The position numbers and the translations under genes were made by a program. A model generated the notes under the pieces. The model was not told the origin of the DNA. It was given only the letters and a program-made list of their open reading frames with translations, and searched no databases. Shown here piece by piece: positions 1 through 64,000 of a stretch of 64,000 nucleotides of DNA (position 1 is its first letter; the number at the start of each line of letters is the position of its first letter). The stretch is from Ignavibacteria bacterium (GTDB lineage Bacteria > Bacteroidota > Ignavibacteria > Tepidaquicellales > OLB5): NCBI GenBank assembly GCA_030835025.1, contig JAUQWS010000023.1, positions 62,001-126,000 on the forward strand. Reading direction: 5' to 3'.

Positions 1-743
1 TCACGGGTTAAACCGTTAGTCGTTAGTATAGAGGGGTGATCTATGTTAAGCCACCACCTGCTGAAAACTATTTTCCCTGTAACGGGATCTATTGCAGGCT
101 CTTCTGCCCCGTTCTTTTCAGTTGTAATCCTATGGTAAGCAAGGGTATTTGCATCAAGTATATACAGATTCGTTGTCCTTGCGCCTGTATACTGAGCCAA
201 AGATGGATACCTTGTACTTGCAAAACATATTCTGCCATCGGGAAGGTAACACGGATCTATGTCATCATACCTCACAAACTTTCCGGCTGTCGGTCCGAAT
301 TGAGAAAGATTAATATTCCTGTTTGTAAATGTCAGCTTCCTGAATCCCGTGCCGTTTGCTCCAATTTCGTATATTCTCCAGGAGCTATCCCTGTGTTCAA
401 CTCCTGCAAAAACGATTTTTGAAGCGTCCCAAAAAACACCAGGGTCAGATACGTCGACAAGTGAAATTCCAGAAAAGTTCATTGTGCTGTCCACAAGTAC
501 TCTAAGAGTTCCGTTTGCTTCCCTAACAAGAAGCCTGCCTCCGACAACTTTGAATCTTGAGTGCGGTCCCATTCCGGGCAAGAGTCCGGCCTGCGGATAG
601 AAGAAATTTCCTCCCTGAACAAGGTTCCTTGAAACAAAGACGATAGGGTAATTCTGTGCATGGATAGAAATTGATTCTGACAGAATCAAAAAGCCCAGTA
701 CCATAAATGATACCGGGCGTAATATTTGAAATAAAAACTTCAT
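1..743 (-). CDS. Secreted PD40/TolB-like beta-propeller protein, C-terminus truncated by window edge
   Basis: Reverse-strand translation from ATG at 743: MKFLFQILRPVSFMVLGFLILSESISIHAQNYPIVFVSRNLVQGG...DIDPCYLPDGRICFASTRYPS...EEPAIDPVTGKIVFSRWWLNIDHPS. Signal peptide plus 'LPDGRICFAST' PD40-like repeats. Open through position 1, so absent from the ORF track. Confidence 0.75.
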   Translation of the reverse strand, partial: MKFLFQILRPVSFMVLGFLILSESISIHAQNYPIVFVSRNLVQGGNFFYPQAGLLPGMGPHSRFKVVGGRLLVREANGTLRVLVDSTMNFSGISLVDVSDPGVFWDASKIVFAGVEHRDSSWRIYEIGANGTGFRKLTFTNRNINLSQFGPTAGKFVRYDDIDPCYLPDGRICFASTRYPSLAQYTGARTTNLYILDANTLAYHRITTEKNGAEEPAIDPVTGKIVFSRWWLNIDHPSILTTNGLTR

Positions 744-756
744 TTTAAGTTAAATA

Positions 757-1254
757 CTACCTGTATGTTACAACGACAGAAGAAATACTCTTGTCTTTAT
801 CCCATGCAAGCATAATGCTTACTTCTCTTTTTTCTTTATTCCAAACAGCCATTCCGCCGTCATCGCTCATCATTTCGCCTTCAGCTTTTTTGAAGCCGGC
901 TTTTTCAACACCTTCAGTAAAAGGTGCTAGTATGACTTTCGGCTTATCTGTAGATTCAAAAGTAACGACTGTGCCTTCTGAAGTATTAAGCGAGCCAAGA
1001 CATTTTGAATTGACCGGTTGAGGAATGTCAGCCGGATAATCTGCCGGCATGCCTTCTTTTATACCAAGCTCATTGGATTTCGGGTCTGTGTTTGGCTTGT
1101 TCTCTCCGGCAACTTCAGTCTTATTCTGGTTTGTCTGCGAAGTAGAGTCTGTCTTTTTATCACCGTCGGTTTTCTGGTCCTTATTGCCGCATCCGCCTGC
1201 CAAAACGGCAAGAGTTATCAAAAACGCAAATAAAACGTTGAGTTTAGTTTTCAT
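757..1254 (-). CDS. Hypothetical lipoprotein
   Basis: ORF 165 aa, lipobox-like N-terminus MKTKLNVLFAFLITLAVLAGGCGNK. Confidence 0.8.
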   Translation of the reverse strand: MKTKLNVLFAFLITLAVLAGGCGNKDQKTDGDKKTDSTSQTNQNKTEVAGENKPNTDPKSNELGIKEGMPADYPADIPQPVNSKCLGSLNTSEGTVVTFESTDKPKVILAPFTEGVEKAGFKKAEGEMMSDDGGMAVWNKEKREVSIMLAWDKDKSISSVVVTYR

Positions 1255-1279
1255 CCTTTATGATTAAATTAATAATATG

Positions 1280-1837
1280 CTAGTTATTACAAATATTTGC
1301 TTCAAACTTTCCTGCTATCCAGCTTTTTGCCGGGTCATTAAAATAAATGAGGATCTTTCCGGCCGCTTTTTTGCTGTCAATGCTTTCGATATTCAATGCA
1401 CAATTCCATGCTGCAGAAGATGTAATTCCGCCGGTTTTAAAACTGGCATTGTAGGTCGCAGGATCGGAATCAAATTTAGATTTTATCCACTCACCCAGTT
1501 TTATCTCGCCGCCTTTATTCATCAGCACAAATCCTTCGAAATTCTCAATGAAACCGCAGCTTTGTTCAGGTTTATTTACCGAGAAATTAATGACGTTATC
1601 ATTTGAACCGCGCCACTTTTCGAAATTAATATACCCGAACTGCACTTCCTTGCCACCAATCATACCTTTAACGGGAAAATCAGGTATATCACCAGCAGTC
1701 ACATTGTCTTTCCAGCCAAATTCTCTCTTTTCAGTAGATGTCTTATCGTTTTCACCGGACTTGTTTCCGCATGCACTAAACAGTACAGAAACAAGCAGAA
1801 TAACCACCAGTATTACCTTTCTCAAATTTCCTGCCAA
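1280..1837 (-). CDS. Hypothetical lipoprotein
   Basis: ORF 185 aa, N-terminus LRKVILVVILLVSVLFSACGNK with lipobox Cys. Confidence 0.8.
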   Translation of the reverse strand: MAGNLRKVILVVILLVSVLFSACGNKSGENDKTSTEKREFGWKDNVTAGDIPDFPVKGMIGGKEVQFGYINFEKWRGSNDNVINFSVNKPEQSCGFIENFEGFVLMNKGGEIKLGEWIKSKFDSDPATYNASFKTGGITSSAAWNCALNIESIDSKKAAGKILIYFNDPAKSWIAGKFEANICNN

Positions 1838-2605
1838 TTATTTACAGTACTTATTATACCTGTCGTTTATCCTTGCCCAGTTAAGGTTGTTCAGGAAATT
1901 ATCAATATACTTGGCTCTTGCCGGACCGTCTTTATGATAATACGCGTGTTCAAACACGTCGCAAGCAACCAAAGGAACACCGCCCCAAATTGCACCATAC
2001 TGATGCTCATCTACCAAAACATTTATCAGCCTTCCGGAATACAGCCTGTCAAAGACTAGCAATCCCCAGCCGCTCAGTTTTGCAGCAACGCTGCATGCTT
2101 TGAATTCAGCTTTCCAGTTATCAAAAGAGCCGAAGTTCTGCTCAATTGCCTTCTTTACATCCGGTCCTTTTGAAACGTCTCCGTCACCACCCATATTATC
2201 CCAATAAACATCATGCAGGTATGCCCCGGAATGATTCCAGGTGAATCTTCTTTTCAGTTCTCCAATATCGCTCCAGTTACCGTTCGCCTTTGAAAGGTCA
2301 GCACTCTCGAGCTCTTTTTCGATGTTATTCAGAAAAGTAACATATCCTTTATGATGGGTATTGTAATGCCAGTCAGTAGTTTCGGCATCAACAACATCTT
2401 TTAGCAGTGATTTTGCTTCCTCGTCGGTATATGGACGCGGATTGAATTTCCATTCGTAAGCCATTCTTTTAGTTCCTCCTTTGGAACCCTGCAGAGCTGC
2501 TTCTGCAATATTTTTTTTATAATTATAAATTCCTGTTTTCGAAAGCACGCTAAATGAGAGAGCTCCCATTGCAGAAGTTTTTATGAACTCTCTTCTGCTT
2601 TTCAT
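1838..2605 (-). CDS. sodB: Superoxide dismutase (Fe/Mn family) with Tat-like signal
   Basis: Conserved HHKGYVTFLNN, WNHSGAYLHDVYWDNM, GWGLLVFD, DVFEHAYYHKD motifs. Likely start is internal Met of the ORF giving MKSRREFIKTSAMGALSFSVL (SRRxFIK). Confidence 0.88.
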   Translation of the reverse strand: MKSRREFIKTSAMGALSFSVLSKTGIYNYKKNIAEAALQGSKGGTKRMAYEWKFNPRPYTDEEAKSLLKDVVDAETTDWHYNTHHKGYVTFLNNIEKELESADLSKANGNWSDIGELKRRFTWNHSGAYLHDVYWDNMGGDGDVSKGPDVKKAIEQNFGSFDNWKAEFKACSVAAKLSGWGLLVFDRLYSGRLINVLVDEHQYGAIWGGVPLVACDVFEHAYYHKDGPARAKYIDNFLNNLNWARINDRYNKYCK

Positions 2606-2612
2606 AGATACT

Positions 2613-2981
2613 TTACACTCCGAATGAACTTCCGCAGCCGCAGGTCTTTTTGGCTGTCGGATTGTTGAAAACAAAACCCTTGCCTGTTAACCCGTCTGTG
2701 TAATCAACTGATGTTCCTGTGAGGTAAAGTATGCTCTTCCAGTCAACCGCCACTTTTATTCCCCCGAATTCAAGGATCCTATCGGTATCCTTCACTTCCT
2801 GGTCAAATCCTAAAGTATAAGAAAGCCCTGAACATCCGCCGCCCTTAACCCCTATCCTGAGAACATAATCATCAGGGATAGAGTTTTCTTTCATTATTTT
2901 CTTCACTTCGCCAACCGCTTTATCTGTCAGGGCGATTCCATCAGTTACTTCCGCTGCTCCGATTGTTTTTATATCTTCCAT
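2613..2981 (-). CDS. iscA: Iron-sulfur cluster assembly accessory protein, IscA/ErpA (HesB) family
   Basis: GGGCSGLSYTLGF and C-terminal CGCGSSF cysteine motifs. Confidence 0.92.
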   Translation of the reverse strand: MEDIKTIGAAEVTDGIALTDKAVGEVKKIMKENSIPDDYVLRIGVKGGGCSGLSYTLGFDQEVKDTDRILEFGGIKVAVDWKSILYLTGTSVDYTDGLTGKGFVFNNPTAKKTCGCGSSFGV

Positions 2982-3029
2982 TTTGATGAAGTTATTTTGA
3001 TGAATTACTAAATTAAATGATTTTATGTA

Positions 3030-3803
3030 TTATTGAAAGAAGAAATTCATACCCATATATACAGACCAGTATGCTATTCTTCTGTCGCTAGTCAAACCGT
3101 TCGTAGGGCTCGCCTTATCCCTGAATACAATCACATGAGCATCTACAGGAGTGGTTTCCTCACTTTGTTTACCCCAAGAGTTATCGTAAGTATATGTATA
3201 TCCCCAATATAGCCCAACAGTTTTGTTTATGTCATAATTGAGCTTAAATCCACCTGCGTACCCAAATCTTGGTACAACCTTAAAAAAATCCAGTCCCGCA
3301 TTATAATAAGTTTCACCGCCTACAAGGTTCATTCTTAAAAGGCCAAAAACACCCGGGTAAAATTGCTTTTCATGACCCAGCGGATTAACCTCTGCACCCA
3401 CGCCAATTGAAAATGACTGGATCCTGGAGCCAATATCAATTCCTGCAGAACCCGGATATGAGCTTGTCAGCATATTATATCCGATGTTAAGCAATCCTTT
3501 AACATGGCCTCTTTTCATGAAACTGTATTTCATATAACCCTGCACTCCGTACCCCGTATTCGCTCCAAGGTTATCAGAGACAATTATCCTCTTCCCGTTT
3601 ATGAATATCTGGTCAACAGTCGCATTTATTGTCATGTTATTTCCGTACGCTTCTAAAAGCGGCCTTGAATATCCAATATTGAAACTAAGCTCTATCCTGC
3701 TTCTTTCATTCTTCTTTTTCAGCTGCTCTTTTTTGTCCTGAGAACTGGATGCAGTAACTAATAACGTAAGTATAAATGCAATCAAGAAACTACTTCTTTG
3801 CAT
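3030..3803 (-). CDS. Predicted outer-membrane beta-barrel protein
   Basis: Signal peptide, alternating aromatic/glycine strands, aromatic C-terminus (MGMNFFFQ). Overlaps the end of iscS by 14 nt. Confidence 0.7.
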   Translation of the reverse strand: MQRSSFLIAFILTLLVTASSSQDKKEQLKKKNERSRIELSFNIGYSRPLLEAYGNNMTINATVDQIFINGKRIIVSDNLGANTGYGVQGYMKYSFMKRGHVKGLLNIGYNMLTSSYPGSAGIDIGSRIQSFSIGVGAEVNPLGHEKQFYPGVFGLLRMNLVGGETYYNAGLDFFKVVPRFGYAGGFKLNYDINKTVGLYWGYTYTYDNSWGKQSEETTPVDAHVIVFRDKASPTNGLTSDRRIAYWSVYMGMNFFFQ

Positions 3804-4989
3804 ATTCCCCCTCTTCCGAGTGCGAGCTTAAGGGAGAAGTTTTTCTCAAGAATTGTGCTTTTTCTACTACCTTACTGATAGTATATTCGATTTCTTCTTC
3901 GGTTGTATATCTTCCAAGTCCAAACCTGATTGCCGAGTGTTTATGCCCGTTATCTGAATTAATGGCTTTTAGTACATGAGAAGTTTCAACTGATTCAGAT
4001 GAACATGCACTTCCGGTAGATAGTGCAATTTCCTTAATTGCGATCAAAAGAGCATCAGAATCGACATTTTTCAGCGTCAGATTCAGGTTATTCCCAATCC
4101 TTTTTGAGGGGTGCCCGTTTAGTTTAACGCCATCTAACCCTGAAATGATTCCATTGTAAAGCCTGTCCCTCAATAAAGTCAGCCTTGTCATTTCTTCTTC
4201 CATCTGTGCCTTGGCTATTTCGCATGCCTTGCCAAATCCTGCAATACCCGGAACATTCAATGTACCTGCTCTTAAACCTCTCTCCTGTGCACCGCCGTCT
4301 ATTCTTGGAGTTAAGCGTATTTTGGGAAACCTGGATTTAATATAAAAAGCTCCAACTCCCTTCGGTCCGTAAATCTTATGCGATGAAAAGCTCAAAAGGT
4401 CTATCCCTGATTTAACTACATCAACTTCAATTTTTCCAACCGCCTGGGTTGCATCGGTATGAAACAAGACTCCCTTTGACTTACACACGGCGGCAATTTC
4501 ATTGATTGGCTGAATTGTGCCGATCTCGTTATTCACATACATTACAGATACCAGTATCGTATTATCTTTGATCGAGTTCTTCAGTTCATTAACATCCACA
4601 AGTCCGTACTCATTAACCTTAAGATAAGTTATTTCATAGCCCTTTCTTTCAAGGCTTTTGCAGGTATCAAGAACTGCTTCGTGCTCAATAGCCGAAGTGA
4701 TTATGTGATTTCCTTTTGGCAGGTATGCCTCGGCAATTCCCTTGATCGCGAGATTAACAGATTCTGTTGCACCGCTTGTAAAGATCACATCGCGGTATTC
4801 TGCATTGATGACCCTTGCGACCTGTTTCCTCGCATTTTCAACAGCTGCTTCTGCATTCCAGCCAAATATGTGAGATTTACTTGATGCATTCCCGAATTTT
4901 TCTGTGAAATACGGAAGCATTGCTTCAACAACTTTAGGGTCAACCGGAGTTGTTGAGTGATAATCGAGATATATTGGAAATTTGATCAT
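3790..4989 (-). CDS. iscS: Cysteine desulfurase
   Basis: IYLDYHSTTPVDPKVVEAMLPYF, SGATESVNLAIKG, SFSSHKIYGPKGVGAFY (PLP Lys), ALSTGSACSSES (catalytic Cys). Confidence 0.96.
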   Translation of the reverse strand: MIKFPIYLDYHSTTPVDPKVVEAMLPYFTEKFGNASSKSHIFGWNAEAAVENARKQVARVINAEYRDVIFTSGATESVNLAIKGIAEAYLPKGNHIITSAIEHEAVLDTCKSLERKGYEITYLKVNEYGLVDVNELKNSIKDNTILVSVMYVNNEIGTIQPINEIAAVCKSKGVLFHTDATQAVGKIEVDVVKSGIDLLSFSSHKIYGPKGVGAFYIKSRFPKIRLTPRIDGGAQERGLRAGTLNVPGIAGFGKACEIAKAQMEEEMTRLTLLRDRLYNGIISGLDGVKLNGHPSKRIGNNLNLTLKNVDSDALLIAIKEIALSTGSACSSESVETSHVLKAINSDNGHKHSAIRFGLGRYTTEEEIEYTISKVVEKAQFLRKTSPLSSHSEEGEYAKK

Positions 4990-4993
4990 TTAT

Positions 4994-5398
4994 TCAGACT
5001 ATTTCAGAGAGCTTGGTTGAATTAAAATAGCTGTTTATCTGCTTCTGTATCTTTTTAAGCGGGCTGCTCAATATGCAGGTCTCATAAATTGAACAGCTTT
5101 CAGGATCATCGTGCTGTCCGCAATCAAGTATATAGCTGCTGCCTTCTATTGCATTAAATATGGTTGCAAGCGAAAGCTTATCGGGCTTTTGGGAAAGTAA
5201 ATAACCGCCCCTTGTCCCCTGCATTGATGTAAGGATATTCTCTTTCTTCAGCTTCTGAAGGATCTTGGAAAGCAGGTCATACGGTATTTTGTACTTATCC
5301 GAGATCTCTTTTGCAGAGCACGGCGAATCCAATCCAACCATTGCCATATGCTTAACTGCGATCAATCCGTACTCCACTTTCTTTGATAGCTTGAACAT
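4994..5398 (-). CDS. Rrf2/IscR-family transcriptional regulator
   Basis: Rrf2 winged-helix signature KVEYGLIAVKHMA...SAKEISDKYKIPYDLLSKILQKLKKENILTSMQGTRGGYLLS; adjacent to iscS. Confidence 0.92.
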   Translation of the reverse strand: MFKLSKKVEYGLIAVKHMAMVGLDSPCSAKEISDKYKIPYDLLSKILQKLKKENILTSMQGTRGGYLLSQKPDKLSLATIFNAIEGSSYILDCGQHDDPESCSIYETCILSSPLKKIQKQINSYFNSTKLSEIV

Positions 5399-5400
5399 AT

Positions 5401-7032
5401 CTAAGAACTCTTTCTCATAAGTCTCGCAGCAAACGAACCGTCAATACCATGCTTATGCGGAAATGTCTCAATGCAACCTTCTGCATTAACAAGATCATGT
5501 TTTACATACTTTCCTGCATTATCAATTGTAAAGTCAGGATTCTTTTCAAGGAAATCCTTCACAATATCCATATTCTCTTCATGCTCAGTTGAGCAAGTAC
5601 TGTAAACCATAACTCCGCCCGGTTTCAGGTAGGTTGCAGCGCTTTGAAGCAATCTCTTCTGTATCTCGGTAAGCGCGGTGATATTCTCCGGCTCCCGTTT
5701 CCACCTGATCTCCGGTTTTTTGGAAAGTACTCCAAGTCCTGAACACGGAGCATCAAGCAGTATCTTATCAAACTTCATTGAGCGCAGTGTTTCATTTTCA
5801 AAAGCTGCAGCATCATCCTGGAAGAACTCTATGTTTGTGACGCCAAGCCTTTCGGCTGTTTTCTTCATCATACTTATCTTCGCGTCATACTTATCAACAG
5901 AGTAGATCCTGCCCTTGTTGTGCATTATCTGTGCGATCTGAGTTGATTTCCCTCCGGGTGCTGCGCACATATCCAAAACCGCATCATGCTCAGTCGGATT
6001 CAAAAGTACCGCAGGCAGGCCCGCACTCTCATCCTGAACTGTATACATACCGTTTATGAAGTCTTCATCAAGATATATTTTTGACATTAGTCTCAGTGTT
6101 ACAAAATAATCAATGTAACGGCATGTTCTGTAAACAATACTTCGCTCGTCAAATTTTTTCAATACGTCGTTCTTTGAAGTCTTCAAAGTATTTATTCTAA
6201 GCGTAAGTATCGGCCGTTTGTTGTTTGATTCAGCGAGTAATTGAGCTTCATCAAAACCGAATCTCTGGATCCAGCGTTTCACCATCCAGTTAGGATGTGA
6301 CTGCATTATGCCAAGGTACTTCACCTCGTCAATTTCACGGGTTGGATATACAAGATCGTTTTTTGTTCTGATTATTGTTCGGAGCAGGCCATTCACAACA
6401 TCGGCGTGTTTCTGTGTGCTGATCTTCTTAACGAATTCAACAGCTTCATTCACTGCGGCAAAATCCGGTATCTTGTTCAGGAAAAGAATTTGATATAATG
6501 CAACACGGAGCGTGTTCTTGATTTCGGGAGTACATTTTTCCCAGTTGCCGCGGTAGAAGCCGTTTAAGAACCAGTCAAGCCTGCGCATCCATCTGATAAC
6601 TCCGTGGCAAATCTCATTAAGCAGTGATTTGTCATAATCATTCAGTACATCAGTACGGATTTCATAATCAATAAGCTTATCAAGATATGAATCTGTGCGC
6701 TCGACTCTGGTTAATATCTTTACAGCAAGGCTTCTTGCGTCGCAATATATCGTATCGCCTTTAGGGCGTTCACGCTTGTTGAACTGCGGCTTCTGCTGCC
6801 CGGTTACAGGCGGTTTTTGTTCAGCCTGTTTGTAATCAACAGGTTTTGCTTCTGCCGTTTTGGCTTCGGCTAATGCTTCAGGTTCTTGTGAATTAGCGGG
6901 TTTTTCCGCGCTTTCATTCAATACAGGTTCTATCGATTCGGGCTCAATCGCCTCAGGTGCTTTCGTTATTTCCGGTACCGATTCATTCACATTTTCGCCT
7001 GATTTCTCAATTTTTTCGTCAGTATTATTCAT
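5401..7032 (-). CDS. rsmB: 16S rRNA (cytosine-967-C5)-methyltransferase RsmB-like
   Basis: NusB-like N-domain plus DMCAAPGGKSTQIAQ, DAPCSGLGVLSKKPEIRWKR, VYSTCS motifs. Pro/Glu/Ala/Lys-rich N-terminal extension (~90 aa). Confidence 0.93.
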   Translation of the reverse strand: MNNTDEKIEKSGENVNESVPEITKAPEAIEPESIEPVLNESAEKPANSQEPEALAEAKTAEAKPVDYKQAEQKPPVTGQQKPQFNKRERPKGDTIYCDARSLAVKILTRVERTDSYLDKLIDYEIRTDVLNDYDKSLLNEICHGVIRWMRRLDWFLNGFYRGNWEKCTPEIKNTLRVALYQILFLNKIPDFAAVNEAVEFVKKISTQKHADVVNGLLRTIIRTKNDLVYPTREIDEVKYLGIMQSHPNWMVKRWIQRFGFDEAQLLAESNNKRPILTLRINTLKTSKNDVLKKFDERSIVYRTCRYIDYFVTLRLMSKIYLDEDFINGMYTVQDESAGLPAVLLNPTEHDAVLDMCAAPGGKSTQIAQIMHNKGRIYSVDKYDAKISMMKKTAERLGVTNIEFFQDDAAAFENETLRSMKFDKILLDAPCSGLGVLSKKPEIRWKREPENITALTEIQKRLLQSAATYLKPGGVMVYSTCSTEHEENMDIVKDFLEKNPDFTIDNAGKYVKHDLVNAEGCIETFPHKHGIDGSFAARLMRKSS

Positions 7033-7259
7033 GATTTCCAGAATATTCGCTAAATATACCTTTATATTATTGTAGTATCAATGAAAGGGATAAGCACTTG
7101 GAGACTGTGAATATCGGCAAGGCTTTCAGTATTTGGGAATTATTGTGCTATCTCGAAAAATGACCCGCATCTAACCATATTATTTTTTCTACATTTAATA
7201 TAGTATTTGTGTTGAGTATCTTGTTAAACATTACTAAAATTACTCTTTGAAATACTACA

Positions 7260-8678
7260 ATGATATCAATTAATGACCTTAATCCTCACTTATTAACAGC
7301 TGAATATGCAGTCCGCGGTCCAATAGTTATCCGTGCACAGGAACTCGAAAAACAGGGAAAGAAAATAATCTACTGCAATATCGGTAATCCGCAGGCATTA
7401 CAGCAAAAACCACTTTCATATATAAGGCAGATATTAAGCTTAATGGAGAACCCTGAACTGCTTAACCATCCGCAATTAAGTACGGTTTTTCCTCAGGATA
7501 TTATTGAAAAGGCCGGGAAACTGCATCAATTGATGCCGCACGGCACCGGAGCATATACTCAGAGCGCAGGAACTCCCTTTATCAGGCAGGCAGTCGCGGA
7601 ATTTATAAACAAGCGTGATGGCATTCCGGCAAGTGAGGGAAATATTATTCTGACAGACGGCGCAAGCAAAGGTGTATCCGCAGTCTTAACTGCCCTGCTA
7701 AAAAAACCCACTGACGGATTCATGATTCCCATTCCTCAATACCCGCTATATAGTGCAACAATTGAGTTAATTGGCGGCAGCCAGGTCGGGTATTACCTCG
7801 ATGAAGAAAACTCATGGCAGCTGAATGAAGAAATATTGACAAAAAGCCTGAACGACGCTAAGTCAAAAGGCATTAACCCCGTTGCAATTGTTGTGATAAA
7901 TCCCGGTAATCCAACGGGAGCTGTGCTTTCGCTTGAAAATATTAAGATGATTATAAACTTTGCGAGAAAACATAACCTCTCCATCATGGCAGATGAGGTT
8001 TACCAGGATAATGTATATTTAAAGGGAGCAGCATTCCATTCATTTGCTAAGGTTATGCATCAGCTTGGTGAAACAAGCATAACTCTTTTCAGTTTTCACT
8101 CGGTATCGAAAGGATTCATGGGTGAGTGCGGCCACCGGGGCGGTTATCTGGAAATCCGCAACGTACCTGCAGATGTGCTGGCTGAGTTCATTAAGCTGCA
8201 ATCAATAAGCCTATGCTCAAACACAGTCGGGCAGTTGGTAACGTATTTGGTTGTCACTCCCCCGCAAAAAGGCGATGCAAGTTATGACCGATATATCAAA
8301 GAACGTGATGGAATATTAAGCGACCTGAAAGCCAAAGCTGAAATACTGGGTAAAGGACTGGACGCAATTGAAGGTATGGAAATTGATATTCCGCAAGGGG
8401 CAATGTATGCGTTTGTGAAATTCGAGCTGCCTCATACCGAGGATATAACAAAAATGTCGGCGGAACAGCGACAGGCGTATAACAGCAAACGTGATAGTGA
8501 TTATTGTATGGCTTTGCTTGAAGAAACAGGAATCTGTGTGGTACCGGGCTCCGGATTTGGACAGCTACCGGGCACACTTCACTTCCGCACAACTTTCCTT
8601 CCGCCAAAGAACGAGATCGAAGAGCTAGTGAAGAAGATGAAAGAGTTTCACGGGAAGTATGTCGAGAAATTGAAATAG
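7260..8678 (+). CDS. Aminotransferase class I/II, alanine aminotransferase-like
   Basis: YCNIGNPQAL...LPHGTGAYTQSAG-like context, VVINPGNPTGAVLS, MADEVYQDNVY, SFHSVSKGFMGECGHRGGY (PLP Lys). Confidence 0.92.
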   Translation: MISINDLNPHLLTAEYAVRGPIVIRAQELEKQGKKIIYCNIGNPQALQQKPLSYIRQILSLMENPELLNHPQLSTVFPQDIIEKAGKLHQLMPHGTGAYTQSAGTPFIRQAVAEFINKRDGIPASEGNIILTDGASKGVSAVLTALLKKPTDGFMIPIPQYPLYSATIELIGGSQVGYYLDEENSWQLNEEILTKSLNDAKSKGINPVAIVVINPGNPTGAVLSLENIKMIINFARKHNLSIMADEVYQDNVYLKGAAFHSFAKVMHQLGETSITLFSFHSVSKGFMGECGHRGGYLEIRNVPADVLAEFIKLQSISLCSNTVGQLVTYLVVTPPQKGDASYDRYIKERDGILSDLKAKAEILGKGLDAIEGMEIDIPQGAMYAFVKFELPHTEDITKMSAEQRQAYNSKRDSDYCMALLEETGICVVPGSGFGQLPGTLHFRTTFLPPKNEIEELVKKMKEFHGKYVEKLK

Positions 8679-8683
8679 GATAA

Positions 8684-8837
8684 GTCCCCCTTATAAAGGG
8701 GGACAAGATTTTGAAGATTGGATTCGGTGCAATTGTTCGTGATTTAGATCCTTCCTGAATTTTAAATGGGGATTTGAATGCTAACAAATAGATTTTAGTT
8801 TTAAGAGTATTCGATGTTTTTATTTTATTAATCCCCC
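8684..8837. repeat. Palindromic repeat unit A (~150 bp)
   Basis: Starts with GTCCCCCTTATAAAGGGGGAC; shares TTGAAGATTGGATTCGGTGCAATTGT, GAATTTTAAATGGGGATTTGAATGCTAACAAAT and GTTTTAAGAGTATTC with units B/C. Confidence 0.85.
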
Positions 8838-8982
8838 TTATAAAGGGGGACGAGATTTTGAAGATTGGATTCGGTGCAATTGTACGTGATTTAAATTCTT
8901 CTTAAGTTTTAGATGGGGATTAGAAGACTGGCAAGTAATTTTGAGTTTTAAGTGTAAACATAGTTTCCAAATCCCCATTTCA
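8832..8982. repeat. Palindromic repeat unit B (~150 bp)
   Basis: Starts with TCCCCCTTATAAAGGGGGACGAGATTTTGAAGATTGGATTCGGTGCAATTGTACGTGATTTAAAT; ends AAATCCCCATTT, complementary to internal ATGGGGATT. Confidence 0.85.
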
Positions 8983-9041
8983 GATACATGAAGGTTGTAA
9001 CAAATATTTCAATAGAAGTATAATCACGATGAACATCTTCA

Positions 9042-9060
9042 TCCCCCTTTATAAGGGGGA
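9042..9060. repeat. Palindrome TCCCCCTTTATAAGGGGGA
   Basis: Same palindrome core as repeat units A/B/C, immediately upstream of the DUF559 gene. Confidence 0.8.
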
Positions 9061-9087
9061 CTATAAACCAGAATTTATTAGCATTTA

Positions 9088-9486
9088 ATGAATAAGCCAT
9101 ACATTCCGTATAATAAGAAACTGAAAGAGAATTCCGGAAAGCTAAGAAATGAATCGACTTTGGCTGAAGTGCTTTTATGGAACGAATTAAAGGCAAGTAA
9201 GCTTCGCGGGTACAAATTCAACAGGCAAAAACCAGTTGGGAATTTTATTGTTGATTTCTATTGTAAGAAGTTATCACTTGTGGTTGAAATTGATGGTGAT
9301 TCTCATGTTGGAAATGAGATGATGGATTATATTCGCTCCGGGAAAATTGAGAAACTTGGAGTTTTTGTCGTGAGATTTGATGACCATGCAGTTAAACAAG
9401 CAATGGAAACCGTCCTGAATAAATTGAATGACTTTATTGACAAATTTGAAAACGATACGTTAAGTGAATTTGTTGATTGGCAGTAA
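9088..9486 (+). CDS. DUF559 domain protein (very-short-patch-repair endonuclease-like)
   Basis: RNESTLAEVLLWNELKASKLRGYKFNRQKPVGNFIVDFYCKKLSLVVEIDGDSHVGNE...DYIRSGKIEKLGVFVVRFDD: classic DUF559/Vsr-like pattern. Confidence 0.93.
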   Translation: MNKPYIPYNKKLKENSGKLRNESTLAEVLLWNELKASKLRGYKFNRQKPVGNFIVDFYCKKLSLVVEIDGDSHVGNEMMDYIRSGKIEKLGVFVVRFDDHAVKQAMETVLNKLNDFIDKFENDTLSEFVDWQ

Positions 9487-9495
9487 GAGACATCA

Positions 9496-9645
9496 GTCCC
9501 CCTTGTAAAGGGGGACTACATTCTTGAAAATTGGATTCAGTACAATTGTACGAGATCTAAATCCTTCCTGAATTTTAAATGGGGATTTAAATGCTAACAA
9601 ATTTATATAAGTTTTAAGAGTATTCTTGGTTTTTCAAATCCCCTT
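9496..9645. repeat. Palindromic repeat unit C (~150 bp)
   Basis: GTCCCCCTTGTAAAGGGGGAC...TTGAAAATTGGATTCAGTACAATTGTACGAGAT...CTTCCTGAATTTTAAATGGGGATTTAAATGCTAACAAAT...GTTTTAAGAGTATTC; same order of blocks as unit A. Confidence 0.85.
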
Positions 9646-9708
9646 CTTTGATTTTCGATTAGTTAACATATTTCATAAATTATGGATATTGAGAATCCTG
9701 AAGCGATA

Positions 9709-9729
9709 CTCCCCCTTTACAAGGGGGAG
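9709..9729. repeat. Palindrome CTCCCCCTTTACAAGGGGGAG
   Basis: Fifth copy of the palindrome, closing the DUF559-containing region. Confidence 0.8.
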
Positions 9730-9833
9730 TTTCAAGAAGTAATTTTCCGAATTGATTTTGTTTTCATTAAAGGATAAATTTTAGATATGAACTTTCCTCC
9801 GGAATACAGAAAATCTCAAGTTAATAACATTTT

Positions 9834-10799
9834 ATGAATACCTTTATTAAATTTATTTTTATTAGTTTGATATTTTTATTTATATTCGATTTTCTTTACT
9901 CACAAAATGAAATAATCCCTTATTTTGATATTCCCTCTTATTACACTGATCTTCCATCGGAGTTCAGAGAAGCCCCTTTCTATAAGCTCAAAAAAATAAA
10001 ATATTATGAAGTCCGGAAGATATATTCCGATGAAGGCTTAGGTTCTGGGTACCTTGAAGAAAGGAATTTTTACGATACAAACGGTATCCCTTTAAGTAAG
10101 ATAGGAATGAACTATGAAAGATACAGTACCGGTGGACATCATTTTGATCCAATATTTGATGTAGATTCGACTTTCTACAACATTAATAGAAATGGACATC
10201 TTGACAGCATGGTTTTATACTATCATTCTGGTTATATTTCTTCAGATGTATTTTTGTATGATATTGCAGGATTATGTATTAAATCAAAACATTATTCAGT
10301 TGATTCGTTAATCCGGACAATAGATTACGTTTATGACCAGAAAGGAAGATTAATTAATAAGGGCAATGTTGAATTTTTATTTGACAATGATAGAATAATT
10401 GAGATAGCAGAATACAATGAGAATAATTACCGAAATGTATTTTATGAATACATTTACGACAATAAGTCTTTTACATGTGAGGTATATAATACTAAAGGTA
10501 TGAAAGATAAATTAATAAATAGAATATACTTTAATGATAAATGGAAACAGTTAGTAAAGTATAAAATTAATGAAAACTATGACAGGGGTAAAGAAATAAC
10601 CCGAACATCATTTTCGTACGATCATGATGGCAAAATAAACAAAATTTTCGTTAGTAAAACGGAAAACAACATTTTTACTGATAGTTGGGAATATGAAATT
10701 GTTTTTGATTCAAAAGGAAATAGAATTGAGGAATATTTATATGACCGTTACGGAAACTTACTGTCAAAATATAAGTTCATCTACGAGTTTTACCAATAA
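9834..10799 (+). CDS. Hypothetical secreted protein with YD/RHS-like short repeats
   Basis: Signal peptide; repeated Y-D-x-x-G-x-hydrophobic pieces (YDQKGRLINKG, YDHDGKINKIF, YDRYGNLLSKY). Confidence 0.65.
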   Translation: MNTFIKFIFISLIFLFIFDFLYSQNEIIPYFDIPSYYTDLPSEFREAPFYKLKKIKYYEVRKIYSDEGLGSGYLEERNFYDTNGIPLSKIGMNYERYSTGGHHFDPIFDVDSTFYNINRNGHLDSMVLYYHSGYISSDVFLYDIAGLCIKSKHYSVDSLIRTIDYVYDQKGRLINKGNVEFLFDNDRIIEIAEYNENNYRNVFYEYIYDNKSFTCEVYNTKGMKDKLINRIYFNDKWKQLVKYKINENYDRGKEITRTSFSYDHDGKINKIFVSKTENNIFTDSWEYEIVFDSKGNRIEEYLYDRYGNLLSKYKFIYEFYQ

Positions 10800-10993
10800 T
10801 CTATGATTTATGTACTTTCAGTAATCCTTTTCTCCGTTGTAAAAGTCTATTGATAAATCAGGAGAAATTACACTTCTGATGGCAATTTCAAATCCCCCGT
10901 TAATACGGGATTTATACACAATAAATATGGCTTTATCTTTATTTACATAATTTATAGGTATTTGTGACTAAAATCCCAAAAATAACATCAGGA

Positions 10994-12079
10994 ATGAAAA
11001 AATCAATACTTCTTCTCTTTTTCTTTAGTACTTTTAGATTAGCTGCACAAGACCTTGAAGCTGAAATAAAAAGCCTGGTTGAACCGCTCATTTCAAGCGG
11101 GAAGAATACAAGTGTCTCGATCGGAGTTTATGATTTAGGGGCAGAATATCCCAGAACGTTCTTTTTTGGAAAGCTTGCTAAGGAAGATTCCGCTAAGGTT
11201 GACGAAAATACAGTTTATGAAATAGGAAGCATCACAAAAACGTTTACTGCAACAATGCTTCAAATGCTCGCGCTTGAAGGCAAGATGCAGATAACCGATC
11301 CCGTGCAGAATTACCTGCCGGAAGGAGTAACTATTCATAACTTTACCAGCAGCGAAGAAATCAAGATAATGCATCTTGTAACCCATACATCAGGTTTGCC
11401 CCGCCATCCGACAAATCTTTTGACTGATAAGAAGACTGATATCGACGATCCTTATGCGAATTACAATCAGGAAGATCTGAATACTTTCATAAATAATTAT
11501 ATTCTGGAAAGAGAACCGGGGACAAGGTATCTGTATTCGAATCTGGGCTTCGGACTTCTGGGAAACCTGGTATCAAGAAAAGCAGGTAAATCTTATGAGG
11601 AGCTTCTGCATTATTACATCCTTGATTCACTTGGAATGACATCAACAGGGATAACTCTCTCGCCGGAAATGAAAAAACATTTGGCTAAGGGGTACTCTGA
11701 AAAAGGAGAGCCGCGAAAGCCATGGAACTTTGACGTTTTGTCAGGAGCCGGTGCAATACGCTCGACAATTAAAGATATGCTCAAATATCTTGCTTTCCAT
11801 ATGGGCAAAACCGATAGAATGAACTTCAAAGAATCACTTGCCATCATGCAGAAAAGAAGATTTGATACCGATATTGATAACGTTTGGATCGGAATGGGCT
11901 GGCATATTTCCGAAACTTCCGGCGGAAAGCAGGTCATTTGGCACAATGGCCTGACAGGCGGATTCACCAGCTTCATAGCTTTCATGCCCGAGGACCAGGT
12001 TGGCGTAGTAGTGCTTTCCAACCAGGCATCTTCTGTTGACGGTGTCGGCCAGAGTATTCTGAAGTATCTTAACCGTTAA
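10994..12079 (+). CDS. Serine hydrolase, beta-lactamase/class C family
   Basis: YEIGSITKTFTATMLQ (SxxK), YLYSNLGFGLLG (YxN), VIWHNGLTGGFTSF. Signal peptide MKKSILLLFFFSTFRLAA from internal Met. Confidence 0.9.
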   Translation: MKKSILLLFFFSTFRLAAQDLEAEIKSLVEPLISSGKNTSVSIGVYDLGAEYPRTFFFGKLAKEDSAKVDENTVYEIGSITKTFTATMLQMLALEGKMQITDPVQNYLPEGVTIHNFTSSEEIKIMHLVTHTSGLPRHPTNLLTDKKTDIDDPYANYNQEDLNTFINNYILEREPGTRYLYSNLGFGLLGNLVSRKAGKSYEELLHYYILDSLGMTSTGITLSPEMKKHLAKGYSEKGEPRKPWNFDVLSGAGAIRSTIKDMLKYLAFHMGKTDRMNFKESLAIMQKRRFDTDIDNVWIGMGWHISETSGGKQVIWHNGLTGGFTSFIAFMPEDQVGVVVLSNQASSVDGVGQSILKYLNR

Positions 12080-12110
12080 GGATTGAATATTGATAGTGTG
12101 AAATTTAACC

Positions 12111-12140
12111 GGGAACGGCATTCGCTGTTCCCTTTTTGTT
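12111..12140 (+). terminator. Rho-independent terminator
   Basis: GGGAACGGC-ATTC-GCTGTTCCC followed by TTTTTGTT. Confidence 0.75.
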
Positions 12141-12144
12141 ATAG

Positions 12145-13032
12145 ATGAAGAAAATTCTCATTACAGGTGTTTCAGGCTATTTAGGTCCCTATTTATTAGA
12201 CGCTTTGACAAGAAATAAGGATCTAAGCATTTGGGGACTTTTCAATAATCACCCCATAGCTGCACCCGGCGTTGAGCTTAACCAATGTGACTTAACAGAT
12301 TTTGAAAAACTCCGGAAGATATTCTCATCAGTGAAGCCGGATATAGTTTACCACCTTGCATCAGTTACCCCGACAAGAATAAAAGATCAAGATGAAGATT
12401 ATATTGAATACTTCAACAGCAGGGTTACCTGGAAGATCGCTGAGCTTTGCAGCGCACACAATTCACTTATGATCTATACATCTACGGACCTTGTTTATGA
12501 AAATGGTTTCGATATTAATGAAGAGACATCTCCGCTGAACCCATTAAGTGTTTATGCCAGAACAAAACTCTTAGGTGAAAATTCGGTTAGGGAAAAAGCT
12601 GCGAAACACATTATATTAAGGCTGGCTCTTGTATATGGGTTTTCAAGATCAACTTATATTTCCTTCTTTGATGAATGCTATAAGGCATTAAGTTCCGGTA
12701 AAGAAGTTCGTGCATTTTATGACCAGTTCAGGAATCCGCTTTATACGGAGGACGCAGCAGAAATTCTGGCTTCACTGCCGGGAAAATACAGGCATAATGA
12801 AATAATAAATCTCTGCGGGGAAGAAACTCTTTCGCGATTTGAAATGTGCGAACAATTGGCAGCTGAATTCAGTTTTGACTGGAAACTGGTTAGCCCGGCA
12901 AGCTGTGAAGAATTCATCGGGTATCCGATGGTTAAGAATCTCTCATTGAGTAATCGAAAATTAAAGGAACTTGGTTACACAACAGATTCATACAAAAATA
13001 ATCTTCATAGATCAATTAAATACAAGCCTTAA
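12145..13032 (+). CDS. NAD-dependent epimerase / RmlD-like sugar-nucleotide reductase (SDR)
   Basis: MKKILITGVSGYLGPYLLDAL, YHLASVTPT, YTSTDLVYENG, SVYARTKLLGE (YxxxK). Confidence 0.88.
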   Translation: MKKILITGVSGYLGPYLLDALTRNKDLSIWGLFNNHPIAAPGVELNQCDLTDFEKLRKIFSSVKPDIVYHLASVTPTRIKDQDEDYIEYFNSRVTWKIAELCSAHNSLMIYTSTDLVYENGFDINEETSPLNPLSVYARTKLLGENSVREKAAKHIILRLALVYGFSRSTYISFFDECYKALSSGKEVRAFYDQFRNPLYTEDAAEILASLPGKYRHNEIINLCGEETLSRFEMCEQLAAEFSFDWKLVSPASCEEFIGYPMVKNLSLSNRKLKELGYTTDSYKNNLHRSIKYKP

Positions 13033-13061
13033 CTATACTTGATCAGCAGAAAAAAAACCTG

Positions 13062-13673
13062 TCAGGCTGATTTCTTCTGTTCCAGCCAGCCTGTTTCAAT
13101 TTCATCCAATTCGGATACTATTTCCTCACCAAAATAATGCCCGATCTCGTTTCTTGAACCTCTGTAGAGCGAGGGACCTTCTCCAAGGCAGGCCGTAAGC
13201 TTTTCATCGATCTCTTCGGGAGTCAACAATACTCCCTCAAAATAGGTAACCGGGAACATTGAACAGAAGAAGGGTTTCACTTCGTGATAGTCCATCCCTT
13301 TGTTCAGCGCAAAGCTATGCAGCATGCATCCCCTGCTTTTGTGATCAAGGAAGATGCAATAATCCTTCTCTTCATCGTAAGTTGTCCTTATATAATCGCC
13401 GCCCGGATATTCATGATCCCACTTTGGCTCGCTCCTATCAAACCACTTACTGCTTTTTATACCGGTGAAATCCTCCAGTTCCTTTTCATATTTCAGGATC
13501 CTGTTAACATTCTGCATATCTATATCGGCTCCCCATTCGCAGCACTGATCCTTGCAGAAAGTGCATTCCATACATTTCATAAAATAGGTGAGGTCAAATA
13601 TATCCGTATCAACTGAATGTATAACCGGCAAACCGTGAATACTCGAGTAAGACTTCTTAAGCTTTATGACCAT
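13062..13673 (-). CDS. YkgJ-like zinc/iron-chelating cysteine-cluster protein
   Basis: CMECTFCKDQCCEWGADID, CIFLDHKSRGCMLHSFA, FFCSMFPV cysteine clusters. Confidence 0.75.
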   Translation of the reverse strand: MVIKLKKSYSSIHGLPVIHSVDTDIFDLTYFMKCMECTFCKDQCCEWGADIDMQNVNRILKYEKELEDFTGIKSSKWFDRSEPKWDHEYPGGDYIRTTYDEEKDYCIFLDHKSRGCMLHSFALNKGMDYHEVKPFFCSMFPVTYFEGVLLTPEEIDEKLTACLGEGPSLYRGSRNEIGHYFGEEIVSELDEIETGWLEQKKSA

Positions 13674-13689
13674 GAGTTAATTAGATTTG

Positions 13690-14748
13690 TTAATAATATC
13701 CCAATTTATAATTCCTGAATCCGCTGATGGTTTCCTTCGCGCTCACTTTAAGAATTGTTGCAACGGGTATAGCTATAAGTGCACCAAAAGCACCAAGTAT
13801 CTGGTTGCCAATCAGAATAAGGGCTATTATGACAATAGGATTCATTTCGGCACCCTTAGAAAAAAGATAAGGCTGAATAAGGGAACTATCCAGCACATAG
13901 ATAATTGTAAAGATCAGTATTATCGGAAGCACCATATGGAAATCTCCATATTGAATGACCGAGATCAAAATTGCCGGCACTCCCCCGACTATCGGGCCTG
14001 CATACGGGATCAAATGGCCGGCACCTGCAATCATTCCGATTATGATAGCATTATTTACACCGATCAAACTTAAACCAATAAAAGACATCACACCAAGTAT
14101 AAATGCATCCAGAAGCCAGGACCTGACGTAAGTGGCGAGCTGCTTTTCGATCTTATCTACAATATTAACGGTCATTTCAAAATACCTGTTGGGCACCAGG
14201 CCAATCACGCTTTTCTTAAGTTTCTGCCTGTCTCTTAAGATAAAAAAAGTAATGAACGGAATGATAATAATGAACAGAATGGTAGATACCACACCTGATA
14301 TAATATCTTCAGCTTTTGAGAACGACGCCTTTACGGAAGTTTCTATTTCTTTTCCAACGTCACCTTTTTTAAGGTAGGGTACATTTTTCTCAATCCACTT
14401 TTCAGAGTTCTTTAGTTTCTCTGACACCCGGAATTCCTTATAGGAACTTGTGATTGATTCACTTTGCTCTATTATGCTTGGAGCAACAAGACTGAAAGCT
14501 GCATAAAACAGAATTCCAATCAATGCGTAAACAATAAGTATGGATAAGGACCTGTTGAACCCGAAGCCCTGAATCAGGTCAACAAGCGGATTTAGCACCA
14601 GAGCAAAAAGCAGGCAAAAAATAAGTGCAATAAATATCTCTGTAAAAAAAGCAACAAATGCAGCAATAATGATCAAAGGGATAAGTAATATAAATACCTT
14701 GGATGTACTGCTTAAGGGTTTATAATCTTTAATTCTTGCAGTGCTCAT
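13690..14748 (-). CDS. AI-2E family (PerM-like) transporter
   Basis: Multi-TM protein with GHLIPYAGPIVGGVPAILIS and C-terminal IGNQILGAFGALIAIPVATILKV motifs. Confidence 0.9.
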   Translation of the reverse strand: MSTARIKDYKPLSSTSKVFILLIPLIIIAAFVAFFTEIFIALIFCLLFALVLNPLVDLIQGFGFNRSLSILIVYALIGILFYAAFSLVAPSIIEQSESITSSYKEFRVSEKLKNSEKWIEKNVPYLKKGDVGKEIETSVKASFSKAEDIISGVVSTILFIIIIPFITFFILRDRQKLKKSVIGLVPNRYFEMTVNIVDKIEKQLATYVRSWLLDAFILGVMSFIGLSLIGVNNAIIIGMIAGAGHLIPYAGPIVGGVPAILISVIQYGDFHMVLPIILIFTIIYVLDSSLIQPYLFSKGAEMNPIVIIALILIGNQILGAFGALIAIPVATILKVSAKETISGFRNYKLGYY

Positions 14749-14765
14749 GATATCGGGTAATTCCC

Positions 14766-15389
14766 CTAGTAAATATTTTCTCTTATAACCTCGTTAACAA
14801 TATCAAAATCAAATCCTTTTCTTGCAAGATAGTCAAATACTCTCCTTTTGCGTTCGTTAATCTCTTTATCCTTGATCTTCTTATAGTACTTCGTAAAATT
14901 CCATACAGCCATTTGTTTCTCATCAACCGTGCTGAATATCTTATCCATTACTAACTCACCTGTAACAGCCGGCACCCCTTTTTCAAACAATTTCTGCTTC
15001 AAAAGTTTGCGCCCGATAGGCTTTCGTTTGATCTTTTCGGTTATCAGCTGTCTGGCAAATTCTTCATCATTCAGAAGCCCAAGATCTGTCAGATGCTCAA
15101 TAACTTTTTCAATTATGCTTTCGCTTAACTTCTTTGATCTCAGTTTCTTGCGTATCTCAGCATTTGTCCTTATCCGGTAAGAGAGGAAATCCATTGCCAC
15201 TTTTTTCCCGTAAATGTATTCATCGAAGTCCCTTATTACATTCAGCTCTGATTCAGAGATACCGTCACCAGCTGCAATTCCGTACTTCAGTATCGTATCT
15301 TCGTAAAGTCCGCAGAAAAATTCGCCTTCAAGATAAATATTATATCTTTTTTTGTCCTTTTTCTGTTTTTCTATCCTGGTAACGATCAT
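14766..15389 (-). CDS. recX: Regulatory protein RecX
   Basis: DFLSYRIRTNAEIRKKLRSKKLSESIIEKVIEHLTDLGLLNDEEFARQLITEKIKRKPIGRKLLKQKL; directly downstream of recA. Confidence 0.93.
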   Translation of the reverse strand: MIVTRIEKQKKDKKRYNIYLEGEFFCGLYEDTILKYGIAAGDGISESELNVIRDFDEYIYGKKVAMDFLSYRIRTNAEIRKKLRSKKLSESIIEKVIEHLTDLGLLNDEEFARQLITEKIKRKPIGRKLLKQKLFEKGVPAVTGELVMDKIFSTVDEKQMAVWNFTKYYKKIKDKEINERKRRVFDYLARKGFDFDIVNEVIRENIY

Positions 15390-15430
15390 TATACTCGGCC
15401 AAAAAAATACGGCCAGGAATGTTGATTAAA

Positions 15431-16492
15431 TTACTTCTTTACTTTTTCTTTTGGTTTGGCTTCACCATTAGTTGCAGCACCGTTTGTTGCATCTTCAGGC
15501 TTAACTTCCATTCCCATTTGTTCCCTTACTTCATGATTGAGCTGTTCCAGCATCTTCGGATTTTCAAGAAGCAGATTTTTCACGCCTTCTCTTCCCTGCA
15601 TTCTCTGGTCTGCATAGCTGAACCATGCACCGGCTTTTTTGATTATTTCCATTTCAACGGCGCTATCAACAAGATCGCCGATCTTGGAAATGCCCTCATT
15701 ATAGATTATATCGAATTCCACCTCTTTAAAAGGAGGCGCAACTTTGTTTTTGACAACTTTTACCTTTGTACGGTTACCGATAACATTCTGTCCGTCTTTT
15801 ATCTGTGCAATACGCCGGACATCAAGTCTAACTGAGGCGTAAAATTTCAAAGCCTTTCCGCCAGTAGTAGTTTCCGGACTACCGAACATAACACCTATTT
15901 TATCACGCAATTGATTGGTGAACATAAGTGCAATATTGGATTTTGAAACCGCGGAAGTAAGTTTCCTGAGAGCCTGTGACATAAGTCTTGCCTGAAGTCC
16001 CATATGCGAATCACCCATTTCACCTTCAATTTCTGCCCTTGGTGTAAGCGCCGCAACCGAATCAAGCACTATGATATCAAGAGCATTGCTCCTCACAAGT
16101 GTTTCAACGATTTCAAGCGCCTGCTCTCCGTATTCGGGCTGTGATACAAGCAGGTTCTCAACATCAACGCCAAGCTTCTTTGCATAACCGGTATCAAGGG
16201 CATGTTCGGTATCTATAAAAGCAGCAAGTCCGCCCTTTTTCTGGGCTTCGGCAATTACATGCAGGCAGATAGTGGTCTTACCTGATGATTCAGGCCCATA
16301 GATTTCCGTTACCCTTCCTCTTGGGATGCCGCCAATACCTAGTGCAGCATCAAGCGATATGGAGCTTGTTGAAATGGAATCAATTTTAGTAATAACTCCG
16401 TCTCCAAGCTTCATTATCGAGCCCTTGCCGTGTGATTTTTCGATCTGGTCAATCGCGATCTGTAATGAACGCAGTTTTTCATTATCTGCCAT
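15431..16492 (-). CDS. recA: Recombinase A
   Basis: [111 protein letters not shown]. Confidence 0.99.
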
Positions 16493-16654
16493 TAGAGTAA
16501 AGCCTTTCTATTTGTCCTTTGTTGTTATTTCAGCGAATATAATTATTATTAGTATTACTTAATAGACAAAGATAGAAGGAATTTTGGATTTTAGAGTATC
16601 ACGTCATGATACTAATGCAGGACTGCAGATAGAGCAGCGATTCTTCCTAGGAAT

Positions 16655-17737
16655 TCATCCGGCATTTGCCGCAGGTACGGTATGATAGTACTTCTTCTTC
16701 AGCCAGAATGCCACGTTAACAAGTCCAATGAGCGCAGGTACTTCAACCAGCGGACCTATGACTCCCGCAAATGCCTGGCCGCTGGTAATACCGAAAACTC
16801 CGATAGAAACAGCAATAGCCAGTTCAAAATTATTGCCTGCTGCGGTGAATGAAAGTGCTGCGTTCTGAGAATAATCAGCCCCAAGCTTTTTGCCGACCAG
16901 AAATGTAATTAAGAACATTATGGCAAAGTATATCAGCAGCGGAATTGCAATTCTGACTACATCTAATGGAATTTGCACGATCAGTTCCCCTTTCAGGCTG
17001 AACATCGCAATGATCGTAAATAAGAGTGCAACTAGTGTTATCGGGCTTATCTTCGGTACGAATTTGGTTTCATACCATTGTTTACCTTTCAACTTGATCA
17101 GAAAGAAACGGCTTAAGAAGCCCGAGATGAAAGGAATTCCAAGATATATGAATACACTCTCTGCAATTTGACCTATGCTTATGTCTACAGCAAGTCCGCT
17201 GAGTCCGAAATAAGGCGGCAGAACTGTAATAAACAACCATGCAAACAGGCTGTAGAACAAGACCTGGAATATGCTGTTGAAAGAAACAAGTCCAGCAGCG
17301 TATTCACGGTTGCCTTCAGCAAGTTCATTCCATACAATGACCATTGCAATACAACGGGCTATGCCGATCATAATTAAACCTATCATATACTCCGGCATGT
17401 CACGCAGAAATGTAATTGCCAGCACGAACATTAACACCGGGCCAATGACCCAATTCATAAGTAAAGAAAGTGAAAGTATCTTCACATTTCTGAAGATCTT
17501 TCCAAGTTCTTCATACTTCACCTTAGCAAGCGGCGGATACATCATCAGAATCAAACCGATAGCGATGGGAATATTAGTAGTGCCACTGCTGAAAGAGTTG
17601 ACGAAATCCGCTGTGCCCGGTATAAAATAACCCAGAGCTACTCCGATTCCCATTGCGAGGAATATCCAAAGAGTTAAATATCTATCAAGAAAGCTAAGAT
17701 GTTTACGTGATGCCGGATTGCAGTCGTCTGATGTCAT
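16655..17737 (-). CDS. acr3: Arsenite efflux transporter, ACR3 family
   Basis: [103 protein letters not shown]. Confidence 0.96.
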
Positions 17738-17805
17738 AAATTACACAAGCCGTAAGTTTAGAAATGAGTGAGACGACCCGGCGAGGTCGTCTCCGCAAAA
17801 CAAAG

Positions 17806-18735
17806 TTATGCTTTTTCCGCGTATACTGTAATACTGAATATACCGAAGCCGCTTTTTTTGAATTCAGTTACTTCTTCTTTTGTCAGGTAATCGAAGTATA
17901 TATCATCGGGAACAGTAATATGCTTCTCTTTCTGAATTATTATATTCACGAATCCTGCATTCTTAATTATATCAATGTATTCTTCCTTCTTTACCGCACC
18001 AGATACACAACCTGCATACATTGATGCGGCAGTTCTTATCTTGGCGGGAAGTTCACCTGAGAGAACAATATCCGAAATACTGAAATGACCTCCGGGTTTC
18101 ATGATCCTGTACACTTCAGCAAATGCAGCGGTCTTGTTAGGAACAAGATTGAGTACGCAATTGCTTACGACAACGTCTGCTGTATTGTTTTCAATCGGCA
18201 TATTTTCAATTTCTGCGAGGTGGAATTCAACATTACTGAATCCAAGCTTTTCGGCGTTAACTTTGGCTTTATCAATCATAGCGGGAGTCATGTCGATTCC
18301 TATAACTCTTCCCTTTTCTCCGGTTTCTGCCCTTGCTACAAAGCAATCATTACCTGCACCTGAACCCAGATCAACGACTGTATCGCCTTCTTTGATCCTT
18401 GCGAACTGTGTAGGCAAACCGCAACCCAATCCCAGGTCAGCATCGGGATTATAACCCTTCAGATCTTTGTACTCGTCGGCCATTATTGTATAACCAACGC
18501 TGGAATCAGTGCTGCAGCACGATGATGTCGTTCCGCAGCAGGATGATTCATTGGACTCATTGCTTGCAAGTGCGACTTTTGAATACTGTTCTTTGACAAT
18601 TTCCTTCAATTCGGCTTCTGACTTTTCATCTACAGCAACATCAGTATCGGTATTTTCATCACTGCAGCATTCGGGTCCGCAGCAAGATTTTTCATTCTTT
18701 GTTTTTGAGGTTCTTACTTCTTCTGTTGTGTTCAT
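17806..18735 (-). CDS. arsM: Arsenite S-adenosylmethyltransferase
   Basis: GYNPDADLGLGCGLPTQFARIKEGDTVVDLGSGAGNDCFVARAETGEKGRVIGIDMTPAMIDKA, SNCVLNLVPNK, YAGCVSGA. Cys-rich N-terminus (SCCGPECC, SSCCGTTSSCC). Confidence 0.96.
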   Translation of the reverse strand: MNTTEEVRTSKTKNEKSCCGPECCSDENTDTDVAVDEKSEAELKEIVKEQYSKVALASNESNESSCCGTTSSCCSTDSSVGYTIMADEYKDLKGYNPDADLGLGCGLPTQFARIKEGDTVVDLGSGAGNDCFVARAETGEKGRVIGIDMTPAMIDKAKVNAEKLGFSNVEFHLAEIENMPIENNTADVVVSNCVLNLVPNKTAAFAEVYRIMKPGGHFSISDIVLSGELPAKIRTAASMYAGCVSGAVKKEEYIDIIKNAGFVNIIIQKEKHITVPDDIYFDYLTKEEVTEFKKSGFGIFSITVYAEKA

Positions 18736-18798
18736 ATTAATTTTGCGTATTTTTGTTTTGAATTATGTTATTTAATGCGCGCGTTTTTATTTTAGATT

Positions 18799-19125
18799 TC
18801 AGCAGCAAACCGGCTTATCCAGTTTTTCAAAGATATTGTTCAGCATTTTCTTAAATTCTTCCCATTTTTCGCAATCAATGCAATAGCATACTGCGTTACC
18901 TTCAACATTGCCTTTTATCAAACCTGCCTGTTTAAGCTCTTTCATGTGCTGAGATACTGTTGCCTGAGCGAGGGGGATAATATCCACTATCTCACCGGTA
19001 ATACATTTATCTGAATTCATCAGGTATTCAATGATTGCAACACGTGCAGGGTGTCCAAGTGCTTTTGCGAATGTCGCCAGCTCATTCTGGTTTTGTGTGA
19101 AATTATCTGTTTTAGTGGCTCCCAT
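18799..19125 (-). CDS. arsR: ArsR-family transcriptional regulator
   Basis: ALGHPARVAIIEYLMNSDKCITGEIVDIIPLAQATVSQHMKELKQAGLIKGNVEGNAVCYCID. Confidence 0.93.
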   Translation of the reverse strand: MGATKTDNFTQNQNELATFAKALGHPARVAIIEYLMNSDKCITGEIVDIIPLAQATVSQHMKELKQAGLIKGNVEGNAVCYCIDCEKWEEFKKMLNNIFEKLDKPVCC

Positions 19126-19306
19126 AATATTATCTTTATTGGCTTATTGCTTTATTGCAATATTACGATATAGATTCTCTCCTTAAAAGGGATAAATTTA
19201 TGCACTATCATGTATTCACTTGGTAATACTTAACTTAGAATTCAAAATATAAATATCATATACCCTTTTGATAGAAATCATAGTCCAGCTTTTTGTCAAA
19301 AGTTAT

Positions 19307-19326
19307 ATTTCGTCATACAACGAAAT
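19307..19326. promoter_or_regulatory. Inverted repeat, candidate ArsR operator
   Basis: ATTTCGT-catac(a)-ACGAAAT, 7-bp arms, ending ~6 bp before the ATG of the 19333 arsR gene in a divergent ars intergenic region. Confidence 0.5.
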
Positions 19327-19332
19327 GAAAAT

Positions 19333-19680
19333 ATGCTTAAACGTATAACAGAGATATTTAGAGCCCTTTCTGACAAAAACAGATTGAGAATCATTAAAAT
19401 GCTTCAGGTTAAGGCGCTTTGTGTTTGTGAAATAACCGAGGTCCTTGGACTGGCAGCATCCACTGTTTCCACTCATCTGGCAATACTAAAAAAAGCAGGT
19501 TTTATAAAAGACTATAAAGATGGTAAATGGATCAACTATAGCTTAAACAGAGAAAATAATGAACCTGAAATTGCGTCGCTAAATGCCACCCTTCATTTTA
19601 TGCTAGAACAGGATGAGAAAATAATAGAAGACAGAAATAAGCTTGGATATGTTGACAGAATAGAAATTACAAATAAATAG
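19333..19680 (+). CDS. ArsR/SmtB-family transcriptional regulator
   Basis: IFRALSDKNRLRIIKMLQVKALCVCEITEVLGLAASTVSTHLAILKKAGFIKDYKDGKWINYSL, CVC metal-binding-like motif. Confidence 0.93.
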   Translation: MLKRITEIFRALSDKNRLRIIKMLQVKALCVCEITEVLGLAASTVSTHLAILKKAGFIKDYKDGKWINYSLNRENNEPEIASLNATLHFMLEQDEKIIEDRNKLGYVDRIEITNK

Positions 19681-19760
19681 TATACAAAAAAAAGAAAGCG
19701 TGTAAGTGATAAACACAATTTACAAACAAATCACAAAAATAACAGAAAGATAAAATCAGT

Positions 19761-20015
19761 ATGTTAAGAATAAAAGTAATCGGACCCGGATGTCCAAGAT
19801 GCAAGGAACTGGAACAAATGTGTTTTAATGTTTGCGCGGAAAATGAAATAGATGCAGATATACAGAAAATGACTGATATCAACGAGATAGCATCAATGGG
19901 TATCATGGCTACTCCGGCTTTGATCATAAATGATAAGCTTTACTTAAAAGGGAAATTGCCAACTAAAAGCACACTATTGCATTGGATAAAAGATAACATA
20001 ACTGAAAAAGTTTAG
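19761..20015 (+). CDS. Small thioredoxin-fold CxxC protein (redox-active disulfide protein 2-like)
   Basis: MLRIKVIGPGCPRCKELEQ...MATPALIINDKLYLKGKLP. Confidence 0.88.
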   Translation: MLRIKVIGPGCPRCKELEQMCFNVCAENEIDADIQKMTDINEIASMGIMATPALIINDKLYLKGKLPTKSTLLHWIKDNITEKV

Positions 20016-20039
20016 TTTAGAAATGAGATATTTACTTTT

Positions 20040-21071
20040 ATGACAACAACAAGTCTTAGGCGCAGCCTTTTTGATAAACAAATACTGATACCGTTCGTTT
20101 TGCTGCCGGTTTGGATAGTAATCTATTTCAACCTCGAGCAATGGGTGAATTTCCTAGTTATGGGCTATCCTCAAACACAACTTACTGAAGCGGTCAAATT
20201 CTTTATTTACGAAGTCCCGAAGGTACTGCTACTGCTCACATTAATAGTATTCGGTGTTGGAATTATCCGGACTTACTTCTCGCCTGAGAGAACCAGGCGG
20301 CTGCTCGAAAAAAGATCACTCCTTACAGGAAATATAATGGCAAGTTCTTTGGGAATTGTAACTCCTTTCTGTTCATGTTCTGCAGTTCCACTCTTTATTG
20401 GTTTTGTAGAGGCAGGTGTACCGCTTGGAGTAACTTTCTCCTTTCTTATTGCTACACCAATGATAAACGAAGTAGCAGTTGTTTTACTCTTTACATTTTT
20501 CGGATGGCAAACTGCAATCCTTTATGTAGCCACTGGCCTTACAATATCAATAGTATCAGGATACATCATAGGAAAACTAAAGCTAGAAAGGTTTGTTGAA
20601 AAATGGGTTTATGATATTAAGACTGTAAAGTCATCAGCCGGCGATGACAAGGTCACCTTCACTGACCGTATTGAATCCGGCTATACCGCGGTAAAGGAAA
20701 TTGTCTACAAAGTATGGATATATATTGTAGTCGGCATCGGGGTCGGAGCATGGATACACGGATATGTACCTGAGAATTTCATGGCTGGTATCATGGGCAG
20801 ATCTGCATGGTGGTCTGTCCCGTTATCAGTGCTTATCGGAATTCCAATGTATTCAAATGCTGCCGGCATTATCCCTGTAATGCAGGCACTGCTTGAAAAA
20901 GGAGCTTCACTTGGAACTGCGCTCTCGTTCATGATGGCAGTTATTGGGCTTTCTCTTCCCGAAATCATTATACTCAAAAAGATTCTGAAAATGCCTCTGA
21001 TACTAACTTTTATTGGTGTAGTAGGCTGCGGAATAATTATCGTAGGATATTTATTTAATATTATTTTCTGA
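20040..21071 (+). CDS. Permease, DUF318/ArsP-like
   Basis: ITPFCSCSAVPLFIGFVEAGVPLGVTFSFLIATPMINEVAVVLL; GIPMYSNAAGIIPVMQALLEKGASLGTALSFMMAVIGLSLPEIIIL. Confidence 0.9.
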   Translation: MTTTSLRRSLFDKQILIPFVLLPVWIVIYFNLEQWVNFLVMGYPQTQLTEAVKFFIYEVPKVLLLLTLIVFGVGIIRTYFSPERTRRLLEKRSLLTGNIMASSLGIVTPFCSCSAVPLFIGFVEAGVPLGVTFSFLIATPMINEVAVVLLFTFFGWQTAILYVATGLTISIVSGYIIGKLKLERFVEKWVYDIKTVKSSAGDDKVTFTDRIESGYTAVKEIVYKVWIYIVVGIGVGAWIHGYVPENFMAGIMGRSAWWSVPLSVLIGIPMYSNAAGIIPVMQALLEKGASLGTALSFMMAVIGLSLPEIIILKKILKMPLILTFIGVVGCGIIIVGYLFNIIF

Positions 21072-21074
21072 ATA

Positions 21075-21695
21075 ATGAGAACTAAATCTATTTCTTTGAT
21101 ACTTTTAATTCCACTTTCATTCTGGCTGCTATCATGTAACAAAACAGTTCCTGATAATAACAGGATTGCAGAAACGACCGCTCCCGTAACATTCGATAAA
21201 AATTCTGTAATAAAAACAACAACGATTGCCGATGATAGCATAAAAACGGAATTAATGGTGCAAAATAATGACTCTATAAGAGCTCTAGTTGAAAAAGACA
21301 GGAAGAGAAAAAAGGATTCGATAAGATCTGCAAAGGAAAGTGATGTTAAAATAGCCGCCTATTACTTCCACCCCACAGCAAGATGCGTAACCTGCCGTAA
21401 TATTGAGGCATATTCAATTGAAGCTATAAAGGAATGGGAAGAACAGAATAAAAAGCAGATAAGCTGGCAGGACATAAATATCGAAGATTCTCTGAATGAG
21501 CACTATGTAAATGAATACAGTCTGGAATTCAGTTCACTTGTAATTGTAAAATATACAGGCGGCAAAAAAGATGACTGGAAAAACCTCGAGGAAACATGGA
21601 GACTGGTTAACGATAAAAACACCTTTATTAAATATGTGAAGTTTGAGCTGAACAAGTTTGCAGAACAAAATGAGCAAAAAGGAACAATACAATGA
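21075..21695 (+). CDS. ArsF-like lipoprotein (nitrophenyl compound nitroreductase subunit ArsF family)
   Basis: Lipobox WLLSCNK; AAYYFHPTARCVTCRNIEAYSIEAIKEW, CxxC within a YYFH..RC.TC context recalled for ArsF family. Confidence 0.75.
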   Translation: MRTKSISLILLIPLSFWLLSCNKTVPDNNRIAETTAPVTFDKNSVIKTTTIADDSIKTELMVQNNDSIRALVEKDRKRKKDSIRSAKESDVKIAAYYFHPTARCVTCRNIEAYSIEAIKEWEEQNKKQISWQDINIEDSLNEHYVNEYSLEFSSLVIVKYTGGKKDDWKNLEETWRLVNDKNTFIKYVKFELNKFAEQNEQKGTIQ

Positions 21696-21934
21696 CAATC
21701 AAAATTCTGGGTGTCGGCTGCCCTAAATGCCGCAGGTTAGAAGAGAAAGTTAAAGCCGTAATTGATATGCATTCAATTGAAGCTTCAATTGAAAAAGTTA
21801 CAGATGTTAAAGATATGTTGAAGTATAATATTATGATGACGCCCGGACTCGTTATAAACGAGAAACTTAAATCAAACGGCAATATCCCAAAAGACGAACA
21901 AATTCTGCAATGGATAAGAGAAGAAATAAATTAA
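21692..21934 (+). CDS. Small thioredoxin-fold CxxC protein
   Basis: MTIKILGVGCPKCRRLEEKVKAVI...MMTPGLVINEKLKSNGNIP; paralogous to the 19761 product. Confidence 0.88.
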   Translation: MTIKILGVGCPKCRRLEEKVKAVIDMHSIEASIEKVTDVKDMLKYNIMMTPGLVINEKLKSNGNIPKDEQILQWIREEIN

Positions 21935-22326
21935 GGATCGCTTTGATTCTGTGCTTACCGCTATTGGTATTGCTGTTCTCATGCAAAGTCAAAGATAACA
22001 AAACTGAAACTCAAAACATTGAGAACAAACTATCAGGAGCAAAGATCACTTTTGTGGAGCTTGGCTCTGTGAACTGCATCCCCTGCAAACAAATGCAGCC
22101 TATTATGAAATCAATTGAAGAGAAATTCGGCGGCCAGGTGAAAGTAGTTTTCCACGACGTGTGGAAAGATAAAAGACCTGCACAAGAATATGGCATACAG
22201 TTAATCCCAACACAAGTTTTCCTTGATGAGAACGGGAAGGAGTTCTTCCGGCATGAAGGCTTCTTTGCTGAAAATGAGATCATTGAACTGTTCGCATCTA
22301 AAGGTATCACTCCATTAAGACAATAA
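21910..22326 (+). CDS. Thioredoxin-family lipoprotein (ArsE-like)
   Basis: FVELGSVNCIPCKQMQPIMKSIEEKFGGQVKVVFHDVWKDKRPAQEYGIQLIPTQVFLDENGKEFFRHEGF; lipobox LLVLLFSCKV. Confidence 0.85.
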   Translation: MDKRRNKLRIALILCLPLLVLLFSCKVKDNKTETQNIENKLSGAKITFVELGSVNCIPCKQMQPIMKSIEEKFGGQVKVVFHDVWKDKRPAQEYGIQLIPTQVFLDENGKEFFRHEGFFAENEIIELFASKGITPLRQ

Positions 22327-22329
22327 GCA

Positions 22330-23031
22330 ATGCTGAATGAGATTTTTACGTGGCTGAATACTCTTATCACAGGCAATTTCTATATTGCTTTAATTGGTGC
22401 TTTTCTGTGGGGTGTGTTGAGTATCCTGCTCAGTCCCTGCCATTTAAGCAGCATACCTCTTGTTATTGGATATATTAACAAACGGGGTATTCAGAGTCCG
22501 AAGATCGCATTCTTCAACTCCGCAGTATTTTCTGCCGGTATACTTGCAACGATTGCCATAATCGGTGTGATAACATCTGTTCTCGGCGGCTTGATCGGTG
22601 ATATCGGAACTGCGGGAAATTACCTCGTCGCAATTGTGTTCTTTGCCGCGGGCCTGTACCTACTTGATATTATCCAACTTGATTTTGGTAAGGGAGGTGT
22701 CACAAAAGTATCATCAAGAGGTTATACTTTGGCCTTTGTGCTGGGCTTGTTGTTTGGGTTCGGCCTGGGTCCTTGTACATTCGCATTCATGGCGCCGGTT
22801 TTGGGTGTTGCGTTCCACTACTCATCAAGCAACATCCTGAGTGCCGTTTTGTTACTATCCCTTTTTGCTCTTGGACATTGTTTTGTTATCGCCGGTGCAG
22901 GGACACTGAGTGCAAAAGTTTCATCCTATCTTAAGTGGTCTGAGAGTTCTATAAGTATCATTATACTCAAAAAGGTTTGCGGTATCCTTGTGATACTCGG
23001 GGGTATCTACATGTTATATTTAACAGTTTAA
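22330..23031 (+). CDS. CcdA/DsbD-like transmembrane protein (ArsG-like)
   Basis: GAFLWGVLSILLSPCHLSSIPLVIGYI ... LGLLFGFGLGPCTFAFMAPVLGVAF: paired TM cysteines of the CcdA/DsbD-beta fold. Confidence 0.87.
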   Translation: MLNEIFTWLNTLITGNFYIALIGAFLWGVLSILLSPCHLSSIPLVIGYINKRGIQSPKIAFFNSAVFSAGILATIAIIGVITSVLGGLIGDIGTAGNYLVAIVFFAAGLYLLDIIQLDFGKGGVTKVSSRGYTLAFVLGLLFGFGLGPCTFAFMAPVLGVAFHYSSSNILSAVLLLSLFALGHCFVIAGAGTLSAKVSSYLKWSESSISIIILKKVCGILVILGGIYMLYLTV

Positions 23032-23035
23032 GAAA

Positions 23036-23530
23036 ATGAAAAGACATTACTCAATCTTGATCATTCTTTTTTTGGTTTGTACTACTACCGCTTCGCAATC
23101 TTACATTGATTTTACAACCGACGATATTAACGGTAATGAAGTAGTTTTAAGTTCATGGCTAAAACAGGGTCCCGTAATGCTTGCATTTTGGAGGACTTGG
23201 TGCCCTTCATGCAAAGATGAACAAAAAGCCATACAGCAATTATATGAAAAGCATGAACCAAAAGGGTTTCAGTATATCGGGATAAATATTGATAATCAAA
23301 AATCTGTAGCAAAAGTCAAGCCTTATGTTGCTGCTCATAATTTTACATTTACGGTCATAATGGATACCGATAGGAAAATATTTGAAATGTGCGGAGCTAA
23401 TGATGATATCATGCCTTACTCGATCATAATTGATTCCGAAGGGAAAACTATTGCCTCGCACATAGGCTTTAAGACTGGCGATGAATCTATTTTTGAAGAA
23501 GATATTAAGAGAATACTTAACATAGAATGA
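23036..23530 (+). CDS. TlpA-like thioredoxin/peroxiredoxin, secreted
   Basis: Signal peptide; VMLAFWRTWCPSCKDEQKAIQQLYEKH, MPYSIIIDSEGKTIASHIGF. Confidence 0.88.
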   Translation: MKRHYSILIILFLVCTTTASQSYIDFTTDDINGNEVVLSSWLKQGPVMLAFWRTWCPSCKDEQKAIQQLYEKHEPKGFQYIGINIDNQKSVAKVKPYVAAHNFTFTVIMDTDRKIFEMCGANDDIMPYSIIIDSEGKTIASHIGFKTGDESIFEEDIKRILNIE

Positions 23531-25212
23531 CCGGGATTTTACTTTGTCGATTCTCAACAAAACACATGATTTTTCCTGTAGCTCTATTAATTTTTAATTT
23601 CTTTACAGCTTTTTGCCAAAACACAACTCAAATTAGAGTATCCGGAAGCAACCTGTTCCGGTACGGCCATGGAAATGAACATCTATTTAACGAAGAAATA
23701 AAAAAAGAGTATTTCGAAAATATCACTGATGCAAAATTATCAATTAATAATTTTGCATTAGGTCTGAGACTGGAGTATATTGATCCTGCTGAAATAGGAA
23801 GAAATTTCAAGGGACTGCGTAAAAGATATATAGAATATAGGACTGATGATTTTGAGATCAGGGCAGGAACTTTCAGTGAAATAGTTGGCAGAGGGCTTGC
23901 ACTGAATTCTTTTGAACAAAGAGAGCTGGCCTTTGATACGGGGCTTGACGGAATAAGAATAATCTACCAAAAAACTTTCTCCAAAAACAAAAACTTTCGT
24001 CTCAGATCAGAAATTCTTGGCGGATTTCTTGAATATTCAGACTATTTGGAACCAGAAAGAATTGAAAAATATGATATTAGAAACATTAACTTAGAAGGTA
24101 CCTTATTCTCGCTGTTTTCCTTAGGAGTCAATTATGTTTACGCCGATGGGATTATCCCCACAGGCAATACAACAACTGATATTGAAGCCTATCTGCCTGA
24201 AATTTTCCTTACATTCAATTCTTCCCGAATACAGTTATTATCATCATATGCTCACAAAAATGTGAACGTAAAGGCAAATTCCATTTACCCATCAGATTTT
24301 TACTCTTTGGGTGATGGATTCTATCTTTCAGGAAATTATTCTGTATCCGGACTTGGTCTCACATTTGAATATAAGAATTACAGGTTTGATCTTACAACAC
24401 CTGACAACCAAAGCACAGAGAGAGCTACAAAAGTACTGCCTTTCCAAAATCCGCCTACTGTGCTTAAACAACAAACATCTGTGCTGACTTCAAGAATTAG
24501 TCACCCTGTAGATTTTAATGATGATGTCGGAGTACAATTAGAGCTTTCTATTGTACCCGACAACAGAATTTCATTCCTGCTAAATGCCTCCCTATCATCA
24601 AAACACTTCAGTTTTTATGATGCAGATACATCATCAAAAATACACTTCGTGTCAACTGAGAGAACAACTGATTTCTTACCTTCATTTTCCGAAGGTTACT
24701 CACCCAATATTGAACTCAGTGCAGAAACTGAGTATGAAATTTCAGAAAATCTGAATTCGAAACTTGGGATTTTTTATCAGCGTAAGATCAATTACAACTA
24801 TTTTTTCAATGAATTATCAGAGCGCATACACTATTTAACAATTCCTGCTGACGTAAGGTATAATCTTTCGCGATTGATTTCGGCAAGGATTCATTCTGAA
24901 GTTCAGCATACCAGGACATCTTATGGAACAAGAATATCCAGCAGTTTCTTAAATTATTATTTTTCAGTCGGCATTAACAGATCGCCCGATTTTTCGATAA
25001 ACATAAACTCTGAATTCACTACCAACAATTCCGAGCCAACCGGTAAAAAAACATGGGTAGAAGCGGAAATAAGCTGGAAACTCACTGCAACTAACATTGT
25101 AGTATTGGCCTACGGCTCAGAGCGCGGCGGATTAAGATGCAGTGGCGGAACCTGCAAATACATCAATCCATTTAATGGCTTACGAATAAGTATTCAAAGT
25201 ATTTTTGATTGA
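23527..25212 (+). CDS. Outer-membrane beta-barrel protein, DUF6029-like
   Basis: Long beta-rich secreted protein, C-terminal GLRISIQSIFD; 4-nt overlap with previous gene. Confidence 0.65.
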   Translation: MTGILLCRFSTKHMIFPVALLIFNFFTAFCQNTTQIRVSGSNLFRYGHGNEHLFNEEIKKEYFENITDAKLSINNFALGLRLEYIDPAEIGRNFKGLRKRYIEYRTDDFEIRAGTFSEIVGRGLALNSFEQRELAFDTGLDGIRIIYQKTFSKNKNFRLRSEILGGFLEYSDYLEPERIEKYDIRNINLEGTLFSLFSLGVNYVYADGIIPTGNTTTDIEAYLPEIFLTFNSSRIQLLSSYAHKNVNVKANSIYPSDFYSLGDGFYLSGNYSVSGLGLTFEYKNYRFDLTTPDNQSTERATKVLPFQNPPTVLKQQTSVLTSRISHPVDFNDDVGVQLELSIVPDNRISFLLNASLSSKHFSFYDADTSSKIHFVSTERTTDFLPSFSEGYSPNIELSAETEYEISENLNSKLGIFYQRKINYNYFFNELSERIHYLTIPADVRYNLSRLISARIHSEVQHTRTSYGTRISSSFLNYYFSVGINRSPDFSININSEFTTNNSEPTGKKTWVEAEISWKLTATNIVVLAYGSERGGLRCSGGTCKYINPFNGLRISIQSIFD

Positions 25213-25994
25213 ACAAATCAGTTATCAATATTATCAGTATCGGGGTATTGTTCCTTGTTACTTCGTGTGAAGATAACCTGAAATCTCCCTTTGTGAACCC
25301 GGATATCTCTTCAAACAAAAAAGCATTACTTGAAGTATTCACCAGTATTACATGCCTGAATTGCATTCAGGCTAACATCTACTGCGATAATATTACCTCT
25401 CTTAAAGGTATGACAATCAATGATACTAATGTTCTGATCATCAATTACCATCCTTCATTCTTTCCAACAGATCCTTTCTATCAGTTCAATAAAGAGCTTA
25501 ACATAGAAAGACAGCAATATTACGATATTTCATTTATTCCTTCCGGCTTTTGTGATGGCAATTCATTACCACCTCCTTTTTCGGCATCAGAATGGACTAA
25601 CCAAATCAATGGAGATCTTGCTAAATACAACGAAGCCGTAATATTTTTGGAAAACACTCTTGATACAATCAGCAGATCGGGCTCAATAAAGATAATAACA
25701 GAACAAAGGGAACCTGTTGAAAATGGTGATTTGAAATTGTTCCTGATCATTACAGAAAATAACATATACTATAATGCACCCGCGGGTAATAAATACTACA
25801 ATAATATCGCAAGAGAAATGATCAACCAAACCGAGGGTGAACCTATTGTGTTAACCCCTGGTCAGACTACGACAATCATAAAAAATTATACTGTAAGGTC
25901 TGGGATTGAAATACTAAATTCTACTATCATAGCATTTATTCAGGTCTATAACACAAAAAAAATTATTGCCGTTGAGAAATTAGCCCTATACTAG
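25209..25994 (+). CDS. Omp28-related lipoprotein with thioredoxin-like CxxC
   Basis: KKALLEVFTSITCLNCIQANIYCDNI (EVFTSxxCxxC) typical of Omp28 family; lipobox LVTSCED; TTG start overlapping upstream stop. Confidence 0.75.
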   Translation: MNKSVINIISIGVLFLVTSCEDNLKSPFVNPDISSNKKALLEVFTSITCLNCIQANIYCDNITSLKGMTINDTNVLIINYHPSFFPTDPFYQFNKELNIERQQYYDISFIPSGFCDGNSLPPPFSASEWTNQINGDLAKYNEAVIFLENTLDTISRSGSIKIITEQREPVENGDLKLFLIITENNIYYNAPAGNKYYNNIAREMINQTEGEPIVLTPGQTTTIIKNYTVRSGIEILNSTIIAFIQVYNTKKIIAVEKLALY

Positions 25995-26010
25995 ATAATC
26001 AGGCATTTTT

Positions 26011-26445
26011 TCATGTTTCTATAAGAGAGCTTACCCAATCATCAATCTTCACTTTTATTTCATCTCTTACTTCAATTGTTTTCTTCAACTTTTCCTCATC
26101 GCTTCCTTCAAACGAAGAAGGATCCGGGAAGCTCCAGTGAAGTGTATTCTTAACCCCAGGAAATATCGGGCAGCGCTCTGCGTTTGCTTCATCGCATACG
26201 GTAACAACATAGCTGTAAAACCTGCCTTCCTTGAAATAATCAAATACTCTTTTGGTTTTATTACCGGAAATATCTATACCCATTTCTGCCATTGCTTCAA
26301 CTGCAAATGGATTCAGATTTCCCTGTTCAAATCCGGCGCTTTCAGCATAAAATCTGTCACCATGATAATGATTCATAATTGCTTCTGCCATCTGGCTCCT
26401 TGCACTGTTGTGAATACAAACAAATAATGCTCTTAGCTTTGACAT
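26011..26445 (-). CDS. arsC: Arsenate reductase, thioredoxin-coupled (low-MW PTPase fold)
   Basis: LRALFVCIHNSARSQMAEAIMNHYHGDRFYAESAGFEQG; VVTVCDEANAERCPIFPGVKNTLHWSFPDPSSFEG. Confidence 0.95.
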   Translation of the reverse strand: MSKLRALFVCIHNSARSQMAEAIMNHYHGDRFYAESAGFEQGNLNPFAVEAMAEMGIDISGNKTKRVFDYFKEGRFYSYVVTVCDEANAERCPIFPGVKNTLHWSFPDPSSFEGSDEEKLKKTIEVRDEIKVKIDDWVSSLIET

Positions 26446-26638
26446 TTTTTATTCTTAAATATTCTATTATTCCTCTATCAAAGTCGTTTTGCCGCCATGA
26501 ATCTGAACACCAAACTTAACCACTTTACCGATTCTTAAAATTAATCTCTGCCTGTTAAAATAAGGTTAAGAAAATGATTGGAAACCGTTAATTATTAATT
26601 AAGAGAATGTTACGTCTAGTATAAATTGCTTCAAAATC

Positions 26639-27556
26639 TCATTTCTTTTTATTCGCTTTAAGAGAACTGTACTTCCTCACATAAAGCGGTGTCGTTCCGC
26701 AGCACCCGCCAATTAATCTCACTCCAATTGATTTCCACTTCTTCGCATAGTTCAGGTATTCATCCGGACTGACTGTCTTCCTCATCGGGTCACCATCTTT
26801 GAAATTCGGGTCACCAATATTAGCGTATGCACCCGCAGGAATATCTGTCAGTACTTTAATATGCTCAATAACATGCTCAACAAGTGAAGGATGAATGCAG
26901 TTTACGGAAACAACTGCAGGCGAAAATTTATTGATGATAGAAAGTGCCTCGCTGATAGGTTCCCCGGAGAACAACTCCTTTTCATTTCTTGGAGTGATGC
27001 TGATAACATAATCCAGATCAAACTTATGAAGCTGATTAAGGACTGCAGATATTTCGCGGATATTGGTTAGAGTTTCTGCGATCAGCATATCACAGCCTGC
27101 ATTCACAAGGTTTTGAATGTGTTCATTATGTTCAGTGCAGAGTACATCAGTATCCGGAGTAAGCTCGGGCTTATAGCTGTCTTCAAGCGGCGCAATGCAT
27201 CCTGCAACAAGAACTTCACCCTCTTCGGAGGCTATCATTACTGCATCTTTTGCAAGCTCCACTGCATCAGTTGTGAAATGTCTGGCTGTTTCGTCAAATC
27301 CTTTTTCGCTGTAATGATATCCTGCTTTCTCAAATGTCCTCTTCTGCGTGCGGAAAGTATTCGCAGTAATTACATCAGCTCCGGTATCGATGTTATCTAT
27401 ATGAATATGCCTGACAACATCAGGCCTTTCGATAAGTGCCCTTGCGCTCCACAGCGGAAGCGAGATATCGCATCCCCTTGACTGCAGCTCGGTTCCCATT
27501 GCACTATCAAGGATTATCGTCCTTCCCGTATCCAGAAGTTCTCTTAATTTACCCAT
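26639..27556 (-). CDS. Homocysteine S-methyltransferase family protein
   Basis: ILDSAMGTELQSRGCDI, GADVITANTFRTQKRTF, GCDMLIAETLTNIREI, GVRLIGGCCGTTPLYVR (GGCCG Zn site). Confidence 0.93.
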   Translation of the reverse strand: MGKLRELLDTGRTIILDSAMGTELQSRGCDISLPLWSARALIERPDVVRHIHIDNIDTGADVITANTFRTQKRTFEKAGYHYSEKGFDETARHFTTDAVELAKDAVMIASEEGEVLVAGCIAPLEDSYKPELTPDTDVLCTEHNEHIQNLVNAGCDMLIAETLTNIREISAVLNQLHKFDLDYVISITPRNEKELFSGEPISEALSIINKFSPAVVSVNCIHPSLVEHVIEHIKVLTDIPAGAYANIGDPNFKDGDPMRKTVSPDEYLNYAKKWKSIGVRLIGGCCGTTPLYVRKYSSLKANKKK

Positions 27557-27604
27557 GACATTATCTTGATTTCAGGATGCAATCTATTGACCATAACTTT
27601 ACAA

Positions 27605-28435
27605 CTATCTAATCATTGAAATCAAATCTTCAAGAACAGCGGCAAATGCTTTTTCGGCTTTCAGCCTGTTCTTCAACTGATCTTCTTTCGAAATTTCAAC
27701 AAGCCTGTCTGCAACCAGTTCTCTTGAGATCATTCCGAAAGCCGCGCAGTCAATTTTAGCGTGTACTGCTGCAATATTTTCCGGAACAAGGGAATACCCA
27801 AGTACGTCTGAACCGGTTTCCCTGTAAAACCTGCATTCTGCCTCAGTCTCTGTCTCGGGTCCGGTAACACCAATATAGACTGAAGGAAAGTACCTGAACT
27901 TTTTCTCCCTAAGGTAATTTTCTATATCACCAAACCACTTTGCATCGTATGGATCGCTCATATCGGGGAACCTAGTACCCAGAGTATCATCATTTTCGCC
28001 GATAAGCGGATTATCACCCATAAAATTGATATGATCATAAATTGCCGCTACTCCGCCAACTTCAAATCTCGGATTCAAGTGCCCTACTTCGTCAATGATC
28101 ATAATGCGTTTTATACCCAGCTCTTTTAAAACATATATAGGGTGAGCCACATCCCGCATCCTAAACCCGCCAAAGAAATTAATATGACCGTTAAGTATGA
28201 TGAACTTCTTCTCAGCCTTTTTCGATTCTGCAAATATCAACTCACCTTCAGCATCAACAGCACCATCAAACTTAGGCGGGATCTCAGAATATTTTATCTT
28301 CTTAACGTGATCGAAGCTCTTGAGAAATGAAGGATTACGGTAGGTTATCAAAGCAAAGCTCTGTTTAACACTAAATGGAGACTGTGCTTTTATGTAAGCA
28401 GCTGATTCGAGTATTCTTCGTTTTTGTTCTGTCAT
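27605..28435 (-). CDS. Divergent purine nucleoside phosphorylase-like protein
   Basis: PNP-fold landmarks in degraded form: ILNGHINFFGGFRMRDVAHPIYVLKELGIKRIMIIDEVGHLNPRFEVG, GVTGPETETEAECRFYRETGSDVLGYSLVPENIAAVHA. Confidence 0.82.
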   Translation of the reverse strand: MTEQKRRILESAAYIKAQSPFSVKQSFALITYRNPSFLKSFDHVKKIKYSEIPPKFDGAVDAEGELIFAESKKAEKKFIILNGHINFFGGFRMRDVAHPIYVLKELGIKRIMIIDEVGHLNPRFEVGGVAAIYDHINFMGDNPLIGENDDTLGTRFPDMSDPYDAKWFGDIENYLREKKFRYFPSVYIGVTGPETETEAECRFYRETGSDVLGYSLVPENIAAVHAKIDCAAFGMISRELVADRLVEISKEDQLKNRLKAEKAFAAVLEDLISMIR

Positions 28436-28462
28436 AATTACTTCGTTTCCCTCAGATTACGT

Positions 28463-29284
28463 TTAAACAGGCAGATTCTCGATCACTTTTTCAGTAAGCA
28501 ACGTAAGCTTGGGTTCGGCTATTGATGCGGATTCGAGAATTTCAGAAAGCACAGCGGGTTTCAGATTATCAGGGAATCCCATATCGGTCACAATAGAGAG
28601 CCCAAGAGTCTTAATGCCTAAATTCGAAGCCAGAGTTGCCTCAGGTATAGTTGACATACCGACAACATCAGCTCTGAACTTCCTTACCATTCTGTATTCA
28701 GACCTTGTTTCAAGCGCGGGTCCGTGCAGTGATAGATACACACCCTTTCTTAATCTAATGCCGTTATTCAATGCAGCTTTTTCTGCAATTGAAATGAGGC
28801 CTCTGTCATAGATACACCGGTTTGATGAGGCTCTTTGAAAACTCTTGAGCGGTGTATCAAAATGGAAATTCATATGGTCACGCATTATCATAAGGTCAGC
28901 TTTCTTGTAAACGGGATTCAATCCCCCGCAGGCATTTGATACAAGCAGGTATTTTATGCCGAGCCTTTTCATCACTCTAACGGGATATGTAACTTCTTCA
29001 TGCGAATAATTCTCGTAATAGTGAAACCTGCCCTGCATGATGACTGCATTTCTGCCGGAGATCCTTCCGAGTATCAGGCTGCCGTGGTGTGACTCAACCG
29101 TTGAAACCGGGAAGTAAGGGATATCTTTGTAATCGAATCTGAATTTCTCATCTATATCCTTTACCAGTCCGCCGAGACCTGTGCCCAGGATAATTCCTAT
29201 TTCCGCTTCAAATCCGCCTGAGCTTTTTGTTACAAAATCAAAAGACTTCTGTACATGATCATCTGTGCGGATTACCGTTCTCAA
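28463..29284 (-). CDS. punA: Purine nucleoside phosphorylase
   Basis: IGIILGTGLGGLVKDI, MQGRFHYYENYSHEEVTYPVRVMKRLGIKYLLVSNACGGLNP, SLHGPALETRSEYRMVRKFRADVVGMSTIPEATLA. Confidence 0.93.
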   Translation of the reverse strand: MRTVIRTDDHVQKSFDFVTKSSGGFEAEIGIILGTGLGGLVKDIDEKFRFDYKDIPYFPVSTVESHHGSLILGRISGRNAVIMQGRFHYYENYSHEEVTYPVRVMKRLGIKYLLVSNACGGLNPVYKKADLMIMRDHMNFHFDTPLKSFQRASSNRCIYDRGLISIAEKAALNNGIRLRKGVYLSLHGPALETRSEYRMVRKFRADVVGMSTIPEATLASNLGIKTLGLSIVTDMGFPDNLKPAVLSEILESASIAEPKLTLLTEKVIENLPV

Positions 29285-29299
29285 TTTTCTGCGGGTATA

Positions 29300-29956
29300 T
29301 TACTGGTTCTGCTCGTCCATTCCGAAATTGTAGCCGGTAAGCTCAGAGCCTTCAGACGGATCCTTTTCCTTTTCCAAAGCATTGAATGAGCTGCCGAAAT
29401 CCATTCCGAATGAGCCTGATTCGGTCCGTTCTTCACTCTTTACGCTTTCAAGCTTGCTAAGGTTATTTTCCAGCTTAAATATCTTCCTGTTGCGCTGGTA
29501 TTCTTCAATGGAATTCAGCTTCTCAGCCAGGTAATTCTTAATGTCATCAATGATGCTCTCATTGCGCTGCTTCAAGTCCTCAAGCTCCTGCTTAAGGTTA
29601 AGGAATTCCTCCTGCGCCTGAAGCCTTGTTTTGCTTGAAAGAATTTCAGCTTCCTTAATGATGAGCTCAGCCCGCTTCTTTGCGTTTTCAACTACCTCTT
29701 CAGCCATATCCTGAGATTTAACTATCGCCTTCTGGAAAGTTTTTTCATTTTCCCTGTAAACCTGGATCTCGCTTGCCAGTTCATCTTTTTCGGCAGCCAG
29801 TTTTTCGATCTGCTCTTTCTGGAAATCGATTTCCCTGATGAGGTTCTCAACCGTATTGCCGACTGTATCCAGGTAAGCTTCTACTTCTCCCGGATCGAAA
29901 CCGCGCATCGACCTTTTGAACTCCTGTTTTTTGATATCTATTGCTGATAGTCTCAT
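29300..29956 (-). CDS. DivIVA domain-containing protein
   Basis: MRLSAIDIKKQEFKRSMRGFDPGEVEAYLDTVGNTVENLIREIDFQKEQIEKL plus long coiled-coil. Confidence 0.92.
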   Translation of the reverse strand: MRLSAIDIKKQEFKRSMRGFDPGEVEAYLDTVGNTVENLIREIDFQKEQIEKLAAEKDELASEIQVYRENEKTFQKAIVKSQDMAEEVVENAKKRAELIIKEAEILSSKTRLQAQEEFLNLKQELEDLKQRNESIIDDIKNYLAEKLNSIEEYQRNRKIFKLENNLSKLESVKSEERTESGSFGMDFGSSFNALEKEKDPSEGSELTGYNFGMDEQNQ

Positions 29957-30011
29957 TTTATTTCCCTGTTTAATGCTGCTTTATACTTTTTGTAGATCTT
30001 TAATATCTTGC

Positions 30012-30728
30012 TTACTTTCTTTCTCCGAAAATCGCTGAACCGATTCTCAGCATGTTTGAACCTTCTTCAATTGCAATATCGTAATCGGATGTCATTCCCA
30101 TAGAAAGGTACTTCATATCAACGCGTTCAATATTCAAAGAACCAATTTCATCGTACAGCTCTTTCAAAGCTCTGAAATTCCCGCGAACAACATTTCTTTC
30201 ATTTTCGTCCTTCGGGTTTTCCATTATCCTGCCTATTGTCATCAGTCCCCGTAGCTTAATGTTCTCAAATGCAGATACTTCTTTGACCAGTTTCAGAACA
30301 TGTTTTGGCTCGCACCCGGACTTCTGGTCTTCACCGGAAGTATTCACCTGTATCAAACACTTAACAACTTTCCCGGCTTTTGATGCTTCCTGCTGGATCT
30401 TCTGTGCAAGCTTCAGGCTGTCAAGCGAGTGGACCAGAAACACAAACGGTACTACAAACTTAACTTTATTTGTCTGAAGATGCCCTATCAGATGCCAGTG
30501 GATTATCCTGTCCCTGAATCCGGCTTCCTTTTCAAGCATTTCCTGCACACGGTTCTCGCCGAAATCAAGCTGGTTGTAATCCAGCGCCGAAGCTACTGCA
30601 TCTGCGGGAAACGTCTTGCTGACAGCAATGATGTAAATCTCTTTCGGGTCACGCCCGCACACCTCACAAACTCTTTTGATCTTCTGTCTAAGCCTGATCA
30701 GGTTTTCTTCAATATAATCAAATTGCAT
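30012..30728 (-). CDS. yggS: YggS/PLPBP family PLP-dependent protein
   Basis: IAVSKTFPADAV, FGENRVQEMLEK, HWHLIGHLQTNKVKF, HSLDSLKLA, VNTSGEDQKSGC, LSMGMTSDYDIAIEEGSNMLRIGSAIFGER. Confidence 0.97.
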   Translation of the reverse strand: MQFDYIEENLIRLRQKIKRVCEVCGRDPKEIYIIAVSKTFPADAVASALDYNQLDFGENRVQEMLEKEAGFRDRIIHWHLIGHLQTNKVKFVVPFVFLVHSLDSLKLAQKIQQEASKAGKVVKCLIQVNTSGEDQKSGCEPKHVLKLVKEVSAFENIKLRGLMTIGRIMENPKDENERNVVRGNFRALKELYDEIGSLNIERVDMKYLSMGMTSDYDIAIEEGSNMLRIGSAIFGERK

Positions 30729-30858
30729 TCACATTCCCCGGCATGGTAAAATACAGCTTACACGTAAAAATATCATTTACTTAGGGAATATTCAAGATAA
30801 TAAGCGCTTATTGAGAAATTCAAAGTAGCCATACCCCGCCGATCCAATAGGCATTCAC

Positions 30859-30880
30859 TTGTTGGATTAATCACCAACAA
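30859..30880. repeat. Inverted repeat TTGTTGG-N8-CCAACAA
   Basis: TTGTTGGATTAATCACCAACAA; related to the 31645 palindrome. Confidence 0.55.
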
Positions 30881-30923
30881 CATACGAACTCCAAAGTATT
30901 CTCCATGAACTCCAAGAGAGTCT

Positions 30924-31123
30924 GTACGCACCGTACTTTGGTCAAAATCCCGAGTACGCAGCGTACAAAGAAGAGTGCCGTGCTGTAAAAACAGATAGTT
31001 TACCTGCGTACGTAGCGTACTGGCACATTTTTTTCCCTTTGGGCTATCCTTTTATTGATTACGGTGCAGAAACGAAACATTTCATTTTCAAAGCGGCACA
31101 AATGACCGCTGTACGCAGCGTAC
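30924..31123. repeat. Array of four GTACG(C/T)A(C/G)CGTAC palindromes
   Basis: GTACGCACCGTAC (30924-30936), GTACGCAGCGTAC (30954-30966), GTACGTAGCGTAC (31008-31020), GTACGCAGCGTAC (31111-31123). Confidence 0.8.
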
Positions 31124-31385
31124 TGACTCCCCCAAAGTGCGTACAGGCTTTCATGTATATGTTTTCCATAGAATTGAAAAGAACGTTTTTTTGAAATGAG
31201 TAAGAACAAATCAATGGTAAATCAGTAGATCAGTTGATTGGCTAACCGTTGCCGTTTATATATGCTACAAGCATATATAATACAAATATAATATGTAATT
31301 CGCATTTGTCAAGAGCAGAGCAAGATATTTTATGATAAGTGTATGGTTTTGCAAATGGTAACTGCTCAATATAAAACAAAAGACT

Positions 31386-31411
31386 GCCACTAAGACACAA
31401 AGACACTAAGG
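31386..31411. repeat. GCCACTAAGACACAAAGACACTAAGG short tandem-like repeat
   Basis: Imperfect ~9-bp direct repeats (CTAAGACAC/AAAGACACTAAG). Confidence 0.5.
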
Positions 31412-31423
31412 AAAAATGCTTTA

Positions 31424-31478
31424 ACCCTGCCATTCATGGCAGGGAACAAGAGCATCGAAATATATGGGCTTTAGCCCT
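31424..31478. repeat. REP-like palindromes
   Basis: CCCTGCCATTCATGGCAGGG and GGGCTTTAGCCC within 55 bp. Confidence 0.6.
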
Positions 31479-31644
31479 GATAATCATCTCAGAAATACAG
31501 TAACGAATTGCACGAAATGGTTTCCCCCAAATGGTTGGTTATAAACGGACCCGCAAGGTTCATCTTAAACATGAAAAGAAACGGAATTTTTTGATGAGTT
31601 ATTCAGAGCGATTGATGAAGTAGCGCGTGTTGTTGGCTGTATTT

Positions 31645-31668
31645 GTTGTTGGTGATAACACCAACAAC
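31645..31668. repeat. Perfect palindrome GTTGTTGGTG-ATAA-CACCAACAAC
   Basis: 10-bp perfect arms; a near copy GTTGCAGGTGATAACACCAACAAC occurs at 32566-32589. Confidence 0.8.
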
Positions 31669-31814
31669 GGGGGAAAAATCTTTTTACTATCCGCAAATTA
31701 AGTGTATGTTGTTGGTTGAGCATCGACTTCGCCCGGCATAATCCCCAACCACGCGGAAGCAATCTTTGGTATAACTCTTCGCACATTTGCGTTTTCGCTG
31801 TAAAAATATGGCTT

Positions 31815-32219
31815 TCAATCCGCGACAAGCTCAACTTTGATCCTGTCGGGGTCTTCAAAGAACAAGGCGTAATAGTCTTTTCCGCCAGCATATGGATGAC
31901 GGTCTTCATAAAGTATGTTAATGTTTTTAGCCTTCAGCTCGTTATATATTTCATCTATCTGCTCCTTTGATTCCGCATGGAATGCGAGATGATTCAATCC
32001 TGCGCGGCAGCGGTGATAAGCTACATCTTTGTATTTATCCTCAGTCTGCACAAATACAATGTAAGTATCGCCCAGCTCCCAGCTTTGACCGCATGACCAT
32101 TCAGCGATTTTCTCATACCCGAGCTTTCCCAAAAACCAACTCCAAAACTCAGCCGATCGCTTAAGATCGCTTACATAAATTTCAACATGGTGAAGCAATC
32201 CTGCCTTCTTATTCTTCAT
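31815..32219 (-). CDS. VOC (glyoxalase/bleomycin-resistance) family protein
   Basis: LLHHVEIYVSDLKRSAEFWSWFLGKLGYE..., GLNHLAFHAESKEQIDEIYNELK, YALFFEDPDRIKVELV. Confidence 0.92.
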   Translation of the reverse strand: MKNKKAGLLHHVEIYVSDLKRSAEFWSWFLGKLGYEKIAEWSCGQSWELGDTYIVFVQTEDKYKDVAYHRCRAGLNHLAFHAESKEQIDEIYNELKAKNINILYEDRHPYAGGKDYYALFFEDPDRIKVELVAD

Positions 32220-32362
32220 AATTAGTAAGTTATTTGAACCTGATTCAATATAATAACTTAAGATATATTTTTTACTCAATAAAGTTGTTGTCCGCGCGGC
32301 GGAATCTCACCCCCTGACAACAGCCGGTCACCAAAAAAATATCCTGCTTTTGCTTAAGTAAG

Positions 32363-32383
32363 ATTCCGCAACAATTGCGGAAT
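32363..32383. repeat. Palindrome ATTCCGCAA-CAA-TTGCGGAAT
   Basis: 9-bp perfect arms in AGATTCCGCAACAATTGCGGAATGACAG context. Confidence 0.7.
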
Positions 32384-32565
32384 GACAGTTCAGGATGGTT
32401 TGAAAATGTAAAAATCTCTTATCTACTATGTAAACGACAAGAATAATCTACAAAAATAAAGGTTTGCACATTAATTTTGTATAAATTATCAAATAACACA
32501 TGATAACCAGAGAAATAAAAAATATATTTACAAGCAGATTTGACTGTTTATCTAACACAGACCCC

Positions 32566-32589
32566 GTTGCAGGTGATAACACCAACAAC
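32566..32589. repeat. Near copy of the GTTGTTGGTGATAACACCAACAAC palindrome
   Basis: GTTGCAGGTGATAACACCAACAAC, right half identical to 31651-31668. Confidence 0.7.
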
Positions 32590-32679
32590 GAGGAAGATCA
32601 CAGCTTCCTAACCCTAATAAATTCGTTGTAATGCTCAATAAAATTAAGTATTATAGCTGACATTTTAACGATTTTTAAC

Positions 32680-34437
32680 ATGTCAAGAATATTTACAATT
32701 ATACTCTTCTTAGCGGCTTTAAGAGTGTTTTCACAAGAGACACTCCTTCCGCATTATATGACTGAAGAGGAGAAGCAATTCCTGAAGTCATTCAAATACA
32801 TGCAGCCTGTTAATGTAACTGATGATATCAATCCCCCTCCCGGGCCTGTAAGGACAATGGCAGAGTGGGAAGAATTTCAGGCAATACAGATAACGTGGAC
32901 AGCCCAGCTCCCCATATTGAGGCAGATCGTGGATTACGCTCAGGAAGAATGCCTCGTCTATATAATATGCTCGGATTCAAACAGCGTGAAATCATACCTG
33001 CAGGGCGGAGGTGTTGGGCTGCATAATATAAGGTACCTCATCACGGGGTATAACAGCATCTGGTGCAGGGATTACGGCCCGTGGACGATTTACTCTGGCA
33101 CAGTTGATACAATGAGAATTGTTGACTGGATATATAACCGTCCTTCAAGACCGCTGGATAACATATCGCCGGTTTTTGTTGCAAGCTATATGGGAGTTCC
33201 AATTCACCAGACAATCTCTGCTCCAAATGACCTTGTTAACACAGGCGGCAACTTTATGGTTGACGGACACGGCACTGCTTTTGCATCAAAGCTGATATTG
33301 ACGGAAAACCAGGCGGGCAATCCGTACGGAGTCTCCCCAAAAACAGAAGTTCAGATAAACGGCATAATGAATGCTTATATGGGAATCAGCAGGTACATAA
33401 AAATGGATATACTGCCTTATGACCAGATACACCATATTGATATGCACATGAAGCTGCTTGATGAAGAGACTCTGCTAGTTGGGCAATATCCGAACGGAGT
33501 AGCAGACGGACCCCAGATAGAGCTTAACCTTCAGTACGTTCTGAATAATTTCCAGACATGTTTCGGCAAACCGTACAAGGTTGTGAGGATACCGATGCCT
33601 CCCCATAACGGCAACTATCCTCCTTCGGGTAATTACCGGACATATACTAACTCGGTTTTTGTTAATAAGACAGTTATTGTCCCGACATACGAATATCAAT
33701 TTGATACAACAGCTCTCAGGATTTACCGCGAAGCATTGCCGGGTTATAATATTGTTGGGATAGATTGCAATGCGATCATTCCTTCGCTTGGTGCAATTCA
33801 CTGCATAACAAAGGAAATAGGCGTAAGCGAGCCTGTATTTATATCACACTCGTCGATACGCAACACATCAAATACAACCCTGCCATACGAAGTTAAGGCG
33901 TACATAAAGCACAAAAGCGGAATTGCAAGCGCAAGAATGTTCTGGTCTATTGATACTTCAGCGGGATTCACGCAGGTAGGCATGACAAGTATTGGTGATA
34001 CATTCCGCGCAAATATACCCGCGCAATCGCTCGGCACAAGGGTTTATTATTACATTTCAGCAAGTTCAGTAAGCGGAAAAACTGTAACCAAGCCGCTTCC
34101 GGCTCCCCGGGGCAATATTCAGTTCATGGTAACAAATCTTTCCGCTATTACTCAGACGGGTAACAGCTTACCGGGCAAATTTGCGCTGTATCAAAATTAT
34201 CCAAACCCGTTCAACCCCATCACTAAGATAAAATTTGATATACCTTCAGCATCGCAGGTAACACTTAAGATTTACGATATTGCAGGACGCGAAGTAATGA
34301 AAATTACCAATGCAAAGCTTGCTGCCGGAAGTTATTCATACACTTGGGATGCATCAAAGTTCTCAAGCGGAGTATATTTCTTCAGGCTAAGCACTATAGA
34401 TCTTTCGGAAATAAAGAAAATGATATTAATAAAATAA
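32680..34437 (+). CDS. Secreted agmatine/peptidylarginine deiminase (Porphyromonas-type PAD fold) with T9SS sorting domain
   Basis: NSIWCRDYGPWTIYSG, GGNFMVDGHGTAFAS, IDMHMKLLDEETLLVGQYP, YTNSVFVNKTVIVPTYE, GAIHCITKE (catalytic Cys context); C-terminal LYQNYPNPFNPITKIKFDIP...GREV. Confidence 0.92.
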   Translation: MSRIFTIILFLAALRVFSQETLLPHYMTEEEKQFLKSFKYMQPVNVTDDINPPPGPVRTMAEWEEFQAIQITWTAQLPILRQIVDYAQEECLVYIICSDSNSVKSYLQGGGVGLHNIRYLITGYNSIWCRDYGPWTIYSGTVDTMRIVDWIYNRPSRPLDNISPVFVASYMGVPIHQTISAPNDLVNTGGNFMVDGHGTAFASKLILTENQAGNPYGVSPKTEVQINGIMNAYMGISRYIKMDILPYDQIHHIDMHMKLLDEETLLVGQYPNGVADGPQIELNLQYVLNNFQTCFGKPYKVVRIPMPPHNGNYPPSGNYRTYTNSVFVNKTVIVPTYEYQFDTTALRIYREALPGYNIVGIDCNAIIPSLGAIHCITKEIGVSEPVFISHSSIRNTSNTTLPYEVKAYIKHKSGIASARMFWSIDTSAGFTQVGMTSIGDTFRANIPAQSLGTRVYYYISASSVSGKTVTKPLPAPRGNIQFMVTNLSAITQTGNSLPGKFALYQNYPNPFNPITKIKFDIPSASQVTLKIYDIAGREVMKITNAKLAAGSYSYTWDASKFSSGVYFFRLSTIDLSEIKKMILIK

Positions 34438-34449
34438 TTTAATTACATA

Positions 34450-36900
34450 TTGAAAACACTTTTTGCCGCATTCATCACATTCATTTTTTTGAGCAACGTG
34501 TATTCTCAGACAGATGAGAAAACAAGCATTGCCATTCAGCCGCCGTTCCTTAATATTTCGCCAAACGGCACAACAAGCACAGACGATATAGTCAACGGTT
34601 ATGACAACATCTTCCTTGGAACAGATTTTGGTGAACCGTATATCGCATCAAATCCGCGGGATATACTTAACAACATTTGTGCTTTCAACATCAACAATCT
34701 GTACTATACCCTGGACGGTTATAACTGGGTAAAAAACTCACCTGCTTTTCCGGGGTACGGAGTTTTGGGTGACCCTGTTATGACATATGACAGCCTTGGC
34801 AATGCATTTTACGCCCAGCTTTACCAAAACGGCGCTACATACGGAATTGTGGTAGTAAAATCCACAACAAAAGGTGCAAGCTGGATAGGTCCATACAATG
34901 TATTCAATACCAATGTTGGCTTAGCCGATAAGGAATGGATCACAGCGGACCAGACTGCAGGGCCATACAGCAACAATCTTTATGTGGGCTGGAGGCAATT
35001 CGGTTCATCCGGAATGCGGTTTGTAAGGAGCACAAACAGCGGAGTAAGCTGGTCATCCCCGCTGACATTTTCCGGCGGACAGGGTGCATATGTAGCTGTT
35101 GGACCCAACGGCAGTACACAGGGCGGCAGTGTCTATTTTGCGGCAGTTCTGGGAAACTCAATTTATGTTAACCGCTCAACTGATGGCGGCGCGACTTTTT
35201 CCATTCAATCGCCTGCAGTCAGCATGACAGGTCCCGGCGTAATATGCGCTAACAGGTACACAGTAAAGATCTGTATCAGGAATAACGAGTTCCCAAGAAT
35301 GGCTGCGGATAACAGCTATACATCTTCCAGGGGAAATGTTTATGTAGTCTATGCTGCCAACCCGACGGGTGCTGATAATGCAGATATATTTTTGATCCGC
35401 TCAACGGATTACGGAACTACATGGAGCTCTCCCTTAAGAGTAAACGACGACGCAACTACTGCTGATCAGTGGCTGCCATCAGTTGCAGTAGATAATGTCA
35501 CGGGAAAAGTATTCGTATGCTGGTATGATTCAAGAATGGATCCTTCGCAGAATATCGGAACCAGGCTTTATGCATCAGTTTCAACAAATGGCGGCACAAG
35601 CTTTACTCCGAATGAAAATGTTTCAGACGTAACTTTCAATCCAAACTCCATGGCAGTTGGCCAGCCGGGAGGAGAATTTTACATCGGAGATTACATTGGC
35701 AACTCTGCAATGCGAAACACCAGCTACAACGTATGGATGGACGGCAGGAACAACTCCCTGAGGAGCTATGTATCTTACTACCCCGATTATGCGATGGTAG
35801 TATCCCCTGCTGTAAGCAATATTAACAACGGGGACAGCACAACATTAACCGTAGGTGTTCCGACAAAAAAAGGGCCTTTTGCCGAGAACATCAAGTTCAC
35901 TGCAACCCTGGATTCACTCCCTCAATCAGGCACTTTGCAGATAACATTTGTAAACGGGCGCGATTCAACAACGGTTTTCCCGGATTCAGTAAGGATCAAG
36001 GTCAAAGCCATCGGCAGCGTAACACCAAGAAGATACAGGCTGACCGTGAAAGGCAGAAGCTCGCTTTACGGAACAAATGTTCACCTAAGAACAGTGGACC
36101 TGCTTGTAAATTCTTCATACCTGACTATCGGGACGAACAGGAACGGCATTTGCGAATATAAAGTGAACGGAGTTACATATAATTCGCTTCAAAATCTTCC
36201 GTTTGCAAACGGTTCAACTGTTACGGTGCAGGCTGTCTCACCTAGAACCGTGGGCTTTACCAGATACGTTTTTGTTAACTGGTCAGATGGCGGAGATACA
36301 ACTCATAACATTACGATCAATTCAAACATAACACTTACCGCAAACTTCAAGGTCCAGTACAGACTTGCGCTGACTTCCTCAGTGGGTAACACTTTCGGTG
36401 ACGGATTTGTTGATTCAGGCAGCACAGTGCAGTTCGGCGTACTTTCAAGGAATATAACATTCAACGGAACGCCGTATACATTCCGCGGATGGACAGGAAC
36501 GGGCAGCGGCTCGTACACCAGCCCTGACAGCACAGGTATTGATTCTGCAGTAACGGTAACAGTGAACAACGTTATCTCAGAGATAGCACGCTGGACATCG
36601 GTTATCGGAATACAAAGCATCAGCTCTGAGCTGCCAAGGGAATACAAGCTGTACCAGAACTTCCCGAATCCGTTCAACCCGAAGACACTCATCAATTTTG
36701 ATATTATTAAGAACGGGAATGTGAAGATAATCGTCTATGACCTATTAGGCAGAGAAACTGCAACGCTTGTGAACCAGGAAATGGTACCAGGTAAATACAG
36801 CGTTGATTTCAATGCAGCAAATTACGCCAGCGGGCTTTATTTCTTCAAGATTATTACTAATGATTTTGTTGATGTTAAGAAGATGCTGATAGTGAAGTAA
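34450..36900 (+). CDS. Secreted BNR/sialidase-like protein with T9SS sorting domain
   Basis: Repeated S-T-D-x-G-x-T-W/F motifs (RSTNSGVSW, RSTDGGATF, RSTDYGTTWSS, VSTNGGTSF); C-terminal LYQNFPNPFNPKTLINFDI. TTG start. Confidence 0.85.
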   Translation: MKTLFAAFITFIFLSNVYSQTDEKTSIAIQPPFLNISPNGTTSTDDIVNGYDNIFLGTDFGEPYIASNPRDILNNICAFNINNLYYTLDGYNWVKNSPAFPGYGVLGDPVMTYDSLGNAFYAQLYQNGATYGIVVVKSTTKGASWIGPYNVFNTNVGLADKEWITADQTAGPYSNNLYVGWRQFGSSGMRFVRSTNSGVSWSSPLTFSGGQGAYVAVGPNGSTQGGSVYFAAVLGNSIYVNRSTDGGATFSIQSPAVSMTGPGVICANRYTVKICIRNNEFPRMAADNSYTSSRGNVYVVYAANPTGADNADIFLIRSTDYGTTWSSPLRVNDDATTADQWLPSVAVDNVTGKVFVCWYDSRMDPSQNIGTRLYASVSTNGGTSFTPNENVSDVTFNPNSMAVGQPGGEFYIGDYIGNSAMRNTSYNVWMDGRNNSLRSYVSYYPDYAMVVSPAVSNINNGDSTTLTVGVPTKKGPFAENIKFTATLDSLPQSGTLQITFVNGRDSTTVFPDSVRIKVKAIGSVTPRRYRLTVKGRSSLYGTNVHLRTVDLLVNSSYLTIGTNRNGICEYKVNGVTYNSLQNLPFANGSTVTVQAVSPRTVGFTRYVFVNWSDGGDTTHNITINSNITLTANFKVQYRLALTSSVGNTFGDGFVDSGSTVQFGVLSRNITFNGTPYTFRGWTGTGSGSYTSPDSTGIDSAVTVTVNNVISEIARWTSVIGIQSISSELPREYKLYQNFPNPFNPKTLINFDIIKNGNVKIIVYDLLGRETATLVNQEMVPGKYSVDFNAANYASGLYFFKIITNDFVDVKKMLIVK

Positions 36901-36922
36901 ATATTTATTCACAAAATTATCC

Positions 36923-36956
36923 AAAAGGCAGGAGTTTTGACCTGCCTTTTTTATTT
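36923..36956 (+). terminator. Rho-independent terminator
   Basis: AAAAGGCAGG-AGTTTTGA-CCTGCCTTTTTTATTT. Confidence 0.8.
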
Positions 36957-37029
36957 ACACTTCTTTTTTAAATTTGACAATTTATTTTTGAAGATTCTTT
37001 TTCAAAAAATAATCCAAAATAAGTAATTT

Positions 37030-37395
37030 ATGCAGAATACAAAGAGCTGGATCGAAAAGATCGGCAAAACGATCGATGCAAAGGATTCAAGAGGTTTTTC
37101 GAAGTTCATTACAGAAAAAGGTTCATTCCGTTTTGGAAATCAGCCTGAGGTAACAGGAAGAAAAGCAATAGAAGAATATGTTTCGGCATTCTTTGGAATG
37201 ATCGGCTCAAGCGTTCACGAAATTGTGAATCACTGGGATAATAAAGACCATATCGTATGGGAAGGCAAGGTAACTTATACAAGACTTGACGGCAGAACCG
37301 TTCCGGTAAATTTTACGAATATCTTTTATATGAAAGGTGATTTGATAGAGAAGTATAATATTTATATTGATAATACTCCCCTGTTTGCAGAGTAG
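37030..37395 (+). CDS. SnoaL/NTF2-like protein
   Basis: Small cone-fold pattern: SFRFGNQPEVTGRKAIEEYVSAFFGMIGSSVHEIVNHWDNKDHIVWEGKVTYTRLDGRTVPVNFTNIFYM. Confidence 0.8.
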   Translation: MQNTKSWIEKIGKTIDAKDSRGFSKFITEKGSFRFGNQPEVTGRKAIEEYVSAFFGMIGSSVHEIVNHWDNKDHIVWEGKVTYTRLDGRTVPVNFTNIFYMKGDLIEKYNIYIDNTPLFAE

Positions 37396-37408
37396 AATGT
37401 AATACCAA

Positions 37409-37445
37409 AACCTGCCGCGTTTTTCAGAACCCGGCAGGTTTGTTG
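37409..37445. terminator. Convergent (bidirectional) terminator
   Basis: AACCTGCCG-N14-CGGCAGGTTTGTTGTT between convergent genes. Confidence 0.7.
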
Positions 37446-37457
37446 TTACAAGACTTA

Positions 37458-37832
37458 CTACCCTCTTGGCGGTGTGTGCAAAGCAACTTTATTCCCTTCG
37501 GTATCAAGGAAAATTGCAAAATCTCCAATCTCCGGGGTTATGGGAGTGCGGGGAACAATGACCTTGCCTCCGCTTTTGGGAATTCTCTGCAAAACTGCAT
37601 CAATAATTCCGTCAGCATTAAGGTAAACCATTGAGCCTTTATCACTGGGAATATACCCTTCACCGTGCACAATGGCGCCGCTTACACCCTGCTGGTCGCC
37701 GGGGAAAAATCCCATGCGGTAAGGACCCATCATCTGGTCATCCATTTTAACTTCAAAAATAGATTCATAAAACTTCTTAGCCCTGTCGAAATCAACAACA
37801 GGCAGCTCGAACCAATTTATCACGTTTCGCAT
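37458..37832 (-). CDS. VOC family protein
   Basis: NWFELPVVDFDRAKKFYESIFEVKM...PYRMGFFPGDQQGVSGAIVHGEGYIPSDKGSMVYLNADG. Confidence 0.92.
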   Translation of the reverse strand: MRNVINWFELPVVDFDRAKKFYESIFEVKMDDQMMGPYRMGFFPGDQQGVSGAIVHGEGYIPSDKGSMVYLNADGIIDAVLQRIPKSGGKVIVPRTPITPEIGDFAIFLDTEGNKVALHTPPRG

Positions 37833-37895
37833 AATTAAAGCCTTTCTTTGTTTTGATTAATTACTGAATACAAAAATAAGGGCTCCTGTGCTGCT

Positions 37896-38843
37896 TCACT
37901 TCTTAATACTTGCTAATTTCATAGCAAATGAATTATAGGAGCCGCGCATAGTTTCGGGAGACATGCCGTACTTCTGCTTGAAAAGCCAGCTGAAAGAGCT
38001 TGGGCTGCTGAACCCCACTTCGAAACAGACTTCTGTGATCGGCATACCGGTGCGCAGTATCAGGCTGAATGCCTTATCAACTCTGCGTTTGGTGATATAC
38101 TGGTAGGGAGTTTCGCCGAATACTTTTTTGAAAAGCCTTAAGAAGTGAAAGTTTGACATACACGCTGCCTTTGCCGCATCTTCTATTTTTATATTGCCCG
38201 AAAAATTATCATCAAGAAATTCCCTGGCATTATTAAGCCGGCGGAAAACTTCTACACGGGTAGAGCTTTTTACTGCCGGAATTTTTTTGATATCATCGCC
38301 GGTTTTCCTGTGCACTTCAAGGAGCTTTTTCAGGAACATGAACAGCTCTTCCTCAAGCCACTCGTCGTCATCATAGCCCACCCTTGAAGCAAGGTGAAAC
38401 TTATGCACGAACTGCAGCAGACGTGAGTTCTGGGGATACAGCATTTCGATGAAATTAACCGGCTGGTCAAGCGGCAGCGTTTCATTTTCCAGTATCATGT
38501 CTTCGCTGGTAATAAGGCTAAGAAGAGTTTCCTCTGCAAATTTGGGACGAAAGAATACAGAAATGGTTTCGGACTCTTCTTCAGTCTGGATGCGTGCCGA
38601 GTATTTCTGCCCGTTATTGAATATCAGGTATGAGTCGGGTGTAACCCTGTAGCTTTTTTGTTTTGTTGCAAAATACTCCTCACCCTTTATTGTGAACTTT
38701 ACTGTAAGCGGACCAGTGTGCAGCGGATAATATGCGCTTTTTGTTTTGTTGTGGATGATCATATTCGGCCATTTCCACTCCGGGCAGGGGGAATTGATAT
38801 CAAATCCGGATTTTGTATAATCGGGGTATCCCTGAAGTATCAT
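37896..38843 (-). CDS. AraC-family transcriptional regulator
   Basis: C-terminal double HTH: IKIEDAAKAACMSNFHFLRLFKKVFGETPYQYITKRRVDKAFSLILRTGMPITEVCFEVGFSSPSSFSWLFKQKYGMSPETMR. Confidence 0.93.
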   Translation of the reverse strand: MILQGYPDYTKSGFDINSPCPEWKWPNMIIHNKTKSAYYPLHTGPLTVKFTIKGEEYFATKQKSYRVTPDSYLIFNNGQKYSARIQTEEESETISVFFRPKFAEETLLSLITSEDMILENETLPLDQPVNFIEMLYPQNSRLLQFVHKFHLASRVGYDDDEWLEEELFMFLKKLLEVHRKTGDDIKKIPAVKSSTRVEVFRRLNNAREFLDDNFSGNIKIEDAAKAACMSNFHFLRLFKKVFGETPYQYITKRRVDKAFSLILRTGMPITEVCFEVGFSSPSSFSWLFKQKYGMSPETMRGSYNSFAMKLASIKK

Positions 38844-39234
38844 ATTTTTGTGGTTATTGAGGGCCCGCAATTTTATGGATAATTATACAGATTTACAATT
38901 GAAAAACAAGACACGCTTGCACAGGCTTAAGCGGTATTACGTGTTACAATTCCCACATGTTAAGCTCAATGAGAAATGAAATACGAATCAGATTTCTAGC
39001 CGATATACGGTAATCAGTAGTTGCGGTGTCCAGTGTTGATAAGATATTGAAAAATTGAACACTCTTCTTACACGTCATACCGTATTCACCCGGTCATAAC
39101 CTATTAGGGCTAAAAAAAAATTCGGCGCATTTCTAAAAGGCAGAAATACAAACTCTTAAAATATGATAATGATCCGCAGAAATACCCCGTAATAGTTAGA
39201 ACAAAATCTTAACCAAAAATTATATTTGTAGGAA

Positions 39235-39708
39235 ATGCTACCTCAAGTCCAGAAAAATATTTTCATCTACAAGTTTTTAAGCGGACTCTCACCGGTCGGA
39301 TTCAGCAACTACACTATATATTATGCATCGTTTTCACCAAAGGATAAGAGAAGTCATTTCGGGCTTATGGAAAATGGAGAAATGCTTGAAAAACTTGAAG
39401 GTAAGATCGTTGTAAAATCATGGAAAGAGCTTCCTTCTAAGTTCCCAACGTGCATACTTGGTGATTACTGCCTCTTGCCGGATTCTTTCAGCGGAATAAT
39501 AATGATGGATGGCACCGGCTCGCCGGACCGTCCGGAGAAGATCTTTCCCAGAGTACTTGCCTCATTTAAGAACAGGTCAACACTGCTTCTGAACCAGTTT
39601 CACGGAACTCACGGAAGGGTTTTCTGGGAAAATTCATATGAATCGATCAAGATCGACAGCTTTGAAGCTTACAGCAGGACCCTTGATCTCTTGAGGAAAA
39701 CCGGATAA
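39235..39708 (+). CDS. Hypothetical protein
   Basis: 157 aa ORF with its own downstream terminator; no recognised family. Confidence 0.6.
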   Translation: MLPQVQKNIFIYKFLSGLSPVGFSNYTIYYASFSPKDKRSHFGLMENGEMLEKLEGKIVVKSWKELPSKFPTCILGDYCLLPDSFSGIIMMDGTGSPDRPEKIFPRVLASFKNRSTLLLNQFHGTHGRVFWENSYESIKIDSFEAYSRTLDLLRKTG

Positions 39709-39756
39709 TGATTTTCGGGAGGAAAACTTCCGGATAGAAAAGAACAACCAAAAACT

Positions 39757-39788
39757 AAAAAGCGCCTGATGAAGCGGGCGCTTTTTTT
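39757..39788 (+). terminator. Rho-independent terminator
   Basis: AAAAAGCGCC-TGATGAAGCG-GGCGCTTTTTTT. Confidence 0.8.
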
Positions 39789-39806
39789 ATGGAATGTCTC
39801 GAAAAG

Positions 39807-41102
39807 CTAGATTGACTTCCTGAGCTTAAGTATGACTTTGGTCCCGCTGCCGGGAGAACTTTCTATCAGTATTTCGCCTTTGTGGGCATCAATGATTTTT
39901 TTGCATATGGAGAGTCCAAGCCCGAAGCCGCCTGTTCTGCGGGAGCGCGATCTGTCAGCGCGGTAGAAAGGTTCAAAAATATTTTTTATGTCCTCAGCGG
40001 GTATTCCAACTCCGCTATCCTTAAATTCTACATTCGCCGTGTTTCCGTTATCAACTGCCGTAATAACGACTTCACCTTCGGAATATTTGAGAGCGTTATC
40101 GATTAGATTTCGGAACACCACCTGCATTTTATCCATATCAGCGTGGATTAATAATTCAGCATCAGGCTTATTGTATTTGATACGAGCCGGCATGTCATAT
40201 TCCTCGATGGTTTCCTGTATGAGCTCGCCAAGATCTGCCTTTTCGGGCTTTATATTATTGAAATCCGAATCAGCCCTGTAGTTTTCCAGTAGCCCTGTAA
40301 CCATTCTTTCCATTTCAAGGACATCTTCTTCGATCTTTTCTTTGGATGAGCCAACCTCAAGCCCGAGCTTTATCCTTGTGAGCGGAGAGCGCAGCTCATG
40401 CGAAACATCGATCAGAAGCTGTTCTTTTGATTTGACTGAGCTGCTGATCTTTGAAGTCATGTCGTTAATGGATCCTGCAAGTTCGCCAAGCTCATCACTG
40501 GTCCTTACCGGAACTTTCACGTTATAATTTCCGTCTCCAATTTGGGAAACAGCCAGTGAAAGGTCTTTAAGCGGCCTGAAAATTTTGCGAAGCAGAAAAT
40601 ATAAAAGTACTATTACAATTGAAATGAATGCGATAAGCAGAAAGATAGCTCTTTCCGGCTTGAATATTCCGCCCGGCTCGAACGGCTTGATGATAAACAC
40701 ACCCTGCGGATAGCGCATAATGGAATACGGCTTCCCCCGGTATTGCGCAATGAAAGATTCATCCTTTTGGAAACGCTCGTTAGTAGCCGGGTCTGAAAGC
40801 AATTCACCGAGGTGCGGCACTTCTTCGGAAGTTGTCCAGTTCATCCTGTATGATTCAAATCTCATATCAATATCAATATCATCACATATCTGCTTTGCTT
40901 TAAGTGTATCAGGCGGCAGGCCGATATCATACACGATGCTTTTTTCCATCTTCCTCATAAAATCCCTCAGGTATTTGCGCGGTTTGTCATCAGTGGTAAG
41001 CCTGAAAACAATGATGACGCATATGTTTAAAAGCATGCCGAACACAAGAACGGTAAGTACGAGTTTGAGGAAAATATTAAGTTTGGGGAGCCTTAGTTTC
41101 AA
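39807..41102 (-). CDS. Sensor histidine kinase (HAMP-HisKA-HATPase)
   Basis: LLIDVSHELRSPLTRIKLGLEVGS, FRNLIDNALKYSEGEV, VEFKDSGVGIPAEDIKNIFEPFYRADRSRSRRTGGFGLGLSICKKI. Confidence 0.96.
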   Translation of the reverse strand: MKLRLPKLNIFLKLVLTVLVFGMLLNICVIIVFRLTTDDKPRKYLRDFMRKMEKSIVYDIGLPPDTLKAKQICDDIDIDMRFESYRMNWTTSEEVPHLGELLSDPATNERFQKDESFIAQYRGKPYSIMRYPQGVFIIKPFEPGGIFKPERAIFLLIAFISIVIVLLYFLLRKIFRPLKDLSLAVSQIGDGNYNVKVPVRTSDELGELAGSINDMTSKISSSVKSKEQLLIDVSHELRSPLTRIKLGLEVGSSKEKIEEDVLEMERMVTGLLENYRADSDFNNIKPEKADLGELIQETIEEYDMPARIKYNKPDAELLIHADMDKMQVVFRNLIDNALKYSEGEVVITAVDNGNTANVEFKDSGVGIPAEDIKNIFEPFYRADRSRSRRTGGFGLGLSICKKIIDAHKGEILIESSPGSGTKVILKLRKSI

Positions 41103-41797
41103 TCTTTATCACCTTCAATATAAAACATATATCCAATGCTGTGAACAGTCTTTATCACCTGGTCTTTTTTATTGCCAAGGGATTTAAATTTATTCCTCAG
41201 GCGCGAGACCATTACATCAACAGAGCGGTCGAAGCTCATCCATGATATTCCGCGTGTATTCTGCATTATTTCATCGCGTGAAAGAACTTTGCCGTTGTGC
41301 TTGACAAAAAGCAGCAAAAGCTCATACTCGGTTGAAGTAAGCTCCATATCTTTATTATTGAATGTTGCTGATCTTTTATTGGGGTCAACAACCAGTGACT
41401 TGAGCTTAATTGCTTCGTTCTTTTTCAGCTTCATTTCGCTTCTTCTAAGCACTGACTGGACCCTTGCAAGAAGCTCCCTCGGCTCAAACGGCTTAGGCAG
41501 GTAATCATCGGCGCCAAGCTCCAGCCCGACAACTTTATCAGTCACCTCTCCCCTTGCTGTCAGCATTACAACCGGAGTCTCATAATCCTTGCGGATGAGC
41601 TTCACAGTTTCAAACCCGTCCATTTCGGGAAGCATTACATCAAGTATTATGAGGTCGTAATGATTTGTCTTTAGTTTAACCAGCCCGTCGTTTGGGTTTT
41701 CAACTGCAGTAGTTTTGAAGTTATTCTTACCGAGATATTCTTCAAGCAGGCTGTTTAACTTACTATCGTCATCTATTATTAGTATTGATTTAGACAT
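41099..41797 (-). CDS. OmpR/PhoB-family response regulator
   Basis: KSILIIDDDSKLNSLLEEYL, YDLIILDVMLPEMDGFETVKLIR, VMLTARGE, GADDYLPKPFEPRELLARVQSVLRR, winged-helix C-domain. Confidence 0.96.
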   Translation of the reverse strand: MSKSILIIDDDSKLNSLLEEYLGKNNFKTTAVENPNDGLVKLKTNHYDLIILDVMLPEMDGFETVKLIRKDYETPVVMLTARGEVTDKVVGLELGADDYLPKPFEPRELLARVQSVLRRSEMKLKKNEAIKLKSLVVDPNKRSATFNNKDMELTSTEYELLLLFVKHNGKVLSRDEIMQNTRGISWMSFDRSVDVMVSRLRNKFKSLGNKKDQVIKTVHSIGYMFYIEGDKD

Positions 41798-41904
41798 CTA
41801 TCCCTTGCATTTCAGTTATATAAGCAGGGGGCACTTAGACCCCCGCTTAAGTTAAGAATCAAAATTAATGAACTTTATTATGACATTATATTCATTTGTG
41901 AAGC

Positions 41905-42486
41905 TTAGTCACGCATTCCGGGGCCGTCGCGTTTACCATCTCTCATTCCGTCTTTGAACTTGCCGCGCTTTTCGCGTTTTTCTTTCATCAGGTCGGCTGC
42001 CTTATTACGCTGATCGGGTGTAAGAATACTGTGGAACTTAGCCATCTCATCAATCATAAATGTTCTCATTTCTTCGCGGTTTGCCTCACGCTGTTTGGCA
42101 AAATCCTGTGCCTTCTGTTTATCGAAAGTATCGCCCCTGAACATATTTTCCATTTCCAATGCCATGTCCTGTCTCTTCTGACGGTTAGCATCTCTTTTTG
42201 CCTTAATTTCGTCTTTGATCTTATTCACTTCCGCAGTCTGCTGCTCGGTGAGGTTCAGTTCCTTGATTATTCTTTCGGACATGAATCCCATCGGGCCGTG
42301 ACCGCGAAATTTATCAAAGCCTGCTTTTGCAAATCCAAGGCTCGCAATTCCGCCTACAAGCAGCACAACAATTAACGCTGCAATTACTGCTTTCTTCCTG
42401 CTCTTCTTTGGATCTTTTCCTTCGCCTGAAGCATTTACCGGGTTCAATTTCTCATCTGTGAAACCCGATCCTTTTATTTCACTCAT
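41905..42486 (-). CDS. Spy/CpxP-like (LTxxQ) envelope stress protein with N-terminal TM segment
   Basis: RIIKELNLTEQQTAEVNKIKDEIKAKRDANRQKRQDM...FHSILTPDQRNKAADLMKEKREKRGKF. Confidence 0.82.
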   Translation of the reverse strand: MSEIKGSGFTDEKLNPVNASGEGKDPKKSRKKAVIAALIVVLLVGGIASLGFAKAGFDKFRGHGPMGFMSERIIKELNLTEQQTAEVNKIKDEIKAKRDANRQKRQDMALEMENMFRGDTFDKQKAQDFAKQREANREEMRTFMIDEMAKFHSILTPDQRNKAADLMKEKREKRGKFKDGMRDGKRDGPGMRD

Positions 42487-42703
42487 TTGTAACTCCTTTT
42501 AGATGAACAATTCTTCATCTTTAGATTATTAACTTATTCAAACAACACAAAATTAGCCCTTAAGCTTACAAATATTATCATTTTAATGTAATGATACTGT
42601 AAATAAATGTTACTGTCAGAATATTCCTAAACCAGTGAAAATGCTCAACAAGTTTGGAAATAATACGTTAAATTTAAGTGCACTAAAACAGAGGGCAAAG
42701 GGT

Positions 42704-43705
42704 ATGAAAAAGCTTATAGGAATTACACTTTTACTGTTAACTGCGGTTTACACAATAGAATCTCAGGATACATTTTCAATCACAGCGGTTGACCCGGTCA
42801 CGGGACTTGTGGGAAGCGCAGGTGCTTCCTGCATTGCAGGCTCGATAATACTCAGCGATGTTCATCCGAACCGAGGAGTGATACATACGCAGGCTCAGTA
42901 CAACTCAACAAACCAGTTGATTGCGCGCAACCTTATGAATCTCGGTTACTCGCCGCAGCAGATAATTGATTCAGTAGTTGCCAGGGATAGCAATCCGACA
43001 ATAAGGCAATACGGAATAACGGATTTTGTCGGTTCGACTATCCGTACCGCCGGCTATACCGGAGTGAATTGTACGAATTACAAAAACCATAATCTTGGAG
43101 TATCCTTTACGGTACAAGGGAACATTCTGCTGGGTCAGCAGATACTTGACAGTATGTACAGCAGGTACATCAATACAAACGGTACTATGGCAGAAAAACT
43201 AATGGCATCGCTGCAGGGCGCCAAGGTAATTGGTGCCGATACAAGGTGCGCACCACTGAATAAATCATCAATATCGGCTTTCATAAGGGTAGCTCAGCCA
43301 AATGATCCGCAATCGGGTCCGTACTGGCTTGACCTTAATGTACAAACCACAACAGGCTCAAACGACCCCATTGATGCTTTACAGATATTATTTAACCAAT
43401 GGCAAACAACGGGAATTTCAAATAATCAGAATATTTATCCGGAATCATATACGTTGTATCAGAACTATCCTAATCCTTTCAATCCCTCGACAAAAATAAC
43501 ATTTGATATTGCGAAGCTTTCACATGTTATACTTGCTGTTTATGACCTCAGCGGCCAGCAGGTTTCTGTTCTTGCTGATAATATGTTCCACCGCGGACAG
43601 TACAGCATTGATTTTGATGCTTCGGGACTTGCGAGCGGCACATATTTTTATAAAATAGTAAGCGATGAGTACGTTGATACAAAGAAGATGGTAATACTGA
43701 AATAA
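42704..43705 (+). CDS. Secreted DUF1028 (Ntn-hydrolase-like) protein with T9SS sorting domain
   Basis: TFSITAVDPVTGLVGSAGASCIAGSIILSDVHPNRGVIHTQAQYN, MNLGYSPQQIIDSVVARDSNPTIRQYGI; C-terminal LYQNYPNPFNPSTKITFDI. Confidence 0.88.
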   Translation: MKKLIGITLLLLTAVYTIESQDTFSITAVDPVTGLVGSAGASCIAGSIILSDVHPNRGVIHTQAQYNSTNQLIARNLMNLGYSPQQIIDSVVARDSNPTIRQYGITDFVGSTIRTAGYTGVNCTNYKNHNLGVSFTVQGNILLGQQILDSMYSRYINTNGTMAEKLMASLQGAKVIGADTRCAPLNKSSISAFIRVAQPNDPQSGPYWLDLNVQTTTGSNDPIDALQILFNQWQTTGISNNQNIYPESYTLYQNYPNPFNPSTKITFDIAKLSHVILAVYDLSGQQVSVLADNMFHRGQYSIDFDASGLASGTYFYKIVSDEYVDTKKMVILK

Positions 43706-43712
43706 GATTCTC

Positions 43713-43744
43713 AAATCCCCCGTTTAAATCGTTTACGGGGGATT
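43713..43744 (+). terminator. Rho-independent terminator
   Basis: AAATCCCCCGT-TTAAATCGTTT-ACGGGGGATTTTATT. Confidence 0.7.
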
Positions 43745-43809
43745 TTATTCACTCCGTTCACCTCTATTTTGCCTTTAAAGAATCATCAAATTCAGCTATT
43801 TTTGTACTT

Positions 43810-44274
43810 ATGCCGCAAATAGTAACCAATTATATTGAGCTTCATATTTGCCGAAAAACTGCTGACGCTTGCCGTTTCCTTTTGCTGAAACGCTCAGAAA
43901 ATTCCAAGATCTACCCGGGTATCTGGCAGATGATAACAGGCACGATAGAATCACACGAAAATACAAAACAAACCCTTTTGCGCGAATTAAGCGAAGAAAC
44001 TGGATTGACACCCGAGAGCGTTTACAGCATTCCAAGGATAAATACTTTCTACCTTGCCGTATCGGATAAGATATGCATGTCACCGGTTTTTCTGGCGTTT
44101 GTTGAAAGTGAAAAGGTCAAGATCTCGGAAGAGCACACTGAACATAAATGGGCATCGTATGAGGAAGCAAGGGAACTTATCCACTGGCCAAACCAGGTCG
44201 AAAGTCTGGAAGTGATAATGAAGTATTTAAGCGATAGCGAGATGTTCAGTAAATTGGTTGAAATTGAAATATGA
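43810..44274 (+). CDS. NUDIX hydrolase
   Basis: MITGTIESHENTKQTLLRELSEETGL: Nudix box. Confidence 0.93.
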   Translation: MPQIVTNYIELHICRKTADACRFLLLKRSENSKIYPGIWQMITGTIESHENTKQTLLRELSEETGLTPESVYSIPRINTFYLAVSDKICMSPVFLAFVESEKVKISEEHTEHKWASYEEARELIHWPNQVESLEVIMKYLSDSEMFSKLVEIEI

Positions 44275-44293
44275 AATGTGACCGTAAATATAA

Positions 44294-45373
44294 TTGAACA
44301 CACATGAAAAATATATGATGCGGTGCATTGAACTTGCCTCGCTTGGTGCAGGCAAAGTTTCGCCGAATCCACTGGTAGGATGCGTGATATTAAAAAAAGG
44401 CAAAGTCATTTCAGAAGGTTATCATAAAAAGTACGGCGCGTACCATGCTGAAAGAGATGCAATAACAAAGGCTAAGAGAAAAGGGATCGATCTGAAAGGT
44501 TCAACACTCTATGTTAACCTTGAACCATGTTCGCATTTCGGAAAGACTCCCCCTTGTGATGAGCTCATCATTGAAAGCGGAATAAAGGATGTAATAATCG
44601 GAATGAAGGACCCTTTTCATCTGGTTTCAGGCAAAGGCATAAAGACTCTAAAAAAAGCAGGTATAAAAGTCAAAGCCGGTATTCTGGAAAAGGAGTGCCG
44701 ACGGCTCAACAGGTTTTTCTGCAAACATGCAGTAACCGGAATGCCGTATGTAACTATCAAAACTGCCCAGACTCTTGACGGTAAAATAGCAAACCTTAAG
44801 TATGATTCAAAATGGATAAGCTCAATTGAATCAAGGAAAATTGTACACGCAATGCGTTCAAGATATGATGCAGTTCTTGTTGGCAGCAACACAGTTAAAC
44901 ACGATGACCCTGAACTTACGGTCAGACTGACCAAAGGCAGGGATCCGTACCGTATCGTACTGGACAAGATGCTTGAAGGAACAATTAAGCGCAAAACATA
45001 CACTGACAGGAATAAAAAGAGAACTATCCTCATAACATCAAAGCTTGCGGATAAGAAAAAATCCGAAACCCTTAGGAGGCGCGGTATAACAGTCTTAACA
45101 TGCGGTACAAAAGGCGGTAAAATAAATATCAAAGAAGCCTTGATGAAGCTCTCTGCTTTAGGTATTTCAAGCATAATTGTAGAAGGCGGAGCACAAACTT
45201 ACATTGAGTTCATAAAAAAACGGCTTGTTGATGAATTTGTAATTTTTATAGCTGCAACAGTTATGGGCAAAGGGATCGATGCCTTTGGAGAGCCAATGGA
45301 TTTCAAAGAATTTAAAGTAAGAAACTACTTCCTATCAGGAAATGACATTGTAGTTAATTACAGGAAGAATTGA
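44294..45373 (+). CDS. ribD: Bifunctional diaminohydroxyphosphoribosylaminopyrimidine deaminase / reductase
   Basis: MRCIELASLGAGKVSPNPLVGCVILKKGKVISEGYHKKYGAYHAERDAI, LYVNLEPCSHFGKTPPCDELII, TAQTLDGKIAN, IIVEGGAQTYIEFIK. Confidence 0.95.
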   Translation: MNTHEKYMMRCIELASLGAGKVSPNPLVGCVILKKGKVISEGYHKKYGAYHAERDAITKAKRKGIDLKGSTLYVNLEPCSHFGKTPPCDELIIESGIKDVIIGMKDPFHLVSGKGIKTLKKAGIKVKAGILEKECRRLNRFFCKHAVTGMPYVTIKTAQTLDGKIANLKYDSKWISSIESRKIVHAMRSRYDAVLVGSNTVKHDDPELTVRLTKGRDPYRIVLDKMLEGTIKRKTYTDRNKKRTILITSKLADKKKSETLRRRGITVLTCGTKGGKINIKEALMKLSALGISSIIVEGGAQTYIEFIKKRLVDEFVIFIAATVMGKGIDAFGEPMDFKEFKVRNYFLSGNDIVVNYRKN

Positions 45374-45439
45374 TCTGATGAAAAGTTTCAAATACCGCGC
45401 AATAGTGCACGGTAACAATCTAAAAATAAAATCACTTAT

Positions 45440-46093
45440 ATGTTCAGCGGAATAGTTGAAGAAAAAGGGATCGTGACCCTGAAGAAGAAGATTAACGAAG
45501 GATATACGTTCAGGGTAAGATCAAAAAAAGTAGCAAAAACACTCGGCAAATCCGATAGCGTCTGCATCAACGGTGTTTGCCACACGGTAACAACAAAAAA
45601 CAAGAGCGAAATAGAATTCATTTCGATGCATGAAACTTTGAAGAAAACAAACATCGGTGAACTTAATGTTGGAGATGAAGTAAACCTTGAACCTTCTCTT
45701 ACTATGAACAAAGCCATCGGCGGGCATTTTGTTTTCGGACATATTGACAATACGGGCCTTGTAACGAAAGTAAAGCAGATAAAGGCGCGTGAGGATGAGG
45801 ATTCTGATAATTGGGAATATTGGATACGAATTGAAAGGAAGCACGCCAAATTTGTAATATATGTCGGTTCAATAGCAGTAAACGGAGTAAGCCTGACGGT
45901 TGCCGAAGTAACTAAACCTAAAGGAAAGTATTTTGATATTAAAGTTGCCATCATTCCCTACACTTATAACGAGACCACTTTTGGCACAATGAAAGTTGGT
46001 GACAGGGTAAATCTTGAATTTGACTTCCTTGGCAAGTACGTACTGAACCTGCTTGCTTCAAATCCCGGACTTAAGAAAGTAATCAAATCTTAA
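45440..46093 (+). CDS. ribE: Riboflavin synthase subunit alpha
   Basis: MFSGIVEEKG, VCINGVCHTV, LTMNKAIGGHFVFGHIDNTG, GSIAVNGVSLTVAEV, GDRVNLEFDFLGKYVLNLL. Confidence 0.94.
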   Translation: MFSGIVEEKGIVTLKKKINEGYTFRVRSKKVAKTLGKSDSVCINGVCHTVTTKNKSEIEFISMHETLKKTNIGELNVGDEVNLEPSLTMNKAIGGHFVFGHIDNTGLVTKVKQIKAREDEDSDNWEYWIRIERKHAKFVIYVGSIAVNGVSLTVAEVTKPKGKYFDIKVAIIPYTYNETTFGTMKVGDRVNLEFDFLGKYVLNLLASNPGLKKVIKS

Positions 46094-46102
46094 CCGATAT
46101 CT

Positions 46103-46136
46103 AACCGGCAGTTTGAACTGCCGGTTCATTTTTGCA
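46103..46136 (+). terminator. Rho-independent terminator
   Basis: AACCGGCAGTT-TG-AACTGCCGGTTCATTTTTGC. Confidence 0.75.
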
Positions 46137-46324
46137 TTATTGCTGCGCCTCATGCAGTTTTGGGCGCCTGCTTCACTTATGCAATATCAAACTAATAAAT
46201 AGAGAATTGCTTTTTTTGGGGTTATTTCATATTTTACAACTGCAAATTTTGGGTTGTTTGCACATCCGTTTTGGGCGGATTCCACTTCGGTTCATCTGAA
46301 AAATAAGAGTCTTAAAACTATTGA

Positions 46325-48424
46325 ATGAGAATATTTACCGGTTCTTTCTTTAACCGTATTTTCAAATATCTCCTTTCCTTAACATTAATAAGTGTAATAC
46401 TTTATGGCGGTTTCATATCCGCTGATGACGATGTAAACAAATATACCAGTGTTGGCAATATCGGCTTAACTGTCACAAACTTCGGGACTATCGGACACGG
46501 ATTTACACTTTGGCCGGGTCAGCCTTCGTGCGAGTATCCCAAAGGCTCGCAGATCGAACACCTTTTTGACGGCGGTATATGGGTTGGCGGCTACAAAAAC
46601 GGCGTGGTTAGAGTAACCACAGGTGCAATTGATGCCTCGAGTGCGAACCGCGGAGAAGGATTTGAATATACAAATGCTGCCGGTCAGACAATTTCGCAAA
46701 AATCATCGCTTGTGACTTCTCCTTTCTACTCAACAACTGCAATTTCGCATCAGGATTTCATTTGTGAATATACAGATACAGCTACAACCATAGGCGGCCA
46801 GGTCATAGTAAACCACGTTCCCATGGGGCTTAAGATAATTCAATCCTCTTATTGCTGGAACTATCCGTATGCAGATTTTTTCGTGATAATGAGATACCGA
46901 ATTGTGAACATTGGCTACCGCGGTGATAATTCAAGAATTGACAGCCTTAACGTAGGCATGTGGACTGACCTGGTTGTGAGGAATACACAGGTTACAAGGC
47001 CGGGCGGGTCATCATTCTATACAAAAGGCGGCAACGGCTGGGACTCGCTTTACAACATGGCATATGAATTTGACGCAACAGGTGATATAGGTTTCACGAA
47101 CAGTTATATCGGTGTGAAATTCCTTGGTTCTACTCCCTACGGTAGAACTCTATTAGACACACTACCAACAGGCAGGAACTTTGTGACGTGGCAATTCAGG
47201 AATACCGTGGACCCGACATATTTTGCTCCGCAATTTGACCAGGACGGTCAATTGCTTGGGAGGTACAGCAAGATGAAGGGGTTTTTCACAGGCGGAGTAA
47301 AAGTAAACCCGGTGATTTTATCGCAGATAAAACAGCCTTCAAACCGTTCGGTGCTTGTTGCAGGCGGACCCTATGAATCGTTAAATTATCTTGATACACT
47401 CGAAGTTGTTTTCGGAATAGTCTGCGCGAAGAAATCAGGAAATGACCCGCAGCAGTGGGATTCAACATACCAGCGCGCAGAGTTAAGAAGCCATGCAGAC
47501 TGGTGCCAGAAAGCATATAACGGCGAGGACAAGAACGGAAACGGCAGGCTTGACCCGGGTGAAGATATTAACGGCAACAACATTTTGGACAGGTATTTGC
47601 TGCCCTCTCCCCCGAACTCTCCCACCACAAGAATAGTGAACGAGAACAGAACGGTATCCGTATATTGGTCTGCAAATGCCGAAAGAAGCATTGACCCCAT
47701 ATCTTTATCAAAAGATTTCGAAGGATACAGAATTTACAGAACAAATGCGGGAGCGGATATTGATCCCTCAAAATCACTTCTTACATCATTTGTTCTGAAC
47801 GGAGATTTTGACAGCATAAACAATATCGGGAATAATACAGGGTTTGGTTACATAAAGCTTGCCCAGCCGAAAACTTTTGATGGTGATACCAATCATTACT
47901 GGTATAAGTTTGATTACAACAACCAGCTAAACGGCTGGCAGTATGTATATGCTTTAACAGCTTACGATAAGGGTGATTCAGCCAACGATCTTGAATCTCT
48001 TGAAAGCAGTCTTCTTGCAAATTCATACAGAATAATTCCCGGTACTCCGAGCACAGAAGATGAAGCCACTCCCATAGGGATATATCCGAATCCGTATTAC
48101 GGCAATGCCGCATGGGACGGGCAGCAGGAGCGTGAAAGAAAGCTGTATTTCTTCAACCTTCCTGAGCAGGCTGAAATAACTGTTTACTCAGTTGCAGGCG
48201 ATGTTGTTGATAAGTTCAGCCACGATGCAAAAAGTTACAACGGCAGCGATATTCAGTGGTTCAAGACATTTGGAGACGGAACGCAGATACTTGCCGGTGG
48301 TGAGCATGCTTGGGACCTGATAAGCAAAAATGATCAGGCCATAGCGACGGGATTGTATTTATTTACCGTGAAGAATCTGAAAACAGGTTTCATCAAAAAG
48401 GGAAAGTTTTTGGTGATAAAGTAA
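46325..48424 (+). CDS. Large secreted protein with FlgD/T9SS-like C-terminal domain and Ca-loop-like segment
   Basis: C-terminal IGIYPNPYYGNAAWDGQQERERKLYFFNLPEQAEITVYSVAGDVV...GEHAWDLISKNDQAIATGLYLFTVKNLKTG...GKFLVIK; internal DKNGNGRLDPGEDINGNNILD. Confidence 0.8.
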   Translation: MRIFTGSFFNRIFKYLLSLTLISVILYGGFISADDDVNKYTSVGNIGLTVTNFGTIGHGFTLWPGQPSCEYPKGSQIEHLFDGGIWVGGYKNGVVRVTTGAIDASSANRGEGFEYTNAAGQTISQKSSLVTSPFYSTTAISHQDFICEYTDTATTIGGQVIVNHVPMGLKIIQSSYCWNYPYADFFVIMRYRIVNIGYRGDNSRIDSLNVGMWTDLVVRNTQVTRPGGSSFYTKGGNGWDSLYNMAYEFDATGDIGFTNSYIGVKFLGSTPYGRTLLDTLPTGRNFVTWQFRNTVDPTYFAPQFDQDGQLLGRYSKMKGFFTGGVKVNPVILSQIKQPSNRSVLVAGGPYESLNYLDTLEVVFGIVCAKKSGNDPQQWDSTYQRAELRSHADWCQKAYNGEDKNGNGRLDPGEDINGNNILDRYLLPSPPNSPTTRIVNENRTVSVYWSANAERSIDPISLSKDFEGYRIYRTNAGADIDPSKSLLTSFVLNGDFDSINNIGNNTGFGYIKLAQPKTFDGDTNHYWYKFDYNNQLNGWQYVYALTAYDKGDSANDLESLESSLLANSYRIIPGTPSTEDEATPIGIYPNPYYGNAAWDGQQERERKLYFFNLPEQAEITVYSVAGDVVDKFSHDAKSYNGSDIQWFKTFGDGTQILAGGEHAWDLISKNDQAIATGLYLFTVKNLKTGFIKKGKFLVIK

Positions 48425-48430
48425 TGATAC

Positions 48431-48529
48431 ATTGCGAAACAGTTCTGAACGTAGTGAAGAACAGGAGAAGCAATCTCAAAAACAATATATTCAAATTGAG
48501 ATTGCTTCGTCGCTCCGCTTCCTCGCAAT
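48431..48529. repeat. Inverted-repeat copy of an ATTGCGAG...GAAGCAATCTC-type intergenic element
   Basis: Left arm ATTGCGA...GAACGTAGTGAAGAACAGGAGAAGCAATCTCAA; right arm TTGAGATTGCTTCGTCGCTCCGCTTCCTCGCAAT. Confidence 0.8.
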
Positions 48530-48564
48530 TAAAATTGAATTTTGAAAATTAAACTATATAAGTT

Positions 48565-50820
48565 ATGAAACGATTATTAATATATCTCTCGCCGATGGTA
48601 CTGGTAATTGCCATTGGGTTCCTATATCTCTATCCCTCTACAATAATGGAAGTACAGACAGTGCCGAATGATTCACTTGCGATAGGTCATGACCGCTCGC
48701 TTAAGATTGGTGATACGGTAACTGTCACAGGCAGAGTTGTAGCTCCCCCAAGGGTGAATCCTTCCGGCGGCGATAACCGCGTTTTGCTGAGAGGGACAAC
48801 ATCAAGGACTGCATACATTCAGGATACTACCGGAGCACTTTTCGGCGGCATAATCGTCAGACAGAGTGACACTAATACAACAAACACTTTTTTTGACCTG
48901 CTGGATTCAGGTGCAAAGGTTACTTTGACGGGCAGAGTTTCAGAGTTCCCCGACATAATTTCTTCAGGGGCAACACAACTAGGAATGGATTCGAATTCAC
49001 CTGCTGTTGTGGTCCATCCGACAATAAGGAAAAGACCTACACCGATAAATGTTAACGTCAGTGATTTTGATTCGCTTGGAACAGTTAAATTCCTTACCGG
49101 TGAGAAGTACGAGGGAATGTACGTTCAGCTTACTAACCTCACAATCGGACCGCAGAGTCCCCTGGGCGCAAGGAACATCAGAAGATTGATAGATGCAAAC
49201 GGTAATTTTATTTATTTAAGGGATTTCTCCAATTTCTTTTCCATAGCTCCCAATGACCCTGGTTTCCCGAACTGGTCTCCCCCGTCTATAGGGGCAACAG
49301 TTACATCCATTCGCGGAGTAATAATTAACAGCGCATATGCAGACGGAAACGGAGCTCTGTATCCTTATGTGATAGTTCCGATATATCCGAATGACCTTAC
49401 GCTTGGCAACACTCCCCCGTTTATAAGCAGTGTATCCAGAATTCCGGGAGTGCCGAAGCCATCAAATACAGTTCAGGTTAACGCTGTTGTTTCGGATACT
49501 CTTGATAACCCGATCGCTGTGGATAGCTGCCAGTTATTTTACAGAATTAACAGAGGTGCATACACAAGGCTCGCAATGACGCCTTCGGGAAATATTTACA
49601 GCGCAACAATGCCTGCGCAGGTACTTGGCACTCTGGTTGAGTATTTTATTAAAGCAAAAGATAACCAGGGAGCAACAAGACTGAATCCTTCTGATACATC
49701 ACGGTCGACGTATTTTTATTATGTAAGAACAAATGACACTATGACCATTAAGGACATACAGTACACTCCCAATAACGGCGGATTTTCAGGGTACAACGGG
49801 TATGATGTAACTACTGAAGGTATAGTGACTGCCGATACTTCGGATATTCCTGCATTTTCGTTCACCGGTCCCGGCGGCACGCAGACATCTCCCAGAAGAG
49901 TGATCATACAGGACGGTAATATAGCGGGAGGATGGAGCGGTATCTGGATAAATGGTAACGCAACTGATCAATTAGTAAAAGGACAGCGCGTTAGGGTAAG
50001 AGGTACGGTTGAAGAATCCAACGGGATGACAAGGCTCAGCATTGCAACTTCGGGGGATATACAGATACTGGCAAGCGGACAGCCTCTGCCGGCTTTTGAG
50101 GTGATGACACCGGGCGTTGTTGCCGATAACAAAATTGACGGTGATACAACTGCTGAAAAATGGGAAAGTGTACTCATAAGATTTGCTAACCAGGTTGTGA
50201 TTTCCTGTGTTAACGCACCTTCGCAATCAGGATGCACGAGTGTCTACCCTGTTCCCGATACATCTTTCAGAAGGAACTTCGGTGAGATACTGGTTACGTA
50301 TTCAAACGAGAACATCGAAGCAAGAATAGAACTACAGGACGGAAATCACAATAAGACCAATGGCTGGGATCCTGCAGGTCCGAATTATTACAATCCGGGC
50401 CCGAACCTTCTGTGGAAATGGGACGGCATAAGTACTTTACAGGGCGTGTTGTATTACGCATTCGGGAAATACAAAATGGTCCCAAGAACAAATGCAGATT
50501 TCGGAACGATAATTGCTGTGGAGCCGATCTCAGAAGTTCCGTCACAATTCTGGCTGAGGCAGAATTATCCGAATCCGTTCAATCCGGTTACTAACATAGT
50601 GTATAATATACCGGTTGAAGCAGAAGTAACGCTGCGGATCTACAATCTGCTTGGCCAGGAAGTGAAGACTCTTGTTAACGGAATTCAGAACGGGGGCAAA
50701 TACGAAGTTATGCTTGATGCATCAAATCTTGCTTCGGGAATGTACGTTTACGTGATCGAAGCAAATACATTCTCAGGCAGTAACTTCAGAGAAGTTAAAA
50801 AAATGGTTCTGGTGAAGTAG
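48565..50820 (+). CDS. Secreted multi-OB-fold-like protein with T9SS sorting domain
   Basis: Repeated GDTVTVTGRVV..., GAKVTLTGRVSEF, KGQRVRVRGTVEESNGMTRL segments; C-terminal LRQNYPNPFNPVTNIVYNIP...GQEVKTLV. Confidence 0.83.
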   Translation: MKRLLIYLSPMVLVIAIGFLYLYPSTIMEVQTVPNDSLAIGHDRSLKIGDTVTVTGRVVAPPRVNPSGGDNRVLLRGTTSRTAYIQDTTGALFGGIIVRQSDTNTTNTFFDLLDSGAKVTLTGRVSEFPDIISSGATQLGMDSNSPAVVVHPTIRKRPTPINVNVSDFDSLGTVKFLTGEKYEGMYVQLTNLTIGPQSPLGARNIRRLIDANGNFIYLRDFSNFFSIAPNDPGFPNWSPPSIGATVTSIRGVIINSAYADGNGALYPYVIVPIYPNDLTLGNTPPFISSVSRIPGVPKPSNTVQVNAVVSDTLDNPIAVDSCQLFYRINRGAYTRLAMTPSGNIYSATMPAQVLGTLVEYFIKAKDNQGATRLNPSDTSRSTYFYYVRTNDTMTIKDIQYTPNNGGFSGYNGYDVTTEGIVTADTSDIPAFSFTGPGGTQTSPRRVIIQDGNIAGGWSGIWINGNATDQLVKGQRVRVRGTVEESNGMTRLSIATSGDIQILASGQPLPAFEVMTPGVVADNKIDGDTTAEKWESVLIRFANQVVISCVNAPSQSGCTSVYPVPDTSFRRNFGEILVTYSNENIEARIELQDGNHNKTNGWDPAGPNYYNPGPNLLWKWDGISTLQGVLYYAFGKYKMVPRTNADFGTIIAVEPISEVPSQFWLRQNYPNPFNPVTNIVYNIPVEAEVTLRIYNLLGQEVKTLVNGIQNGGKYEVMLDASNLASGMYVYVIEANTFSGSNFREVKKMVLVK

Positions 50821-50929
50821 ATAAGGCAAAAGTAAGAAGGCAAAAGTAAAAAAGTCAGAATCTCTTTCTGCTTTTAGTCACACCTGCTCTTCCGCTTGGC
50901 GTGATAGAGTGGGAAATAAAGAAAGTAAA

Positions 50930-52318
50930 TTGAAAAAATTCGTAATAAATATTGCCGTTTTTGTGTTTATGCTTATGGGAATATCACTTTTCCAAAGCTG
51001 CACTGACATGCCTGATAGTTTAATTACTAATTCAGCGCCTGAAACGTATCTTTCTTTGTTTCCTGACAGCATAATCAGTCCGCACATAACGAGGATTAAG
51101 ATAACGTGGTGGGGCGATGATCCAGACGGTCTGGTGGCCGGTTACAGGTTCTCGTTCGATAGCACTAACTGGACATTTTCGGAAGGCAATGACAGCACAT
51201 TCCAGCTTGTTATAGTCGGCAATGACAGCACTTTCAGGTTCTGGGTTGCAGCTGTTGATGATAAAGGGAATATTGATCCTACGCCGGCGACGAATCTTTA
51301 CCCGGTATACAACTCTCCCCCAAGTGTTAAGTTCAATCTTGGAACAGAGATACCTGATACAAGTTTTCCGGTTGCTACGTTTTCATGGACAGGAACTGAT
51401 CCCGATGGTGACGGTTCAATACGCAATTACTACTGGGCACTGAATGATACAAGCAGCTGGAATGAGATCTCAGGAACGAGTTCATCAATTACTTTAAGGC
51501 AAAACAACGGCATAGTGCCGTCGCAGAACAACAGGCTTTACCTTAAAGCAAAAGACATTGCAGGGATATACAGTCCCGTTGTGAAAATGCCTGACTCGAA
51601 TAAGACATGGTTTGTTAAACCTGTATTCGGCAGGATACTTGTTATTGATGATTACGCCAACACGATATCTGATAACCAGCAGGCAGCCCAGTTCTTTACA
51701 ACAGCGCTTGATACAGCTGCGTTTAATCAGTACAGCGTACTTGATATAAAAGTCGGCGGAGGGGTTAACATACCGAAGATAATCAACCCGATGTTCATCG
51801 AAACACTAAAGCTTTTCCAGTGCGTCGTTTGGTATTCAGGAAGGGGGACAACTGTTTCAAATAATGCAAATTTCGATCTTGCACAGCAATCACTTCCTTT
51901 CTTTCTTGCCTTTGGAGGGAAAGTATTGTTCACAACCGGTTTCCCGAATAATGTTGAAGCACAGGGCAACATAATTAATTTTGCACCTGCCGATAGCGTC
52001 ACAAACTACACAGTACCGCTGATGCCTTCTGCAACTCAGACAATAGTTACAGATAATAACTATCCGCTGCTTGAATCAGGTGCTCCGGTACCTGAAAGTA
52101 TGAGAGGCGTTTATCCAAGGCAGGGAGCTGCAACAATATATAAAATGCCGTTCAATCCCCCATATGACACAAGCAAAATGACTGTTTGCATCAAGAACAC
52201 GCTGAACAATCCCAGCATTGTTTTCCTTTCTGTTCCTCTGAACAGAATGAACGGCAACGGCAATGCAGTTTATTTTTTAAGAAGAGTGATAGGAGCTGAT
52301 TTCGGTATCCATAATTGA
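50930..52318 (+). CDS. Lipoprotein, fibronectin/Ig-like fold, unknown function
   Basis: LKKFVINIAVFVFMLMGISLFQSCTDMPDS lipobox; PDGLVAGYRFSFDSTNW and DPDGDGSIRNYYWALNDTS Ig-like segments. Start GTG 50909 or TTG 50930. Confidence 0.8.
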   Translation: MKKFVINIAVFVFMLMGISLFQSCTDMPDSLITNSAPETYLSLFPDSIISPHITRIKITWWGDDPDGLVAGYRFSFDSTNWTFSEGNDSTFQLVIVGNDSTFRFWVAAVDDKGNIDPTPATNLYPVYNSPPSVKFNLGTEIPDTSFPVATFSWTGTDPDGDGSIRNYYWALNDTSSWNEISGTSSSITLRQNNGIVPSQNNRLYLKAKDIAGIYSPVVKMPDSNKTWFVKPVFGRILVIDDYANTISDNQQAAQFFTTALDTAAFNQYSVLDIKVGGGVNIPKIINPMFIETLKLFQCVVWYSGRGTTVSNNANFDLAQQSLPFFLAFGGKVLFTTGFPNNVEAQGNIINFAPADSVTNYTVPLMPSATQTIVTDNNYPLLESGAPVPESMRGVYPRQGAATIYKMPFNPPYDTSKMTVCIKNTLNNPSIVFLSVPLNRMNGNGNAVYFLRRVIGADFGIHN

Positions 52319-52319
52319 A

Positions 52320-55160
52320 ATGATAAGAGATCTATTTAAAATATCAATACTTGTTTTCATCTTTTCAGTATCTGCTAATGCGCAGAACGGTTCAATAAGC
52401 GGGATAGTCATAGATTCATCCAAGAACCCTATACCTGATGTTAATGTGAAGATAAAGGGCAGCTACATAGGTACTGCAACTGATATTGACGGTAAATATT
52501 CATTAATGAATGTGCCTGGGGGTGAATACACGGTTGAAGTCTCATCCATTGGCTACAAGACCGTTGAATACACTGATATTAAGGTGAAAAAGGATGAGAA
52601 CACAGCACTTGATATTGTGCTCAGCACATCATCTTTCACAGTCGGCGAGGAGATACTTGTTGTTGGCGAGCGTCCGCTGCTTGATATAGAGCAGACTGAA
52701 AGCAAGCATATAATGAACGCAAAGGATATCGAGGCAAAGATAGTTGAAAACGTAATTGATGTTGTTACACTTCAGCCCGGAGTTATCAAACAGGATGATG
52801 CGTTATTTATCCGCGGAGGAAGATCAGACGATAATTCATTCCTGCTCGATGGAGTATCCGTTCAGGATCCGCTTGCCGGTACGGGATTCGGGCTCCAGTT
52901 ATCTGCCCAGGCACTGGAAGAAGTAGAAGTTATAACAGGCGGATATAATGCAGAATACGGGCAGGCAACATCGGGAGTAGTGAACGTCAGGACTAAAGAC
53001 GGGGCCTATGACAAATTCTCTTTGAATCTGAGCTACAAAAGAGATAATCTCGGCTTCAATAAGGATTCAAGATCATCTTTTAATACAGATATATTTGAAG
53101 CAAACATTAGCGGACCTGAACCTATTACAAAATATCTTTTCAAGAGCCTGCTTGGGGTGAAAATTCCCGGTGAGATTACATTCTTCGGGAATTTCCTGAT
53201 GAATATTTCTGACGGCTTCACATCGGTTGCGGGACTTGTTGATGAGGGAACGCCCGGACATAAATCAACACAGCTTAATTCTTCTATATTCAAAGGAACA
53301 AAATTTGCGCCCCGCCAGAACAATAACTGGTACTGGCTTGCAAAAGGCACGTGGAAGCTGAGGGACAACATGAAGCTGGCATACTCTTTCAACCAGTCAG
53401 TTGCTATAAATCAGAACTCACAGAGCCTGCAGACGAACCTTGAGTATGTAGAACCTGACCCCGGTTACCAGTATTCATTCCAGGATATTCTTGATAATGC
53501 AAATACATATACTCACCTGAACATATTCCATAGCTTAAGCTGGGAGCATGCAGTCGGGAACAAGACTTTCTATGAGCTTAAGCTTACTAAATTCTATACT
53601 CAGCTAAGAGTTGATGCAAACGGGCTCAACTGGGATGAGTACACTGAGCCGCAAGATATAATCAAGCCGCCGTTCATATATTATCCGACGGGTGATACAA
53701 ATAACCCGTACGGAATAATCCCGGGTGACGGATTTTTTGATGTGGGAAATGCTTATACATGGCACGACCATTTTGTTGACGATTACCGCTTTAAGGCAGA
53801 TCTGAGCCATACGTTCAATCCGAAGAACAGGTTCAAAGCAGGGTTTGAGGCAGGTTACCAGGAAATGCAGCTTGTAGATATTTACAAACCATGGATAGGA
53901 ACATTTGGGCTGAACAATGACGCATATAAAGTTTATCCCATCTTTGGAGCATTGTACGCACAGGATAAGATAACATATAAAGGAATGATATTGAATTTCG
54001 GCTTGAGGCTTGATTACTGGTTCCCCGGCAAGCTTGTTGATGATGCGATAAATAATCCAAACGCAGTTACAATACCTGAGGAAGTGAAAAAGCAGTACAT
54101 GGAAGATACTTACTCCCTTTTTGGAAGGAGATGGAAGGGCAGGCTATCACCCAGAATAGGAATTTCACATCCCATAACAGATAACCAGACACTCTTTTTC
54201 AGCTACGGTCATTTTTCAAAGCGTCCAAAGCCGCAGTTTGTTTATGCAAAGATTGCAAATGTAAGTTCAAAGTCATCATTCCAGAAGTTCGGCAATCCGA
54301 ACCTGAACCCGGAAACAACTGTATCATATGAGCTTGGGGTAAGGAACCAGTTCACAAACGATGACGTGCTGACAATTACTGCATACTACAAAGATATCTA
54401 TGATTACGTTGCAACAGTTTCAGCCAAGATAAGCGATCCGCGTTTTGCCGGCCAAAGCTTCATTACGTATGTGAATCAGGATTATACAAAATCCAGAGGC
54501 ATCGAGCTTGATTACAAAAAGCGTATCGGAAAATGGTTCAACGGTAATATTAATCTAACGTATTCCATAGCAACCGGTAAAAGCTCGTCATCTGATCAGG
54601 GGTACCTTGTCGCAACAGGCGGAGCGTTTGAGACCATAGGTGAAAACTACCTGAGCTGGGATAGACCTATCCAGGTTTCTGCGAACACAAATTTCTTCTT
54701 CGCTAAAGGGACAGGAATATTCGGTTTTGGCAAGAACGTTATTGATGATATTTCATTTAAGCTAAGGGGATTCTATCAGTCAGGCAAAAGGTACACTCCC
54801 CAGTTACTTGTCGGATATCTTTCGGACGGCAGGCCTGAATATGAATCAGATATAAACAACCCGCTGAGCAAGCTTGCTGCTGACTGGTTCTGGATGGATT
54901 TGAGCATCGATAAGTATTTCCGTTTTAAGAACATGAGGTTAACACTGACATTTGAAGTTACAAATATTTTTGATATTAAAAATGCTGCAATCATTAATCC
55001 GGTGACAGGTAAAGCATATGAATACGGCGACGCAACACCGAACGGCTGGAACGACCCGCTGTATCCGGACCTGCAGGCTCCGCTATCGCCTTATCCTTTT
55101 AACCCGGCGAGGTATCTATCGCCAAGGCAGCTGAGATTTGGAATATCTTTCCAATATTAA
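52320..55160 (+). CDS. TonB-dependent receptor with carboxypeptidase-regulatory-like domain
   Basis: GSISGIVIDSSKNPIPDVNVKIKGSYIGTATDIDGKYSLMNVPGGEYTVEVSSIGYK, plug DALFIRGGRSDDNSFLLDGVSVQDPLAG, C-terminal RQLRFGISFQY. Confidence 0.94.
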   Translation: MIRDLFKISILVFIFSVSANAQNGSISGIVIDSSKNPIPDVNVKIKGSYIGTATDIDGKYSLMNVPGGEYTVEVSSIGYKTVEYTDIKVKKDENTALDIVLSTSSFTVGEEILVVGERPLLDIEQTESKHIMNAKDIEAKIVENVIDVVTLQPGVIKQDDALFIRGGRSDDNSFLLDGVSVQDPLAGTGFGLQLSAQALEEVEVITGGYNAEYGQATSGVVNVRTKDGAYDKFSLNLSYKRDNLGFNKDSRSSFNTDIFEANISGPEPITKYLFKSLLGVKIPGEITFFGNFLMNISDGFTSVAGLVDEGTPGHKSTQLNSSIFKGTKFAPRQNNNWYWLAKGTWKLRDNMKLAYSFNQSVAINQNSQSLQTNLEYVEPDPGYQYSFQDILDNANTYTHLNIFHSLSWEHAVGNKTFYELKLTKFYTQLRVDANGLNWDEYTEPQDIIKPPFIYYPTGDTNNPYGIIPGDGFFDVGNAYTWHDHFVDDYRFKADLSHTFNPKNRFKAGFEAGYQEMQLVDIYKPWIGTFGLNNDAYKVYPIFGALYAQDKITYKGMILNFGLRLDYWFPGKLVDDAINNPNAVTIPEEVKKQYMEDTYSLFGRRWKGRLSPRIGISHPITDNQTLFFSYGHFSKRPKPQFVYAKIANVSSKSSFQKFGNPNLNPETTVSYELGVRNQFTNDDVLTITAYYKDIYDYVATVSAKISDPRFAGQSFITYVNQDYTKSRGIELDYKKRIGKWFNGNINLTYSIATGKSSSSDQGYLVATGGAFETIGENYLSWDRPIQVSANTNFFFAKGTGIFGFGKNVIDDISFKLRGFYQSGKRYTPQLLVGYLSDGRPEYESDINNPLSKLAADWFWMDLSIDKYFRFKNMRLTLTFEVTNIFDIKNAAIINPVTGKAYEYGDATPNGWNDPLYPDLQAPLSPYPFNPARYLSPRQLRFGISFQY

Positions 55161-56157
55161 GAAATTGAAGAAATACCTATACATATTGGCCATTCTGCTT
55201 TTCTGCTCTGATGCAGCATTCAGCCAGCTTATTCCACAGCTTGGCAATCAAAGAGCGGGAACTTCCAGCCTTCAGTTCCTTAAGATCGGAGTTGGCGGCA
55301 GAGCGACGGGAATGGGTGAAACATTCGTTGCCGTAGCAAATGATATCACTGCACTTTACTGGAATCCCGCAGGACTTATGCAGTTTGAGGGCAATGGAGT
55401 TCATTTCACGCATGCGGAGTGGCTGGTTGACCTGAACCATGAGTTTTTTGGCGGAGTTTACAGGCTTGGCAATAACAATGCACTGGGTGTAAGTGTTATT
55501 TCGCTCAACACTCCCGCAATGCAGAAGACAACTGAATTCCAGCCGGGAGGAACGGGTGAATATTTCAAATATGGTGATCTTGGCATCGGGCTCACATTTG
55601 CAAGAAGGCTGACAGAACAGTTCTCATTCGGCGTTACTTTCCGTTACGTTGAAGAAACGCTTGCAGAGCTTAAGATGCGCGGTTTTATGTTCGACCTGGG
55701 TACATATTACTGGACAGGGCTTTCAAACACCCGCTTTGCAGTAACAATATCGAATTTCGGGCCGCAGGTGAAGCCGAGCGGCAGTGTAACAACGTCAACA
55801 GGCGGCACAATTTCGGAATTCCAGCAGTTTCCCCCGCCGACAATGTTCCGCATCGGATTTGCATATGATCCTATTGATAATAAAACGAACAAGCTCACAA
55901 CATCGATCCAGTTAAATCACCCAAACGATAACGCGGAAAACCTGAACCTGGGTGCGGAGTATTCATACAAGAATTTCCTTTTCTTAAGGGGCGGGTACAA
56001 GTTCAATGTTGAGTCGGAAGATTTCTCTGCGGGAGTTGGTTTTAAAGTACCAATATCAATAACAAAAACATCGCTGGATTATTCAATTGCGAATTTCAAG
56101 GATCTTGGTTTTACACATAGATTAAGTTTGAATCTCTTGTTTGAAAAGAAAAAATAG
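55138..56157 (+). CDS. PorV/PorQ-family outer-membrane protein
   Basis: GTSSLQFLKIGVGGRATGMGETFVAVANDITALYWNPAGLMQFEGNGVHFTHAEWLVDLNHEFFGGVYRLG. Confidence 0.9.
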   Translation: MEYLSNIKKLKKYLYILAILLFCSDAAFSQLIPQLGNQRAGTSSLQFLKIGVGGRATGMGETFVAVANDITALYWNPAGLMQFEGNGVHFTHAEWLVDLNHEFFGGVYRLGNNNALGVSVISLNTPAMQKTTEFQPGGTGEYFKYGDLGIGLTFARRLTEQFSFGVTFRYVEETLAELKMRGFMFDLGTYYWTGLSNTRFAVTISNFGPQVKPSGSVTTSTGGTISEFQQFPPPTMFRIGFAYDPIDNKTNKLTTSIQLNHPNDNAENLNLGAEYSYKNFLFLRGGYKFNVESEDFSAGVGFKVPISITKTSLDYSIANFKDLGFTHRLSLNLLFEKKK

Positions 56158-56160
56158 AAA

Positions 56161-57294
56161 ATGACAAATGTCAAAACTCAAATGTCAAATAGATTAGTCA
56201 GTTACATAATATTTATTCTTGCTATTGGATTTTTTGGATTCAATATAGCGGGATGTGCTGGAGAAGATAAGATCGACCTGACTGAGTTTCCGATAAATAT
56301 CGATCCCGGCACGATCGGGGATACGACATATATACCAATTACTCCGGTCATTACTGGATTCAACGAGCCGAGCGATATTCATTTTGGTTACGACCAGCAG
56401 ATTTATGTAGCTGATAAGAACAATAACCGAGTTGTACAGCTCAATCTAGCAGGCGGAATTGTAAGTTATTCAGATTTTGTCCTAAGACCGAAAAAAATCA
56501 CACAGGACAGAAACTTTGACCTGCTCGTGATTGCTACGGTGATTGATACAATCCCCCCGAACATATTAGATAGCGTTGACGTTGTATACCGCTTCAAGCT
56601 GCAGCCAAACGGCGGTATTTTGAGCGGTGTTGTCCCAACCATTGCATTCAAATCAAACCAGGCGACACCAATACCGGGAGATCACGGTAATTTTACGGGA
56701 ATATCTACATTCCAGGATAACTATTACCTGGTTTCGCGCTCGGGTCCAAACAATATAAGCCCGATCGATCCGGATAATGCAATATTCAGAATAAACAGGT
56801 TTGATAACACGAATCCCGTGCCGGAAAGACTGAACGGATTTGAGGTTGAGGGACAGGGATTGCTTTCACTGCAAAACATTTCAGGAATTGTGACATTTTC
56901 ATACAATAATGTTGACCTTATCTATGTTCAGAAGTCTTCAAATGCTGCATTTAAAGTACAGTGGTGTATTTATGACGATATAGAAGCCATTTATACTCCA
57001 AAGTTCAGCCCTTCGGGCAACGTTGACCTGCTGAGAAACGGCATTCTGATAGAGCCCGCAGACATTACACTTGATCAATTCAACAATATTTATGTAATAG
57101 ATTCATACAAAGATTCATTATACAAATTTAACTCACTTGGGACCCTTAAATCAGAGTCGTTCGGCGGCAGCGGTACAGGGACTTCACAGTTCTCCAATCC
57201 GCTGGGTGTTGCGTTCTTCAATAAGACGCTTTACATTTGCGATACAGGCAACAACCGAATCCTCAGGTTCATTCTCTCTACTGATATTAATTAA
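56161..57294 (+). CDS. NHL-repeat lipoprotein
   Basis: FFGFNIAGCAGEDK lipobox; FNEPSDIHFGYDQQIYVADKNNNRVVQLN and FSNPLGVAFFNKTLYICDTGNNRILRF NHL repeats. Confidence 0.86.
   Translation: MTNVKTQMSNRLVSYIIFILAIGFFGFNIAGCAGEDKIDLTEFPINIDPGTIGDTTYIPITPVITGFNEPSDIHFGYDQQIYVADKNNNRVVQLNLAGGIVSYSDFVLRPKKITQDRNFDLLVIATVIDTIPPNILDSVDVVYRFKLQPNGGILSGVVPTIAFKSNQATPIPGDHGNFTGISTFQDNYYLVSRSGPNNISPIDPDNAIFRINRFDNTNPVPERLNGFEVEGQGLLSLQNISGIVTFSYNNVDLIYVQKSSNAAFKVQWCIYDDIEAIYTPKFSPSGNVDLLRNGILIEPADITLDQFNNIYVIDSYKDSLYKFNSLGTLKSESFGGSGTGTSQFSNPLGVAFFNKTLYICDTGNNRILRFILSTDIN
56165..56190. repeat. CAAATGTCAAAACTCAAATGTCAAAT direct repeat overlapping the NHL CDS start
   Basis: Two CAAATGTCAAA copies; related to 62651-62676. 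Confidence 0.6.
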
Positions 57295-57311
57295 TTTCAA
57301 ACATAATTGTT

Positions 57312-59639
57312 ATGAAAAGAGTAATTCTGTTTCTGTTTATCTCTGCAGCTGTTTATGCACAGGTAATTCCGATTGATTCCGTTAGGCGCCAGGACGCAAA
57401 CGGCGTTCCACTGCTGCTGGGACAGACTGTCACGGTACGTGGAGTGGTCACTATGTCGCAGGAACTTGCGACTCCACTGGTTTACTTCCAGGATCCCACA
57501 GGCGGTATGGTCGGGTATGACGGTACGTTCTGGACAAACACTGAACAGGGAGACAGTGTTCAGGTAACGGGAGTTTTAACTCAATTCAACGGACTAACCG
57601 AATTGACACCGGTGAATAACTCGTCAGTCCTTGCATCAAACAGAACCATTACTCCCCGCGTAGTTACCTGTTCAGATGTCAGGTTAAACGGAGAGTTGTA
57701 TGAAGGGCAGCTTATCAGGATAAACGGAGTAACGGCGGTACACGGCACTAACGGGCAGAACGTTACTGCATGGAACACGACCGGGAGCGGAACAAATTAC
57801 AGAATACTGGTTGGCAATGATTCAGTTGAGATAAGAATTTATTCCTCTACAAATATTGCAAATGCTCCTGTTCCCCCCTTCCCCTTTGATGTAATTGCTT
57901 TGACAAGCCAGTTTGATTCGTCTCCTCCTTATTCTTCCGGCTACCAGATACTCCCGCGTTCACTCACCGATTTTGTATTATCCGGCGGTTCGGGTCCGCT
58001 GCTCAGTCAGATAACATATACCAATATTCAGCCCGGCAGCGTTACCATAACATGGCAGACTTCAACCAGCTCCAACTCTAAAGTAAGATGGCAGCTTGCA
58101 GATTCAAATTACCAGGTAATTTCGTATACTGATTCCGTTTCAAACGCATCACAGGTTACTAATCACTCTGTTGTACTAAGCGGACTCCAGCCGGCAAGAA
58201 TATATTACTATAATGTAAGCTCAACAGACGGAAACGGCACAACTACAAGTTCACAGCTTTATTTCTGCACGCAGTCAAACTCTGCCGGAACGATAAATGT
58301 TTACTTCAACCGCTCAGTTGATACAACATTAAACTCCGGAGAGATTGCACAGGGAAACGTAAATTTCCAGACTAAACTTCTTGCGAGGATCAACGCCGCA
58401 CAGACTTCAATTGACATGGCGCTCTACAGCTTTAATGACTTAACGCAGATAAGGGATGCTCTCATTAACGCAAAAATAAGGGGAGTTAAAATAAGGTTTG
58501 TTTATGATTCGCGTACAAACCAGGCATTGGTCAATGACTTGATCGCTGCAGGCATACCTATGATAAAACGCACTACCACCAGCGCTATCATGCACAATAA
58601 GTTCTTTGTGTTTGATTACCGCTTCAATACCTCACACTCAAACGTTTGGGTATGGACAGGCTCAACAAATATTACAAATGACCAGATGTTTGATGATGCA
58701 AATAATGTCATTGAGGTACAGGACAGGACACTTGCAGCTGTATACACGCGTGAATTTGAAGAAATGTGGGGCTCTGCAACGGATGTTCCGATATCATCAA
58801 GGGCAAAGTTCGGCCCGCAGAAAACTGATAATACTCCCAAAAAGCTGAACATAAACGGAGTTCCGGTTGAAGCGTATTTCACACCCGGCGATAACTCCAG
58901 CGCACAGATACAGAACCTGATAAACACAGGTTTTGATTACGATTGTTTCTTCAGCATATATGTATTTACAGACTACAATATTGCCAACAGGATGAAGTCA
59001 AGATATACCGGCTCAAGGAGTGTGCGCGGAGTGTTCGACAGGGATACTGCAGGCGGAGTGTTTCAGGAAATGAAAGGATTTGGCCCGTTTGCGTGGAATC
59101 CCCCTGCAGACGTACTCATAAATTTTGCCGAAACCGGGATATTTCATCATAAATACATGATAATTGATGCACTTAATACAAACAGCAATCCGGTTGTCGA
59201 AACGGGTTCATACAATTATTCGAACGCCGCAAATAACAGTAATGATGAGAACTTGTTGTTTGTATTCAGTCCAAGAGTAGCTAATATATATGTTCAGGAA
59301 TGGTACAAGCGCTATAAAGTGAGCGGCGGAGTTGCAGTTATAGGACTGGAGCAGATATCGACCGAAACACCTCTCAGTTTTGAGTTAAAACAAAATTATC
59401 CGAACCCGTTCAATCCAAGTACATCAATTGTTTATTCCGTATCAACAAGAAGCAATATGCTTCTGAAGGTCTACGATGTTACCGGCAAAGTTGTACAGAC
59501 ACTGGTGAACGAAAACCAGTCAGCGGGAACGTATAAAGCTACGATGAAAGCGCTCAATATGGCTTCGGGGGTTTATTTCTATACTCTGGAGGCAGATGGC
59601 GTTAGGATTGATTCGAAGAAGATGATCTTGGTAAAGTAA
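57312..59639 (+). CDS. Secreted OB-fold + fibronectin-like + phospholipase-D-like protein with T9SS sorting domain
   Basis: N-terminal LLGQTVTVRGVVTMSQELATPLVYFQDPTGG...GDSVQVTGVLTQFNGLTELTPV; two HxK motifs IMHNKFFVFDYRF and FHHKYMIIDAL; C-terminal LKQNYPNPFNPSTSIVYSVS. Confidence 0.9.
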   Translation: MKRVILFLFISAAVYAQVIPIDSVRRQDANGVPLLLGQTVTVRGVVTMSQELATPLVYFQDPTGGMVGYDGTFWTNTEQGDSVQVTGVLTQFNGLTELTPVNNSSVLASNRTITPRVVTCSDVRLNGELYEGQLIRINGVTAVHGTNGQNVTAWNTTGSGTNYRILVGNDSVEIRIYSSTNIANAPVPPFPFDVIALTSQFDSSPPYSSGYQILPRSLTDFVLSGGSGPLLSQITYTNIQPGSVTITWQTSTSSNSKVRWQLADSNYQVISYTDSVSNASQVTNHSVVLSGLQPARIYYYNVSSTDGNGTTTSSQLYFCTQSNSAGTINVYFNRSVDTTLNSGEIAQGNVNFQTKLLARINAAQTSIDMALYSFNDLTQIRDALINAKIRGVKIRFVYDSRTNQALVNDLIAAGIPMIKRTTTSAIMHNKFFVFDYRFNTSHSNVWVWTGSTNITNDQMFDDANNVIEVQDRTLAAVYTREFEEMWGSATDVPISSRAKFGPQKTDNTPKKLNINGVPVEAYFTPGDNSSAQIQNLINTGFDYDCFFSIYVFTDYNIANRMKSRYTGSRSVRGVFDRDTAGGVFQEMKGFGPFAWNPPADVLINFAETGIFHHKYMIIDALNTNSNPVVETGSYNYSNAANNSNDENLLFVFSPRVANIYVQEWYKRYKVSGGVAVIGLEQISTETPLSFELKQNYPNPFNPSTSIVYSVSTRSNMLLKVYDVTGKVVQTLVNENQSAGTYKATMKALNMASGVYFYTLEADGVRIDSKKMILVK

Positions 59640-59668
59640 TGAAGAGTAAAAAGTAAAAAAGCAAAAGG

Positions 59669-59698
59669 CAAAAAGGGGATTCATCCCCCTTTTTTTTG
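59669..59698. terminator. Rho-independent terminator
   Basis: AAAAAGGGG-ATTCAT-CCCCCTTTTTTTT between convergent genes. Confidence 0.8.
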
Positions 59699-59881
59699 TT
59701 CACACGTTGTTGAAAGCATCTTAGATCATTAATTGAAACCTCAAAAGGCAGAATAAAGTGCTTAGTCTTACATTTGCAGGAAATCAGGAAATGTATTCAA
59801 ATGAGCCTTCGTGACTTCATCCTGCTAAAGCAAGATTTAAAATTACATTCTTTTCATTTTTGCTTTTTTACTTTTGCCTTT

Positions 59882-61420
59882 TTACCTGCTTACATCAACA
59901 ATTCTTTTTTCAACAACAGAATTTATCGTACCGGCATCTTTGACTGCTTCAATAATTAGATCCCTGTCAATCCATCCTGTCGGCTTTGGTGTTATTTCAA
60001 AACCCGGCTCACCAAAAAACTTCTTAAACTGACCCGTCACATAATTATTTGTTGCAATTGTGTAATTGGCGTCATCCTGAATATCCGCTCTGCCAAGATT
60101 TATGCTTAAAAGAAAATCCTCACCTCCTGCATCAACTATCCTTGAATCATATGAATAACTCAATCCGGATGTATGCAATAATTCAGCTCCCTCGCCTTCT
60201 TTTTGCTTTAGGTACCTTATTCTTATATTATTCTTTATGATCTGTTTAAGCTGGCTGCCTGTAACCGTGAATACCTGTACTTCATTTCCGAATGGGTTTA
60301 TTTCCCAAATATCACCTATAAGTATATCACCTTTGAAAAGGCTCTTTCTCAATCCACCGCCGTTTATGAACGAAATATCAGCCCCTGTCTTCAGTCTGAA
60401 AGCGTCAGCTTCAAACTGACCCAAATTGCATTCTTCACTGTAAGATGCCCGCCAGTCAGATTCAAGCGTACCGATTTTCTTCATAAGCTCCGGCATATAC
60501 TGCGATATCATATCCTCGACTTTCTTTGCAGCATCTTTATCCGTTACCTCAGGGTTAAGTATTGTTTCTATGAGCTGTCCTGCAAAGCTAAGAACTGTAT
60601 CCTTATCCGTATCAATTTTCAGATCAAGCTTACCAAGATTTCTGCCGTATGAGCCTGCCTGCACAATTGCAACTCCGTTTACATTTACGGGTTTAAATAG
60701 TGTTGAGTGTGAGTGTCCGCCTACTATTATATCTATATCACTATAAAACTTAGCGGCAAGTTCCTTATCAGTATCCAGTCCGGAGTGCGACAGTATTACA
60801 ATTATGTCAGCATTTTGTGATTTCAGCTCAGTTATGCCTGCTTGTATCACCGAATCAAGGTTCAGCATAACAAGATCTGTAATATTGGATGGAAGCGAGG
60901 TTTCGAAAAGCTCAGGCAGTGTAATGCCGATTATGCCGAACTTAACACCGTTTACCACTTTTATCACATGGGGCTTCCCCATTAATGAGTTTTTAGACTG
61001 CATGAAAACATTTGCAGAAAGCACGTCGAACTCAGCAAGTTCAAGCGCTGAGTCGAGCGAATACTGGCTATAATCAAACTCATGATTACCCAATACAAAG
61101 GCATCAACGCCGTACATATTCATTAATTCAATTTGTGACCTGCCCCGTGTGAAATTTGATATAGGCGTACCCTGGAAATCATCTCCTGCATTCAGTACAA
61201 GCGAGTTTGGAGTTCTGTATTTTTTCAGATATCCAAGCATACTGCCAACTCCCCCTACATCATAGTAGACCTGCTGTCCTGTCGAGTCTTTCTTGGATAT
61301 CCTATAAGGCTGGTTTCGTGCATGGAAGTCATTCCAGTGGAGAATAGTGACCTCTTTGATTTCCTGTGCAAACAGGTTAAGTGATAATGTTAAAGCAGTA
61401 ATAATTAATAGTATTCGCAT
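59882..61420 (-). CDS. Secreted 5'-nucleotidase / UDP-sugar hydrolase family protein
   Basis: VTILHWNDFHARNQPY, VLNAGDDFQGTPISNF, VDAFVLGNHEFDYS, VILSHSGLDTDKELA, DIIVGGHSHSTLF, DISFINGGGLRKSLFKGDI. Confidence 0.93.
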   Translation of the reverse strand: MRILLIITALTLSLNLFAQEIKEVTILHWNDFHARNQPYRISKKDSTGQQVYYDVGGVGSMLGYLKKYRTPNSLVLNAGDDFQGTPISNFTRGRSQIELMNMYGVDAFVLGNHEFDYSQYSLDSALELAEFDVLSANVFMQSKNSLMGKPHVIKVVNGVKFGIIGITLPELFETSLPSNITDLVMLNLDSVIQAGITELKSQNADIIVILSHSGLDTDKELAAKFYSDIDIIVGGHSHSTLFKPVNVNGVAIVQAGSYGRNLGKLDLKIDTDKDTVLSFAGQLIETILNPEVTDKDAAKKVEDMISQYMPELMKKIGTLESDWRASYSEECNLGQFEADAFRLKTGADISFINGGGLRKSLFKGDILIGDIWEINPFGNEVQVFTVTGSQLKQIIKNNIRIRYLKQKEGEGAELLHTSGLSYSYDSRIVDAGGEDFLLSINLGRADIQDDANYTIATNNYVTGQFKKFFGEPGFEITPKPTGWIDRDLIIEAVKDAGTINSVVEKRIVDVSR

Positions 61421-61635
61421 AGCAAAATTTATTAGGAATCTACAAATATAACACTTGAGGGTTAAAAGAATGTGAACTTACTTATGCCCTCACTCATAAT
61501 CCCACTTTCAAAGTAAATTAAGCAAGGATAATCAATCACAATTCTGTAATTCAAAGAATCACAGTGTACTTTTCAATTGCACCTCTGGTAAAATTCAAGT
61601 AATTTTGATAAAAATAAGCACTTAACGGGGAAATC

Positions 61636-62646
61636 TTGAAATACAAAATACTGATTCTTGCGATCACACTTCTTACTTTTTCCTGCGGGAAAAAAGATGA
61701 ACCACAAAATAATACCGGCAAGCTGAAAGTCGGATTGGTTTTTGATGTTGGCGGAAGAGGCGATAAGTCATTCAACGATGCTGCTTACCGCGGACTTGAA
61801 AAGGCGAAACAGGAGCTCGGGATTGAATTTGAGTATATTGAGCCGGGACCGGGGGCAGATAGAGAAGCTGCACTCAGGCAATTTTCAAACCGGAAGGATA
61901 TTTCCGTGATATTCGGCATCGGATTTATTTTTACTGATGAGATAACAAAAATTGCTCTGGAGTACCCCGACAAGAAATATGCATGTGTTGATTATACAGT
62001 TGATCCTGCAAAGACCATTCCGCCAAACCTTGTCGCCCTTGAGTTCAGAGAAGAGGAAGGTTCATTTTTGGTGGGTGCAATTGCGGGTCTACTGACAAAA
62101 TCCAACAAAGTCGGTTTCGTTGGCGGAATGGAATCACCCTTAATAAAGAAATTCCAGGTATCTTATGAGGCTGGTGTTAAGCATGTCAATCCGAAATGTG
62201 AAGTACTGATAGGATATGCGGGAGTCACCGGTGATGCATTTAAGAATCCGGGCAAGGGCAAGGAGCTGGCGCTTGGCCAGTATTCTGAAGGCGTTGATAT
62301 TATCTATCACGCTTCAGGCGTCACAGGACTCGGAGTTTTTGAAGCAGCACGGGAGGTGAAGAAGTTTGCAATTGGGGTTGATTCCGACCAAAACGATGAA
62401 GCACCTGGAATTGTTATCACAAGTATGATAAAAGTAGTCGATGTATCGGTCTATGAAATTATTAAGGAAGTTAAAGATGGTACATTCAAAGGCGGCAGAG
62501 TTGAGAACTTCGGGCTTAAATCCAAAGGAGTAGATTATGTTTATTCCGAAAAGAACAGACACCTGATACCCGATGAAGTTCATAAAAGAGTTGAAACCAT
62601 CAGGCAGGAAATTATTGAAGGGAAGATAAGCATTCCGGTTAAATAG
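61636..62646 (+). CDS. BMP-family (basic membrane protein) nucleoside ABC transporter substrate-binding lipoprotein
   Basis: LLTFSCGKK lipobox; KVGLVFDVGGRGDKSFNDAAYRGLEKAKQELG, IFGIGFIFTDEI, KVGFVGGMESPLIKKFQVSYEAGVKHVNP, IGVDSDQND. TTG start. Confidence 0.93.
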   Translation: MKYKILILAITLLTFSCGKKDEPQNNTGKLKVGLVFDVGGRGDKSFNDAAYRGLEKAKQELGIEFEYIEPGPGADREAALRQFSNRKDISVIFGIGFIFTDEITKIALEYPDKKYACVDYTVDPAKTIPPNLVALEFREEEGSFLVGAIAGLLTKSNKVGFVGGMESPLIKKFQVSYEAGVKHVNPKCEVLIGYAGVTGDAFKNPGKGKELALGQYSEGVDIIYHASGVTGLGVFEAAREVKKFAIGVDSDQNDEAPGIVITSMIKVVDVSVYEIIKEVKDGTFKGGRVENFGLKSKGVDYVYSEKNRHLIPDEVHKRVETIRQEIIEGKISIPVK

Positions 62647-62650
62647 ATTT

Positions 62651-62733
62651 CAAATGTCAAATTCAAAATGTCAAATTGATTTTACTCTTTCTATCAGCTC
62701 TTATAATATCCGGTATTTTGGCTTTGACATTTG
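62651..62733. repeat. CAAATGTCAAA direct/inverted repeats
   Basis: CAAATGTCAAATTCAAAATGTCAAAT (62651-62676) and TTTGACATTTG (62723-62733). Confidence 0.55.
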
Positions 62734-62778
62734 GGATTCTTGGCTCAAGCATGAAGTAATCACAATAACGAAAATTAT

Positions 62779-64000
62779 ATGAGCCAGGAGCCGGCAATTG
62801 TGATGGAAGGCATCACCAGAATATTTGGTGAAGATTTCAAAGCAAATGATTCCATAGATTTCAGAGTTCGAAAAGGGACTATACACGCACTGGTTGGCGA
62901 AAATGGTGCAGGTAAATCTACACTTATGAATATTCTGTACGGGTTGCTCTCCCCCACCTATGGTACAATTAGAATAAACGGTCTCGAAAAAAACATTAAT
63001 TCCCCCCGCGAAGCAATTTCACTTGGCATTGGCATGGTCCATCAGCATTTCATGCTTATTGAGACTCTTACTGTACTTGAAAACATAATATTAGGTGATG
63101 AAAGTACAGGGCCCTTTGGGAGGCTGGATCTAAGCAAAGCCGCAGAGAAAGTTTCTGCTCTTCTCAAAAGCTTCAGAATTTCAATTGACCTGAATGAAAA
63201 AGTTGAAAATCTGGCAGTTGGAGTTCAGCAGAAAGTGGAAATACTGAAAGTCCTGTACAGGAATGCTGATATTCTGATACTTGATGAACCAACGGCGGTA
63301 CTTACTCCCCAGGAAACAGACGTGCTTTTTGATACTCTTGAGGAACTAAAATCGATCGGTAAAACAATTATCCTTATTTCTCACAAACTATTGGAAGTGC
63401 TTTCAGTAAGTGATTACATAACAGTCTTGAGGCACGGCAAAGTGACCGGAAACCTTAAAACGTCCGAAACTTCAAAAGAAGAGATTTCAGTCTTGATAAC
63501 CGGCGATGAATTCAAAGATTCACTGCAACAGGAATTCAGAAGTGCAGGTGAAATTGTGCTTGAAGTTAAGGGACTATCGGTACTTAATGATAAGAAGTTT
63601 GAAACTGTTAAAAGTGTTTCATTTGAACTTAGGGCCGGAGAAATACTCGGGATAGCAGGTGTTGAAGGCAACGGACAAAGTGAGCTTATTGAAGCTATTT
63701 GCGGGCTTAGGCAAATGAGTTCAGGCAGTATTAAGATTGACGGTCAATCAATTCAAAACACAACTCCGGTATCACTCATACCTTCCGATAAGCTTAAGTT
63801 TGCGATGGTGAAAGAATACGATATAACAGGGAACATACTATTGGGAAGACAAAACGAAGAACAGTTTTCAAAGGCATTGGCTATTAATTATGACAGGCTC
63901 AGGAGATTCTCAGAACAGCTCATTGAAGAATATGATATCAGGCCGTCAGATCCGGATATCAAAATCGGGTCACTATCCGGGGGCAATCAACAGAAGGTTG
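62779..64000 (+). CDS. ABC transporter ATP-binding protein, sugar/nucleoside type (two NBDs), truncated at window end
   Basis: ATG at 62779: MSQEPAIVMEGITRIFGEDFKANDSIDFRVRKGTIHALVGENGAGKSTLMNILYGLLSP...ILILDEPTAVLTPQE...GIAGVEGNGQSELIEAICGLRQMSSG...LSGGNQQKV; no stop in window, so absent from ORF track. Confidence 0.95.
   Translation, partial: MSQEPAIVMEGITRIFGEDFKANDSIDFRVRKGTIHALVGENGAGKSTLMNILYGLLSPTYGTIRINGLEKNINSPREAISLGIGMVHQHFMLIETLTVLENIILGDESTGPFGRLDLSKAAEKVSALLKSFRISIDLNEKVENLAVGVQQKVEILKVLYRNADILILDEPTAVLTPQETDVLFDTLEELKSIGKTIILISHKLLEVLSVSDYITVLRHGKVTGNLKTSETSKEEISVLITGDEFKDSLQQEFRSAGEIVLEVKGLSVLNDKKFETVKSVSFELRAGEILGIAGVEGNGQSELIEAICGLRQMSSGSIKIDGQSIQNTTPVSLIPSDKLKFAMVKEYDITGNILLGRQNEEQFSKALAINYDRLRRFSEQLIEEYDIRPSDPDIKIGSLSGGNQQKV

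What the first reader, a model, noticed from the sequence alone, without database searches (positions are those of the whole stretch)
8684..9729. DUF559 nuclease gene embedded in a family of structured palindromic repeats: candidate mobile element
Five copies of a CCCCCTT-N3-AAGGGGG palindrome occur within ~1.05 kb. Three begin ~150 bp units sharing the same ordered blocks (GATTGGATTCGGTGCAATTGT, TTTTAAATGGGGATTTGAATGCTAACAAAT, TTTTAAGAGTATTC). Internal GGGGATT and terminal AATCCCC can pair, so each unit could fold into a two-stem structure. The only ORF inside is a Vsr-like DUF559 protein with repeat units on both sides. This resembles REP/RAYT logic (palindromic repeats plus a cognate nuclease), but with a restriction-fold nuclease instead of a tyrosine transposase.
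Basis: partly seen in the sequence, partly recalled or inferred. Interest (0 to 1): 0.78.

Follow-up and report, generated by a model that had tools for sequence, protein, structure and literature searches.

The report
Nuclease gene with cognate mobile palindromes
A small Vsr-like nuclease gene (DUF559) sits among copies of its own family of DNA palindromes, and the same pairing of nuclease and matching palindromes recurs across many bacterial phyla, E. coli included, which points to a widespread and apparently undescribed kind of mobile repeat that can even insert in frame inside protein genes.

Summary
In detail: five exact CCCCCTT-N3-AAGGGGG palindromes within 1.05 kb, none elsewhere in the window, bracket an intact DUF559 gene. 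The interpretation (REP/RAYT logic with a restriction-fold nuclease) is supported and extends far beyond this locus. Across 163 DUF559 loci from many phyla, pyrimidine-left palindromes occur at about 5/kb within 100 bp of the gene and 0.04-0.12/kb beyond 1 kb, often with the same arm on both sides. Palindrome type follows DUF559 clade. Genome-wide palindrome number tracks DUF559 number (rho 0.71) and only weakly RAYT number once DUF559 is controlled for; RAYT genes in the same genomes carry different palindromes. In 31 loci the module is joined in frame to a host gene (UvrC, LeuRS, HsdR, RecJ). Relatives show empty, palindrome-only and full states at the UvrC and LeuRS sites. E. coli ycjD has the same arrangement, and its repeat is present or absent between strains. 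The predicted fold matches homing endonuclease I-Bth0305I and Vsr, not a HUH transposase. Shown: association, co-variation, insertion polymorphism. Inferred: that DUF559 cuts the palindrome and drives its spread.

The parts
8686..8702 (.). palindrome P1, CCCCCTTATAAAGGGGG (start of unit 1)
8686..8836 (+). unit 1: P1, GGGGATT (8768-8774), AATCCCC (8830-8836, fused into P2); right end truncated or shared with unit 2
8833..8849 (.). palindrome P2, CCCCCTTATAAAGGGGG
8833..9059 (+). unit 2, complete: P2, GATGGGGATT (core GGGGATT 8915-8921), AATCCCC (8970-8976), P3; ssDNA fold z = -6.0
9043..9059 (.). palindrome P3, CCCCCTTTATAAGGGGG, closes unit 2, 28 bp upstream of the DUF559 start
9088..9486 (+). 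DUF559 (PF04480) Vsr/EDxHD-fold nuclease gene, 132 aa; R20, E27, F44, R46, Q47, D56, F57, L64, E67, D69, G70, H73, D80 invariant among 17 relatives
9498..9514 (.). palindrome P4, CCCCCTTGTAAAGGGGG, opens unit 3
9498..9727 (+). unit 3, complete: P4, GGGGATT (9581-9587), AATCCCC (9637-9643), P5; ssDNA fold z = -4.4
9711..9727 (.). palindrome P5, CCCCCTTTACAAGGGGG, closes unit 3

Best explanation
The locus is a full-length copy of a mobile palindromic repeat together with its cognate nuclease. The repeat unit is two inverted halves, each carrying a C/T-rich to G/A-rich hairpin. DUF559 is a single-domain Vsr/EDxHD-type nuclease that most likely recognises the hairpin of its own family (as duplex, or extruded as single strand or cruciform) and cuts or nicks there. 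The broken ends are then copied or re-inserted with host repair enzymes, so that units spread as solo copies (non-autonomous, DUF559 supplied in trans) and sometimes as unit-DUF559-unit modules. The system works like REP/RAYT, with an unrelated nuclease in place of the HUH tyrosine transposase. Shown: physical association, family-specific pairing, palindrome load following DUF559 number, insertion polymorphism, in-frame insertion into host genes, conserved active-site residues. Inferred: cleavage of the palindrome by DUF559 and its causal role in spread. Unknown: the strand-transfer chemistry.
For: All three small DUF559 genes of this genome sit among palindromes of three different families. 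In 83 loci of relatives, pyrimidine-arm palindromes occur at 5.4/kb within 100 bp of DUF559 against 0.04-0.12/kb beyond 750 bp; 35 of 76 loci share the same 7-mer arm on both sides. In 80 loci found by a protein-motif scan (Chloroflexi, Cyanobacteria, Bacteroidota, Proteobacteria, Verrucomicrobia, Elusimicrobia, Patescibacteria and others): 5.2/kb against about 0.06/kb, and almost no purine-left palindromes. Palindrome type clusters on the DUF559 tree: 56 changes against 87 shuffled, 0 of 200 as low; a CCCCCCAG-type group spans Cyanobacteria, Chlorobiota and a relative of the window. The nearest relative in another genome shares the arm in 81% of cases against 35% background. Palindrome number against DUF559: rho 0.71, partial 0.64 given RAYT; RAYT given DUF559 0.21; 40 RAYT loci have different palindromes and none of the Y type within 100 bp. 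Empty, palindrome-only and full states at UvrC and LeuRS in one genus. In 31 of 163 loci DUF559 is inside or joined in frame to a longer ORF. E. coli ycjD has the tailed hairpin beside it; matches to that 51-mer occur 2-35 times per genome, and a 92-bp copy between pstA and pstB is absent from other strains with 98-99% identical flanks. Fold: NGO0050 (TM 0.85 by target) and the I-Bth0305I homing endonuclease catalytic domain (0.79).
Against: No biochemical or genetic evidence that any DUF559 protein binds or cuts its palindrome. About 19% of loci (27 of 145 with usable flanks) show no palindrome at the threshold used. Some genomes hold moderate palindrome numbers with no full-length DUF559 (G018: 28, G041: 16). 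A plasmid DUF559 of Parageobacillus has none. The window's site downstream of the aminotransferase also holds DUF559 in G012, G002 and G013, so this copy may be old rather than recently mobile. A hydrolytic nuclease alone does not explain insertion at unrelated sites. One 8-bp direct repeat is not proof of transposition.
Confidence: 0.72

Rival explanations
1. DUF559 is a free-standing homing-type endonuclease whose target site is the palindrome. The palindromes spread by another agent, and DUF559 genes home into them, so they end up flanked by target sites.
For: The closest characterised fold is the homing endonuclease I-Bth0305I. At the UvrC site a palindrome unit without DUF559 (G002) and the full module (G005, G010, G008) lie at the same place, as expected if DUF559 entered an existing unit.
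Against: No other agent is visible: RAYT genes have their own different palindromes and explain little of the palindrome number; G028 has no RAYT, 7 DUF559 and 322 palindromes. Family-specific pairing and the correlation of numbers are expected if DUF559 itself drives spread.
Confidence: 0.15
2. The palindromes are REP sequences of RAYT/IS200-type transposases, and DUF559 is a passenger.
For: RAYT (PF01797) genes are common in these genomes (48 of 59), and RAYT logic is the known precedent (PMC3116915, PMC8266576).
Against: 0 pyrimidine-arm palindromes within 100 bp of 40 RAYT genes; RAYT genes have CGACCCCTnnnGGGGTCG, CCCACGGCTGAAGCCGTGGG and similar; partial correlation 0.21. GTAG foot in only 4 of 338 palindromes.
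Confidence: 0.03
3. DUF559 is a housekeeping or defence nuclease that handles (resolves or removes) palindromes, and the palindromes are kept beside it as regulatory or terminator hairpins.
For: DUF559 folds like repair (Vsr) and restriction enzymes. In E. coli ycjD is a stable, single-copy gene in 3,366 of 5,426 genomes.
Against: Generic hairpins or terminators would not be restricted to one polarity (R-left almost absent), would not come in clade-specific sequences and inverted pairs, and would not be found with DUF559 in frame inside UvrC, LeuRS or RecJ.
Confidence: 0.06
4. Chance or shared-ancestry artefact: intergenic repeats that happen to surround this one gene.
For: The window's DUF559 is orthologous at the same site in three relatives, so that one locus counts once.
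Against: The association is repeated in about 160 loci in many phyla, with distance, polarity and both-side identity all non-random.
Confidence: 0.02

Closest known systems
REP/REPIN sequences with RAYT (TnpA-REP, PF01797)
   Same: Short palindromes, often as inverted pairs, enriched beside a cognate single-gene nuclease whose specificity differs from clade to clade; solo non-autonomous copies; occasional copies inside genes (PMC3116915, PMC8266576, PMC3733652).
   Different: The nuclease is a Vsr/EDxHD-type PD-(D/E)XK-superfamily fold, not HUH/Y1; no GTAG tag (4 of 338) but in many phyla a CCTCACCCC tail; pyrimidine-left arms only; whole gene module found in frame inside host genes.
EDxHD homing endonucleases (I-Bth0305I, PDB 3R3P)
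   Same: Same catalytic fold by structure search (TM 0.79 by target) and detectable sequence similarity (E 3e-7).
   Different: No intron or intein seen; flanked by palindromic repeats; no additional DNA-binding domains.
Rickettsia palindromic elements (RPE) and similar intragenic palindromes
   Same: Palindromic repeats inserted in frame in protein genes.
   Different: Here a nuclease gene travels with the repeats. Sequence relation to RPE not tested.
CGTC-tagged and untagged palindromic repeats (PMC3733652)
   Same: Small palindromic repeats without a known transposase. [quoted passage not shown]
   Different: This work proposes the partner protein for one large pyrimidine-arm class.
E. coli YcjD (DUF559, PRK09767)
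   Same: DUF559 gene next to a tailed pyrimidine hairpin that is dispersed 2-35 times per genome.
   Different: Single stable copy; function unknown in the papers found (PMC1189080 treats it as a PD-(D/E)XK nuclease, PMC12817139 describes its exchange with eefRABCD). The repeat may be the old 'box C' family (recalled, not verified).

Membership tests
DUF559 / PF04480 proteins | Significant match to the profile over the whole domain | tested here: met
   E = 4.7e-30, positions 2-106 of 109
REP/RAYT system | HUH Y1 transposase (PF01797) | tested here: not met
   Only DUF559 and a weak MTES_1575 REase match; predicted fold matches NGO0050, I-Bth0305I and Vsr
REP/RAYT system | GTAG tetranucleotide at the foot of the palindrome | tested here: not met
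   4 of 338 palindromes; caveat: the RAYT-linked palindromes of these genomes show it in only 1 of 51
REP/RAYT system | Cognate palindromes flank the nuclease gene and are dispersed in the genome, often as inverted pairs | tested here: met
REP/RAYT system | Nuclease cleaves single-stranded cognate REP | not testable with these tools
   needs protein
EDxHD homing endonuclease | Vsr-like catalytic fold with conserved acidic residues and histidine | tested here: met
   TM 0.79 to 3R3P; invariant D56, E67, D69, H73, D80
EDxHD homing endonuclease | Encoded in a self-splicing intron or an intein | tested here: inconclusive
   In-frame inserts at UvrC and LeuRS read as repeats plus DUF559 only and the window copy is a free-standing ORF; no dedicated intron or intein search was run; Rfam gave no significant match
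Insertion sequence or MITE | Terminal inverted repeats | tested here: met
   ACCTCACCCCC...GGGGGTGAGGT (UvrC insert) and AACCCCACC...GGTGGGGTT (LeuRS insert); long inverted halves in the window
Insertion sequence or MITE | Target-site duplication | tested here: inconclusive
   8-bp ACACGGTT on both sides of the E. coli pstA-pstB insert, but the element's own end holds CACGGTT
Rickettsia palindromic elements | In-frame palindromic insert in protein genes | tested here: met
Rickettsia palindromic elements | Sequence relation to RPE families | not tested
   no RPE set was compared

The most novel reading that the evidence does not exclude
DUF559 proteins are the mobilising enzymes of a bacteria-wide class of palindromic mobile elements unrelated by descent to RAYT/REP. 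Each enzyme is matched to its own pyrimidine-hairpin family. The elements are built so that the whole module can be read through in frame inside essential genes, and E. coli YcjD with its dispersed tailed-hairpin repeat is a laboratory-accessible member.
Probability: 0.6. Interest if true: 0.93.

Novelty: new variant of a known kind. Interest (0 to 1): 0.85.

Why it matters
PMC3733652 left open whether untagged palindromic repeats are tied to specific proteins. Here one very common class is tied to DUF559, a family so far annotated only as a domain of unknown function or predicted nuclease. If true, it adds a second, independently evolved palindrome-plus-nuclease mobility system beside REP/RAYT. 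It also offers an explanation for C/T-rich hairpin repeats scattered through many phyla and for odd proline/glycine-rich inserts in conserved proteins such as UvrC and LeuRS. The existence of an E. coli K-12 member makes it directly testable with ordinary laboratory strains.

Tried and rejected
A first family-wide alignment was too diverse for the contig scan and a tighter set was used. Rfam: only a sub-threshold CRISPR-repeat match on a palindrome, taken as chance similarity of palindromes. PADLOC: weak match to a type II methyl-directed REase only; no defence-system context pursued. RAYT as mover: rejected by its own palindromes and the partial correlation. Chance hairpins or terminators: rejected by polarity and clade specificity. 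CGTC tag: 22 of 338 feet, no consistent motif. Using the E. coli ycjD presence/absence contrast as proof of drive was rejected: copy number is lower in some listed strains that seem to lack ycjD, but this is confounded by phylogroup. Element boundaries at UvrC could not be fixed to the base because the empty linkers are variable.

Full report
Observation. The five CCCCCTT-N3-AAGGGGG palindromes are exact and lie at 8686, 8833, 9043, 9498 and 9711. No other match exists in the window even with two mismatches, and shuffles give 0.08 on average. Three repeat copies of about 130 nt start at 8680, 8827 and 9493. The only clear gene among them is a 132-aa DUF559 ORF at 9088-9486 (PF04480, E = 4.7e-30). 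The complete unit is about 230 bp: outer palindrome, about 65 nt, GGGGATT, about 50 nt, AATCCCC, about 65 nt, outer palindrome (8833-9059 and 9498-9727). The halves are partly complementary to each other (40 nt, 78%), and as single-stranded DNA the two complete units fold better than all shuffles (z = -6.0 and -4.4).

Own genome. The genome (3.03 Mb, 136 contigs) has three small DUF559 genes. Each sits among its own, different palindromes: CCCCTCCTTGNTAAGGAGGGG for L001, CCCCCTTNNNAAGGGGG for the window, CCCCCCTTCTCAGAAGAYGAAGGGGGG for L003. Units of the window type without any DUF559 gene lie elsewhere (L010, L011; half a unit in L008).

Association in relatives and across bacteria. In 83 DUF559 loci of 59 searched genomes, palindromes with a pyrimidine-rich left arm occur at 5.4/kb within 100 bp of the domain, 2.5/kb at 100-200 bp and 0.04-0.12/kb beyond 750 bp. 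63 of 76 loci with flanks have at least one, and 35 have the same 7-mer arm on both sides. An independent scan by protein motif gave 80 loci from Chloroflexi, Cyanobacteria, Bacteroidota, Proteobacteria, Verrucomicrobia, Kiritimatiellae, Elusimicrobia, Spirochaetes, Patescibacteria and others: 5.2/kb within 100 bp against about 0.06/kb beyond 1.5 kb, 55 of 69 with at least one, and almost no palindromes of the opposite (purine-left) polarity at any distance. Named records of Pseudanabaena, Picosynechococcus, Neisseria gonorrhoeae, Sphingomonas, Photobacterium, Azospirillum, Sinorhizobium and Deinococcus show pyrimidine-arm palindromes near DUF559 as well; a Parageobacillus plasmid DUF559 does not.

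Cognate pairing. The nearest DUF559 in another genome shares a palindrome-arm 7-mer in 81% of cases against 35% background, and the correlation of protein identity with arm sharing is not reached in 500 permutations. On a tree of 139 DUF559 domains, palindrome types need 56 changes against 87 for shuffled labels (0 of 200 as low). The group carrying CCCCCCAG-type palindromes contains Cyanobacteria, a Chlorobiota MAG and a relative of the window's class (short alignment, so deep forks are uncertain, and near-copies add to clustering). Twenty-seven per cent of palindromes, in 50 of 131 loci, carry a CCTCACCCC-like tail within 16 nt of the hairpin foot, against about 1% expected. The window's own CCCCCTT family lacks this tail.

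Dosage and the RAYT control. Counting CCCCYYYN{2,8}RRRGGGG in 59 genomes gives Spearman 0.71 with DUF559 number; the reversed pattern gives 0.05; genomes without DUF559 have a median of 3. RAYT genes (PF01797) are also common, but 40 RAYT loci from the same genomes carry other palindromes and none of the pyrimidine type within 100 bp. Partial correlations are 0.64 for DUF559 given RAYT and 0.21 for RAYT given DUF559. G028 has 7 DUF559, no RAYT and 322 palindromes; G027 has 7 RAYT, no small DUF559 and none. This is a positive control for the method and it removes the simplest rival. Counts are not corrected for phylogeny.

Insertion states and in-frame modules. In one genus the UvrC linker is short in G012, G009, G000 and G006, carries a palindrome unit without DUF559 in G002, and carries unit-DUF559-unit in frame in G005, G010 and G008; flanking protein is up to 97-98% identical. 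In LeuRS the junction before VFTTRPDT is short in most genomes, holds a single hairpin in G012, shows likely remnants in G008, G009 and G004, and holds the full module in G007. Of 163 loci, 31 have an open frame that runs more than 110 aa beyond the DUF559 domain: 24 on both sides (UvrC, LeuRS, HsdR, HsdM and other methyltransferases, RecJ, UvrA, riboflavin synthase) and 7 on one side or cut by a contig end; 27 of the 31 have a pyrimidine palindrome nearby. The LeuRS junction is hit in G007, Chitinophaga and Leeuwenhoekiella, and probably Dokdonia. Host-gene identities were read from the sequences; they were not run through Pfam. Pure pyrimidine and purine arms contain no stop codons, which may explain why such inserts are tolerated; this is inference.

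The window site itself. Downstream of the aminotransferase, DUF559 proteins 64-70% identical to the window's, with CCCCCTT palindromes, are also present in G012, G002 and G013. Seven other relatives have neither there, and G004 has a different palindrome family and no DUF559. So the locus varies between species, but this copy may be old.

E. coli. ycjD (DUF559) lies between fabI and sapF. A pyrimidine hairpin overlaps its 3' end, and about 165 bp further lies TTTTCCCCTCACCCTAACCCTCTCCCCAGAGGGGCGAGGGGA, the same tail-plus-hairpin layout. Matches to this 51-mer occur 2-35 times per genome (median 19) in 5,395 of 5,426 genomes (lenient threshold). ycjD is present in 3,366 genomes; in others the site holds an efflux operon (PMC12817139). 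At ppc-argE the allele with the repeat covers only 276 genomes. Between pstA and pstB a 92-bp insert is present in O157:H7 and K-12-type alleles and absent, with 98-99% identical flanks, in others; the insert is bracketed by ACACGGTT direct repeats. Because the element's end also contains CACGGTT, a target-site duplication is not proven, and direction (gain or loss) is not polarised.

Protein. AlphaFold2 gives pLDDT 90. The best solved structures are NGO0050 of N. gonorrhoeae (3HRL, no known function) and the catalytic domain of the homing endonuclease I-Bth0305I, then, more weakly, PvuRts1I and Vsr. Acidic residues and a histidine are invariant, so the genes seem kept as nucleases. EDxHD enzymes hydrolyse DNA with metal-bound water (PMC3943268), unlike the tyrosine chemistry of RAYT (PMC8266576). 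Strand transfer therefore probably needs host enzymes; this step is inferred and is the weakest part of the model.

Novelty. No paper in the library links DUF559 to palindromes; YcjD appears only as a PD-(D/E)XK family member and an unstudied ORF. PMC3733652 names the association of untagged palindromes with proteins as an open question. Most subscription papers were not searchable, so prior description cannot be ruled out. I rate it as a new variant of the palindrome-plus-nuclease kind, with a fair chance that it deserves a class of its own.

Noticed in passing
L276 3196-3420 (E. coli K-12, ycjD-fabI): The E. coli repeat beside ycjD may be the old 'box C' family first seen near envM/fabI; this is from memory and was not verified.
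   Followed up: partly
L123 2860-4250 (Neisseria gonorrhoeae): The DUF559 gene here reads as the protein of the solved but functionally unknown structure 3HRL (NGO0050) and lies beside a tandem array of CTCTCTCCC and CCCTCCCCC palindromes.
   Followed up: partly
L297-L336: RAYT-like PF01797 genes of this class have their own cognate palindromes (CGACCCCTnnnGGGGTCG, CCCACGGCTGAAGCCGTGGG, CCCCACC...GGTGGGG) and almost never a GTAG foot.
   Followed up: partly
LeuRS in G007 (L241), L199, L204, probably L163: The same LeuRS editing-domain junction has received DUF559 modules in several genera of at least two phyla.
   Followed up: partly
L269 2100-2460 (reverse complement; G002): Some palindromes carry a nested insert, CTCCCC-ACTGTCAAAGCCAGTTCTTCGACTTTTCAAGGGGG.
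   Followed up: no
G056, G055: The reversed, purine-left control pattern is unusually common in these two genomes (34 and 13 matches).
   Followed up: no
L004 (own genome C96): A DUF559-like match in a 1541-aa open frame, without flanking pyrimidine palindromes.
   Followed up: no
window 9834-10799: 321-aa ORF with a hydrophobic N-terminus and no Pfam match, next to the element.
   Followed up: no
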